DNA from: a virus
IMG/VR virus record: IMGVR_UViG_3300017773_000028
Location: 1 to 43,767 of that record
Strand: one strand, 5' to 3'
DNA: 43,767 nucleotides
Shown piece by piece: positions 1 through 43,767 of this stretch; the stretch's first letter is position 1; every line of letters begins with the position of its first letter. The notes beneath the pieces were generated by a model that worked only from the letters and a program-made list of their open reading frames with translations, made no database searches and was not told the origin of the DNA. The position numbers and the translations under genes were made by a program.

Positions 1-17
1 ATTAAATAGTTTTGCTT

Positions 18-25
18 TATATTTG
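18..25 (+). promoter_or_regulatory. Bacteroidetes-type -7 promoter element
   Basis: TATATTTG matches the Bacteroidetes sigma -7 consensus TAnnTTTG exactly and lies 35 bases before the first rightward gene. The expected -33 TTTG element would fall off the left edge, so only half of the promoter can be tested. It is the best candidate for driving the early rightward gene block. Confidence 0.6.
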
Positions 26-60
26 CACTAACAATAAACATTTTATAAATTATTTTTACT

Positions 61-363
61 ATGATAGCAACAATTAAAAACGAATTATTATCTCATATTG
101 AAGATTATAACAACGAAGATAAAAATCATTACACAATGTTCAACGAAGATTATTATATAATCGGATATTGTAAGGCAGATAATTGGCTAACAAAGCACGG
201 CTTAAACGTGTTTGAGGCAATAAGAATTTGCAACGACTACGAACAGGAGCATTTCGGAGAGATACAAACCACTTTCGACAATGCCGAAAAATTAGTAAAT
301 CATCTTGTTTATTGGTACGGACAAGACCTCTGCAACGAGTTGGATTTACCTTTCGATAGATAA
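61..363 (+). CDS. small early protein of unknown function, 100 aa
   Basis: First gene of the rightward block. It starts with ATG 35 bases after a good TAnnTTTG element, in an AT-rich leader with no Shine-Dalgarno site. The product is acidic and soluble-looking, rich in Asn, Asp, Tyr and Glu, with no membrane segment and no motif I recognise. The stretch NWLTKHGLNVFEAIRI may form a helix. As the promoter-proximal early gene it could act in host takeover, but that is inference only. Confidence 0.75.
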   Translation: MIATIKNELLSHIEDYNNEDKNHYTMFNEDYYIIGYCKADNWLTKHGLNVFEAIRICNDYEQEHFGEIQTTFDNAEKLVNHLVYWYGQDLCNELDLPFDR

Positions 364-377
364 AAATTAATATTAAC

Positions 378-395
378 AGGGGTGGAAACACCCCT
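378..395 (+). promoter_or_regulatory. GC-rich stem-loop with GAAA tetraloop between early genes
   Basis: AGGGGTG (378-384) pairs perfectly with CACCCCT (389-395) around the loop GAAA. This 7-bp stem stands out in very AT-rich DNA between the first two early genes. No T-run follows on the plus strand, so it is not a classic intrinsic terminator. It could be an mRNA stabiliser, a processing site or an attenuator. Confidence 0.55.
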
Positions 396-410
396 ATAAA
401 ATCAAATCAA

Positions 411-626
411 ATGAAAACAAATTTAATAGAAAATATATCACAAATTGGAAACGCTGAACAAACAACATTCGGCTCATATTATTCTCAATTATCACAAGCA
501 TTAAAAGAACATTGCGACAGCTTAACAGATGATGACATCCACGAATTAATTTGTCGGCTTGAATTTTATATCGAGCATCAAATAAAAGAGATAACAAGCG
601 ATTACGAATATTTAAATAACAAATAA
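411..626 (+). CDS. small acidic early protein of unknown function, 71 aa
   Basis: ATG start in the leader AATCAAATCAAATG, 16 bases after a GC-rich hairpin. The product is acidic and predicted helical (SQLSQALKEHCDSLTDDDI), with no membrane segment and no recognised domain. The next gene begins one base after its stop codon, so the two are probably translated together. Confidence 0.65.
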   Translation: MKTNLIENISQIGNAEQTTFGSYYSQLSQALKEHCDSLTDDDIHELICRLEFYIEHQIKEITSDYEYLNNK

Positions 627-627
627 A

Positions 628-906
628 ATGGAACAAGACCAGATATATATAGGAACAATGGAAGGTAAACAAAAGGAAATTGATAGACTTCAAAAACAGG
701 TTAGAATATTACAATTAGATTTAGAATGTGAGAGGTTACAATCCGATTGGCTTGATTCCCTTGCTAATTTTCATCGAGATGTTAATTATGATACGTGGGA
801 CAGAGAACGCATTGATGAGGCTCAAAATGAAGTAGATGAATTATATAATTATTATTGTGAGAGAAAGAAAAAAGCTAACATTCATAAATCTGAAATACTT
901 GCGTAA
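628..906 (+). CDS. small coiled-coil early protein, 92 aa
   Basis: Begins one base after the previous stop. Residues 10-40 (GKQKEIDRLQKQVRILQLDL and onward) have the heptad spacing of a coiled coil, and the rest is charged and helical with a basic tail. No enzymatic motif is seen. It is followed by an 80-base gap holding a tRNA-like hairpin. Function unknown. Confidence 0.65.
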   Translation: MEQDQIYIGTMEGKQKEIDRLQKQVRILQLDLECERLQSDWLDSLANFHRDVNYDTWDRERIDEAQNEVDELYNYYCERKKKANIHKSEILA

Positions 907-912
907 AACAAA

Positions 913-956
913 TGATAAAATGGTTCAGTGAGGGGGTTCGATTCCCCCTTTATCAA
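913..956 (+). ncRNA. tRNA minihelix-like element (acceptor stem plus T arm only)
   Basis: TGATAAA (913-919) pairs over 7 bp with TTTATCA (949-955). Directly 5' of the latter is a perfect T arm, GGGGG-TTCGATT-CCCCC (932-948), and A956 sits at the discriminator position. Between acceptor and T arm there are only 12 nt (ATGGTTCAGTGA), which resemble the start of a D arm. The rest of the D arm, the whole anticodon arm and the variable loop are missing, and no CCA is encoded. It is either an internally deleted tRNA gene or a dedicated minihelix RNA. Confidence 0.6.
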
Positions 957-985
957 CTAACTTAAAAACCAATAAATAAATAGAT

Positions 986-1183
986 ATGAAAAAAATACAA
1001 AACATTATGCTTTCACTTGTGTGGCTATTCCTTATGTCAGCTATATCAAGATTAATTATAGCACTTATAAAAGATGTTGAAAACATACAACAGGGAATTG
1101 TTATGACAGGATTTGTCCTGTTCATCAGCCTGTTAATGTTTGCATCAGGTAAATTATTGTATGACTTAATACTTAATAAATAA
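986..1183 (+). CDS. small two-helix membrane protein, 65 aa
   Basis: Two hydrophobic segments, roughly residues 7-25 (MLSLVWLFLMSAISRLIIAL) and 39-60 (GFVLFISLLMFASGKLLYDL), flank a short polar loop, so an inner-membrane hairpin protein is predicted. The next gene follows after 6 bases behind the repeated leader AATAAATAGATATGAAAAA, which also precedes this gene. The function is unknown. Membrane proteins in early blocks can be exclusion factors or small lysis proteins, but nothing here decides between these. Confidence 0.65.
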   Translation: MKKIQNIMLSLVWLFLMSAISRLIIALIKDVENIQQGIVMTGFVLFISLLMFASGKLLYDLILNK

Positions 1184-1189
1184 ATAGAT

Positions 1190-1435
1190 ATGAAAAATAT
1201 TTTAGATAAAGCATTAGACAAAATAGATAGAGAAACCCTCGACAATATTGGTAGAGGGAACACTATCCTATTGAACGAAAGATATGAACTATATTCATAT
1301 TGGGATATGGATTACTATGTGATTATAGACACCTTTATAGATGAAGAAATATTTTGCGTTCAATATGCCGATAATAATGAAGTAATGTTTACTGATTTTT
1401 ACGGCTATGAAGAAATAGAACAAACATTAACTTAA
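1190..1435 (+). CDS. small acidic protein of unknown function, 81 aa
   Basis: ATG start behind the leader AAATAGATATG, the same leader as the gene before it. The product is acidic and Tyr-rich, with alternating strands (RYELYSYWDMDYYVIIDTF) that suggest a small beta-rich fold. No recognised motif. It is part of the tightly spaced early cluster. Confidence 0.65.
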   Translation: MKNILDKALDKIDRETLDNIGRGNTILLNERYELYSYWDMDYYVIIDTFIDEEIFCVQYADNNEVMFTDFYGYEEIEQTLT

Positions 1436-1446
1436 ACTATATAATT

Positions 1447-1725
1447 ATGAAAAATATAAAAGTAAGACAATTAAGAAGTAATTCCGGAAATCCTGTTGCA
1501 AATCAATTTGAAATCTACACCGATAAAGGAACGTATTTTCAAAGCTACAATTCAATAATAGCCTTTAAACCTTACAACAGGAAAGAAACTATATTAGATG
1601 AGTTTTATTGGGATTATTCCAGAACAACAGGTAAATATAGAAATATGTTTATGGGAGAGGGAATAGCTGAAACCAGAAAGAAAATAAAAGAAGGTATTTA
1701 TAAATTAAAAGATTTAAATAAATAA
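1447..1725 (+). CDS. small basic protein of unknown function, 92 aa
   Basis: Basic protein with a beta-strand-rich start (VRQLRSNSGNPVANQFEIYT) and a phrase, FQSYNSIIAFKP, that I associate with small phage proteins of about 100 residues of unknown role. No catalytic motif or membrane segment. It sits 11 bases after the previous gene and 3 bases before the next. Confidence 0.65.
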   Translation: MKNIKVRQLRSNSGNPVANQFEIYTDKGTYFQSYNSIIAFKPYNRKETILDEFYWDYSRTTGKYRNMFMGEGIAETRKKIKEGIYKLKDLNK

Positions 1726-1728
1726 CTC

Positions 1729-1926
1729 ATGATAACAAAAACAATAAAATGTCAAGGTCAATGTGTCTCTTGTTTAAGTGAAAATATTGAATATGATTCA
1801 TTTGAGTATGAAGGAGATTATGGCTATTATCCTTATGAGTGCAACGAATGTGGTAATGAGGGTAGAGAATATTTTGAATTAGTATATGATGTAAGTTCAA
1901 CAAGGATAAAGAATAATAACTTATGA
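1729..1926 (+). CDS. zinc-ribbon protein, 65 aa
   Basis: Two Cys pairs, CVSC (residues 12-15) and CNEC (38-41), spaced as a classic four-Cys zinc ribbon, with an additional Cys at residue 8. Between them is an acidic Tyr-rich strand region. Zinc ribbons of this size often bind nucleic acid or RNA polymerase, but no target can be read from the sequence. The stop overlaps the next start (ATGA). Confidence 0.65.
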   Translation: MITKTIKCQGQCVSCLSENIEYDSFEYEGDYGYYPYECNECGNEGREYFELVYDVSSTRIKNNNL

Positions 1927-2120
1927 AAACACAAATAGAAATAATCTGGTCAGTAGAGGATATTAGATCTTTAGGATATATCTGCACAGACCAACAAGGT
2001 ATGGAAGTATTGGAAATGTTAAAAGAGTATCACGATTGCAATTATGGTATTACTTGGGCAACAATAGATAATGCCTGTGAGTCATTTGGTTTGAAATCAA
2101 AAAATAAAAAATATTTTTAA
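1923..2120 (+). CDS. small protein of unknown function, 65 aa
   Basis: Coupled to the previous gene through an ATGA overlap. The pattern IIWSVEDIRSLGYICTDQQG followed by MEVLEMLKEYHDCNYGITWA looks like a small helical protein recurring in Bacteroidetes phages; this is a memory-based impression without a search. No catalytic motif. Confidence 0.6.
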   Translation: MKTQIEIIWSVEDIRSLGYICTDQQGMEVLEMLKEYHDCNYGITWATIDNACESFGLKSKNKKYF

Positions 2121-2122
2121 CT

Positions 2123-2290
2123 ATGAAAAGATTTTTAGGAATAGAACAAAAGAAAATATATAGACAATTAAAACCATTATGCAAGTTTTGTGGTAGTGAT
2201 GAATTAGTATATCATCAGTATGTTATATGCGATTATTCCTGTCAAACTTGTGGCGAATGGCAAAATGGAGAATATATAGAAACTAAATAA
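2123..2290 (+). CDS. short zinc-ribbon protein, 55 aa
   Basis: ATG AAA start two bases after the previous stop, ending two bases before the next start, in the same direction and spacing as its neighbours. The 55-residue product carries CKFC (residues 20-23) and CQTC (40-43), a four-Cys zinc ribbon separated by a beta-hairpin-like segment. It resembles the zinc-ribbon protein two genes upstream, though the sequences outside the Cys pairs differ. Confidence 0.6.
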   Translation: MKRFLGIEQKKIYRQLKPLCKFCGSDELVYHQYVICDYSCQTCGEWQNGEYIETK

Positions 2291-2292
2291 CT

Positions 2293-2490
2293 ATGGAAGA
2301 ATTAAAATTAACAATAGATCAAGAAAGCGTTAATGTCTATATAGATAATGGCGAGGATAAAGAGCCAACTCATATATGTTATTGGCATATTGAAGAATGG
2401 GAAGAAGATAGTAGTGTAGCCATATCAATATTTAATGCTATTCAATTATATTATACTAACCCAAAAAAATTACTTAAACTATTAAACTAA
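2293..2490 (+). CDS. small acidic protein of unknown function, 65 aa
   Basis: Acidic, with a strand-rich first half (MEELKLTIDQESVNVYIDNG), then ICYWHIEEWEED and a helix ending in basic residues. No known motif. It ends a run of four tightly packed genes, and the 62-base gap after it holds a promoter-like element. Confidence 0.6.
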   Translation: MEELKLTIDQESVNVYIDNGEDKEPTHICYWHIEEWEEDSSVAISIFNAIQLYYTNPKKLLKLLN

Positions 2491-2500
2491 ATAAAGTGCA

Positions 2501-2509
2501 TAAAATTTG
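2501..2509 (+). promoter_or_regulatory. possible promoter -7 element
   Basis: TAAAATTTG in the gap before the next gene resembles TAnnTTTG with one extra base, and shares ATTTGCA with the element near position 20. No clear -33 TTTG is seen about 20 bases upstream. It may be a weak internal promoter of the early block. Confidence 0.3.
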
Positions 2510-2552
2510 CATAACTTAATTATAACTACTACATTTACTTAAAATTACAATT

Positions 2553-2807
2553 ATGGCAGATAAAAAAAATTTATCAGAAATAGAATTAGAAAGATTAATA
2601 CATCTTTCATCAAAAGTATTAGAATATGTTTACATTCCGGAATACGAGGACTATTTTAATCAATCAAGATTAGATGATAGCTTTCGTGATGATCAGAATG
2701 ATGATTGGATAATTGAGGATAAACTTAATGATAGCGATCATATATTTAAATATATCTATAATTTAAAACAATTAATAACTAAAATTAAATCAAATGGGAA
2801 CACGTAG
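2553..2807 (+). CDS. small acidic protein of unknown function, 84 aa
   Basis: ATG start behind AAAATTACAATT. Very acidic (DDSFRDDQNDDWIIEDKLND) and helical, with no domain I recognise; highly acidic small early proteins are sometimes DNA mimics, but that is speculation here. Its C-terminus TKIKSNGNT is encoded by a 20-base sequence that also serves as the leader of the next gene, which overlaps it by 14 bases. Confidence 0.6.
   Translation: MADKKNLSEIELERLIHLSSKVLEYVYIPEYEDYFNQSRLDDSFRDDQNDDWIIEDKLNDSDHIFKYIYNLKQLITKIKSNGNT
2777..2796 (+). repeat. direct repeat copy 1, gene-junction leader
   Basis: AACTAAAATTAAATCAAATG here is identical to 3177-3196. In both places it encodes TKIKSN at the end of the upstream gene and ends in the ATG of the next gene, so it doubles as coding sequence and translation leader. 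Confidence 0.7.
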
Positions 2808-3201
2808 TTTAACACATATCATTGAAGATGATAAAACTTTAGCCACTATATATAGACAATATGACGGCTATTTGTCTGGACACGGACAAGATCTTGCAGA
2901 ATTTCTACAATCTATGAAAATTGTAAATGGCTTTAGTAGTGATCAAAGAGACATTGCAAACGGAATGGGTTGTTTATCTGCTCAAATTATATCACACTTA
3001 AAACAGGGTGTAGGTAATATATATTTATATCCCCCTAATAGCAAAGATTGTTGGGAAGAATATACTTATCACGTTTACAACGAAAAAATGGGAGAGGGTG
3101 TGAAGATAAAAGCAATTAGAAAAAATTACGAGAGTGATGATGAGATTGTTTTTGAGGGAACGCCAGAAGAATTATTAACTAAAATTAAATCAAATGCCTA
3201 A
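2794..3201 (+). CDS. conserved phage protein of unknown function, 135 aa
   Basis: The N-terminus MGTRSLTHIIEDD followed by IYRQYDGYLSGHG and DLAEFL is a pattern I have seen in small proteins of unrelated phages and plasmids, with no assigned function. The remainder has a strand-rich region (VGNIYLYPPN, EYTYHVYNEK). It ends in TKIKSNA, again encoded by the leader of the following gene, which overlaps it by 8 bases. Start chosen at ATG 2794 because MGTRSL is the typical N-terminus. Confidence 0.75.
   Translation: MGTRSLTHIIEDDKTLATIYRQYDGYLSGHGQDLAEFLQSMKIVNGFSSDQRDIANGMGCLSAQIISHLKQGVGNIYLYPPNSKDCWEEYTYHVYNEKMGEGVKIKAIRKNYESDDEIVFEGTPEELLTKIKSNA
3177..3196 (+). repeat. direct repeat copy 2, gene-junction leader
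   Basis: Identical 20-mer to 2777-2796, at the junction of the next gene pair. It encodes TKIKSN and supplies the A/T-rich leader and ATG of the gene starting at 3194. Confidence 0.7.
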
Positions 3202-3799
3202 TCACGTATATAATTGGATTTCGGTTGAAGAAAAGTATGCCGAAAAAATAGAAGAAATAGCTAAGGTTGGACTTGCACAATACTATAAGCCAATGCCAAA
3301 GGAATTAGAAAAAACAACATTTCCGGATGAAACAATGACCAAAAAAAGATCAGATCATCTAATAAAACTTTACGGACATAATAATTGGTACGAATGGGCG
3401 ATAGATAATTGGGGTACTAAATGGGGTTGTTATGATAATGAATATGACAAGGTTGATATGTACACATATACTACGGCTTGGTCTCCTCTGGATATGGAGT
3501 TGTTGGATATGTTGGCAAAAGATATACCTACTTTCTGCTTTGGTTGGGAAGAAGAACAGGGGTTTGGTCAAGAGTGGGAATATAAAAATGGTTTTTCAAG
3601 ATTAGATCTGGAGTGGGATTTACCGGAGTGGAAAGAAACGGATGTTGAGGGGGTTTGTTACCTGTCTGAAGCATACGAAAATCCAGAGGGCAAATATGAA
3701 GTCGGCTACTATTGTGAATATAGTTTAAACGAGTGGTTGGCTTATGATTTTGATAATGCAGTAAAAGAATACAAGTCATTAACAATAACTGAAGTTTAA
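3194..3799 (+). CDS. YubB/DUF1281-like phage and plasmid protein, 201 aa
   Basis: Starts MPNHVYNWI, and the centre reads WYEWAIDNWGTKWGCYD (residues about 62-78) followed by TAWSPLD. This is the signature I associate with the DUF1281/YubB (ferredoxin-like fold) family found on plasmids and phages; its biochemical role is not established. Trp, Tyr and acidic residues are abundant, with no membrane segment. It overlaps the previous gene by 8 bases. Confidence 0.7.
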   Translation: MPNHVYNWISVEEKYAEKIEEIAKVGLAQYYKPMPKELEKTTFPDETMTKKRSDHLIKLYGHNNWYEWAIDNWGTKWGCYDNEYDKVDMYTYTTAWSPLDMELLDMLAKDIPTFCFGWEEEQGFGQEWEYKNGFSRLDLEWDLPEWKETDVEGVCYLSEAYENPEGKYEVGYYCEYSLNEWLAYDFDNAVKEYKSLTITEV

Positions 3800-3885
3800 T
3801 AAAAATTTAGTGCGACAAGTATAAAAAAACTATGTTGGTGGAATTGTCCGAAAAATCACACACTAATTTTTTAATAATTAAAAAT

Positions 3886-4125
3886 ATGAAAACAATAGAA
3901 AGGTTTGAAACAGACAATGGGTATTGCTTTAAAGATTATAAAGCGTTTGAAAGCAAAAAAGGTATATGTTATGTTCCGGAATTGACCGATCATAAATACA
4001 CTTACAATGATTTTCTGGAGATAGCAAAGAACAATAAAGAGTTGGCTCAAATGCTATTTGATTTTGTTGATTGGCAACATCCGGAAACTTTATATAATGA
4101 ATTATTAATTGAAGAAGAAATATAA
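3886..4125 (+). CDS. small conserved phage protein, 79 aa
   Basis: I choose the ATG at 3886, behind a T/A-rich leader, rather than the in-frame ATG at 3832, because MKTIERFETDNGY looks like a natural N-terminus and the 18 extra residues do not. Residues 27-79 read as GICYVPELTD, YTYNDFLEIA, then LFDFVDWQHPETLYNELL, a pattern common in small phage and plasmid proteins. Function unknown. It ends 4 bases before the next start. Confidence 0.65.
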   Translation: MKTIERFETDNGYCFKDYKAFESKKGICYVPELTDHKYTYNDFLEIAKNNKELAQMLFDFVDWQHPETLYNELLIEEEI

Positions 4126-4129
4126 TATT

Positions 4130-4438
4130 ATGAAAGTAAAAATTATGCAACGAAGTGTGTACCATAAGTACGCAGAAAAAGAATATGAAATAGATAAGAA
4201 AAAGTATTTGGAATATCTGGAAGAAAACGGCAAGAATGAGAATGGAGAATATTATCACGATCTCCAAGACTATATTTTAGATAACGAAGATGTCTGGGTG
4301 GATGATATAGATCACGAAATAAATAAGGCAGAGTTTGTTTTTGGCAGAGGTATGGATAGTGGGGGTTGGACAGATAAAGATCAAGATTCTGAGTGGAGAT
4401 ACGAATGTGAAGAATTAAAAATAGGGGGACACTTATGA
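4130..4438 (+). CDS. small acidic protein of unknown function, 102 aa
   Basis: ATG 4130 is chosen over an in-frame TTG at 4109, which would overlap the previous gene. Charged helical protein (EYEIDKKKYLEYLEENGKNE) with a Gly/Trp-rich end (FGRGMDSGGWTDKDQD). No known domain. It overlaps the next start through ATGA. Confidence 0.6.
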   Translation: MKVKIMQRSVYHKYAEKEYEIDKKKYLEYLEENGKNENGEYYHDLQDYILDNEDVWVDDIDHEINKAEFVFGRGMDSGGWTDKDQDSEWRYECEELKIGGHL

Positions 4439-4719
4439 ATAGTATGGAAAAACTTTATAGAGAAAATAAAAAACTCAAATCTAAATTAGAGTGGTTTAAC
4501 CTGTTTGTAGATTATATTCAGCATTGCAATAGAAATTTATATAATTCTGCTTGTAAATATGCAGACAATGAAGATCTTACAGACAATGGTCTGAGTGTAG
4601 AAGAAGTAAAAGAGTATTACCTTAACACCGGTTTTCCGGAATACGAAGAAGAGCCGTACACCTCATATACAGATGAAGATTGGATTGAACATGCCAACGC
4701 AAATGATTTAGAAAGATGA
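4435..4719 (+). CDS. small protein of unknown function, 94 aa
   Basis: ATGA-coupled to both neighbours. The N-terminal 25 residues (MEKLYRENKKLKSKLEWFN) form a probable coiled coil, followed by an acidic Tyr-rich tail. A second ATG at 4444 (MEKLYRE) is equally possible as start. No functional motif. Confidence 0.6.
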   Translation: MNSMEKLYRENKKLKSKLEWFNLFVDYIQHCNRNLYNSACKYADNEDLTDNGLSVEEVKEYYLNTGFPEYEEEPYTSYTDEDWIEHANANDLER

Positions 4720-4922
4720 AAATTATAGAAGAAAAAAATAATATTAAAACTTATGAAGTAGAATTTTGGTTTCTACATTTTATAGGAGATGAGGATTGTG
4801 GCTACGACTATGATCGTGTTCACGTTCAAGCAATTAGCCCTCGACAAGCGATCAAAAAAGCTGAGCAGTTGGCTCCTTTGGGTGCAAAAAAATTTGAAAT
4901 CATTAGGTTTTATAAAAAATAA
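4716..4922 (+). CDS. small protein of unknown function, 68 aa
   Basis: ATGA overlap with the previous gene. Beta-rich N-terminal half (IKTYEVEFWFLHFIG) followed by the helix VQAISPRQAIKKAEQLAP and a final strand. The strand-helix-strand layout suggests a small alpha/beta fold, but no family is recognised. Confidence 0.6.
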   Translation: MKIIEEKNNIKTYEVEFWFLHFIGDEDCGYDYDRVHVQAISPRQAIKKAEQLAPLGAKKFEIIRFYKK

Positions 4923-4943
4923 ATACTAAGTTTACGCACATAT

Positions 4944-5132
4944 ATGAAACATTTTATGAATAACGGAAAGGAATATTTAAGGTCTCGCCAAGAAGATTTA
5001 AGATACAGGCAAGGCAGATCACGTAGACAGCGTGAAGGTCATTATAAGTTTCTGGATTTGTTGTTGGTTTCAGGTGGGTTATGTTTTTTTGCCTTCCTTA
5101 TATTTACTTTAATACAAAATTTAATTAAATGA
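4944..5132 (+). CDS. small membrane protein with basic N-terminal region, 62 aa
   Basis: Arg-rich N-terminal 34 residues (RSRQEDLRYRQGRSRRQREG) precede one hydrophobic segment of about 22 residues (FLDLLLVSGGLCFFAFLIFT). This predicts a single-pass inner-membrane protein with its basic end in the cytoplasm. Start at ATG 4944; ATG 4956 is an alternative. It overlaps the next gene by 4 bases (ATGA). It could be a small lysis or host-shutoff factor, but there is no direct evidence. Confidence 0.6.
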   Translation: MKHFMNNGKEYLRSRQEDLRYRQGRSRRQREGHYKFLDLLLVSGGLCFFAFLIFTLIQNLIK

Positions 5133-5524
5133 TAAATTATGACAATGATGATAATATCTGGTACACAAATCACACCGGTATAGAAAAAGAAGATCATCTA
5201 AGAACAGATTACTCTACTGCTGATCTTATAAAAAAAATAAGTGGAGATGTTACTATGCTTTTACTTACAAAAAATAAAGCTTACGGAGATACGGCTAATC
5301 ATCCCCCTAACATATTTTCAAAACTTACTGCAACTGAGGGGATTTTAGCTCGAATTGATGACAAGCTTTCTCGTATAAAAAAGTTAGGTTTTGAAAATTA
5401 TGATAGAAGTGAAGATACTTTACAGGATCTTATTGGGTATTTAATCTTATTGAAAGTTCAGCTAACAAAAGAGCAGAATAAAATTAAAAAAACAATATTA
5501 GATAATAAACCTAAAATTAAATGA
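5129..5524 (+). CDS. NMAD1/DUF1599-family nucleotide-modification-associated protein, 131 aa
   Basis: Contains KNKAYGDTA (residues 48-56), GILARIDDKLSRI (71-83) and DLIGYLILL (100-108), the conserved blocks I associate with DUF1599, also called nucleotide modification associated domain 1. The acidic/basic helices resemble all-alpha NTP pyrophosphatase folds, and members are often found beside phage nucleotide-metabolism genes. No partner base-modification enzyme is visible in this window. The protein ends in KIK, encoded by the leader of the next gene. Confidence 0.7.
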   Translation: MINYDNDDNIWYTNHTGIEKEDHLRTDYSTADLIKKISGDVTMLLLTKNKAYGDTANHPPNIFSKLTATEGILARIDDKLSRIKKLGFENYDRSEDTLQDLIGYLILLKVQLTKEQNKIKKTILDNKPKIK

Positions 5525-5826
5525 AAAAAGAAATATTTAACAATTACGCTAATGCAGTTGCAAAACAATTTCATCTGGAATTAGATCAAATGTTTTCTAA
5601 AAACAGAAGAAGAGATATAGTAGATGCACGACAGATGTTATATTATTTATGTATGGAAAGACCTATAAGAATTTCTTACATACAAAGATTTATGGCAGAG
5701 CAAGGTTGTGATGTTTATCACACCACTATTATGCACGGCTACAAAAAAGCAAAAGAACTTATAGATCAAGACAAAGATTATCAAAACATTGTAGATCTAA
5801 TTAATTCCACAAATGCCGTTCACTAA
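5521..5826 (+). CDS. DnaA domain IV-like DNA-binding protein A, 101 aa
   Basis: Residues 28-77 match the C-terminal, box-binding domain of DnaA: basic NRRRDIVDARQMLYYL (28-43), then a helix, then YHTTIMHGYKKAKEL (66-80), corresponding to the DHTTVLHA signature of the helix-turn-helix. The AAA+ domains of DnaA are absent. It probably binds DNA in the phage or host origin, either recruiting replication factors or titrating host DnaA. It sits before the recombination genes. A second protein with the same signature is encoded at 12269-12682. Confidence 0.7.
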   Translation: MKKEIFNNYANAVAKQFHLELDQMFSKNRRRDIVDARQMLYYLCMERPIRISYIQRFMAEQGCDVYHTTIMHGYKKAKELIDQDKDYQNIVDLINSTNAVH

Positions 5827-6220
5827 AAAAGAAATATTACATCAAGCTTTACAGGATCAAAAATGTATCAAGTCTATAATGCCTAAGGGAATATCTGTTA
5901 TAGGGCGTGGTGTAAAAATTCAAGAGTTTGATAGTAAGATTGAAATACTTAATATGGGTAAAGGTGGAGATTACTTTAAGGAGTGTGTTGAAGAAGAGTA
6001 TAATTATTTTTATGAACATGGGTGGCAAAGAGGTGCATTAAGTATAAGTCTTAATAATTGTATCTTCAAGTTAAAACTTATTGAGGGTAGAATAAAAACT
6101 GAACTTAACACCAGAAAAAACGACAAGCATATACAGAATTTAAAAAACAGAAGAGAAACTTTATTAAATAAATATTCAAATATAAAAACACAAATAAATA
6201 AATTAAATGGAAACAAATAG
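5813..6220 (+). CDS. protein of unknown function with C-terminal coiled coil, 135 aa
   Basis: Overlaps the previous gene and the next gene by 14 bases each. The N-terminal half (residues 1-75) is mixed alpha/beta with no motif I know. From about residue 84 the sequence (LKLIEGRIKTELNTRKNDKH onward) is a Lys-rich coiled coil that ends in KLNGNK. Position between a DnaA-like protein and the annealing protein suggests a replication or recombination role. Confidence 0.6.
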   Translation: MPFTKKEILHQALQDQKCIKSIMPKGISVIGRGVKIQEFDSKIEILNMGKGGDYFKECVEEEYNYFYEHGWQRGALSISLNNCIFKLKLIEGRIKTELNTRKNDKHIQNLKNRRETLLNKYSNIKTQINKLNGNK

Positions 6221-6794
6221 CACTTATAAAAACTTAAATAAAATTTCAGTAGCAGATAAAGTAGAAAAGAAAGGTAGGTTTGATTACTTGTCTTGGGCTT
6301 GGGCTTGGCATTACTTAAAACAGGAGTATCCAAACGCAAACAGGATAGTATATGAAAATGAAAACGGAGTTCCTTATTTTTCTGACGGACAATTTGCTAA
6401 TGTAAAAGTAGGTATAGTAGTAAACGATATAGAACATATTGATTATCTTCCTATAACTGACAACTTGAACAGATCTATTCCTTTGACTAAAATAAACTCT
6501 TTTGATGTAAACAATGCCATACAAAGATCCACTGCCAAAGCTATTGCAATGCACGGATTAGGTCTTTCATTATGGATAGGAGAAGATACAGCTCGTATTA
6601 CTCCGGAGTCAAAACCGAAACCGAAAGGACCACAAACATACACGTTAAGTGTAGGTGATGATAATTGGGATAAGGTTTTAATGTATGTTGTTAGACACAA
6701 AGACAAAGGTTTGGAGTGGATCGTAGAGCAGTTGTCTAAAAAATATAAAGTCAGCACGGCTGTAAAAAATAAAATTAAATCAGCCATTAAGTAA
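6207..6794 (+). CDS. Sak3/DUF1071-type single-strand annealing protein, 195 aa
   Basis: The motif FDYLSWAWAWHYLK (residues 25-38), VGIVVNDIEH (about 71) and the block INSFDVNNAIQRSTAKAIAM followed by HGLGLSLWIGED are typical of the DUF1071 (Sak3) annealing proteins, relatives of the Rad52/ERF group that anneal complementary single strands during phage recombination. Residues from about 130 are a linker and a small basic helical tail. It lies directly before an exonuclease gene with a TAATG overlap, the expected pairing for a recombination operon. Confidence 0.75.
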   Translation: METNSTYKNLNKISVADKVEKKGRFDYLSWAWAWHYLKQEYPNANRIVYENENGVPYFSDGQFANVKVGIVVNDIEHIDYLPITDNLNRSIPLTKINSFDVNNAIQRSTAKAIAMHGLGLSLWIGEDTARITPESKPKPKGPQTYTLSVGDDNWDKVLMYVVRHKDKGLEWIVEQLSKKYKVSTAVKNKIKSAIK

Positions 6795-7534
6795 TGACAG
6801 AACAAGAGATACTTAAGAAGTTAAAGGAAGACGAAGATTATTACGGGGATTTTGGTAAGCAATTCTTATCAGCTTCAAGTATTAGGAGTTTACTTTACAG
6901 ACCTACAGAGTACGGAAAATCAGAAAAAACCTTACCACTCTTACAGGGCAGATATTTTCACACAAGTATATTAGAGCCGGAAAAACTACACACCATACCT
7001 GTATTGGGAATGGCGAGTAGAAACTCCAAAGAGTTCAAAGAGTTGTGTAAAGAAAACGAGTATCACTCTTATGATGTTCTGCTTCAAAAAGAAAAAGATC
7101 ATCTTGACAATATGGTTGACGCACTGCTTGGAAACTTAGAAGTGTATGAGTTGATTCACGGAGACAATGTTCAGTATGAAGTCCCTGGCATAACTATGTT
7201 TCACGAAACTATGTTTAAAGGAAAATGTGACATACTTACAGATCAAAATGTTTTTGATCTTAAAACAAGTGGTAACGTGCATAAATTTAGACACTCCTGT
7301 AAGGAGTATTGCTATGATAGTCAAGCATATATATATCAGACACTATTTAACAAACCTATGGTGTTTATAGTTATAGATAAAACTTCTTTTGAAGTAAAAA
7401 TAGCCGAATGTAGTCCGGAGTTTATTGAGAGTGGGAGGCACAAAGTAAAAAAAGCTGTAGAAACTTATAATAAATTTTTTAAAGATGATGCTACTTTCGA
7501 CATCAATACGTACATTTATAAAGAAACTTTATAA
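6794..7534 (+). CDS. PD-(D/E)XK exonuclease, DUF3799-like, 246 aa
   Basis: Family hallmarks are visible in order: QGRYFHTSILEPEKL (51-65), a candidate catalytic Glu at 129, FKGKCDILTD (141-150, Asp146) and VFDLKTSG (153-160, Asp155 and Lys157), followed by the helix YDSQAYIYQTLF. This matches the RecE/YqaJ-like DUF3799 exonucleases, which resect double-stranded ends and load single strands onto an annealing protein. Its partner annealing gene is immediately upstream (TAATG overlap). Length is normal for the family. Confidence 0.75.
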   Translation: MTEQEILKKLKEDEDYYGDFGKQFLSASSIRSLLYRPTEYGKSEKTLPLLQGRYFHTSILEPEKLHTIPVLGMASRNSKEFKELCKENEYHSYDVLLQKEKDHLDNMVDALLGNLEVYELIHGDNVQYEVPGITMFHETMFKGKCDILTDQNVFDLKTSGNVHKFRHSCKEYCYDSQAYIYQTLFNKPMVFIVIDKTSFEVKIAECSPEFIESGRHKVKKAVETYNKFFKDDATFDINTYIYKETL

Positions 7535-7562
7535 AAAGTTTTTTGTAAAAAAAATTAAAACA

Positions 7563-7673
7563 ATGCGAGTGGAAGTTCCAAACACTTGCACAAATAGAAA
7601 AGATAAAGATTTTCTTATCTGCTCTACAATAGACTTTTTGGAACGTAATATTAAAATCATAGAACATGAATGA
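7563..7673 (+). CDS. possible very small protein, 36 aa
   Basis: ATG 7563 opens a 36-codon frame starting MRVEVPNTCTNRKDKDF and overlapping the next start by 8 bases. A longer in-frame version from 7485 overlaps the exonuclease and looks less natural. The length, spacing and A-rich leader fit a real gene, but no family is recognised and chance cannot be excluded. Confidence 0.4.
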   Translation: MRVEVPNTCTNRKDKDFLICSTIDFLERNIKIIEHE

Positions 7674-7920
7674 AAAAAAGGAAGAACCTATCTTTTGCGG
7701 AAGCGGAGTAGAAAAGTTCGATGGCAATCTTGTAGAGATTTCTGTTTGCTTATCTAAAATTCCACAGGAACATAGATTTGAATACGATGGTAAATGGTAT
7801 GCAAAACTAAAGGTAAACAAGAAAAGAGAAACAGATGAGTATGGAAAGACACACTCTGTATCAATCAACACTTGGAAGCCTGAGCCTGCAACTTCAAGCG
7901 CAGATGATTTAGATTTTTAA
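7666..7920 (+). CDS. small ssDNA-binding-like protein with acidic C-terminal tip, 84 aa
   Basis: Beta-strand-rich core (NLVEISVCLSKIP, FEYDGKWYAKLKVNKKRETD) with a final acidic, aromatic tail ADDLDF. The size, strand pattern and tail recall single-strand DNA-binding proteins whose C-terminal acidic tip recruits partners, and it directly follows the annealing protein and exonuclease. An OB fold cannot be proven from sequence alone. An uncharacterised recombination accessory protein is the alternative. Confidence 0.5.
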   Translation: MNEKKEEPIFCGSGVEKFDGNLVEISVCLSKIPQEHRFEYDGKWYAKLKVNKKRETDEYGKTHSVSINTWKPEPATSSADDLDF

Positions 7921-7924
7921 ATCC

Positions 7925-8084
7925 CGTGGTAGTCACTTTAATGGGGTAGATTTCGTGGTTGACTTACTACCCCTTATTGTGACAATAATGACAAACTCAA
8001 ATTGAATTTAATGAACACACTAATGACTACCTTACTTTATTTATTTATTTCTATAATACTATTATTTTTTGTCATTTCTGTCAC
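7925..8084 (+). other. TGAC/GTCA-rich intergenic region, candidate origin or operator
   Basis: The longest gap of the rightward block. TGAC or GTCA occurs seven times (7932, 7960, 7980, 7989, 8024, 8071, 8080), far above the one or two expected by chance. There is an imperfect direct repeat CGTGGTAGTCACTT (7925) / CGTGGTTGACTTACT (7954) and an inverted pair GGGGTAG (7943-7949) / CTACCCC (7967-7973). It lies directly before the primase-helicase gene. The tail overlaps a possible 30-codon gene. Confidence 0.4.
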
Positions 8085-8103
8085 TTTTAATAATAATAAG
8101 TAA
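8011..8103 (+). CDS. possible 30-residue membrane peptide
   Basis: ATG 8011 opens a 30-codon frame, MNTLMTTLLYLFISIILLFF and onward, that is one continuous membrane helix followed by NNNK. Its stop codon overlaps the primase-helicase ATG (TAATG), the same coupling used by other gene pairs here. The T-rich codon content of this A/T-rich stretch could produce such a peptide by chance, so this is tentative. Confidence 0.35.
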   Translation: MNTLMTTLLYLFISIILLFFVISVTFNNNK

Positions 8104-10508
8104 TGGAAGTAACTATATTCAAAGATATAAAAAAGACAGCTCAGCCTTTTTACAGACCGGCTTTATTTATATTAAACAGGATCAAAGAGGGAAGCTCTAA
8201 GGATCTGGTAAAAAAAATTAGAGAAGAGAAAAACAAAGAGGTTGCTAATGAATACAAACAAAAGCTACCGGCTATATGTTTCAGTGGTAATTTCACAAAA
8301 AGAAATGACAAGTCCCTAAATCAACACAGTGGTTTGATATGTTTAGACTTTGACGGCTACGGATCACAAAGAGATTTGTTACAGGAAAAGGAGAGATTAT
8401 CAAAAAATAATTATGTTTATTCGGTTTTTATTTCTCCAAGCGGTAATGGTTTAAAAGCGGTAATTAAGATACCACCTATACCTGACAACCATATTAGTTA
8501 CTTCAATAGCCTGGAACAACACTTCAAGTCTCCTCATTTTGATAAGGCGTGCAAAAATGTTTCACGTGTCTGTTATGAAAGTTATGATCCTTTAATCTAC
8601 ATTAACGAGAATGCAAGTGTTTGGGATAAACTTGAAGAGAAGGAGTACCCAGAGGTAATTAAAAATGTTGATACGCAAACCATTCCTGTAACTGATGAAA
8701 ACAAAATAGTAGACATTTTAGTTAAGTGGTGGCAAAAGAAATTCCCTATGAGTGAAGGGCAAAGAAATAACAATGCTTATGTTTTAGCGGCGGCCTTCAA
8801 CGACTATGGTGTTACGCAAACATTGGCTGAATACGTATTGAACGGATACCAAACCTCAACATTTTCCAGAGCTGAAATTAAAAGAACTATAAATTCTGCA
8901 TACGCACAGAAGCAGAATTTTGCTACAAAATATTATGAAGACGTTGACAAGGTTAATGAAATAAAAAACAAACTAAAAAGAGGTGTAACAAAAAAAGAAT
9001 TAAGAGCTGAGCTTGAAGATCTCGATCAAAACCTTGTTGAGAACGTTATCAATAGGCTTGAAGAAGAGCAGAGCAATCATCAGTTCTGGACAAAAAATGA
9101 AAAAGGTGTAGTAAAAATTGTACACGTTTTATTTAAAAACTTTTTAGAAGAGAATGGATTTTATAAATTTAATCCCGAAGGCAGTAAAAACTACGTATTT
9201 GTTAAGGTTACTAACAACCTTATAGATCACACAAGTGAAAAAGAAATTAAAGATTTTATTTTAAACTACTTGCTTGAAATAGACGACGTGTCTGTATATA
9301 ATTATTTTGCAGAACACACTCGGTATTTTAGAGAAGAGTTCCTAACCCTGTTGGCTTCTATAGATGTTTATTTTATTGAAGACAAAAAGAAACAAGCCTA
9401 CCTGTATTATAGAAACGGAGCTGTTGAAATAACTTATGATAAAATAAAGCAAATAGACTACTTAGATTTAGGTGGATATGTTTGGAAGGATCACGTAATT
9501 GATCGCGACTTTGCTATATGTGAAAGCATAAATTGTGACTATCAAAAGTTTGTCACTAACATTTGTGGTAATAGCGCAGACAGAATAAATTCTATGCGAT
9601 CCACAATAGGTTATATGTTACACGGGTGGAAGAATTTAGCTTATTGTCCGGCTGTAATATTAAATGATGAAATGATTTCTGACAACCCTGAAGGTGGTAG
9701 CGGTAAGGGATTATGGGTTAATGCTCTTAGCCACATGAAAAAAGTTGTTATCATAGATGGTAAGTCGTTTAATTTTGAAAAAAGCTTTGCATATCAACTT
9801 GTTAGTGCCGATACCCAGGTGTTGTGTTTTGATGATGTAAAGAAGCATTTTGATTTTGAACGCTTATTTTCTGTGGTTACTGAAGGATTAACTTTGGAAA
9901 AGAAAAACAAAGACGCTATAAAAATACCATTTGCAAAATCTCCTAAAATAACCATTACTACAAACTATGCTATAAAAGGAAAGGGAACTTCTTTTGAAAG
10001 GCGTAAATGGGAGTTAGAGTTAGCGCACCATTACAATAAAGACTATACCCCTCTTGAAGAGTTTGGTAAGCTTATGTTTGGCGATTGGAATGACGAAGAG
10101 TGGTGTCAGTTTGACAACTATATGATTCAGTGCTTACAATTATATTTAGAAAAAGGATTGCAGAAAAGTGAATTTGTTAATCTTAAAATTAGAAGACTTT
10201 CTGCAGAAACTTGTCACGAGTTTATAGAGTGGTGCGGTGTTATTGGCGGTGCCACTATACACGAAAAGCTTAAACCTGGGGGGAAAGTAAGTAAGCCAGA
10301 GCTATATAGTGATTTTGTAGAAGATAACCCTGACTTTGCACCAAAAGCTAAAATGACAGTAAGCAGAACAAGATTTAATAAATGGTTGGTTGCTTTTAGT
10401 CAGTTTAAATACGGATGTGATCCTGAAGAGGGAAGAACAAACTCTGTACGTTGGATAAGATTTAGACATAAACAAGAGCTCGATGAACAACAAGATTTTC
10501 CTTTCTAA
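8103..10508 (+). CDS. primase-helicase, BT4734-like N-terminal domain plus P-loop helicase, 801 aa
   Basis: N-terminal residues 1-140 carry LICLDFDGYG (78-87, acidic pair D82/D84) and SPSGNGLKAVIKIPP (111-125), as in BT4734/VirE-N domains of Bacteroidetes replication proteins. A PriCT-like segment follows (WWQKKFPMSEGQRNNN near 206). The C-terminal half is an SF3/D5-like helicase: Walker A EGGSGKG (530-536), Walker B LCFDD (574-578) and a sensor ITTNYAI near 619-625. Primer synthesis by the N-terminal domain is inference. The protein ends in QQDFPF, an SSB-like tip. It is TAATG-coupled to the next helicase. Confidence 0.75.
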   Translation: MEVTIFKDIKKTAQPFYRPALFILNRIKEGSSKDLVKKIREEKNKEVANEYKQKLPAICFSGNFTKRNDKSLNQHSGLICLDFDGYGSQRDLLQEKERLSKNNYVYSVFISPSGNGLKAVIKIPPIPDNHISYFNSLEQHFKSPHFDKACKNVSRVCYESYDPLIYINENASVWDKLEEKEYPEVIKNVDTQTIPVTDENKIVDILVKWWQKKFPMSEGQRNNNAYVLAAAFNDYGVTQTLAEYVLNGYQTSTFSRAEIKRTINSAYAQKQNFATKYYEDVDKVNEIKNKLKRGVTKKELRAELEDLDQNLVENVINRLEEEQSNHQFWTKNEKGVVKIVHVLFKNFLEENGFYKFNPEGSKNYVFVKVTNNLIDHTSEKEIKDFILNYLLEIDDVSVYNYFAEHTRYFREEFLTLLASIDVYFIEDKKKQAYLYYRNGAVEITYDKIKQIDYLDLGGYVWKDHVIDRDFAICESINCDYQKFVTNICGNSADRINSMRSTIGYMLHGWKNLAYCPAVILNDEMISDNPEGGSGKGLWVNALSHMKKVVIIDGKSFNFEKSFAYQLVSADTQVLCFDDVKKHFDFERLFSVVTEGLTLEKKNKDAIKIPFAKSPKITITTNYAIKGKGTSFERRKWELELAHHYNKDYTPLEEFGKLMFGDWNDEEWCQFDNYMIQCLQLYLEKGLQKSEFVNLKIRRLSAETCHEFIEWCGVIGGATIHEKLKPGGKVSKPELYSDFVEDNPDFAPKAKMTVSRTRFNKWLVAFSQFKYGCDPEEGRTNSVRWIRFRHKQELDEQQDFPF

Positions 10509-11788
10509 TGATTAAGTTAAGACCATATCAAAGAAAAATTGTAACACAGGGTGTAGATATTGTAACACGCTATGGTTTTGTGTATTTAGCTATGGAGGTT
10601 AGAACAGGCAAAACATTAACAAGCCTTAGCATTTGCAATAAAATAAGGGCTCACAATGTTTTATTTGTTACAAAAAAGAAAGCCATATCAAGCATTGAAG
10701 AGGATATGGGAAAGCTTGAGGGCAATTTTAAATTAAGAGTAATTAATTACGAAAGCTTACACAAGATTACACACGAATCTATTTATGATGTGTTAATTTT
10801 GGACGAAGCACACGGGCTTGGCGCGTTTCCAAAAAAGAATAAACGATGTCAACAAGTGCAAAGGCTTATACAAATCCATAGCCCGCGAGTAATATTATTG
10901 TCCGGAACACCTACACCTGAATCTTATAGTCAGATGTATCATCAGGTGTGTTCTATACCCTCCAACCCTTTTGCTTACTGTAAAAACTTTTATCAGTTTG
11001 CTAAGAGGTTTGTAAATGTTAAGCAACGCAAGATAAACAGTTTATTCATCAACGATTATTCAGATGGTTCGCCAGAAATTTTAAAACAAATGCAACCTAT
11101 GACTATATCTTATTCGCAAAAGGAGGCGGGCTTTAAAGTTCAAACAAATGAAGAGGTGTTGTATGTTGATCTTTGTGAAGAAGTACAAGGCTATATCAAA
11201 GAGCTATCTAAACATAAAGTATTAGAGGGTAAAGATGAGGTAATTTTAGCGGACACTCCTGTAAAGCTTATGATTAAAACTCATCAAATGAGTTCGGGAA
11301 CAATTAAATTTGAAAGCGGTAACTCAAGAGTTCTTTGCTACAGAAAAGCTCGGTACATAAGAGAAAAATTTCACGGTAAAAAAATAGCTATCTTTTATAA
11401 ATTCAAAGCAGAATTACAGGCATTAAAAGAAGAGTTCGGAGATTTATTATGTGAAACACTTGACGTGTTTAACACTACACCAAGATCTATAGCCTTACAA
11501 ATTGTAAGTGGGAGAGAAGGTATAAGTTTAAAGAAAGCAGAATGCTTGGTATATTATAATATTGATTTTAGTGCCACAAGTTATTGGCAATCAAGAGATA
11601 GAATGACAACCAAAGATCGTTTGGAAAATAAAATTTATTGGGTCTTTTCACGAACCGGAATAGAAAAGCAAATTTACAAAGCTGTTGTAAAAAAGAAAGA
11701 CTATACACTTAATCATTTCAAGAAAGATTTAGTAACTTTAGTGCATGACGGAGCAACAGATCCAGACCAAAAAAATCAAAGAGCTTGA
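10508..11788 (+). CDS. SF2 (SNF2-like) DNA helicase, 426 aa
   Basis: SF2 motifs appear in order: LRPYQ (4-8), Walker A EVRTGKT (30-36), LILDEAHGLG with DEAH (99-102), LLSGTPTPES (130-139), and near 335-366 VSGREGISLKKAECLVYYN then YWQSRDRM, the region of motifs V and VI. This is the compact SNF2/RAD54-like helicase often found in phages, likely remodelling replication or recombination intermediates by ATP-driven translocation. It overlaps the primase-helicase by TAATG and the nuclease downstream by 44 bases. Confidence 0.8.
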   Translation: MIKLRPYQRKIVTQGVDIVTRYGFVYLAMEVRTGKTLTSLSICNKIRAHNVLFVTKKKAISSIEEDMGKLEGNFKLRVINYESLHKITHESIYDVLILDEAHGLGAFPKKNKRCQQVQRLIQIHSPRVILLSGTPTPESYSQMYHQVCSIPSNPFAYCKNFYQFAKRFVNVKQRKINSLFINDYSDGSPEILKQMQPMTISYSQKEAGFKVQTNEEVLYVDLCEEVQGYIKELSKHKVLEGKDEVILADTPVKLMIKTHQMSSGTIKFESGNSRVLCYRKARYIREKFHGKKIAIFYKFKAELQALKEEFGDLLCETLDVFNTTPRSIALQIVSGREGISLKKAECLVYYNIDFSATSYWQSRDRMTTKDRLENKIYWVFSRTGIEKQIYKAVVKKKDYTLNHFKKDLVTLVHDGATDPDQKNQRA

Positions 11789-11984
11789 GGCTTTAGGATA
11801 TTATGTAATTAAATTAAAATTAACCAACAAAAACGGTATACCAGATTTATTAGCAATACCACCTAAATCAGACGTAGAATTTGTTGAGGTAAAAAAAGAG
11901 AATGGTAAAGTATCTAAGTTGCAGAAATATAGAATTAAAGAGTTGGAAGACCATGGAGTTAAAGTTTCCGTATATAGAGGATAA
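11745..11984 (+). CDS. VRR-NUC domain nuclease, 79 aa
   Basis: A stand-alone VRR-NUC domain. GIPDLLAI (31-38, Asp34), VEFVEVKKE (44-52, Glu48 and Lys50) and SKLQKYRI (57-64, Gln60) give the complete PD-(D/E)XK active site. Proteins of this minimal size in phages are structure-specific endonucleases or Holliday-junction nucleases and often lie beside an SNF2 helicase, as here. Start ATG 11745 lies inside the helicase gene in another frame. Confidence 0.8.
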   Translation: MTEQQIQTKKIKELEALGYYVIKLKLTNKNGIPDLLAIPPKSDVEFVEVKKENGKVSKLQKYRIKELEDHGVKVSVYRG

Positions 11985-12312
11985 AGGATACCACTTAGAA
12001 GAAGAATTTTTAGAAGCTCTTCAGGATGTACCCATGGAGCTTTCTACCTTGATAGCAATATACATTGATGAGTATTGCCCAAAGCTTAACCCAGACCTTA
12101 TTAAAACTCATTTACTTGCCGGTATAGTTCATTACAACAGGGAGCCGGTACCTTTTGTTTTTGAGGTGTCTCGACCTAATAAAAAAGAATTTATATTCAC
12201 CGATTTAAAATTTATAGATATGGATGAATACTTAGATTTTATAAACCTAAACCTATATTTAACACCAGATGAAAGATTCTCTTATCCAGGACCTTATACT
12301 AACGACGAGTAA
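11953..12312 (+). CDS. acidic protein of unknown function, 119 aa
   Basis: ATG 11953 (MELKFPYIEDKGYH) is preferred to the earlier in-frame ATG 11902, which would overlap the nuclease gene by 83 bases; even so it overlaps by 32. The protein is acidic with PFVFEVSRPNKKEFIFTDLK in the middle and a final segment YLTPDERFSYPGPYTNDE. No recognised domain. It overlaps the next gene by 44 bases. Confidence 0.6.
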   Translation: MELKFPYIEDKGYHLEEEFLEALQDVPMELSTLIAIYIDEYCPKLNPDLIKTHLLAGIVHYNREPVPFVFEVSRPNKKEFIFTDLKFIDMDEYLDFINLNLYLTPDERFSYPGPYTNDE

Positions 12313-12682
12313 GGAGCTTGGGGTAAACATAAAAGAAAAAAGACGTACCGAGTCTCATGTCATTGGTAGGTTTATCGCCTACACGTTATTGAGAAAACAC
12401 TTTGGTTTTACTTATCAAAAAATAGCAAAAATTTTTGATATAAAACAACACGGCACTATTATGCACGGAATTAAAGAGCTGCCATTTATTGTTAAATATA
12501 ATGAAAGTGTAGCTCAAAGCCTTGCAAAAATATGCAATGAATGGCGTAGGTCCTCCGAAGAGGAAGGTGTTAAAATTCACCGCAATGGCATAAAAGATTT
12601 GGAAGATAGGATTAATTTGCTTAATTTGGAGGTTGAGGTGCTTCAAGCACAGCTCAATAAATTAAAAAAAATTAAACAATGA
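12269..12682 (+). CDS. DnaA domain IV-like DNA-binding protein B with coiled-coil tail, 137 aa
   Basis: Residues 22-75 resemble DnaA domain IV: IKEKRRTESHVIGRFIAYTL (21-40), the helix YQKIAKIFDI, then HGTIMHGIKEL (61-71) in place of the DHTTVLHA signature. Residues 105-137 form a leucine-rich coiled coil (LEDRINLLNLEVEVLQAQLN) that probably dimerises it. It shares H-x-TIMHG with the first DnaA-like protein. No ATPase domain is present, so it is a DNA-binding or regulatory factor rather than an initiator ATPase. It ends KKIKQ over the next gene's leader. Confidence 0.7.
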   Translation: MKDSLIQDLILTTSKELGVNIKEKRRTESHVIGRFIAYTLLRKHFGFTYQKIAKIFDIKQHGTIMHGIKELPFIVKYNESVAQSLAKICNEWRRSSEEEGVKIHRNGIKDLEDRINLLNLEVEVLQAQLNKLKKIKQ

Positions 12683-12921
12683 CAGAGGATTGCAAATATA
12701 CCGTTAGTGATATTGAAAAAATTACCAACTATAAATCCTGGTCGGAAAAGAAAAAAATTGACACTCTATTTCATATAGATAGTAGTCTTTATTGTAATCT
12801 TGGCATAGACAGTTCGAATAGGGAACGAACCGATGTAAAAACTAAATCAAGATTAATTTACCGCGCTATCAAAAGCATTAACGCTGGCGTTGGAAAAACA
12901 TTACTTGATTCTATGGATTAA
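12679..12921 (+). CDS. conserved small phage protein, 80 aa
   Basis: ATGA-coupled to the previous gene. The string of features KSWSEKKKIDTLFHIDSSLY, NLGIDSSNRER and SRLIYRAIKSIN resembles a small protein I have seen in marine phages; no function is known to me. Helical, with no catalytic or membrane features. Confidence 0.6.
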   Translation: MTEDCKYTVSDIEKITNYKSWSEKKKIDTLFHIDSSLYCNLGIDSSNRERTDVKTKSRLIYRAIKSINAGVGKTLLDSMD

Positions 12922-12927
12922 GATGTA

Positions 12928-13119
12928 ATGAGTAAAATATCTCGCGACGATGTAAATGCAATATCGCATATAAATCATGTAACCAACGGTTGCCATGATC
13001 TTGTCGACGACCTTTACGAAGATCTTATGGAGCGCGACAATGACCGCGCAAAAGAAACTGCACAGCAAATATGTAAAGCAATGGCAGATCTAATACAGTC
13101 ACTAACTACTGATATATGA
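12928..13119 (+). CDS. small helical protein of unknown function, 63 aa
   Basis: Acidic helical protein (NGCHDLVDDLYEDLMERDND) with a final amphipathic helix TAQQICKAMADLIQSL. No recognised motif. It follows the previous gene after 6 bases and is ATGA-coupled to the next. Codon use is slightly richer in G+C (GCG, CGC) than in the early genes. Confidence 0.6.
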   Translation: MSKISRDDVNAISHINHVTNGCHDLVDDLYEDLMERDNDRAKETAQQICKAMADLIQSLTTDI

Positions 13120-13433
13120 ATAAAGGAATCGCTCTTGAGCTTCGGAGCTTTGCAGAAAAAATTGCTGAAAGGTATTCTAATACCTCGCGCGAGTGCAACC
13201 ATAACAATGAAGCCTTCAGTGTAGACGAAGTTATACCGACTTCAGATCACTCTGCCGTGATTAATTTCAAAAAAAATACAGGTAAAATTGCAGTTGCTTT
13301 TGCTTACTATATAAGTAAAGGCAGGTCTAAAGGTTGGAAGTATTTTTTCCCAACTGATTCCCACGTGAACGGAATGCAGGCGTTCCTTTTTTATAAGCTA
13401 CAAGCGGAGCGGATAAACTATAGTAAGAATTAA
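13116..13433 (+). CDS. conserved phage protein of unknown function, 105 aa, last rightward gene
   Basis: The C-terminal half IAVAFAYYISKGRSKGWKYF followed by FPTDSHVNGMQAF is a pattern I recognise from small proteins of marine phages with no known role. Its last 107 bases overlap, tail to tail, with the convergent leftward gene. A terminator-like hairpin with a T-run lies within its final codons, so transcription may end near its 3' end. Confidence 0.65.
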   Translation: MNKGIALELRSFAEKIAERYSNTSRECNHNNEAFSVDEVIPTSDHSAVINFKKNTGKIAVAFAYYISKGRSKGWKYFFPTDSHVNGMQAFLFYKLQAERINYSKN

Positions 13434-13659
13434 TTATTTTAGAGTCTCGTAGTTCTGAACACTTTTCATAATCTTCATCCTCCTCGAAGTATTCTATAAG
13501 GACGTCAAATACATCATCCTCCATAGACACAACAGGTTTTGTGGGATCAAATATAAACGCAGGAGCATCCTCTCTTTCAAGCATAGAATCGTAAGTCTCT
13601 TTACCTGTCAGAAGTAAATAACTGTTAACCATACATTTATGTTCATCAAAATACCTCAT
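13327..13659 (-). CDS. conserved phage protein of unknown function, 110 aa, last leftward gene
   Basis: MRYFDEHKCMVNSYLLLTGK followed by ETYDSMLERE and IEYFEEDEDYEKCSELRD looks like a small conserved phage protein; its usual end would be shortly after SELRD. Here the frame continues about 35 residues further, antisense to the end of the convergent gene, suggesting loss of an ancestral stop. Its ATG overlaps the stop of the giant gene upstream (TAATG), so it is translated from the same late message. Confidence 0.6.
   Translation of the reverse strand: MRYFDEHKCMVNSYLLLTGKETYDSMLEREDAPAFIFDPTKPVVSMEDDVFDVLIEYFEEDEDYEKCSELRDSKIINSYYSLSAPLVAYKKGTPAFRSRGNQLGKNTSNL
13371..13392 (+). terminator. 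possible intrinsic terminator inside the last rightward gene
   Basis: GGAATG (13371-13376) pairs with CGTTCC (13381-13386), one pair being G-U, around the loop CAGG, followed by six T residues. It is placed where the converging blocks meet but 41 bases before the stop codon of the gene it lies in, so it may act only when ribosomes are absent, or may be chance. Confidence 0.35.
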
Positions 13660-16600
13660 TATAAATCAAAATCTAAATCCAAGTCTAAATCATCTAAGCC
13701 CATATCTAAATCCAAATCGTCTATTTCTAAATCTATACCCAGATCTTTAAGAGCTTCTTTGCTTCTTTGCTCTTGTTCGACTCTTCTTTTTATCTCTTCT
13801 TTTGTTGGCGGTTTTTTGCCATACATGTCTTTTAGTATAATTCTTCGTATGTCTTTGTAGAACGGTAGCAGTCCTAAGTTACCCATAACTTCAATAGTCA
13901 TTCTGTTTGTTAGCTCTTCTTCAGCTCGTTTTTTAGATTCTTCTTTTCCAAATGTTGCTCTTGACGCCAACTCTCCTGTGCGCAAAAGTGTTTTGGATAC
14001 TGGACCATAAGGCCCTGCAAAAACACGCAGCAGTGTTTTTAAATTAAGACCGTAAGAATCTTTTAGATCAGCTTTTCCAAGCTGGTTAAATATTAAAGCG
14101 TGCTTATACGGGTCATACTCTTCATCATTTCTTAAATCTCCAAGATAAGGCTCATTGAGTCCGTGCTCTAATAGGAAGTTTACAGGTAGCGCAGGTATGT
14201 TTCCTAAGTTTCTTCTTACTCCTAAGCTTAACATGGATCCAATCATTTGTCGAGCTAATAAGCTTGCAAAATCTTCTTCGCTGCCATCATCTTCGATGCC
14301 GAATAACTCTTCATCCATCAACTGTGTAAGCGCAGTGTAACCTACCATATACATAGTCATTCTCATTGTTACAGCTGTTAATAAGCCAGCCGCTTCTTTT
14401 TTACTAAGGTCTCCGCTTTTGTAAAGCGCATTTACCGCATGCTTAGCGGTTCCAAATTCAAATAATTGAAACCTTAACATAAATCTATTTGCTTGCTTAT
14501 AAACTCTTTGCAACACTCCGTCTGAAGGTTTGATTAGGTTTTTACCTATAGCGTCAAAAGGATTTGTTGAAGAGGCTATTGTTGTTCCGTATGTGTCCGC
14601 CGCCTTTGTGGCTATTGCTACCGCGGCTTTGTATTTAGGGTTGTTGTATTTAGATTTACCCTGTGAAAAAAGTTCTATTTCTTTTGGCGTTAAATCTGCA
14701 ATACTTTCTTTATTTATACTTTTAACCGCCTTTACAAACGCTTGATTAAAAGCACCGAACCACATTGGTCTTGTAATAGCTTGATCACCATAAGACAATA
14801 GTCGTGCAGATAACTTATCTATACTTTTTGCTGTTTGCTTAAGACCTGTGTATTTTAATATTTGTAGTGCCTTATCTGCGACTTCATTTCTTGCGGAAGC
14901 ATTATCTTGATCTGGCCTTATAAACTCATTTAGATCTGCCATCTTCCCACCAAGCTCATCAATATTGTATAGTTTTTGTGCAAGACTTGAATTTGCTTTG
15001 TTCATGAAATTAAGCCCAATCTCTATTCTGTTAGGATTTGTAAGTGTAATACCTGCGTAATTTCCAAACGCGTTCAAGGCGAGCTTAGGATTCTTAATAG
15101 CCATAATTAAGTTTGTGCCCATTTCAACTAAAGTCCTTGGAGCTGATGCTAATGTTTGATAATAACCGAGTCTTGCGACTGGTCCACCAATCTTATCAAG
15201 AATAGTCATATCGCTAAAAGACTTTTGGAAAACAGTTTGTAACCTGTTTTTAACCGCATCATCTAACGCTTCAACCACATCAACAGCTGTTTGGTTGTCG
15301 GTTTCTTTCATCTTCTTTTTAAGGCTGTTTATTGTTTTTCTTACAGTTCGCACTTCTCTGGTCATGTAGTAGTCCAGATTAGTTTCTTGTACACCCCTTC
15401 TTGCTGAGTATGAAGGATCTAAACTTATTGGTTTTGCTCCCGGTGTTCTTTCAACTATCGTATTAGATTTGGTTGAAGGGAGTTCTGTAAACCTATTTTG
15501 TTTTCTTAATAGGTCTGATTGTTTACCATCTACATCTAATACTGCATGATGCGTATAATCATTTAGTAGATTAATTTGATTTCCGTGTAGTGATCCTGAA
15601 ATGTAAACAGCTTTATTAGCTAAGCTTTTATTAACATCGCTTATTTGATTTATATATCTTTTTTCAGCACGAGTTAAGCTGTTTTCTAATTTTTGAAAAT
15701 CGACCTTACCGTCTGTAGAATAATCACTTAATATTTTCCGAGCTATTTTTTTTGTGGCAGGGTCTAAAACATTTTTATTATCTATAGTAGCTTTGAAAAA
15801 CTTATAACCAGACTCCGCTAACGAATTTGGTTTACCATCCACAATGTTTCCAAGATGTTCTCTCTCAAGCATAAATAACTGAGCTTTAATTTTCGACTCA
15901 ACAACTTTATTTTTTCTCTTTGTAATACCCAGCTTTCTTCTAACAGTTCCAACATCTGCCTCTAACATAGCGTCAGCTTCATCAATTTTTTTATACTCTA
16001 AATTAGTTTCAGTATTATATTTTGAATAAGCTCTACCGATTGCCCCGACAGTGTTGTTATAAATTGCTTTACTATTGAAGTTCCCTAAAACATCATCAAT
16101 AAAAAATGTAGACTGCGACTCAATTTTATCCAGCAAGTAGTTGCCTTTTTTCTTTAGAGCTTGTTTTATAGTAGATCCATAGTTAGCCATTCGAGAAAGT
16201 ATATTATCCTTTTTAGCGTTAGCGAAAACTTTCTTTCCGTTTTTCTTTTTTAAGTTTTCAAGAGTTCTAAGCCTTTTGTTTTTATCTACCTCAGTAAGAA
16301 TGTCTGTAACGTCTTTTACTAAAATACCATTCTTAATTTGTTCAATGCCTGTTCTTAGTTTTTCTACCAAACTATAATCTTTAGTGCCGTCTTTTTTTGT
16401 TTCTACTAAATCTTTGATGTCTTGTGAAGTAAGTTTTTGTAAATCTCTGGCGTCTTGTTTTTGCGCTTCATCTTGTAATTGATTTATTTCTTTATCTCTA
16501 ATTACATCATCTTTAATTTCCTTAACTGCTTTTGAAAGATTGTAGTCTTTTTGTTCTGACATTTGTGGAGCTGCTTGTATGTCAGCTTCGGCGTCTTTAT

Positions 16601-19600
16601 AAGCTTCGTTTAATATATCTTCCGCTATAGAAACATTTTCTTTCAAAGTATTAGTTAGTTTTACCTGAGTCTTAGCGGTTCCAAATTGATCTACCAAATC
16701 TATGTACGCATCTATCTTGCTATCAGGTATCGCAAACGGACTGATGCTAAATAAATTTTTAAGTATAACTTTTGAAGCGTTTGGTATAGCTCCAGTTTTC
16801 TTACCACCAACCTGAGTTTTAGCTTTTTTGGCTTTTACTTTTGCTCTTTGTAGTTTTTCAAGAGTAGCTGCTTTGGTAAAAACTCTATCTACGTATTTCA
16901 AATAACTATCGACAGCTTTATCGTTATTGTATCTAAGCTTAGGCAGTCTGTCTAAAATTGCATTAGATTGAGTTGAAGATATTTTCTTTGCTTTTCTTAA
17001 CGACTTAACTTTAGCTGTTATGGTGCTTAAAAATTTCTGATAAGCTTTGACAGATTCTCTCGCTGCTTTTGCTTCAAGTTTAATTTGATCTTTAAGAGCC
17101 ACTCTTTCATTTACTACAATTTTCTTATCGGTAGGTTTGGTTTGAGCTTGCTGGTCTATAGCAGCTAATCTTGGATTATTTTTTTGAGCAAGCTTAAATG
17201 CTTTTGTTACTGAAGCTCGTGTTGGTGATTTTAAACCAAACTCAGTAGTTAAATCTCTTATTAGTTGATCAAACTGTACATCATTAAGTTGTTCTGCTAA
17301 CTTAGTTTGACTTGCGTATTCTATAACCGCATCAAAAATTTGTTTTTTTCGAGTCGCAGGATTCATTTTCTTTGGCCTACGAGATTCTATTTTCTGTTTG
17401 ATTTCTCTTGCTATATTTCTAACACGATTTTCATCAGCTGTAACTTCCGCTTCTGCAGCAGGAGGTTTTATAAATTCATTAGGAGTTACTCCTCTGTTTT
17501 TTGCCGCCAGGTTTATTTGATTCGTAACTTTTCTAAACAGATTAGTTCCCTCTTTTTCTGTAGCGATAAGCTCAGATCGTAAGGATGTTAAAACTTCTTG
17601 TGGAGTTTGAGAGGCGTCAACACTAATATCAAGATCAGCAGCTTGATCTACAAGATCGTCTACCGCTACTTTCTCTTGCGCTTGCGCCTCAGGAGTGAGC
17701 TCAACACTCTGGCTTTGGGCCTGACCCTCTGGGGTAGTGACCCCAACGGCGTCTCCTTCTCCCACTGCTTGGCTATCTTGGGTAGATTCTTGTACATCCA
17801 CCTGCGTTGCGCTTGACTTTTGAATGGCATCTGCTTTTTCGTTTATCTGTTGTTCAGTCGGTTCAATTATCCCGTCTGCTTTTAATTCATCTACTGCTAA
17901 TTTACGAACTTCTGCTGTACTTTGTTTAACCTCTTTAGGGGGTAGTCCTGCAGCTTCACGTTGTCTGTTAGACATACGCTCTAATACTTTAGGGTTTCTT
18001 ACTGTTTCAATATCTACATCTTCAGTAGTATTAACCTCACCTGCAGCAGCAGTTAAATATTCTTCATTAGACAGAGTATTGTCTTTAGAAATAACTTCAT
18101 CAGTGAAGGCAGTTCCATCCTTGTCCATGAGTCTTACTCGTCTACTACCATCAAGATTTGTGCTTATAGTAGCGTTTATTATTTCACCATCCATATCTAC
18201 GGTAAACTTCTGTTGTGATATGGGTATCTGAGAGTCTTGGAGTCTTTCTTTTGTTTTTTGCGTAGTTTTTTGAGAATCAACACGAGATTTTTCAGTTAGA
18301 GCATCAAGCTCTGCATTTATTTCTTTTATTCTAATCTTATTAGCTTTTAGATCTGGGTCTTGCATATTGCGAAGCTCCATTTCAAGCTCAATCATTTGCG
18401 CTCTATTTTCTCCCTGAACAAAATCAGGCAAGTCTAATCCAATTTGAGCTGCTTGTTTTTGGTCTTGCACAAACTGCTCTAATTGTGGGTCATTCTTAAT
18501 TTCAAATTGAGCGGTTCTTATATCGTTTAAATCCATGGTGGTTACCATGTTCAAGATCTCTTCTTTAGTCATTGGAGTTACAGTACCGGCTTTATTTTTT
18601 ACGCCGTACACAGGAAGCTTAAATACATTTAATCCTTTTTTGCCAATAGTAAAATCATAAACTTTACCCCTGGCGGACTTTACTTTTTTGTTTACAACTG
18701 CTGTTGCTTTGTCAACCTTTGCTTGAGCTTTTTCTCCACCAACCAATTCAACTACTGTTTTGCCAGTAACTGCTTGAGGCACTGTTACTAATGCAGATGT
18801 ATTTCCCACAATACCTTCTAATGCTATTTCAGAAGCATCCATTTCTTGACCCGCAACAACACGCCCTAAAGTTTCACCCAATGAGCCACCTAATCCTTCT
18901 ATACCTGCAGCCTTTAAAGCATTATTAGCTTTTTGGGCCCTGGTTAACATTTTACCGGCTTTGGCAATATTCTTTGCAGGTTTTAACACTAATTGACCAA
19001 CTGTTCCTCTGGCAATACCATCTATAATACCAATAGTTAAACCACGGCCAACTGATCTATTTCTTAAACTTTGTAATACCCCTGGTGTAGATAAAGCCTC
19101 AAGAACTCCCTCTTCATCAAACTCAAGACCTAATTTTTGAACCTCTTCTTTAAGAAGCTCTGTAAAAGTTAATCCTGTTTCTAATATAGCTGACGCGCCA
19201 CCAAACGTACCCGCTATGGCTCCGGCTGTACCTGTTACAGCTCCGGCTATGGCTGACCCTATAGGGGTTCCTATAGAACCCGCTACAGCTCCTACTCCGG
19301 CTGCTGCTGCTCCAGTTGCTGCTGCCCCTGCTCCTGCGCCTGCAGCCGCTGTTGGGTTTAACATTGAAGCTATGGATGATACTAATACCTGCGGTACAAT
19401 TTGACCTCGAGTCATAAATAATCCTTTGATAACACCCCAAGGTCCTTTACCAGCCTCTTCATATATTCTGTTGTATTCACGCATTTCATCGCTTACACCA
19501 ACCTGATCAGCTTCTCTGACAACACGTAGGTATTCTTGAAGAGTTTCCTCATCAACATCAGCTCCTTGCTTGAATAAAGCTAAAGCATCATCAAGCGTAG

Positions 19601-20099
19601 CTCCTTGTTTTAAACCTCCCGCTCCTGCTCTATATATATCTCCAAAAAAATCTGTTATAAAATTTTTACCCAGAGTTCTCTCAAGCCATGTGTCTTTTTC
19701 TCCAACTTGATAGTTCGAGCCATACCTTGCTCCTGTTATTCTTTCAGGAATAAATTCAGGATCATAAGCTTGTATAAAATCTTCAGCTGTTTCTAAAGTG
19801 CTTGTACCAGCAGCCGATGGAGATCCTTCTTGCCCCGGCTTTGAAGTGGATGCCGTATTTGAAGAATCGAATTGAGAACCATCTGGATTTTGGTTGGTAA
19901 AATCTTTTTTTTTTAAAGAAGGAAAAGCATCCGCAAGCTCTTGCGCATCTTCAACATATCCTGGCGGTATTAAAGGAAATAGAGCTTCAATACCCTGCTG
20001 CTCAATAATTTCCTGTAATTGAGAAACATCTTCTATTTCTGCTAAATTATCTCCAGTAATAAGTACATCTAATAATTCTTCGAGCTCGTTTTCATACAT
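13659..20099 (-). CDS. giant ejection/internal virion protein candidate, 2146 aa
   Basis: Third and largest of three proteins whose order and relative sizes mirror T7 gp14-gp15-gp16. Residues about 236-306 form a long Gly/Ala-rich hydrophobic region (AGAVTGTAGAIAGTFGG) able to enter membranes. Residues 500-1300 are Gln/Lys-rich helices, and another hydrophobic segment lies near 1915 (TMRMTMYMVGYTALTQLM). The C-terminus is an acidic Leu-Asp repeat (DLDLDMGLDDLDLDLDFDL). I see no clear lytic transglycosylase or protease motif. A role in crossing the host envelope or guiding DNA during ejection is inferred. Confidence 0.6.
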   Translation of the reverse strand: MYENELEELLDVLITGDNLAEIEDVSQLQEIIEQQGIEALFPLIPPGYVEDAQELADAFPSLKKKDFTNQNPDGSQFDSSNTASTSKPGQEGSPSAAGTSTLETAEDFIQAYDPEFIPERITGARYGSNYQVGEKDTWLERTLGKNFITDFFGDIYRAGAGGLKQGATLDDALALFKQGADVDEETLQEYLRVVREADQVGVSDEMREYNRIYEEAGKGPWGVIKGLFMTRGQIVPQVLVSSIASMLNPTAAAGAGAGAAATGAAAAGVGAVAGSIGTPIGSAIAGAVTGTAGAIAGTFGGASAILETGLTFTELLKEEVQKLGLEFDEEGVLEALSTPGVLQSLRNRSVGRGLTIGIIDGIARGTVGQLVLKPAKNIAKAGKMLTRAQKANNALKAAGIEGLGGSLGETLGRVVAGQEMDASEIALEGIVGNTSALVTVPQAVTGKTVVELVGGEKAQAKVDKATAVVNKKVKSARGKVYDFTIGKKGLNVFKLPVYGVKNKAGTVTPMTKEEILNMVTTMDLNDIRTAQFEIKNDPQLEQFVQDQKQAAQIGLDLPDFVQGENRAQMIELEMELRNMQDPDLKANKIRIKEINAELDALTEKSRVDSQKTTQKTKERLQDSQIPISQQKFTVDMDGEIINATISTNLDGSRRVRLMDKDGTAFTDEVISKDNTLSNEEYLTAAAGEVNTTEDVDIETVRNPKVLERMSNRQREAAGLPPKEVKQSTAEVRKLAVDELKADGIIEPTEQQINEKADAIQKSSATQVDVQESTQDSQAVGEGDAVGVTTPEGQAQSQSVELTPEAQAQEKVAVDDLVDQAADLDISVDASQTPQEVLTSLRSELIATEKEGTNLFRKVTNQINLAAKNRGVTPNEFIKPPAAEAEVTADENRVRNIAREIKQKIESRRPKKMNPATRKKQIFDAVIEYASQTKLAEQLNDVQFDQLIRDLTTEFGLKSPTRASVTKAFKLAQKNNPRLAAIDQQAQTKPTDKKIVVNERVALKDQIKLEAKAARESVKAYQKFLSTITAKVKSLRKAKKISSTQSNAILDRLPKLRYNNDKAVDSYLKYVDRVFTKAATLEKLQRAKVKAKKAKTQVGGKKTGAIPNASKVILKNLFSISPFAIPDSKIDAYIDLVDQFGTAKTQVKLTNTLKENVSIAEDILNEAYKDAEADIQAAPQMSEQKDYNLSKAVKEIKDDVIRDKEINQLQDEAQKQDARDLQKLTSQDIKDLVETKKDGTKDYSLVEKLRTGIEQIKNGILVKDVTDILTEVDKNKRLRTLENLKKKNGKKVFANAKKDNILSRMANYGSTIKQALKKKGNYLLDKIESQSTFFIDDVLGNFNSKAIYNNTVGAIGRAYSKYNTETNLEYKKIDEADAMLEADVGTVRRKLGITKRKNKVVESKIKAQLFMLEREHLGNIVDGKPNSLAESGYKFFKATIDNKNVLDPATKKIARKILSDYSTDGKVDFQKLENSLTRAEKRYINQISDVNKSLANKAVYISGSLHGNQINLLNDYTHHAVLDVDGKQSDLLRKQNRFTELPSTKSNTIVERTPGAKPISLDPSYSARRGVQETNLDYYMTREVRTVRKTINSLKKKMKETDNQTAVDVVEALDDAVKNRLQTVFQKSFSDMTILDKIGGPVARLGYYQTLASAPRTLVEMGTNLIMAIKNPKLALNAFGNYAGITLTNPNRIEIGLNFMNKANSSLAQKLYNIDELGGKMADLNEFIRPDQDNASARNEVADKALQILKYTGLKQTAKSIDKLSARLLSYGDQAITRPMWFGAFNQAFVKAVKSINKESIADLTPKEIELFSQGKSKYNNPKYKAAVAIATKAADTYGTTIASSTNPFDAIGKNLIKPSDGVLQRVYKQANRFMLRFQLFEFGTAKHAVNALYKSGDLSKKEAAGLLTAVTMRMTMYMVGYTALTQLMDEELFGIEDDGSEEDFASLLARQMIGSMLSLGVRRNLGNIPALPVNFLLEHGLNEPYLGDLRNDEEYDPYKHALIFNQLGKADLKDSYGLNLKTLLRVFAGPYGPVSKTLLRTGELASRATFGKEESKKRAEEELTNRMTIEVMGNLGLLPFYKDIRRIILKDMYGKKPPTKEEIKRRVEQEQRSKEALKDLGIDLEIDDLDLDMGLDDLDLDLDFDL
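13662..13735 (-). repeat. hexamer-like repeat encoding a Leu-Asp tail
   Basis: Plus-strand units of the form AAATCHA (AAATCAA, AAATCTA, AAATCCA, AAATCGT) recur and encode alternating Leu and Asp at the end of the giant protein. It looks like an expandable coding microsatellite. Confidence 0.6.
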
Positions 20100-20117
20100 A
20101 GTAAATCAAATTATTAG

Positions 20118-22145
20118 TTAATTAGTTCGTAGCCAGTTTAAATAATCAGCTCTTGATGTCAATCCATTTGGGTTTTTATTCGTATCAGTAAGCCAGTCTG
20201 AGTATTTTAATTGTGTATCAAAACCTTGTCTTGTACGCTTCTTATTCATTTCTTTAATCCCCTTCTCTATCGTGTCTTCTATTTTATTGTAAATATAATC
20301 AGTATCTCTACTGCTATCGAAGTCCATGGTTGTCGATACTCCTCCAAATGAAAATGTAACTGTATTTTCATCATCGTCCATGGATAATGAGGTTAAAGGG
20401 CTCGGATACCCCATAGACTCGTTAGCCTCCATTAACTCAGTAGGAATCATCGCGCCTATTACATCTCTAATTCCGTTCTCAATAACTCCCATCCTGACAG
20501 TAGTGGTACCTCCCATCGCGTTCATTATTTTATCTTCAATGTAACGTTTTGGATCTTTGTTGTCAAGCTTGGCTGAAGCCCCTCTTTCGATAAGCGCGTT
20601 ATTAATAGGAGTTTGTGTAACTCTATAAGTTAAATCATCTTCCCTAACTTCTCCAAACTGAATGTCTTCAGCATCAATATACCCTTTAAGTTTTTTCTTA
20701 GTTAGGTTTTTACCAGCTACAATTCTATTAAACAAACTCAAAGCATCTTCTGATACAGCTCTTTGTGATCTTTGATCTTGATCATCTACTTCGAATCTTT
20801 GAACTTCGTACTCCTCACCCTTCATTGGTTTTATTCTAATAGTATTTTTGGTAACAATTATACCACGTATTCCTTTTTCTTTTAAATCTTCAGGGCTCAA
20901 GCTACTGTTGAAGTCAGCTATTAAATCTCTTGCTTCATTGTTAGCCGCTGTTAGGTCTCCTGTAAGCAAGGTGTTAATTTGTTCTAAGTAGCTTAAGTTT
21001 TCTTCTTTCTCTTCTTCCTCCTTTTTCCTTTCTCTATCGCCTACAGGATCTCTTGGAGCATCAGTGCCTGCAAATCCTTTTTGTCTTTTAAGCTCTCTAT
21101 CTAACTGAGAATTAATTTCGTTTTCAATTATCTGTAAAGCCTCTTCTTTTTGATCGTTAGAAAGATTGTATACTGGCTCTCCATTTTCCATACCTACATA
21201 AATATCGGCTCCGCCACTTGTGCCTTCTTCAAATTTAAAATCAGCACGCCCGGCTTTGTTTAATATTTCCGCTAAAGCTTGGTCTGAGTTTCCAATACCT
21301 TCAGCCTCAGCTCTTAAGAAATCTTCGAATGTCATTTTCGATCCGTCATTGTTTGTCATTCCTGGCACTTCATCAAAAAGCTGTCTAAAATCTGTAATCT
21401 CCTTTAAATCTACCCCGTCTACTCTCAAGGATTCTCTTGCGTTAAGAGTAGATTTAATTACACTTGCTGTGTTTTTTACCACTTGATTCTGAACTACGTC
21501 AGTTAAAACAATAGCGTCTTGCTGGTATCGAGAAAAATTAAGAAGGTTCTGAGGTGTAAAAAAATTAGCCTGGTTGTCACTATAATTAGGTACTACAAAT
21601 TCTCCTTCATCGTTTTTTACCAAGTCTACCATTACCAGTTCACCTGATAAAGGATCAGACATAAGTTTTTTATTAGTCATGTTTCCGAACTTGAAAGCGC
21701 TCATTCTCATTGCTTCCTCTATACCTGCAGCCTCACCAGAATTAACTCTGTCTAAAGCAGCTTGATATTCATTGTTGTAGCCTTTAGCCCACGTAGAAAG
21801 ATTAGTGTAACCGTCCTTTTGTTTTTGCATCATCATCGCAAAGTCTTTAGGAGACAGGAGCCCTCTTTTTACCATATCATACGCCTCAGCTAAAGTTTCT
21901 TTTGACGCGGCTGAGCCATCAATCAGGACAGTGTTCATGTTTGTAGACGCTCCTAACTCAACCTCCGACAACGCCTGCATAGCTGCAGCAGTATCGTCTT
22001 CAATTTTCTGTCTTCGCGCCAGCCTGTCTTTGGATATATCTGATAATGTTTTGGCTGTGCCAGCCGCAACTGTTCCCCAATCAATAGCTGGTCCAGCTAT
22101 CTCTCTACCGTCGTATAATGAATACTTATTCGTTTCTTCCGCCAT
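20118..22145 (-). CDS. internal virion protein candidate (gp15-like position), 675 aa
   Basis: No domain is recognised directly. The protein is acidic and largely helical, with a charged stretch DRERKKEEEEKEENLSYLEQ near 370-390 and no signal peptide. It lies between a 288-residue gp14-like protein and the 2146-residue giant protein, which is the position and approximate size of T7 gp15 (747 residues). It is therefore a candidate middle component of the ejected core, likely periplasm-spanning after ejection. This assignment rests on synteny, not similarity. Confidence 0.5.
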   Translation of the reverse strand: MAEETNKYSLYDGREIAGPAIDWGTVAAGTAKTLSDISKDRLARRQKIEDDTAAAMQALSEVELGASTNMNTVLIDGSAASKETLAEAYDMVKRGLLSPKDFAMMMQKQKDGYTNLSTWAKGYNNEYQAALDRVNSGEAAGIEEAMRMSAFKFGNMTNKKLMSDPLSGELVMVDLVKNDEGEFVVPNYSDNQANFFTPQNLLNFSRYQQDAIVLTDVVQNQVVKNTASVIKSTLNARESLRVDGVDLKEITDFRQLFDEVPGMTNNDGSKMTFEDFLRAEAEGIGNSDQALAEILNKAGRADFKFEEGTSGGADIYVGMENGEPVYNLSNDQKEEALQIIENEINSQLDRELKRQKGFAGTDAPRDPVGDRERKKEEEEKEENLSYLEQINTLLTGDLTAANNEARDLIADFNSSLSPEDLKEKGIRGIIVTKNTIRIKPMKGEEYEVQRFEVDDQDQRSQRAVSEDALSLFNRIVAGKNLTKKKLKGYIDAEDIQFGEVREDDLTYRVTQTPINNALIERGASAKLDNKDPKRYIEDKIMNAMGGTTTVRMGVIENGIRDVIGAMIPTELMEANESMGYPSPLTSLSMDDDENTVTFSFGGVSTTMDFDSSRDTDYIYNKIEDTIEKGIKEMNKKRTRQGFDTQLKYSDWLTDTNKNPNGLTSRADYLNWLRTN

Positions 22146-22153
22146 ATTGTATT

Positions 22154-23020
22154 TTATTGTGGATTAAAAAATAAAGCAAAATCATCACTATCAAAACCAC
22201 CTACGTTGCCGCTTGGGAACTTATATTGCCCCTTTCCTAAGGCTTTTATGTCTTGACGGCTTAAGTTCTGTTGTTTTAATAAATTTGTTGCTTGAGCTCT
22301 GGATAGAGGGTTATATAGTTGACCTCCTTTATCATCCATCATAAACATTTGAGACCCTGAAACATTCGGATCATAGTCTGGATTTTTTCTTTTTTGTACT
22401 CCGCTAAAATCAACACCCGCATCTTCTGCTCCTACATAAGCTTTACCAGCCAACCTATCTGCTTTTGATGTTCCAAACAATGGGGCTATATCATTAGCTG
22501 CAGATAACATGCTTCCAGCGGCTGTTATTGCTCCTTGAATACCTTGAGCTTCTTGCTGACCATATTGTTGTTGCATCGCCGCCATATCTTTAGCTTGCGC
22601 CATATCAATGTCGATAAGCTGTTGCTTCATGTTTTCTTTTGCGTCAGCTTTCATTTTTGCATTTTCATATAATGCGTCTTGCATACCAATACGTGTAGTC
22701 TCTTGCGCTTGATTAGTAGCGGCTTGAAGCCCGCCTAAACCTGCAGCTAAGTTACGCGAATCGCCTTCCTGTAGAGCTTGTATACCCTGCTGTTGTGATT
22801 GCATTTGCTGTCTGTATTGTTCTCCAAAAGCGTCAAGAGGAACATTTAATCCTGCATAAAAATCTTTTTCTGCTTTTTGAATTGCTTTGTTTCTAAATGC
22901 TTTTGCTTTCATTTCAGCCTCTTTACGCGCTCTTCTGGCTTTGGCTGCTTGGCCTAAAGACATTCCCATTCCTCCCGCGCTTAATGCTAATCCAGCTATA
23001 CCTAATCCTACTCCTGACAT
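22154..23020 (-). CDS. internal virion protein candidate (gp14-like), 288 aa
   Basis: Begins with a Gly/Ala/Leu hydrophobic segment (GLGIAGLALSAGGMGMSLGQ, residues 5-24), followed by a basic Ala-rich helix (KARRARKEAEMKAK) and then long Gln/Ala/Met-rich helices (QQMQSQQQGIQALQEGD). T7 gp14-type ejection proteins share this design and form the outer-membrane part of the ejection channel. The next two genes, of 675 and 2146 residues, fit the remaining core proteins. It overlaps the cupin gene upstream by 13 bases. Confidence 0.6.
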   Translation of the reverse strand: MSGVGLGIAGLALSAGGMGMSLGQAAKARRARKEAEMKAKAFRNKAIQKAEKDFYAGLNVPLDAFGEQYRQQMQSQQQGIQALQEGDSRNLAAGLGGLQAATNQAQETTRIGMQDALYENAKMKADAKENMKQQLIDIDMAQAKDMAAMQQQYGQQEAQGIQGAITAAGSMLSAANDIAPLFGTSKADRLAGKAYVGAEDAGVDFSGVQKRKNPDYDPNVSGSQMFMMDDKGGQLYNPLSRAQATNLLKQQNLSRQDIKALGKGQYKFPSGNVGGFDSDDFALFFNPQ

Positions 23021-23553
23021 AATAGTTTTTGTTTATTTATTATATGGGCTGGAAGCATTTCGTGATCATCAGTATACACGTCGGCTTCTGCCTCTTCAAA
23101 TGTTTTAGCGTCTGTTTTATATACACAGCACCAATTTGTGTCTTCGTGTATATATAAAACTCTCTGTGTTCCTATTTGAGTAAATATTAAATGCGGGGCT
23201 GTGACCGTCACAAGCTCTCCGCTATCTGTTAAATAAGACACCTTACCTTTTAATAAAAATGACGGGTGTTGCTGTCTGTGTATCATTGAAACAATAATAT
23301 GCCCCTTTGGCATAAACAACTCTCTGGTGTACAAGCCACCTTCAAGAGTTTGTTTTAGAGGATATGTTTCCTGCATTTCTTGACTATGCTTGGTACCACA
23401 TTTGTGGACAAGCGCCTCATCATAAAAACTTAGCTGTTGCTTGAAAGCGTTTATTCTTTCCCACAACATACCTCTATTGTGATTTACATGGTTTAGAATT
23501 TCTTCAGGCTTATATTCCTGGGTTATAAGAGAATCCTGCATATTACACGTCAT
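23008..23553 (-). CDS. cupin-like protein, 181 aa
   Basis: Residues 80-150 follow the small beta-barrel pattern of cupins: a strand with His (IIVSMIHRQQHPSFLLKGKV), a turn TDSGELVTVTAP and a second half IGTQRVLYIHEDTNWCCVYK. His residues and a Glu are present, but not the full HxH metal site, so metal binding is uncertain. Similar proteins occur in many phages among tail genes, with no firm role known to me. A TATCTTTG promoter element lies just upstream, so it may begin its own transcript with the ejection proteins. Confidence 0.6.
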   Translation of the reverse strand: MTCNMQDSLITQEYKPEEILNHVNHNRGMLWERINAFKQQLSFYDEALVHKCGTKHSQEMQETYPLKQTLEGGLYTRELFMPKGHIIVSMIHRQQHPSFLLKGKVSYLTDSGELVTVTAPHLIFTQIGTQRVLYIHEDTNWCCVYKTDAKTFEEAEADVYTDDHEMLPAHIINKQKLLCQE

Positions 23554-23560
23554 TTAATGA

Positions 23561-23568
23561 CAAAGATA
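23561..23568 (-). promoter_or_regulatory. leftward Bacteroidetes-type -7 element before the cupin gene
   Basis: The minus strand reads TATCTTTG, an exact TAnnTTTG match, in the 23-base gap directly before the gene starting at 23553. The same 8-mer occurs in two other leftward gaps. No clear -33 TTTG was found at 19-21 bp. Confidence 0.5.
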
Positions 23569-23576
23569 ATAAAAAT

Positions 23577-24368
23577 CTATGGATAACTTTTCATCACGCT
23601 GCTTCCAACTGAAAATAACTCTACAGCTTTATTTGAGTCGTTAGTAAGTTTAAATTCCATATAGTATCCGCGCATGCCGTAAGATTCAGCAATACTGTTG
23701 TTTACAAATAAAATAAAATCTCCGTTTACCGGGGGTGTTACTCCGGCAGCAGAAGCATCGACTGTTATTGTGTTGTTAGCGCGATCTACAGAAGTGATGC
23801 TACCAGCTAAAACAGGAGCCTGCCCGTTTGCTAATGTGTAGATTGTAGCGTGTGATGTAATTAAATTACTCAATGTTTGACCAATAGGAACAACTAAAGC
23901 GTTGTTGGGTCCTGTAGGGGCTGAGCTTACAGCTCCTAAACCATTCGCATATCTCAATGCAAAATTAGTAACTCCTTGATCATGTCTTACGTAAGCATAC
24001 CATTCACCTTCTTTTCTTTCAAAATTCAAATCATTTACATTCCCTTGACTTAAATCTGTTAGCAGTCTAACGCATCCCCATCGAGCCTCATCTGGGTTAG
24101 CATCTTCAGTCGTGCTTTCGTATGACAGGGTTTTAAATAATTTTATAGTAAGAACTGGCTCTGGGTTAAACACACTGGTGATAGTAGAGTTTGAAAAGCT
24201 GCCGTAAAAAGTATTACGTAAAGAGTTGGTGTTATGTCTAAACAAGTTACCTCCACTAAATGTATACAAGTAAGCATTCATTCCTATAATATATTCAGGA
24301 AAAAATGAATAAAATGACGGCCATCCTTGGCTATCTTCGTTGTATGTTAGTGTGTAGTTTGTTGCCAT
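23577..24368 (-). CDS. structural tail protein, crAss-like type, 263 aa
   Basis: The N-terminal phrase SQGWPSFYSFFPEYIIGMNA (residues 13-32), then YTFSGGNLFRHN and NTFYGSF, is one I associate with virion proteins of crAss-like and Cellulophaga podoviruses, where it accompanies tail or head-fibre genes. The rest is beta-rich, with a Thr/Ala-rich middle (residues 160-215) and a final YGMRGYYMEFKLTND strand. Likely part of the tail hub or appendage. No enzymatic motif. It lies between a Cys-rich tail protein and the cupin. Confidence 0.6.
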   Translation of the reverse strand: MATNYTLTYNEDSQGWPSFYSFFPEYIIGMNAYLYTFSGGNLFRHNTNSLRNTFYGSFSNSTITSVFNPEPVLTIKLFKTLSYESTTEDANPDEARWGCVRLLTDLSQGNVNDLNFERKEGEWYAYVRHDQGVTNFALRYANGLGAVSSAPTGPNNALVVPIGQTLSNLITSHATIYTLANGQAPVLAGSITSVDRANNTITVDASAAGVTPPVNGDFILFVNNSIAESYGMRGYYMEFKLTNDSNKAVELFSVGSSVMKSYP

Positions 24369-24385
24369 AGTTTAAATATTTTATA

Positions 24386-25375
24386 TTAAGAGCTGCATGA
24401 TCCTACGCTAACAACTACTCCGTTTCTTATACCTATAGCGGTTGAGCTTCCGGTAATAATATATTGCAAAGTGTTAGTGTCGTTTAAATATGTTGCTCCG
24501 TTAGGATCTGTAAATACAAAATTACCTGCTTCTGGAACTGTATTAGTGTCTACTGTAAAAGGTGTTGTTGTTCCAGTAGCGTTTCTTACAAAGTAATAAG
24601 TTGCTGTTGCCGAGGCACAAGTATTATCAGCTTGCAAAGCCGACGCTGTAAAAGACGGTAGTGCCGCTGGACAAAATATTTGCCATCTAAAAACTGTACC
24701 ATTTAAGGGTGCAAAAATTTGCACATTACAATTTGTAACAGCAGTAAGTGTTTTTGGTATTACTTGTGTAAATACTGGTGTGGTTCCAGTCATTGTTCCA
24801 ACTTGCGTGTTTACATTAGTAAAGTTTCTTGTGGTAGCTAATAATTGATAGCCAACTGCGTTTACATAATTATATTCAGCCACATTGTTAAATGTACCTG
24901 TAGGGTTTTGAGTTCTGCTTCCTACGTAAGTAGGCAGGTTAGTTCCTTGGTTGTTTAATCCGGAGTAATCTACTACAGTTCCATTTTGTTCTTGCAGGGT
25001 AACTCCGTTGTGATTATTCTTACAGGTTAATCTATTGTAGTTGATGCTATTGTAATTAACTATAGTTCCATCTGGAATAGAAGACCCCATATAATAATAA
25101 ATAACAGTAGCCCCTGTGCTGTTTGCTAAATTAACATCAGCGTTAAAATGTCCATTACCACTAAAATTAGCAGCTATACCAGAACCACATGGCACGGTGC
25201 ATTCAAGACAAGGTTGGCTATTTAATAATATTCCATTTAATTGCTGTCTTACTATTCCGTTTTGAGAATAGTATCCATCTGCCGCCAGCGTAGTCAAAGC
25301 CGCGTCACTATACAGAGCTGTAGCTTGTGAAAAATTTACACCGTCAAAATAAAATGTTCCGTAATTTACTGCCAT
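24386..25375 (-). CDS. Cys-rich tail or receptor-side protein, 329 aa
   Basis: A beta-rich Asn/Thr/Gly protein. Residues 5-60 (YFDGVNFSQATALYSDAALT through LAADGYYSQNGIVRQQLNGI and CLECTVPCG) and the end (TATYYFVRNATGTT to IGIRNGVVVSVGSCSS) are versions of one module that also closes the 1603-residue protein encoded upstream. Repeated Cys-containing modules at virion surfaces suggest receptor binding. It starts one base after the stop of that larger gene, so the two are cotranslated. Tail-fibre or adhesin role inferred. Confidence 0.55.
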   Translation of the reverse strand: MAVNYGTFYFDGVNFSQATALYSDAALTTLAADGYYSQNGIVRQQLNGILLNSQPCLECTVPCGSGIAANFSGNGHFNADVNLANSTGATVIYYYMGSSIPDGTIVNYNSINYNRLTCKNNHNGVTLQEQNGTVVDYSGLNNQGTNLPTYVGSRTQNPTGTFNNVAEYNYVNAVGYQLLATTRNFTNVNTQVGTMTGTTPVFTQVIPKTLTAVTNCNVQIFAPLNGTVFRWQIFCPAALPSFTASALQADNTCASATATYYFVRNATGTTTPFTVDTNTVPEAGNFVFTDPNGATYLNDTNTLQYIITGSSTAIGIRNGVVVSVGSCSS

Positions 25376-25376
25376 C

Positions 25377-28300
25377 TTAACAACTTATTTTATTAATTAT
25401 TATACCAAATTGATTTACCTGAATATACTGATTTCCTGCGATTTTATAAAAACCTGCAGCTAAATTATTTATAGTTTGACCCGGTGCGTTACCTGCGCAT
25501 TGTTGGTTGCTGTATACTAAATCACCCACATCTGGCGCAACTCCATCGCCAGAGAAATAATAGGTATTAACCGTTGCTTGGCTACAGATAAAGTTAGTGC
25601 TTGATTGAACTGTGCTTCCTTGAAAAGTATCGCAAGGTATGTTGCAGTCACAACACGCCTCTGTTGCAGATGTGTCTGAATAACAAATATCTTGAGCAGA
25701 TGTAAACCTAAGATCATATATTAAATACAAATACTGATTGTTTGCAGGTAGAGTAAAAGCCGGGGTCGTTGACGGACTTACTGTAGTCTGATTGATACTG
25801 GTTCCTGTAGGGTTTGTAACTAAACTGTCAGGTATAGTGTTTGCCGCTGCCAATAACGCCGCAACATCAGTAGGTGTATTAGCGTAGAGCGTATTAGATG
25901 ATAAAAATTTAAAATTATCTTGTGGAAATTGCCAATTATAATTATCTGTAGCCTGTTTGTTTATACGCATAGTCAGCGACGCGCTGTCGTAAGGATATAC
26001 TCCTTGAGATCTTACCCCTGTTTGACTTTCATAAAAACTAAATATAAGAGAGTTTGTACCTAATGTAACTGTATTGCTATCTATAGGGCTTATTGTTGCT
26101 CCGTCCTCCCACTTGTATTCTGCGTGAATTTGGCTACCCCCATCAAATGTAGAATTTATAACACACTTAACTACGGTAATATTAATACCGGTAACACATT
26201 TAGGTTGTATTGTGAAGCTGGCTGAACCTCCACTTGGTGTAACAGTTATTACTGCTGTTGTTGGGGTGTTTGCTGTTTTGTTTATTTGAAGCGTACCTGA
26301 TCCGCTAACCACTCCACTACTAAAAGTGTTGCCACTCCATACAGCAGAAACTGTAGCAGACCCACTTGTAATATTGTAGTCTACGTCCGCGGTTCCAATA
26401 ACTGTTGTTAAATCAACAGTATATGATTGAGGCTCTGTAACCGTAAGCGCTTGAAACTCGCTACCACACTCATACACTACAGGGGGAACTGGCACTTTAA
26501 TATCGTTTATAGATAAAACATATTCATCCATATACGGGTCGTACCCGCCTAATTTTTGTGTATCGAGCGATAATTGAAACTCATCTCTAAACCATGAACG
26601 CATACCTGCTTCTGATATTACCTCCAGTGTGTCGCTTTGAGATTGTCCAGTTAATTTTATAACAGCAACCCTTTTGGTGTCAGTGAAGTAATAGTTATCG
26701 GCATGCACGCCAAAGCTTTCGGGATTAAAACTAATCCCATATTCTTCAACTCTGGCTATTTGAGTTCCTAAAATAGTAGGCGTAGAAACGATTGCCCCAC
26801 CACCCACTGAGTCGCTAATTAAATTTTTAGAAGCCAGGACATAACTTATTTTATCTTCTTGTAAGGTAAGTATATCTGTTTCTCTGGCGTGTAGTTTCTG
26901 TATAGGCCCAAAGCTTGTTTCTAATTCTTTAAAATTAACTAAACCTAAATTAAACTCGTTCAAGTTATTTACACCCGCGTTACTACTAAATATTCCACTG
27001 TAAGTTAAGTCCGCAAATCTGTTTGCTTCTTTAAAGTCTTGCTGGGAAACAGTTAAAACTCTTTGACCCATTTTTAAAGCTCTACCCGCCAGATCGTCTC
27101 TAATTTTAAAACTTTCAACACCGTTTCCAAACGTATAACAATCCATAAAAGGAAGTGTTACAATTAAAGGTAAAGATGTAGTTTGACTTTGATCTCCGTC
27201 TGCAGTTGGTGCTTGATGTAAATAATTACCTGTTGCCCCATCAAGAACTATATCATAAAAATCTGACGCGTCAAAGAATACATCCGCTGCCGCATCAACC
27301 GGATCTGTTTCAAATGTTATTAACTGAGTTGCTCTTTGAACAGCAATATCAACAGCAACTGTACTTTCTTTTGTACTTAAGCCTCCACAGGCTGGCTTTT
27401 TAGTTTTTACTATTAATTGCAATGGTGATGTGGGATCCCCCACAACATCTTGTCCCCAAGCAAAAATAACTGAATTATCTCCTAATGGAGTGCCATCAGG
27501 GTTTGTACATGGTATATCTCCGTTAAAAGCAAAAACTTGTGTTAAATAAGACGTTTGTACTGTTCCATCTCCATCAGCCTGTATAGCTCCAGGAACTGCC
27601 AAAGCCGGGTTTATATTGTCTCCATTCCACCATCTTCGAGCATCAGTATAATCTTCTGATGCCGTAAACTCTTGATTCCATTCCCATGTAAAAGCCTCAC
27701 ATCTTCTTCCTCTTCCTCTTCTATTAACTCTTATGTTTATAATAATTTTACTACCCGCAGGTATAGTATAGTTATTTGTTGTAGCTGGAGTTACACTGTT
27801 GTCTGTTGTGAAGAAAGGATAGTTAACCCGAGCTCTACATCTGCTCGTACTGCCACTTTCTCTTTTAATCCTTCCAGCTTCTATTACGGAGTCCGCTGGT
27901 ATTTCAACCTGAAAATTACTTGCTTTAATTTGCATATACAAACCAGCTAACTGCTCGGTAGCTCCAGTATTACCGGAAATCGGAACATTACTCAAAAAAT
28001 TTCTTCCCTCCGCCTCCACTGCTAAAACTTTTGTTTTTACAACTGAAGTTAACGGACCGGTAGTGTCGGTTTTTACAATAAGTATGTCTCCGGTTTTTAC
28101 TTTATTTTGATTATCTCCTTCTAATTTAAAATATGTTACCTGTGTGGTTTGGTCGGTGTACTGAAAATTAGAAAATATTGTTTCGTAATTTCCCTTACTT
28201 GGTTTTACAACAAACTTATATTTAGTTGCAAAAGAAGGTGCATAATTATTTAGAACAACTTTTATTTTATTTGCGCTAATGCTGTTTGACGCGGGAATAC

Positions 28301-30188
28301 TAATAGTGTTAAAGTCGGATGTGAGCACCGTAGATGATCTACCATACTTATCCATGTACACTATACCTGTAGCAAAATCCCTGTTACTATGTAAAGATTC
28401 GATGTCATCATCAGACGTAAACTGAACTCCACCTTCAATTATACTATAATACTCGTAAAGTTCTGTGTCTGGCACAACCGGGTTTGCGGTAGGATCGCCC
28501 ACACTAAAGAACTTCATAGCTGGTATTTGAAGACCTACTATGTTGCTACCCGGCGAAGATGTTATTCTAAACGGCTGCTGGGTTGTAGAGTCATCTATTC
28601 CACTAAGCGTCTTTACAAATGAACATGAATCACTGGGAGGTGTTATAATCGAATTAAACTTGTCGGTTAAAGAAGTACCTTGATCGGCTGTTGCAATCGG
28701 TTGAAAATTTGTATTTAATACAGTTCCAATCATGTTAGCAAACTCTGTGCTTTGGGTGAAAGAAAAAACAGAAGTATAGTCTTGAGTTAATGTGCAGAAA
28801 AAAGCTAAACTGTGCTCGTCTTGAGAAAAAGTATTATTAGCAAGGTAACAGTCTGTAGTTGTGGTTCCTGAAAGAGTAGCGTGTTCAAATGACAAGTCGA
28901 AACTTACAACAGTGTTTGTTTTAAGTTTGTCAACCAATTCACTCAAGTCAAAATTTATAACCGCGTTAGTAGCTGTAATAATATTGTTTGGATCTATTGA
29001 ATATGCGGTTCCATTTGCTAATTGTGGATCTATCAGCTCTTGCTGTAAAACTGTTTTACTTACAAGCTCTGTTGAATAATCCATAGCTATTACTTGACCG
29101 GCAGTATTTGTTATATCGTATCCATCTGTATAATTTCCGTAAATCAAACGGTTTCCCATTATTGTTAACGCTTGTGCTTTCTTAGGCACGTTGTCGTATA
29201 ATCTTAATAATTCATCTGCGCCTAATACTGAATATATTTTAGCGTTTGTAAATAAAAAAGTTTGTATGTCGTTGTCAGCCCATCCGTTTTCTAATTTATC
29301 AAATCTCTCAATTACATATATACTATTTGTAGAAGAGTCTTTAAACAATAAATCAATTTCTTGAACTCTTTCGTCACCAGTCCCAAAAGAAATATTTACT
29401 GCGTTAAACCTATTTAACATTCCTTCGTTGTCAAATGTTTTTATGCTAAATTTAAAAGTACCTGGTTTAAATGCTGGATTACTAAATAAAGATGTTGCGC
29501 TGTATTCGTTGTTTTTATATCTATACCTATAAGCGAAAGATAAAAACCTGTCTTGTATATAATTTTCAGACCCAGGTAAACTTATTAACTCAAAGGTTGG
29601 TGCCGGTAAAGGAGAATAAGTAGCGCTACTGGTTTCAAAACCAGGGGGTTGCACAATCACATTTAGATCTAAATCAATTGTTAGATCAATCGTTGTGCCG
29701 GATGCGGGAAAGGGATAGCTTTGTGTTACGTTTATTTTTCTTGGAGGGTTTAATCCATCACTAAAAAAAAGTAAATCTTCTATTTTTTCTACCGCTGTAA
29801 TTAAGTATTGAGGGTCAAAATTTAATGTGTTATAAGTTATTACATGATAACGAAGAGCGTTATTATTAGTGTTAAATGATATTATTAAATCTAAGCTTAA
29901 TTTTACTCCGCCAAACAAAGGATCGTGAACAAACCAATAAACTGTTTCTTCAGCGCCGTCTTCGTAGGCCCCAATACATCGTGCAGAAGAGCTTAGCGTT
30001 GTGCCGTCAAAAGCAAGTGTGGTTAATTGGTCATTACCTTTAGTGTTTTCTACCGCGCCTATTTCTGTAGTCTCAGTAGCACCTAAACGCACGTTCATTG
30101 CATCCACATACTCTCCAGGAGGAAGCAGTCGTTCATCAACGGACTTATTCATACGTCCTTTAATAAAATTCGTAGTGGTTATAGCCAT
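25377..30188 (-). CDS. tail nozzle/stabilisation protein with C-terminal adhesion modules, 1603 aa
   Basis: The N-terminus (residues 1-45) with DERLLPPGEYVDAMNVR and EIGAVENTKGNDQL is the hallmark I know from the large stabilisation/nozzle proteins of crAss-like podoviruses. Beta-rich repeats such as IEDLLFFSDGLNPPRKIN suggest a propeller, as in T7 gp12-type nozzles. Residues about 1243-1328 form an Ig- or BACON-like beta domain. The end (1510-1603) is Cys-rich (CCDCNIPC) and shares a module with the next gene. It likely forms the tail tip and contacts the receptor. It follows the ring protein gene after one base. Confidence 0.7.
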   Translation of the reverse strand: MAITTTNFIKGRMNKSVDERLLPPGEYVDAMNVRLGATETTEIGAVENTKGNDQLTTLAFDGTTLSSSARCIGAYEDGAEETVYWFVHDPLFGGVKLSLDLIISFNTNNNALRYHVITYNTLNFDPQYLITAVEKIEDLLFFSDGLNPPRKINVTQSYPFPASGTTIDLTIDLDLNVIVQPPGFETSSATYSPLPAPTFELISLPGSENYIQDRFLSFAYRYRYKNNEYSATSLFSNPAFKPGTFKFSIKTFDNEGMLNRFNAVNISFGTGDERVQEIDLLFKDSSTNSIYVIERFDKLENGWADNDIQTFLFTNAKIYSVLGADELLRLYDNVPKKAQALTIMGNRLIYGNYTDGYDITNTAGQVIAMDYSTELVSKTVLQQELIDPQLANGTAYSIDPNNIITATNAVINFDLSELVDKLKTNTVVSFDLSFEHATLSGTTTTDCYLANNTFSQDEHSLAFFCTLTQDYTSVFSFTQSTEFANMIGTVLNTNFQPIATADQGTSLTDKFNSIITPPSDSCSFVKTLSGIDDSTTQQPFRITSSPGSNIVGLQIPAMKFFSVGDPTANPVVPDTELYEYYSIIEGGVQFTSDDDIESLHSNRDFATGIVYMDKYGRSSTVLTSDFNTISIPASNSISANKIKVVLNNYAPSFATKYKFVVKPSKGNYETIFSNFQYTDQTTQVTYFKLEGDNQNKVKTGDILIVKTDTTGPLTSVVKTKVLAVEAEGRNFLSNVPISGNTGATEQLAGLYMQIKASNFQVEIPADSVIEAGRIKRESGSTSRCRARVNYPFFTTDNSVTPATTNNYTIPAGSKIIINIRVNRRGRGRRCEAFTWEWNQEFTASEDYTDARRWWNGDNINPALAVPGAIQADGDGTVQTSYLTQVFAFNGDIPCTNPDGTPLGDNSVIFAWGQDVVGDPTSPLQLIVKTKKPACGGLSTKESTVAVDIAVQRATQLITFETDPVDAAADVFFDASDFYDIVLDGATGNYLHQAPTADGDQSQTTSLPLIVTLPFMDCYTFGNGVESFKIRDDLAGRALKMGQRVLTVSQQDFKEANRFADLTYSGIFSSNAGVNNLNEFNLGLVNFKELETSFGPIQKLHARETDILTLQEDKISYVLASKNLISDSVGGGAIVSTPTILGTQIARVEEYGISFNPESFGVHADNYYFTDTKRVAVIKLTGQSQSDTLEVISEAGMRSWFRDEFQLSLDTQKLGGYDPYMDEYVLSINDIKVPVPPVVYECGSEFQALTVTEPQSYTVDLTTVIGTADVDYNITSGSATVSAVWSGNTFSSGVVSGSGTLQINKTANTPTTAVITVTPSGGSASFTIQPKCVTGINITVVKCVINSTFDGGSQIHAEYKWEDGATISPIDSNTVTLGTNSLIFSFYESQTGVRSQGVYPYDSASLTMRINKQATDNYNWQFPQDNFKFLSSNTLYANTPTDVAALLAAANTIPDSLVTNPTGTSINQTTVSPSTTPAFTLPANNQYLYLIYDLRFTSAQDICYSDTSATEACCDCNIPCDTFQGSTVQSSTNFICSQATVNTYYFSGDGVAPDVGDLVYSNQQCAGNAPGQTINNLAAGFYKIAGNQYIQVNQFGIIINKISC

Positions 30189-30189
30189 A

Positions 30190-31104
30190 TTACTTTATAA
30201 GTTTGTTCTGGCCTCTTAAATTCATTAAAAGTCTGCCAGGGTGTATGTTACTTAATCTAATTTTAGCATTTCTTAATAACGAAGCTCTGTCTTTACGAGC
30301 CCTGTTAACAACATACTCCTGTGCGCCTAACTTATTATTTAAAAGCGAATATTTTATAAACGCGTAAATATAATCTTCAAATAATTTATTAACGCTAATT
30401 TTAGAGTCGTCGCCACCTTCCATGCCATCTGACACATATTCTAATACAATAGATGAGTGCGCGCCTAAAGAGCTAAAATTTATAACTCCATGTTGTTTGT
30501 CAATTTTAAATGTAGGGTTTACATTAGCCGTTTCAGTATTCAGACCAAATCTCGCCCCTATAGCGTATTCAAAATACCAGCAACCATCAACACATGTGCC
30601 TGGTTGGTTATTAAATATGCTTCGGTCATTTAAATAAATACCTGACGTCCCTTTACTTAAATCTACTTCAGAATCTTGAGGACTTAACGCGTTACCATCT
30701 TGATCAAAAAGTATGTTGCTATTATTGTCCTGTAGATAAGCTGAGCTCCAGTTGGTTTGAATATTTTCGCTTAACGGAAATAGTACACCATTTTTAAACT
30801 GAGAAATCCTAACCCAATTAACATAGTCAGAAGGAAGCACAAAACGTAAGGTGCTACCCACGTCTAATTGCAATATTTTAATCTCCTTCATAGCATCATA
30901 GTTTAGCTCTTGAATGCCTCTTTTTGCAAAAAATAAAACCTGGTATCTATTAATATTATTTATAAGCTCATTATTACCTTGATACATTAACATGAAATTA
31001 TTTACTACATCTTGTAGAGATATATATTGATATGATCCCCAATTAGCATCTTCAGGCGCGCCTCCGTTGTTGGTATAATATTGATATTGATTTATGTATG
31101 TCAT
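30190..31104 (-). CDS. ring/tail-tube protein, gp11-like, 304 aa
   Basis: Contains QVLFFAKRGIQELNYDAMKE (54-73) followed by LDVGSTLRFVLPSDYVNWVR, a pattern shared by T7 gp11-like and crAss-like ring proteins that connect portal and nozzle. The C-terminal part is helical and basic (NRARKDRASLLRNAKIRLSN). It lies between a second ring candidate and the giant nozzle gene, with one-base spacing on each side, so the three are probably translated as a unit. Confidence 0.65.
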   Translation of the reverse strand: MTYINQYQYYTNNGGAPEDANWGSYQYISLQDVVNNFMLMYQGNNELINNINRYQVLFFAKRGIQELNYDAMKEIKILQLDVGSTLRFVLPSDYVNWVRISQFKNGVLFPLSENIQTNWSSAYLQDNNSNILFDQDGNALSPQDSEVDLSKGTSGIYLNDRSIFNNQPGTCVDGCWYFEYAIGARFGLNTETANVNPTFKIDKQHGVINFSSLGAHSSIVLEYVSDGMEGGDDSKISVNKLFEDYIYAFIKYSLLNNKLGAQEYVVNRARKDRASLLRNAKIRLSNIHPGRLLMNLRGQNKLIK

Positions 31105-31105
31105 A

Positions 31106-32077
31106 TTAGCTTGTTTCTTGTGTATCTAAATTTTCTTCGTTTATCCCAAACTCTGTAACCGCTGGTTCTCTGATTTCAACTCCTATGTATTGTAATATTT
31201 TAGCTACCAAGTTTGGTTCGTCTGAAGCCGGTAGTTCAAAATTTTGATACAGCGGATCTGCTGGATTAAAAATAGGGTCATTACCTGACGTGTCCAGATA
31301 AGTCCATTGTGGAGCTAAAGGGTATCTAATATATTGAGTTTGCAATGCGCCTCCCTGTGTAATAGTATTTGGGTATACAGTAATATTGTTACCAACAAAT
31401 GAATTTGCCCCAGCTGGGATATTAGAGCTTGCGCCACCTAATACATAGGCTGGGTATTGAGTTGTTGGGTATGTTAAATTAGAGCTGGTTAGCATAAATA
31501 TTTTATTTTGATTTACTCTCTCAACTTCAGTTACATTATATTGATTATAAATACTATATGTTTCTGCATTTGCCATAATGTCTTGGCTAATAACTAACGT
31601 TGTGTCATTTGTTATAGCCGTAATGTATGCCGAAGTATTATCTGTGGTATTAGTAATTAAATCACCAACAACGACAGATGTGGTAAAAGTTTGTGTCGCA
31701 TCAATTAATTGATAAGCTCCTGCGCCAGAGGTTGTGCCGTTTGCTTTTAATGTAGGATAATAAAATATTTTATTAATTAGATAATAATCAGCAGGTAACG
31801 TATATATATTGTTTAAACCAGCATTAGGTTGTGCTAAATAAGAGGTTGCTGAAAATGTATCTATAACTTCTTCTAAATTTTTAATTACATCAGCGTAACC
31901 TGTACCTGATGTACGCGCATTTTCTCTGTTTATCCAATTGTTATATTGATAAAAGTAATCCTCAAATATATCCATCTGAGCTTGTAAGCAATATAAATTA
32001 AAATCCTGAGGAGATATATAGCCGTAGTTGTTTTTATTAGCTACTGCAAGTACCGTGTTTCTAATTGAGTTTATCAT
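31106..32077 (-). CDS. head-tail connector or ring protein candidate, 323 aa
   Basis: The N-terminal helix region NYGYISPQDFNLYCLQAQMD (17-36) and the segment YTLPADYYLINKIFYY (91-106) fit connector/ring proteins that come after the capsid genes in related phages. Residues 118-175 (YQLIDATQTF, VVVGDLITNTTDNTSAYITA, TLVISQDI) form a beta module also seen in the 182-residue head protein. Its own promoter element TATCTTTG and an upstream terminator lie in the 82-base gap before it. Confidence 0.6.
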   Translation of the reverse strand: MINSIRNTVLAVANKNNYGYISPQDFNLYCLQAQMDIFEDYFYQYNNWINRENARTSGTGYADVIKNLEEVIDTFSATSYLAQPNAGLNNIYTLPADYYLINKIFYYPTLKANGTTSGAGAYQLIDATQTFTTSVVVGDLITNTTDNTSAYITAITNDTTLVISQDIMANAETYSIYNQYNVTEVERVNQNKIFMLTSSNLTYPTTQYPAYVLGGASSNIPAGANSFVGNNITVYPNTITQGGALQTQYIRYPLAPQWTYLDTSGNDPIFNPADPLYQNFELPASDEPNLVAKILQYIGVEIREPAVTEFGINEENLDTQETS

Positions 32078-32092
32078 CCATTAATCTTTTTA

Positions 32093-32100
32093 CAAAGATA
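32093..32100 (-). promoter_or_regulatory. leftward -7 element before the ring/tail operon
   Basis: The minus strand reads TATCTTTG, an exact TAnnTTTG, 15 bases before the start at 32077 and directly after an intrinsic terminator. It probably starts the tail-gene transcript. No convincing -33 TTTG. Confidence 0.5.
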
Positions 32101-32102
32101 AC

Positions 32103-32137
32103 AAAAAAAAAGAGGCCTAATTTTTTTAGACCCCTCT
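32103..32137 (-). terminator. intrinsic terminator after the head genes
   Basis: On the minus strand AGAGG-GGT-CTAA pairs with TTAG-G-CCTCT (five plus four base pairs with a small internal loop) around AAAAA, followed by eight T residues. It lies 22 bases after the head gene stop at 32160. Confidence 0.6.
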
Positions 32138-32159
32138 CTCTATTTTGGTTAAGTTCAGA

Positions 32160-32696
32160 TTAAACTTTTGATATATCTAAAATTAAACTTGACGGTAAAG
32201 ACCATGAGTATTTTACCATTGGCCATGCTTGAATTAAAGAAGCGCTTACAGCGTCCTCAAATCCATCTCTCATAGCTTCATCACCAGCAGCTACTGCTGC
32301 GTGAGTAATTTTAACTACGATTCCGCTTGATCCACAATATTGAATATTAACTTCGCTATTTATAGGATCGGCGGCAGCGTTTTCAACAAGAACAACTCCA
32401 TCTGAAGCTATTAATTGTTTTGAAGACGCAGTGGCAGAGTAAATAATAAAGTTTTTACCAGTGCCTACGCCATTACCTTGTGTTGCTCCAATAGCAGTTA
32501 AAGATAATACATTGGCGCTATCAATAGCTGAAACCGTATACATTCTATCATCAGACGTGTCGTGTAAGATGTCTCCTACAGCAACTCCTGAAGCAAACGC
32601 TCCAGTGTCCTCAACTTTATTGTTTCCGCTTTGATCTGCGGTAGATGTTCCTGTTACTGCGACATCTTGAACAGAAACCTCAACATACTTTTGCAT
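32160..32696 (-). CDS. capsid-surface protein candidate with inserted beta module, 178 aa
   Basis: Paralogous to the preceding 93-residue protein: both start M-E/Q-K-F/Y and end with VxIxY..G..V.IT, then RDxxxDAxxxxL. Here about 75 residues are inserted (VEDTGAFASGVAVGDILHDT, DRMYTVSAIDSANVLSL). The start at 32696 is chosen by this alignment; an ATG at 32708 that overlaps the previous stop (TAATG) gives four more residues. Likely a decoration or accessory head protein, because it lies between the capsid gene and the tail operon. A terminator follows. Confidence 0.55.
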   Translation of the reverse strand: MQKYVEVSVQDVAVTGTSTADQSGNNKVEDTGAFASGVAVGDILHDTSDDRMYTVSAIDSANVLSLTAIGATQGNGVGTGKNFIIYSATASSKQLIASDGVVLVENAAADPINSEVNIQYCGSSGIVVKITHAAVAAGDEAMRDGFEDAVSASLIQAWPMVKYSWSLPSSLILDISKV

Positions 32697-32707
32697 TGAA
32701 CTATACA

Positions 32708-32989
32708 TTAAGATATAGCTATACCAGTGACAGCGTCACTTGGAATGTAGTCTACAGCTACAGTAGTCCAACCTGTCGCGAGGGCTGAAACAATAGCGTC
32801 TTGCACTTCGTCTCTATAAGTTTCTACTCCTGCTCCTAAAGCATTAGTATAAGTTATAGTGACAACCTTACCAGAGCCATAGGCTAAAGTAACGGTTGTA
32901 GTAGATGCTTGTTCTACTAATTTAACATCCAGAATAGAAACGATTTGTTTTTGTTCGTTTGTTACTGGGATTTGTAAGAATTTTTCCAT
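32708..32989 (-). CDS. small head protein candidate, 93 aa
   Basis: Start MEKFLQIPVTN at ATG 32989 is preferred to a non-native-looking extension from 33004. Beta-rich (VTLAYGSGKVVTITYTNALG) with a helix ETYRDEVQDAIVSALATGW. It is the shorter member of a tandem pair with the next gene. A TATCTTTG element lies upstream. Possibly a decoration protein made in quantity from its own promoter. Confidence 0.55.
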   Translation of the reverse strand: MEKFLQIPVTNEQKQIVSILDVKLVEQASTTTVTLAYGSGKVVTITYTNALGAGVETYRDEVQDAIVSALATGWTTVAVDYIPSDAVTGIAIS

Positions 32990-33021
32990 AATAAATAATA
33001 ACATTAAGGGTTAATAAAGTA

Positions 33022-33029
33022 CAAAGATA
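33022..33029 (-). promoter_or_regulatory. leftward -7 element before the tandem head-protein pair
   Basis: The minus strand reads TATCTTTG, identical to the elements at 23561 and 32093, 33 bases before the start at 32989. No clear -33 TTTG. Confidence 0.5.
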
Positions 33030-33040
33030 CAAAAGCTAAA

Positions 33041-33796
33041 CTATTTTTTTTCAGCCTTTTTCTTTAGTAGTTTATAAGTCTCAATGCCATCGTCGTCTTG
33101 GAAGAATGAAGCCACAATAAAATAATGGTCTTCTCCAAACGGAACAGATAAAAGCTTATTTTTATTTTTTGGTAAATTAAAATAAACATCCTTGCCGTTG
33201 TTTTTTAATATCAACCAGGTTTTATTAAAGAATGTTACAACGTCTCCATATAATTCTAACTGAGGGTCTTGAACAGTTTCTAAAAAGTCTTCAGGACTAT
33301 TCTTCGCGTATATTAATACATCTCTTCTTAATTCAGGCGTAGTCATATTATCTGCTGCGCCACCCATAAGAACTCTACATACAGTTAATAATTTATCTCC
33401 TTTTAAATCTTTAGCTATAAGTTGCGCTTCCAATCCTTGCTCTACATAAGCAAGCTCTTGGGCTGCATCTTTTGCGTGATTGATTTCCTCAAAAACTTTT
33501 CCATTTGAGGGGTGATAATATAAAAACTTTTGTAAAGTTTGATTAGACTTCTGCACTTGTAACATACCGTCTTCAAACACAATAGGTTCTAAAACAGCAT
33601 TTCCATCTTGCTCATCTTCAAAAGGTGACTTTTGATTACGCGCATAGCGCAGGGGTCTATTAACACCTTTTTCTTCATCAAACCATAATAAGGGGGATCT
33701 TCGTGTATGGCGAGAAGCCAACATATACGACAGCGGTGCTGCCTTGCCTAACAATCTATAGGCTTTGTTTTCAAATTTTTCTTTTGCCTTTTTCAT
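33041..33796 (-). CDS. conserved head-region protein of unknown function, 251 aa
   Basis: ATG 33796 (MKKAKEKFENKAYRLLGKAA) is used because the longer frame would begin inside a terminator hairpin with TTG. Residues 20-75 contain PLSYMLASRHTRRSPLLWFD, RPLRYARNQKSPFEDEQDGN and VFEDGMLQV, a pattern I associate with the gene following the capsid gene in crAss-like and flavobacterial podoviruses. Function is not known; mixed alpha/beta with a Lys-rich end. It is read after the capsid terminator, so its level should be lower than that of the capsid. Confidence 0.6.
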   Translation of the reverse strand: MKKAKEKFENKAYRLLGKAAPLSYMLASRHTRRSPLLWFDEEKGVNRPLRYARNQKSPFEDEQDGNAVLEPIVFEDGMLQVQKSNQTLQKFLYYHPSNGKVFEEINHAKDAAQELAYVEQGLEAQLIAKDLKGDKLLTVCRVLMGGAADNMTTPELRRDVLIYAKNSPEDFLETVQDPQLELYGDVVTFFNKTWLILKNNGKDVYFNLPKNKNKLLSVPFGEDHYFIVASFFQDDDGIETYKLLKKKAEKK

Positions 33797-33822
33797 TTTA
33801 TTTAAATTTAATTTTATTAATA

Positions 33823-33852
33823 AAAAATACCTGGGGGTGAAGGCCACCCCCA
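33823..33852 (-). terminator. strong intrinsic terminator after the capsid gene
   Basis: On the minus strand TGGGGGTG (complement of 33845-33852) pairs over 8 bp with CACCCCCA (complement of 33832-33839) around a 5-nt loop, followed by TATTTTTTA. It is the most GC-rich hairpin of the window and lies 21 bases after the capsid stop codon, matching the usual need to isolate capsid expression. Confidence 0.75.
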
Positions 33853-33872
33853 AGATATTAGTAATTTACTTC

Positions 33873-35348
33873 TTATGCGTCTTGGAATAAGAAGAAGTTG
33901 TTTGCTCCTAAAACACAAACTGCTCTTTCAGTTAAGAAATTAACCTCCATTGCATCTAAAGATGATGTTCTTGCTCCACCAGCCGAACCAGTGATCCAAG
34001 TTTTGTAACGTCTATCTTCAGCTTCTGAAGCTCTATATCTTACATGTAAGAATGGTCTCTTAGCGTTTTTACCTAAGATTTGGTCATATACTGAAGTTGA
34101 ACCAGCTGGAACTAAAAGTCCGTTGATTGCTCCTGCAGTTAAACCACCTCTCATAGTAGGATCGTTAAGATATTTCCAGTCTGATTTATAGAAATCATAA
34201 CCTCTACGGAATCCAGAGAAGCCAAGGTTTAGTGCCATTTCTTCGTCATTGTCAAACAATCCGTATGATGTACCACCAGCTCCATAAGAGTTTTGAGCAG
34301 CCAACATATCGTCAATGTCAAACGAGAAGTTTCTGTTTACGAAGATAACATTTTCTTCGATTGCACCTTGCTTATCTAATCTTTGAATAATGCTGTCGAA
34401 GTCTGCTAATACAGCTGGATTACCTCCACCATATACATTACCTCTTAAGCCTACCACATAAAATACACCGTCAGAACCGTTAAGGTTAGCTGCTGATAAA
34501 CCAGCACCTGTTCCTTGGAAGAAATCTCCCGCTCCTGAACCAGCGTCAGCTGGAACCGCTTCGATCATAGCTGTTTCCATGTAATCTTCAAATCTTAATC
34601 TTGTGTCGTGCTCAGATTTTAAATACCATAAGTATCCGCTTACGCCATCTTCACCACTTACTTCAACCCAACCAATTTGAGCCATGTCAGAACCAGATAC
34701 TGAATATTTGTCTTTAATAATAATTGGCTTATTATCAAAAAATAAATCATCAGCTTCTAAAGATCCTTCCATTCCGCTTGTTCCTTTGTTAAATTCAGAA
34801 CCGTAAATGAAAACATCACAAGCTACACCCGCTGCTACTGCCTGTCCAGTTGCTTCATAATAAGCTACTGTAAAAGTGTTTGGGTTAGCATTTGTTGGTC
34901 CAGCAGTTACAACTGCTTTGTTAGTAAGGTTTGATCCAGGCGTGCTGTCTGAAATCATAACTGTTTGTCCTACTCTTAACACGTTACGCGCTCCACTTGC
35001 TCCTGTAGGTACTGTAATACCTGGGTTAAAGTTACCTGCGTTGTTAGGAATTGTCCAAACTGCACCTGCGTCTGCACCTGCAGCTGCTGCTGAAGTACAT
35101 CCTGTGTATTTAATATGCAATCTTCCTTGCTCCGCCCATTTAATAAGGTCAGAGTTAGAAGGCATTTCTGCTCCTACCATACGTAGGAATGAACTAATGC
35201 TTCGATTACCATATCTTTCAAATTCTTTTTCATAAGTATCAGGTAGATACTGATTCAAGAAATCAAAATTATTGATATAATTCTGCTCCAACGGAATTTG
35301 TTGCGCAGAAGGTTGTAAATCGAAACCTGGGGCTAAATTTACTGCCAT
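33873..35348 (-). CDS. major capsid protein, 491 aa
   Basis: Follows the scaffold gene and is followed by a strong terminator, the usual place for a capsid gene. N-terminal helices contain YEKEFERYGNRSISSFLRMV (39-58). Residues 80-190 form an insertion-like beta region rich in Gly, Ala, Thr and Asn (VGQTVMISDSTPGSNLTNKA). The C-terminal half has SGFRRGYDFYKSDWKYLNDP and RPFLHVRYRASEAEDRRYKT, in keeping with HK97-fold capsids of crAss-like phages. The codon use is the cleanest of the window (GGT, GCT, CCA), suggesting high expression. Confidence 0.75.
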   Translation of the reverse strand: MAVNLAPGFDLQPSAQQIPLEQNYINNFDFLNQYLPDTYEKEFERYGNRSISSFLRMVGAEMPSNSDLIKWAEQGRLHIKYTGCTSAAAAGADAGAVWTIPNNAGNFNPGITVPTGASGARNVLRVGQTVMISDSTPGSNLTNKAVVTAGPTNANPNTFTVAYYEATGQAVAAGVACDVFIYGSEFNKGTSGMEGSLEADDLFFDNKPIIIKDKYSVSGSDMAQIGWVEVSGEDGVSGYLWYLKSEHDTRLRFEDYMETAMIEAVPADAGSGAGDFFQGTGAGLSAANLNGSDGVFYVVGLRGNVYGGGNPAVLADFDSIIQRLDKQGAIEENVIFVNRNFSFDIDDMLAAQNSYGAGGTSYGLFDNDEEMALNLGFSGFRRGYDFYKSDWKYLNDPTMRGGLTAGAINGLLVPAGSTSVYDQILGKNAKRPFLHVRYRASEAEDRRYKTWITGSAGGARTSSLDAMEVNFLTERAVCVLGANNFFLFQDA

Positions 35349-35366
35349 AATTTTTAATTTTAATTG

Positions 35367-36509
35367 TTAAACTTTTTTAATACTTCTAATTTTAAGTCCT
35401 CTTCCACTCGAAGTATCGCCAACCGGTCTAATCTTTAAGCTATTTTTTGTGTTTAATTGAGGGGCTCTACGAACATCCATATTGATGTTTTTAGATTTTT
35501 TTGCTACATCATCCACTGTTGCAGCAACACCTTGCTCATAAAAAAACTTTGCAAACTTTTCAGGATTCATTGCAACCGACATAGCTTTATGATAAGCCTG
35601 CGCATTGTCAATCAACCCATCTTCAGTTAAAAATGATTCAAGCCATTTATTAACATTAGACTGTTTGTTTTTTAGCTCTTCAGCCGTTCCTGGTTTATAA
35701 CTAATTTTTTTGTCGTCAGATACGCTAAATTCAAAACCTTTGAAATTATCGTTGAATACTTCTCCTGTACGCTTTTTAAAATAATCATAAGCCTTAGCTT
35801 GGCGCTCCTTTTGAGAGTCTGATTCCTTAATATAATTCTTGTAAGCATTAAGGTCTTTTTCTTGATCTTCAGATAATCCACCCCCACTTGACTCAAGAGG
35901 GATTTTATACTTATCTTTCTGTTCGTTAAAAAATTTCCTCGCTTTTGCAAGTTCTCTTTTTTTAGCTAATTTCTTCTTCTTAACATCTTTGGGCTCATCT
36001 TCTTCTTCATCGAATCCGAATTTGTCATCCATAACGTCTTGAATATCTATAGCATCAAGACCTTCCTCTTGAATGCTGTAGTAGTCAGCTAAAACAGAAT
36101 CATCGTCCATAGCACTGTAGTCTTTTTGTAATTTTACAAAATCCTCAATACTACGTCCGGTCTCTTTTTTATAATCAAAATATAATTTAATATCTTCTGG
36201 TAAATCTGGATTTGATTCTTTCGTTTCAAATAATTCATCAACAGAATTTATTTCTTTATTATATCTTTCGTTAATATAAGAAAGAACGTGTTCGTCATTT
36301 AACTCTGACGAGGGAGTTTTTTCTTCCTGCGGCTCTTCAGCCACAACTTCCGGTGTTTCCGGAGTATCCTTTTCTGTTTCTACTTGTTCAACCTTTTGAG
36401 GTTGCTCTTTCGATTCTTCTTGAGAGTTATGTTTTTCTAATAACTGCTCTTCTATTTCGGCTTGTGATTTTTGAGTGTTGCCGTCCACTGCTTTTACTTT
36501 TATTTCCAT
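35367..36509 (-). CDS. scaffolding protein candidate, 380 aa
   Basis: Very acidic and charged: Glu/Gln/Pro-rich start (EESKEQPQKVEQVETEKDTP), helical middle with FGFDEEEDEPKDVKKKKLAK, and a basic C-terminus ending RGLKIRSIKKV. This acidic body with a basic tail, immediately before the capsid gene, is how many scaffold proteins look. I see no protease motif. It is 18 bases from the capsid start. A TAATTTTG element upstream may give it its own promoter. Confidence 0.65.
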   Translation of the reverse strand: MEIKVKAVDGNTQKSQAEIEEQLLEKHNSQEESKEQPQKVEQVETEKDTPETPEVVAEEPQEEKTPSSELNDEHVLSYINERYNKEINSVDELFETKESNPDLPEDIKLYFDYKKETGRSIEDFVKLQKDYSAMDDDSVLADYYSIQEEGLDAIDIQDVMDDKFGFDEEEDEPKDVKKKKLAKKRELAKARKFFNEQKDKYKIPLESSGGGLSEDQEKDLNAYKNYIKESDSQKERQAKAYDYFKKRTGEVFNDNFKGFEFSVSDDKKISYKPGTAEELKNKQSNVNKWLESFLTEDGLIDNAQAYHKAMSVAMNPEKFAKFFYEQGVAATVDDVAKKSKNINMDVRRAPQLNTKNSLKIRPVGDTSSGRGLKIRSIKKV

Positions 36510-36525
36510 TTGATTAAATTTTATA

Positions 36526-36533
36526 CAAAATTA
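36526..36533 (-). promoter_or_regulatory. possible leftward -7 element before scaffold and capsid genes
   Basis: The minus strand reads TAATTTTG (fits TAnnTTTG), 16 bases before the scaffold start, in the 45-base gap after the PAP2 gene. No -33 TTTG was found, and the region is very AT-rich, so chance is possible. Confidence 0.35.
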
Positions 36534-36554
36534 AACATTAATTTATTATTGTTT

Positions 36555-37091
36555 TTAAGCGCTCTTAAAGTGTTGATATAAAGACTCCCCTAAGCTTTCT
36601 CCTACTTTTTTGTCAGATTCATAATGAACTCTGGCGGCTATTCTACTTTGTGAAACGTGTTCTGCAGTCTGCATAAACTCCTGTCTCATTTCCGGATATA
36701 GGTCACTTAAAACCAGTCCTATTAGTTTTGATTGTGTAGAATGTCCTGAAGGAAACGCTGGGGTTTGTGCGCTTTTCATATAATTATATGAAAGGTTTAT
36801 GTTAAAATCTTTCGCCACCTCGTTCGGCCTTTTTCGATTGTGGTAATTTTTTAGTTTTAGTATTATCGGCCTGGAGTGCTCTAATAAATCGTCAACAAGT
36901 TTTTCAGGAAACTGACGTGTTCTGTTTTTAAATAATCTTTCAAACGAACTCTTTACATCATCATATTTTTGAGAATAAGAAATGTCTACAGGTTTATTTA
37001 TAAGCTGCTTTATTTCGTTTAAAGTTTTTAGACTGTGGTCTGGGGGGAACGTAGTTCTTTTATATTTTTCTAAATTAAAATCACTAAACAT
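36555..37091 (-). CDS. PAP2-superfamily phosphatase, 178 aa
   Basis: All three phosphatase signatures are intact: K81-x6-R88-P89 (KNYHNRKRP), PSGH at 114-117 (AFPSGHSTQS), and S149-R150-x5-H156-x3-D160 (SRIAARVHYESD). His117 and His156 are the expected nucleophile and its partner. No signal peptide or membrane helices are seen, unlike lipid phosphatases, so it resembles soluble class A acid phosphatases or phage proteins of that fold. It lies between portal and scaffold genes with short spacing, so it is transcribed with head genes. The substrate is unknown. Confidence 0.8.
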   Translation of the reverse strand: MFSDFNLEKYKRTTFPPDHSLKTLNEIKQLINKPVDISYSQKYDDVKSSFERLFKNRTRQFPEKLVDDLLEHSRPIILKLKNYHNRKRPNEVAKDFNINLSYNYMKSAQTPAFPSGHSTQSKLIGLVLSDLYPEMRQEFMQTAEHVSQSRIAARVHYESDKKVGESLGESLYQHFKSA

Positions 37092-37100
37092 TGAGTTTTT

Positions 37101-39536
37101 TTATTTAGGTCCAAATTGAGCAAGATCAAAGCCATCCAAAGTGTCTTCATTAGACTCAAAAGTTATTGGCGGTAGATTTCGTTTTCTTTGCTCAATTAAT
37201 CTTGATTGTTGCGAGTTAGCCATTGTAATTCTTTCTGACTTACCTTTTTCTTTTGCTGCCTCTCTTTGGTCTATTTGTGATTGCTCAATACCTTTTAACT
37301 GCATGTTAAATGCAAATTCTTTTTCCATAAGCTGAGATTTTAGCATAGCCTCGTTATTCATCTTTTCTATCTCCATGCCTATTTCAGCTTGCTTAAGCTG
37401 CATAGCGTTTTCCATCTCCATTAATTTCTTCTGCTGCTCTGCTTGAGATTGAGCCATTATTGCTGCCTGTTGTTGTTCAGCTTGCATGGCTTGCATTTCC
37501 ATTTGTTGTTTTTGCTCTCTTTCTACTTTTTGCTTACGCTTCAGTTTAAGTAACTGATTAGCTTGCTTTAGATTATGAAGCTCTCTTATGTCTAACGCAT
37601 CTTCTAAATTAATATCTTCTTTAGATAAAGCCATTTGTATATTAGCCTCCAGCATCATTTTTTCTTCCTCATCAGGAGCCAGTTCTAAGAATATTCCAAA
37701 ATCATATAAATATAAATTCTTTATATCTTCTAAAAGGTTTAGGTTGTATTTACCAATTTGCATAGCAAACTGATCTTTAAATTCAGCAAACTCTAAAACA
37801 TCAGCAGTCCTTAAAACAATTCCCTCCGCTAATCTTTGTGTAATAAATAAACTTGCGTTTAATATATGTCTTGTAGCTGTGTTAGAATTTAAGGCGGCAA
37901 GTTTTTGAGTTCCAACTAAAGCGTCTGGGTTAGGTGTAGATCCATCACGAGCTTCGTTTAGCCCAGTAACAGTTCTTATCATATCTAAATAATGATTATA
38001 GTTTCCTATTAACATTTGCATTTTACCACTTCCGCTGTTTCCAGTTAAAGGACTGATTGGAACTTTTCCGTTATTAAATTCACCATCCTGAGTAAAACTT
38101 CTACCTACTACACTACCTGTTTGAAAATATAAACGTAAAGCATCTTCGGGATTATAAGCAGCACCCGTACCTAAGTCAACTTCATTAAGCCCGTCAGCGT
38201 CAATATAAACACCATCTGGAACCATACGAGATACGACCTGTTGTAATTTTAAGTGTGAGATTTGAATTAAGTCAGCAAAAGGTATCATTCTTCTTACTAA
38301 TGACTCAAAAGCTCCTTTGTACATTCTGGGCGCACACGCAACGTAGTTTGGTAATGCGTGTTGACTTGCTGATTTAGGACGAACCATGTTTTGGGCTAAC
38401 TGCCACTTTAATAAAATATTTGTGCCCATTACCATAATACCATCATACCAAACTTCAATCTTTTTTTCTACCCTTTCAAACTTACCTTCTTTCTGCATTT
38501 CTGCCGGCGGGTTAAATTGATCGTCTTTTTCAACAACCTTAAAGCTACCGTCAGGCATTTCTTTTTTCTTATAAACAAAAGTGTGAGTGGTTTTGTAGTT
38601 AAAATAAAGAAGGGTACAAGTGTCTCTGTAAAATAAAGAGTTTTGATAAAACTGAGCATTGTTATAATAGTTGTACCAAGACTGACTGTATTTAGCAATC
38701 TCTTCCATTTGCTCATTAGTTATTTCTGGATCTATTTTAACGAGCTCAGCCATAGGAATGGTTTTTATTTCACCCCAGTAAAAACAGTCTTTAAAATAAG
38801 GATCTTCGGTGTAGCTGTAAACAACATTAGCTGGGTCTACATAATCCAACTGAATACCTTGTCCTGGCAAAAATTGGTGCTTACACATTCCAACTCCTAA
38901 TGTTGTAATATCATAATCAACTCTCTTTCTAATGTCTGGATAGTGATTTTGCTGAAGCACTGTATCTATAGCTTCTTCTGCAGCTATTTCTACAGCAGGC
39001 TTATATTTCATTTGCATATATAAATCCAACTCTTCATCCGTTTCAGGAATCTCTGCCTCCTGCATAGTCATAACATTTAAGTCAAACTGTTCTTCAATTT
39101 GAGACAATAGTGGTTTCGCAATCATTTCAGCCTCAACTGCTTTTTGAAAAGTATTTCTTTTTTCTGCAGACATTGCGTCTTCTGCAAAAGCATTTATTTT
39201 AAATAACCTATCGTTTAAGCCATTTACCACAATATCAACAAACTTTGGAATTATAGGAACAGGAGTCCAGTCTAAATTTAAATAAGATAGATCACCGTCA
39301 ACAGCAATTTCATTTTTATACTTCTGCACAGACTGCTCACCTCTTGCGTACAAACGCAGTCGGTTAAATTCTCCCCACATATTTAAATACCTACATGACC
39401 CGTTGTCTTTTCGAAACCATTCGTATTGTATTGCTTGACCCACCTGCAGACCATACTCTAAAGTATCTTTCTGTGCATCAGTGGCAAATTCATTAGGAAA
39501 TGCAGCCGCTTTTAAATTAATTGTAACGTCTTTCAT
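37101..39536 (-). CDS. portal protein, 811 aa
   Basis: Directly after the large terminase gene (ATGA overlap) and before the head genes. Mixed helical sequence with PVPIIPKFVDIVVNGLNDRL (92-111), typical of portal wings, and SPLTGNSGSGKMQMLIGNYN in the middle followed by MIRTVTGLNEARDGSTPNPD, a phrase common to large portals of this group. Residues 640-760 are a Gln/Met-rich coiled coil (QMEMQAMQAEQQQAAIMAQS), fitting a barrel domain that reaches into the head. It would form the 12-fold DNA entry ring. Confidence 0.75.
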   Translation of the reverse strand: MKDVTINLKAAAFPNEFATDAQKDTLEYGLQVGQAIQYEWFRKDNGSCRYLNMWGEFNRLRLYARGEQSVQKYKNEIAVDGDLSYLNLDWTPVPIIPKFVDIVVNGLNDRLFKINAFAEDAMSAEKRNTFQKAVEAEMIAKPLLSQIEEQFDLNVMTMQEAEIPETDEELDLYMQMKYKPAVEIAAEEAIDTVLQQNHYPDIRKRVDYDITTLGVGMCKHQFLPGQGIQLDYVDPANVVYSYTEDPYFKDCFYWGEIKTIPMAELVKIDPEITNEQMEEIAKYSQSWYNYYNNAQFYQNSLFYRDTCTLLYFNYKTTHTFVYKKKEMPDGSFKVVEKDDQFNPPAEMQKEGKFERVEKKIEVWYDGIMVMGTNILLKWQLAQNMVRPKSASQHALPNYVACAPRMYKGAFESLVRRMIPFADLIQISHLKLQQVVSRMVPDGVYIDADGLNEVDLGTGAAYNPEDALRLYFQTGSVVGRSFTQDGEFNNGKVPISPLTGNSGSGKMQMLIGNYNHYLDMIRTVTGLNEARDGSTPNPDALVGTQKLAALNSNTATRHILNASLFITQRLAEGIVLRTADVLEFAEFKDQFAMQIGKYNLNLLEDIKNLYLYDFGIFLELAPDEEEKMMLEANIQMALSKEDINLEDALDIRELHNLKQANQLLKLKRKQKVEREQKQQMEMQAMQAEQQQAAIMAQSQAEQQKKLMEMENAMQLKQAEIGMEIEKMNNEAMLKSQLMEKEFAFNMQLKGIEQSQIDQREAAKEKGKSERITMANSQQSRLIEQRKRNLPPITFESNEDTLDGFDLAQFGPK

Positions 39537-41782
39537 CTATTAATTATTCGACTAACTTTATTGCTGTTATTATATCTCGCAAAGTTAATGCTTATTTTTG
39601 TTTTTTCTTTAGTCGGTGTGTATAAGTGTTTTTGATTAGCCATTATAGCTAAACCTGAACTAATTGAAGCATCAAATTTAGTTCTGTTTGATATATCAAA
39701 CTTGGCCCAATCCTCAAGTGTTCTTTGGTGATACATGTCGCCCATGTCCCCTTGAACCCTATTTACACCATTCATGTCTAAACCTATATATTTTTCAATA
39801 TAAGATTCAATAGCAGCCGCATGAGACTGTTTTACATCTTCTGATGTATTAGGTATACCTCCTATTTCTTTTTCAGTTTTTGACAACTTATTATATTTTT
39901 TATCTGGCCTATTCATACTAAAAGGTCTATACCCTCTGTTTTTCAAATGATACAATAATCTTGGTTTATTGTTTTCACACAATATAGGCATTCCATAAAA
40001 AACACAAGCCATCAAAACTTCTTCAAAAAATATTTCAGCAGTTTGCGGTCGAGCTATATATTCTAAAAAAAAATGGTTGCTCGGCATGTCCTCCATGGAA
40101 AACTTTGTAAGCCCATGCAAAGAGCCGTTAGACCCCCTGCCAACTACCACTCCAGAAATGTCGTATGAATCGCATCCAAATGATCCCAAGTGTTCGTTTC
40201 CTGGATAGTATAATCCGTTTTTTCTAACAACATTATTTTGAAGTCTTAGCTCTGGCATGTAAGTTACAAAAAATCTACCTCTTTTGTTTGGAGTCCAAAC
40301 CACTTTACTGTCTTTAATTCCATCCTTCCAACTAAAGGATCCTTGAGTAACAAAATGTTCTTTTATTAAAGTGTCGTTATAATCAATTTGCTGGTATAAT
40401 TTTGTTAAATTAAATAAAGACTGCTTACTCTCATCTCTAAATGCGTGTGACTCTGTTCGCGGAAACTGTCTGTAAAATTCATTTAAAGCGTCTGGGTCAG
40501 AAGATAATGACTCAACTTCATTTTTCCAGTAGTTTACCGACCCTTGATATATCTCCTCTGAGTCTACCCCTAAAACCCCAGTGTCTGGTGTTTCTAAAAC
40601 AGGCATACCGTATCTATCTATAAAACCTTCCATATTCCACTCCATAGGTATAAATAAGTTATATAAACCACTTTTAGTTTGCCCGTTAGCATTTCTTTTA
40701 GTGGCATCAGAATCCATAAAAAGTTTTTTAAAATTACTTCCGCCTTTATCTAAAGCGTTAGACGTAGACCCCATCATGCACTTACCTATAATTTTACTAC
40801 CTAAACGTAAACATGTTTTTGTAACCCTCCAGTTGTTTAAAATATTTTCAGGCCTCTCCCATTTTCCGCTTTCATCATGTATCAGCAACTGTAGCTTTTC
40901 TCCGTCATAACTATTATCAGAGGTGTTTTTCCAATCTATAGTAGTATCCAAACCCTCAAGCGTTTCCTCTTCTATAGTAAACATATTTTTTTTAGTAATT
41001 TTTGATGCGGGTACTCTGTAAGCTAATTCAGTTTTAGGCTTATCCATACCGTCTTGTATGGGCTTGAAAAAGAACGGGTAGTTGTTAGATATAGGAACTA
41101 TTTTGTCTGTGAACATTTTTTTTGCATCTGATCCTGTTTTAGATAGTATTCCAATTCGTGCATTTTTTGTTATAGTGCCTGTATTTACACCCTCACATGA
41201 ACTCATGAATGAAAAACCTGATCGTCTTATTTTTAAATAACACATACCAAAACTTCTTTTGTCCGCCTTACAGGCTTCCCAAAAAATATAAAATATTCTA
41301 TTTGCCTCTCTAAAATCTGGATGCCCTACATCTATTTTTGTCCACTGCAAATACATATAATGAGTTCCAGTTATGTACACCGGATCGCCGTTATTCATAA
41401 ACCAATAACCGATTTCTCTCCTATTAAACTCTTCTTCTATGTAATCTATCCACTGGTTTTTAAAATCAATAGGCGCTTCATGCCACTGAAATATGGTAGA
41501 AATTCTTTTTAATATAGACGGTAGTTCTGCAGCTTCCCAATACTGATCTTTTTTTTTATCGCTTCTTTTAAATATTTTATCTGGAGCTTTAGGCAGTCCA
41601 ATCCTAACACCTGAAACATAAATTATATCGCCAACAGTTCCATCTTTAGATATTATGACTACGTCATACTTTTCGTTATAACCATAGGACCAGCTATGCG
41701 CTTTATTTTTACGCTTTAAAACATGTGTAGGAATTATGTCTTTACACTTAAAATAAATATTATTTTGATCTTGATTCTGCAA
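39533..41782 (-). CDS. terL: large terminase subunit, 749 aa
   Basis: The ATPase half has KIRRSGFSF (184-192) at the P-loop position and LLIHDESGKW (299-308, Walker B Asp303/Glu304), followed by CMMGSTSNALDKGG as the coupling motif. The RNase H-like nuclease half includes SFGCDSYDISG, ENNKPRLLYHLKNRGY and SNRTKFDASISSG with acidic residues for metal. The P-loop lacks the usual GKS/T Lys, as I recall for crAss-like terminases. The reading frame begins with TTG; no nearby ATG exists. It packages DNA together with the portal, with which it overlaps (ATGA). Confidence 0.8.
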   Translation of the reverse strand: MQNQDQNNIYFKCKDIIPTHVLKRKNKAHSWSYGYNEKYDVVIISKDGTVGDIIYVSGVRIGLPKAPDKIFKRSDKKKDQYWEAAELPSILKRISTIFQWHEAPIDFKNQWIDYIEEEFNRREIGYWFMNNGDPVYITGTHYMYLQWTKIDVGHPDFREANRIFYIFWEACKADKRSFGMCYLKIRRSGFSFMSSCEGVNTGTITKNARIGILSKTGSDAKKMFTDKIVPISNNYPFFFKPIQDGMDKPKTELAYRVPASKITKKNMFTIEEETLEGLDTTIDWKNTSDNSYDGEKLQLLIHDESGKWERPENILNNWRVTKTCLRLGSKIIGKCMMGSTSNALDKGGSNFKKLFMDSDATKRNANGQTKSGLYNLFIPMEWNMEGFIDRYGMPVLETPDTGVLGVDSEEIYQGSVNYWKNEVESLSSDPDALNEFYRQFPRTESHAFRDESKQSLFNLTKLYQQIDYNDTLIKEHFVTQGSFSWKDGIKDSKVVWTPNKRGRFFVTYMPELRLQNNVVRKNGLYYPGNEHLGSFGCDSYDISGVVVGRGSNGSLHGLTKFSMEDMPSNHFFLEYIARPQTAEIFFEEVLMACVFYGMPILCENNKPRLLYHLKNRGYRPFSMNRPDKKYNKLSKTEKEIGGIPNTSEDVKQSHAAAIESYIEKYIGLDMNGVNRVQGDMGDMYHQRTLEDWAKFDISNRTKFDASISSGLAIMANQKHLYTPTKEKTKISINFARYNNSNKVSRIINR

Positions 41783-42032
41783 ATCCTTTAGGTACGTTAT
41801 TTTTTTTAATTTGATTTCCGTCTAACTTATCCTTCTCTTCCTCAACACGTTTTAATATTTCAAAAGCGTCAAAAATTGCTAATTTTTTTGTAGCAGCAGC
41901 ATTTTTTAATCTGTCTGCCGAAACATCATCATCGGTTCCTGTAACAATTTTTTCTTTTGCGACACTAATAAGTTCTTCAACAGCATTTTGTCCTGCCGCT
42001 ATAATTTTAAGTTTTAATGCTTTACTGTCCAT
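41760..42032 (-). CDS. small terminase subunit candidate, 90 aa
   Basis: Directly upstream of terL, overlapping it by 23 bases. Helical sequence with QNAVEELISVAKEKI, then KNAAATKKLAIFDAFEILKR, and a basic tail. The position and the all-helical, oligomer-like composition suggest the DNA-recognition subunit of the packaging motor. There is no clear helix-turn-helix, so the call rests mainly on position. It overlaps the GroES-like gene upstream by 11 bases. Confidence 0.5.
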   Translation of the reverse strand: MDSKALKLKIIAAGQNAVEELISVAKEKIVTGTDDDVSADRLKNAAATKKLAIFDAFEILKRVEEEKDKLDGNQIKKNNVPKGFAESRSK

Positions 42033-42594
42033 TTGAAATAGTTATATTATTGGTAAACATACGGTATAGTTTTTCATTGTCTATTGTAAACATATACTCA
42101 CTGTTTGGTTGAAAAGAAATTTCGTCCCCCTCTTCAACGCCAAGTTTTTTTAATTCGTCGTTGGTGTATTTCAAAACACCCCATAAAGGCTCTTCAGTAA
42201 CTCCGACGCCATCTAAATAAAAATCTTTTTTTGGAATCGGTTTAACAAAACAATATTTACTATGACTATACCATTTATTATTTTGCTTATATAGATAGAA
42301 CTGCTCGGGGTCAACTAAAAATAAATCATCCATCAACCAGCTTCTTCCGCTTTTTTGTCTTCCATAAATATCATTATAATATTTGAAAACATTATGATGC
42401 ACAACAAGTATGTCGCCTTTTTTTATTTTACCGTTATAATTTATTGGGGTTTCGATTACGGTTGCAAATCTTGTAGAAACCGTATGGTCTTCTTCCGAGG
42501 TACTGGTGAAAAATTTATGTTCACCGTAATATTTTATATTGTCATAACGCCTTCCATTGTAAGGAGTTACGATAAAACAAAAAGGGGATTTCAT
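42022..42594 (-). CDS. GroES-like (co-chaperonin fold) protein with two lobes, 190 aa
   Basis: Residues 140-187 read GVLKYTNDELKKLGVEEGDE, then ISFQPNSEYMF, IDNEKLYRM and NNITI, the order of strands in GroES (GTV, GDxVxF, IDGExYxxM, DIL). A first, weaker version appears at 44-95 (VIETPINYNGKIKKGDILVV, HHNVF, DDLFLV), so the protein looks like a tandem duplication of the GroES fold. Phage co-chaperonins such as T4 gp31 help fold capsid proteins with host GroEL; placing this one before the terminase and head genes fits that role. Confidence 0.55.
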   Translation of the reverse strand: MKSPFCFIVTPYNGRRYDNIKYYGEHKFFTSTSEEDHTVSTRFATVIETPINYNGKIKKGDILVVHHNVFKYYNDIYGRQKSGRSWLMDDLFLVDPEQFYLYKQNNKWYSHSKYCFVKPIPKKDFYLDGVGVTEEPLWGVLKYTNDELKKLGVEEGDEISFQPNSEYMFTIDNEKLYRMFTNNITISNGQ

Positions 42595-42812
42595 TAAAAA
42601 TTTATATTATATTCTAAAGATATAGGCATGGTAGTTTTAAACTCTTTCCATAAAACTATCTCTTCTTCCTGTATAATCCAAATCTTATAAGAGTCGCCAT
42701 CAGCTTGAATTAAATGAATCTTGTAAGATCCGCCTAATACATCCTGCCCTATTATATAGTGCATAGCTCCAGACTTATAGTCTGCTCCAATAGAAATTTT
42801 TCTTATATCCAT
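42594..42812 (-). CDS. small conserved phage protein, 72 aa
   Basis: MDIRKISIGADYKSGAMHYI, then GSYKIHLIQADGDSYKIWII and WKEFKTTMPISLEYNINF look like a small beta-rich protein conserved in flavobacterial and marine podoviruses (memory-based). No function known. Its stop overlaps the start of the GroES-like gene by one base (TAATG), implying coupled translation. Confidence 0.6.
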   Translation of the reverse strand: MDIRKISIGADYKSGAMHYIIGQDVLGGSYKIHLIQADGDSYKIWIIQEEEIVLWKEFKTTMPISLEYNINF

Positions 42813-42816
42813 TTAA

Positions 42817-43356
42817 TTAAAATGTTGAGCCTACTGTTAAGACTCTGTAAAATACATTAGCATATAAAACGCCCGAACCTTGTGTAGGGTTTGCTTGGGC
42901 TTCTAAAGTTAATGCTGTGTTTTGCGCTATAATTTCATTGGTGCCAGAAGGAACCTCTGGTTTAAAAACCGCATCAGTGGCTGAGTTTATAGTTGTGTTG
43001 CTGTTTGGAATACTTGCTATTTGCTCACTTCCTATTTTAATAGGTAATGCTCCGGTTCCAAAATCATAAGCAACAGAACCTGCGTCTAAATAAAACATTA
43101 TACTTAAAACATCAAGAACCTTTAAAGCTCCTGGTGCCGGTATTAAAGTTGCTGCTGTTGTGTTTAGGGTTAATAAAGACGCGCTATTAATAGCAACCTT
43201 AGCCACAAATGTATCAATGCCAAACAAACTTTGAATTTGAGAAATAGTTGCAGTTTTTGTCATAAGACTATTTTCTGCATCCGTAATAACTAAGTAGTCT
43301 GCTGGATCTAAATTTGATATACTTGGATATGCTGATGTGTTGCTAATTTTTGCCAT
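42817..43356 (-). CDS. structural protein candidate (fibre- or appendage-like), 179 aa
   Basis: Starts with MAKISNTSAYPSISNLDPAD followed by YLVITDAENSLMTKTATISQIQSLFG, the type of N-terminus seen in phage tail-fibre and virion-associated proteins that cite shared test strings before a variable C-terminal domain. The remainder is Thr/Ala/Asn-rich and beta-like (SNTTINSATDAVFKPEVPSG). Its position far from the tail genes, upstream of terS/terL, suggests an appendage or head-fibre protein. No enzymatic motif. Confidence 0.5.
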   Translation of the reverse strand: MAKISNTSAYPSISNLDPADYLVITDAENSLMTKTATISQIQSLFGIDTFVAKVAINSASLLTLNTTAATLIPAPGALKVLDVLSIMFYLDAGSVAYDFGTGALPIKIGSEQIASIPNSNTTINSATDAVFKPEVPSGTNEIIAQNTALTLEAQANPTQGSGVLYANVFYRVLTVGSTF

Positions 43357-43602
43357 TTATTTCTTTTTTTCTGGAGGTTTAACCTCCCCTGTTCTTAAAT
43401 CTATTGTCGCGTCTTTTCCGTATGTTTCAATAAGAGAAGATTCCAGTTTACTAAATTCTGCTTGAACTAAGTCAAGTTCAGCAATAGATTTTGCTTTGTT
43501 AATCTCTGCATCTGCTATTTTTACTTTAAGTTGTAAAAACTTTTGATTTAAAGATTGTACGCTATCTAACTCTTCTTTTTTTAACTTTATTGTTTTTGCC
43601 AT
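43357..43602 (-). CDS. small coiled-coil protein, 81 aa
   Basis: Lys/Glu-rich helix from residue 3 to 65 (KKEELDSVQSLNQKFLQLKV) with heptad spacing, ending in a short basic tail PPEKKK. Predicted soluble coiled coil, function unknown. ATG preceded by AATTAAATTTAATAAA, the same A/T-rich leader style as other genes, and by a TATATTTG element 31 bases upstream. It abuts the next gene with no gap. Confidence 0.6.
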   Translation of the reverse strand: MAKTIKLKKEELDSVQSLNQKFLQLKVKIADAEINKAKSIAELDLVQAEFSKLESSLIETYGKDATIDLRTGEVKPPEKKK

Positions 43603-43632
43603 TTTATTAAATTTAATTATTATACAATACTA

Positions 43633-43640
43633 CAAATATA
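43633..43640 (-). promoter_or_regulatory. leftward -7 element before the coiled-coil gene
   Basis: The minus strand reads TATATTTG, an exact TAnnTTTG and the same 8-mer as near position 18 on the plus strand. It lies in the gap after the partial gene. No -33 TTTG at the usual distance. Confidence 0.5.
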
Positions 43641-43652
43641 GTAAAATTTACT

Positions 43653-43767
43653 TTACCCATTAGAAGTTTTGTTAATGTCTACATTGTTTACAAGACCAGC
43701 TTGATAGTTTAATTGAGCATATCTTATTTGTATATACCAAGCCGCAGTTGGCAATGCGGTTAAGTTA
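43653..43767 (-). CDS. partial protein at the right edge, C-terminal 37 residues
   Basis: The minus frame from the edge reads NLTALPTAAWYIQIRYAQLN and onward to a TAA at 43653-43655. It is open to the edge, with composition like a structural or tail protein. Its start lies beyond the window, so identity cannot be given. Confidence 0.55.
   Translation of the reverse strand, partial: NLTALPTAAWYIQIRYAQLNYQAGLVNNVDINKTSNG

Follow-up and report, generated by a model that had tools for sequence, protein, structure and literature searches.

A conserved, tRNA-shaped element of about 43 nucleotides recurs in phage genomes, and that it constitutes an RNA class of its own is, in our judgement, nearly certain. 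We describe it from the copy at positions 913–956 (+) of the window, by which we mean the whole 43,767-bp stretch analysed, an IMG/VR virus record from a phage akin to flavobacterial phages (primase phrog_28855, terminase phrog_6681, portal phrog_6547). Direct reading confirmed the preliminary description of a minihelix with a perfect acceptor, a perfect T arm, a discriminator A and a 12-nt connector: the element reads TGATAAA-ATGGTTCAGTGA-GGGGG-TTCGATT-CCCCC-TTTATCA-A and is followed by CTAA at 957–960. The two acceptor strands on the plus strand (TGATAAA, 913–919; TTTATCA, 949–955) are Watson–Crick paired at 7 of 7 positions and belong to a helix that covaries in the family. Between them lie the connector (920–931), whose GG at 922–923 is invariant or nearly so in two family alignments, and the T arm (932–948), which consists of a GGGGG/CCCCC stem (932–936/944–948) and a 7-nt TTCGATT loop (937–943). 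The ACTA at 956–959 corresponds to a discriminator followed by a degenerate CCA-like tail (N73-C74-N75-A76). On the same strand, a small open reading frame (ORF) of 92 amino acids (628–906) ends 6 nt upstream of the element and a small hydrophobic ORF of 65 amino acids (986–1183) starts 29 nt downstream, both of them without a PHROGs match.

The structure is not a chance product, as the preliminary description had argued. A structural scan of both strands gave this single match in the window; 60 Markov shuffles of the window together yielded one match of whatever kind and no match whose connector contained GGT. The family covariance model, whose training set includes the window copy, scores that copy at 51–57 bits. 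The element shares with tRNA genes the acceptor and T arm, the 12-bp stack and the TTCRANN loop, and with its 12-nt connector it lacks the D and anticodon arms of a four-arm cloverleaf; ARAGORN called no tRNA genes in the window. A search of the window with Rfam 15 returned a T-arm match to transfer-messenger RNA (tmRNA) and a chance match on the reverse strand, both below their gathering scores. The tmRNA match (RF00023) covers only model positions 347–363 (17 nt, 16.7 bits against a gathering score of 47), and the element gives no full RF00023 match with a tag reading frame. No family was matched at the gathering threshold by Rfam 15 in window positions 1–6000 and seven loci that bear the element. 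The 12-bp T-stem/acceptor ruler and T loop that characterize RNase P substrates (PMC4919913) are both present; where substrates pair with RNase P RNA through a 3′ RCCA, the main subfamily has an N-C-N-A tail and the short-connector subfamily lacks one. The element also has what RNase Z recognizes, a T arm and acceptor without CCA (PMC7479834), the tail of the window copy being ACTA.

In a 61-nt context, the minimum-energy fold of the window copy favours an alternative UGGUU/AACUA pairing, which on this prediction could compete with the minihelix in that copy. Tails like ACAA or ACGA disrupt the UGGU/A-C-U-A pairing in other copies, so it is not a conserved feature. A short peptide (ATG ATA AAA TGG…TAA, 17 codons) was considered as a product of the region and rejected, since its frame is lost in loci L082 and L083, where the connector is 2 nt shorter. 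An antisense ORF runs across the T arm (window 925–1263, −) and ends in GGIEPPH, a peptide common in antisense readings of this sort; this ORF is presumably a spurious gene call.

BLAST against INPHARED found no DNA-level relatives for the window or the upstream ORF, and we therefore turned to profile and pattern searches. An exact search of viral_contigs with the 3′ 20 nt of the element returned only two further contigs, both minihelices, whose connector is shorter by two bases and whose flanking sequence differs. A looser pattern (ATGGTTC, 0–14 nt, GGGTTCRANTCCC) matched at least 120 stretches. Where no gap followed ATGGTTC, the match was an ordinary tRNA with this motif in its variable loop and was left out; many of the remaining matches listed are minihelices with other acceptors, such as AACTAG…CTAGTT, TATCTG…CAGATA, AGAGTC…GACTCT and AAGATA…TATCTT. 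The architecture shared across IMG/VR is an acceptor strand of about 6 bp, a connector of the form AATGGTTC..., a T arm with a TTCGAYT loop, and the returning acceptor strand. A covariance model built from 32 copies found 81 places in 59 other loci. Applied to the 80 nearest primase relatives (window excluded), the same model found the acceptor/T-arm pair with a short connector in 13, all on the early-gene strand. The weakest of these 13 matches reached only E < 1; with a second model, extended to the 3′ tail, 12 relatives matched at E ≤ 0.011 and the thirteenth at 0.25. Most virus records carry one to four copies (E ≤ 0.05), and the element is also present in Wildcat-like mycobacteriophages. 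Several phages carry multiple copies (L280, L218, L189, L197 and L112); the three in L280 have an identical acceptor (GCCTG/CAGGC) and several in L197 are near-identical, suggesting duplication within a genome.

The fold is supported by strong covariation. Across aligned model matches, 11 of the 12 pairs vary on both sides, and the covariation score was 0.615, against 0.147 (s.d. 0.013) for shuffled alignments and 0.12–0.28 for slid partners. When the register was left free, 92% of real copies had at least five Watson–Crick acceptor pairs, compared with 5% when halves were swapped between loci; the low acceptor-helix percentage in the alignment (67.5%) arises because copies differ in register. 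Invariant or nearly so are the connector GG, which is preceded by AT, the T loop (TTCRANT) and the G–C pair that closes it. The letters of ATGGTTC are conserved partly by construction, because the seeds were found with that motif, and in copies found by structure alone and in a hold-out set the sequence after GGT varies. The connector had been described as the start of a D arm. This is not simply so: the connector is conserved in its own right across the family and carries a near-invariant GG. That GG (922–923 in the window) may stand in for G18–G19 of the D loop, and would then dock on the T loop.

Copies also keep the dimensions of a tRNA. The total duplex in the main set is 12 bp (11–13), with a variable split between acceptor and T stem, and a stacked length of 12 ± 1 bp matches that of tRNA. 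Counting from the T loop, position +14 is C in 63% of copies and +16 is A in 65%, these being the positions of C74 and A76 in tRNA, and +15 is mostly T or A. C at +14 together with A at +16 was found in 35 of 65 copies, whereas no other offset tested gave more than 9. The middle tail position is C in 3 of the 35 N-C-N-A copies, making the tail CCA-like and rarely CCA. The hold-out set was fetched separately with a different pattern (ATGGTG) and comprised 70 distinct non-tRNA matches, 49 of which form an acceptor of 5 bp or more; duplex length was tested in 47, and 46 of them gave 12 or 13 bp. An N-C-N-A tail was present in 10 of 16 long-connector members of this set, against 3 of 31 in a short-connector subfamily, whose tails include ATTG and TTAG among others. 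The fold and the ruler are therefore general and the tail is not, and we dropped N-C-N-A as a universal feature.

The element was nearly absent from host genomes. A strict pattern run on 84,980 prokaryote genomes hit two contigs, one clear (Dysgonomonas, L203) and one doubtful (Bacteroides pyogenes, L204). The same pattern fits about 20 viral matches among those listed (counted by eye) and misses the window copy, which has a longer connector. The covariance model, under strict filters at which weak matches are lost, found the element in 2 of 295 Bacteroidia genomes. It is therefore essentially a phage feature.

Copies lie on the coding strand, in the gaps between neighbouring genes. Only 16% of main-set copies fall within a same-strand ORF of at least 100 amino acids, compared with 54% of random positions (ORFs here being mechanical rather than curated genes). 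The main-set element lies a median of 12 nt 3′ of a stop and a median of 34 nt (interquartile range 29–58) 5′ of the next start; lone tRNAs in the same loci are placed more loosely (median 77 nt, interquartile range 34–244). For the window copy and those of the 12 relatives listed, the next ATG is 17–54 nt downstream and the genes that follow are varied; one gene family follows the element in L054 and L063 and stands without it in the window. The upstream stop overlaps the element in 15 of the 56 main-set copies with a detectable stop, and overlaps or lies inside it in about 15 of 26 short-connector copies. The idea that T(A/G)A before ATGG serves as the upstream stop codon was rejected, as it is true in only 5 of the 56 main-set copies.

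In MaryV, an annotated Mycobacterium phage of the Wildcat type, copies occupy unannotated gaps of the leftward early operon and are followed by a second hairpin and then by the Shine–Dalgarno-like GGAGAGAA; other gaps of that operon have plain hairpins at the same place. Across MaryV positions 69,575–74,664 (L207/L206), most gaps hold a minihelix or a plain hairpin, often with the second hairpin and then GGAGAGAA, and four hold a variant in which the connector has an extra 5-bp hairpin and the 12-bp duplex is divided into 8+4 bp. A separate observation concerns a block of about 84 nt in the window (3800–3883), flanked by a stop (3799) and the following ATG (3886). The block is 85–89% identical in five distant relatives (L061, L014, L033, L055 and L059), where neighbouring sequence is about 70% identical, and 81% identical over 57 nt in L058. 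It contains nested stems (TTAGTG/CACTAA and GACAA/TTGTC), the latter with two compensatory pairs in L058, and has no Rfam match. It is probably another structured RNA between genes, and is possibly pseudoknotted.

To account for these properties, we tentatively favour a reading to which we give somewhat less than an even chance: that the elements form an undescribed, phage-restricted class of minimal tRNA-shaped RNAs, in phages of at least Bacteroidota and Actinomycetota, through which host maturation enzymes punctuate polycistronic messages. The element has the fold of a tRNA's top half, with a 12-bp acceptor/T-arm stack, T loop, GG and often an N-C-N-A tail, and if transcribed within a polycistronic early mRNA it would be taken in cis for a pre-tRNA. 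In the window, RNase P would cut at 912/913, RNase Z after 956, or both, detaching the upstream message and leaving the downstream one with a new 5′ end some 30 nt ahead of its start codon, to the presumed benefit of the phage. What is known of these enzymes bears on the proposal from both sides. The RNase P ruler matches the T-stem-loop/acceptor unit, without any need for the D loop (PMC4919913); in Bacillus subtilis, RNase Z makes contact with just the acceptor stem and T arm, and CCA under Mg2+ inhibits it about 1,500-fold, and most RNase Zs require a mature 5′ end first (PMC7479834). In copies that overlap or contain the upstream stop, 5′ cleavage would leave a non-stop upstream message, and the need for a mature 5′ end means that RNase Z alone is not an easy solution either. 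These two difficulties leave room for a role in cis without cleavage, or for a decoy acting in trans.

In the former case, to which we give about one chance in four, the tRNA-shaped structure would protect message ends or control downstream translation, through re-initiation or access to the ribosome site, and might be bound by a host or phage protein. The uniformly short spacing ahead of the next start codon, the stop codon inside many short-connector copies and the mixture of plain hairpins and minihelices at the same place in Wildcat-like gaps all agree with such a role, but a plain hairpin would suffice for it, and the retention of the 12-bp ruler, the T loop and the GG would go unexplained. 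It is unlikely, and slightly more so, that the excised minihelix of about 43 nt accumulates as a free RNA that titrates an enzyme binding the T arm or elbow (RNase P, RNase Z, TrmA, TruB, the CCA-adding enzyme or EF-Tu) or a host defence protein sensing the shape of tRNA. A decoy would fit a shape that stays fixed while the acceptor sequence varies, the one to four copies per genome, and a main-subfamily tail that is CCA-like but rarely CCA; against it, the tight 17–54-nt spacing to the starts of varied genes and the abutting upstream stops suggest action in cis, and neither a promoter nor a terminator is obvious for the window copy itself.

Readings that would make the element a remnant fare far worse. 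Real tRNAs occur in the same early region of relatives L005 and L034, and the preliminary description had allowed for a tRNA gene that recently suffered an internal deletion; yet the same short form recurs in dozens of unrelated phages with different, compensated acceptors, covariation is far above control, the exact 3′ part is found in only two other viral contigs (both minihelices), and no full-length tRNA with the same acceptor turned up. Recurrence and covariation together refute a degenerate tRNA, which we regard as very improbable. An attachment-site relic or an intrinsic terminator is likewise refuted, and more improbable still. Phage attachment sites often carry tRNA 3′ halves, and the preliminary description had named such a relic as an outcome that would count against a functional RNA; here, relatives keep both halves, the 5′ half being present and covarying, a scan of 17 window proteins revealed no integrase, and the element is all but missing from host chromosomes. 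As for a terminator, the T arm does form a G+C-rich hairpin, but no terminator-like site was called at the element and no T run follows the hairpin. The suggestion of a tRNA-derived regulatory RNA or of a mimic directed at tRNA-processing enzymes, by contrast, finds support in its substance, with the between-gene position now added to it. On the further suggestion of a mimic directed at a host toxin, the results speak neither for nor against.

Structures that are tRNA-like and read by tRNA enzymes are already known, and it is the between-gene mini form in phages that is apparently undescribed; we found no earlier description of it in the open-licence PMC literature. Like the tRNA minihelices used as RNase P model substrates, the element stacks an acceptor on a T arm over 12 bp, with a T loop and no D or anticodon arms. 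Those substrates are engineered or excised pieces, whereas the phage elements are natural, covarying loci that lie between genes; their tail is usually not CCA, and their connector is conserved and contains GG. The tRNA-like domain of tmRNA (RF00023), to which the T arm gives its local match, likewise has an acceptor and T arm without a D stem, and a G-rich D-loop segment follows its acceptor; the phage element differs in having no mRNA-like domain and no conserved G3–U70 alanine identity pair. In tRNA punctuation, tRNAs or tRNA-like structures between genes direct cleavage of polycistronic RNA by RNase P and RNase Z, as do the t-elements of plant mitochondria. The phage elements differ in belonging to phages of bacteria and in being about half the size, and cleavage is proposed for them. 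The phi80-induced RNA and the C4 antisense RNA of P1/P7 are phage non-tRNA RNAs cut by host RNase P, according to the passages that cite them in PMC4919913 and PMC11143913, but they are single special RNAs rather than a widespread between-gene element. Precursors of phage T4 tRNAs, in which UAA takes the place of CCA (PMC11143913), similarly have tRNA-like termini without an encoded CCA, but are full tRNAs with anticodons.

Message-cutting, tRNA-shaped signals have been known from mitochondria, along with a few single phage RNAs cut by RNase P. If the punctuation reading is true, phages would possess a general means of dividing polycistronic messages with enzymes indispensable to the host, and there would be an explanation for gaps that otherwise carry no annotation in many phage genomes. 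The family offers dozens of natural minimal substrates for probing the needs of RNase P, RNase Z and elbow-binding proteins, and its covariance model can be used by annotators.
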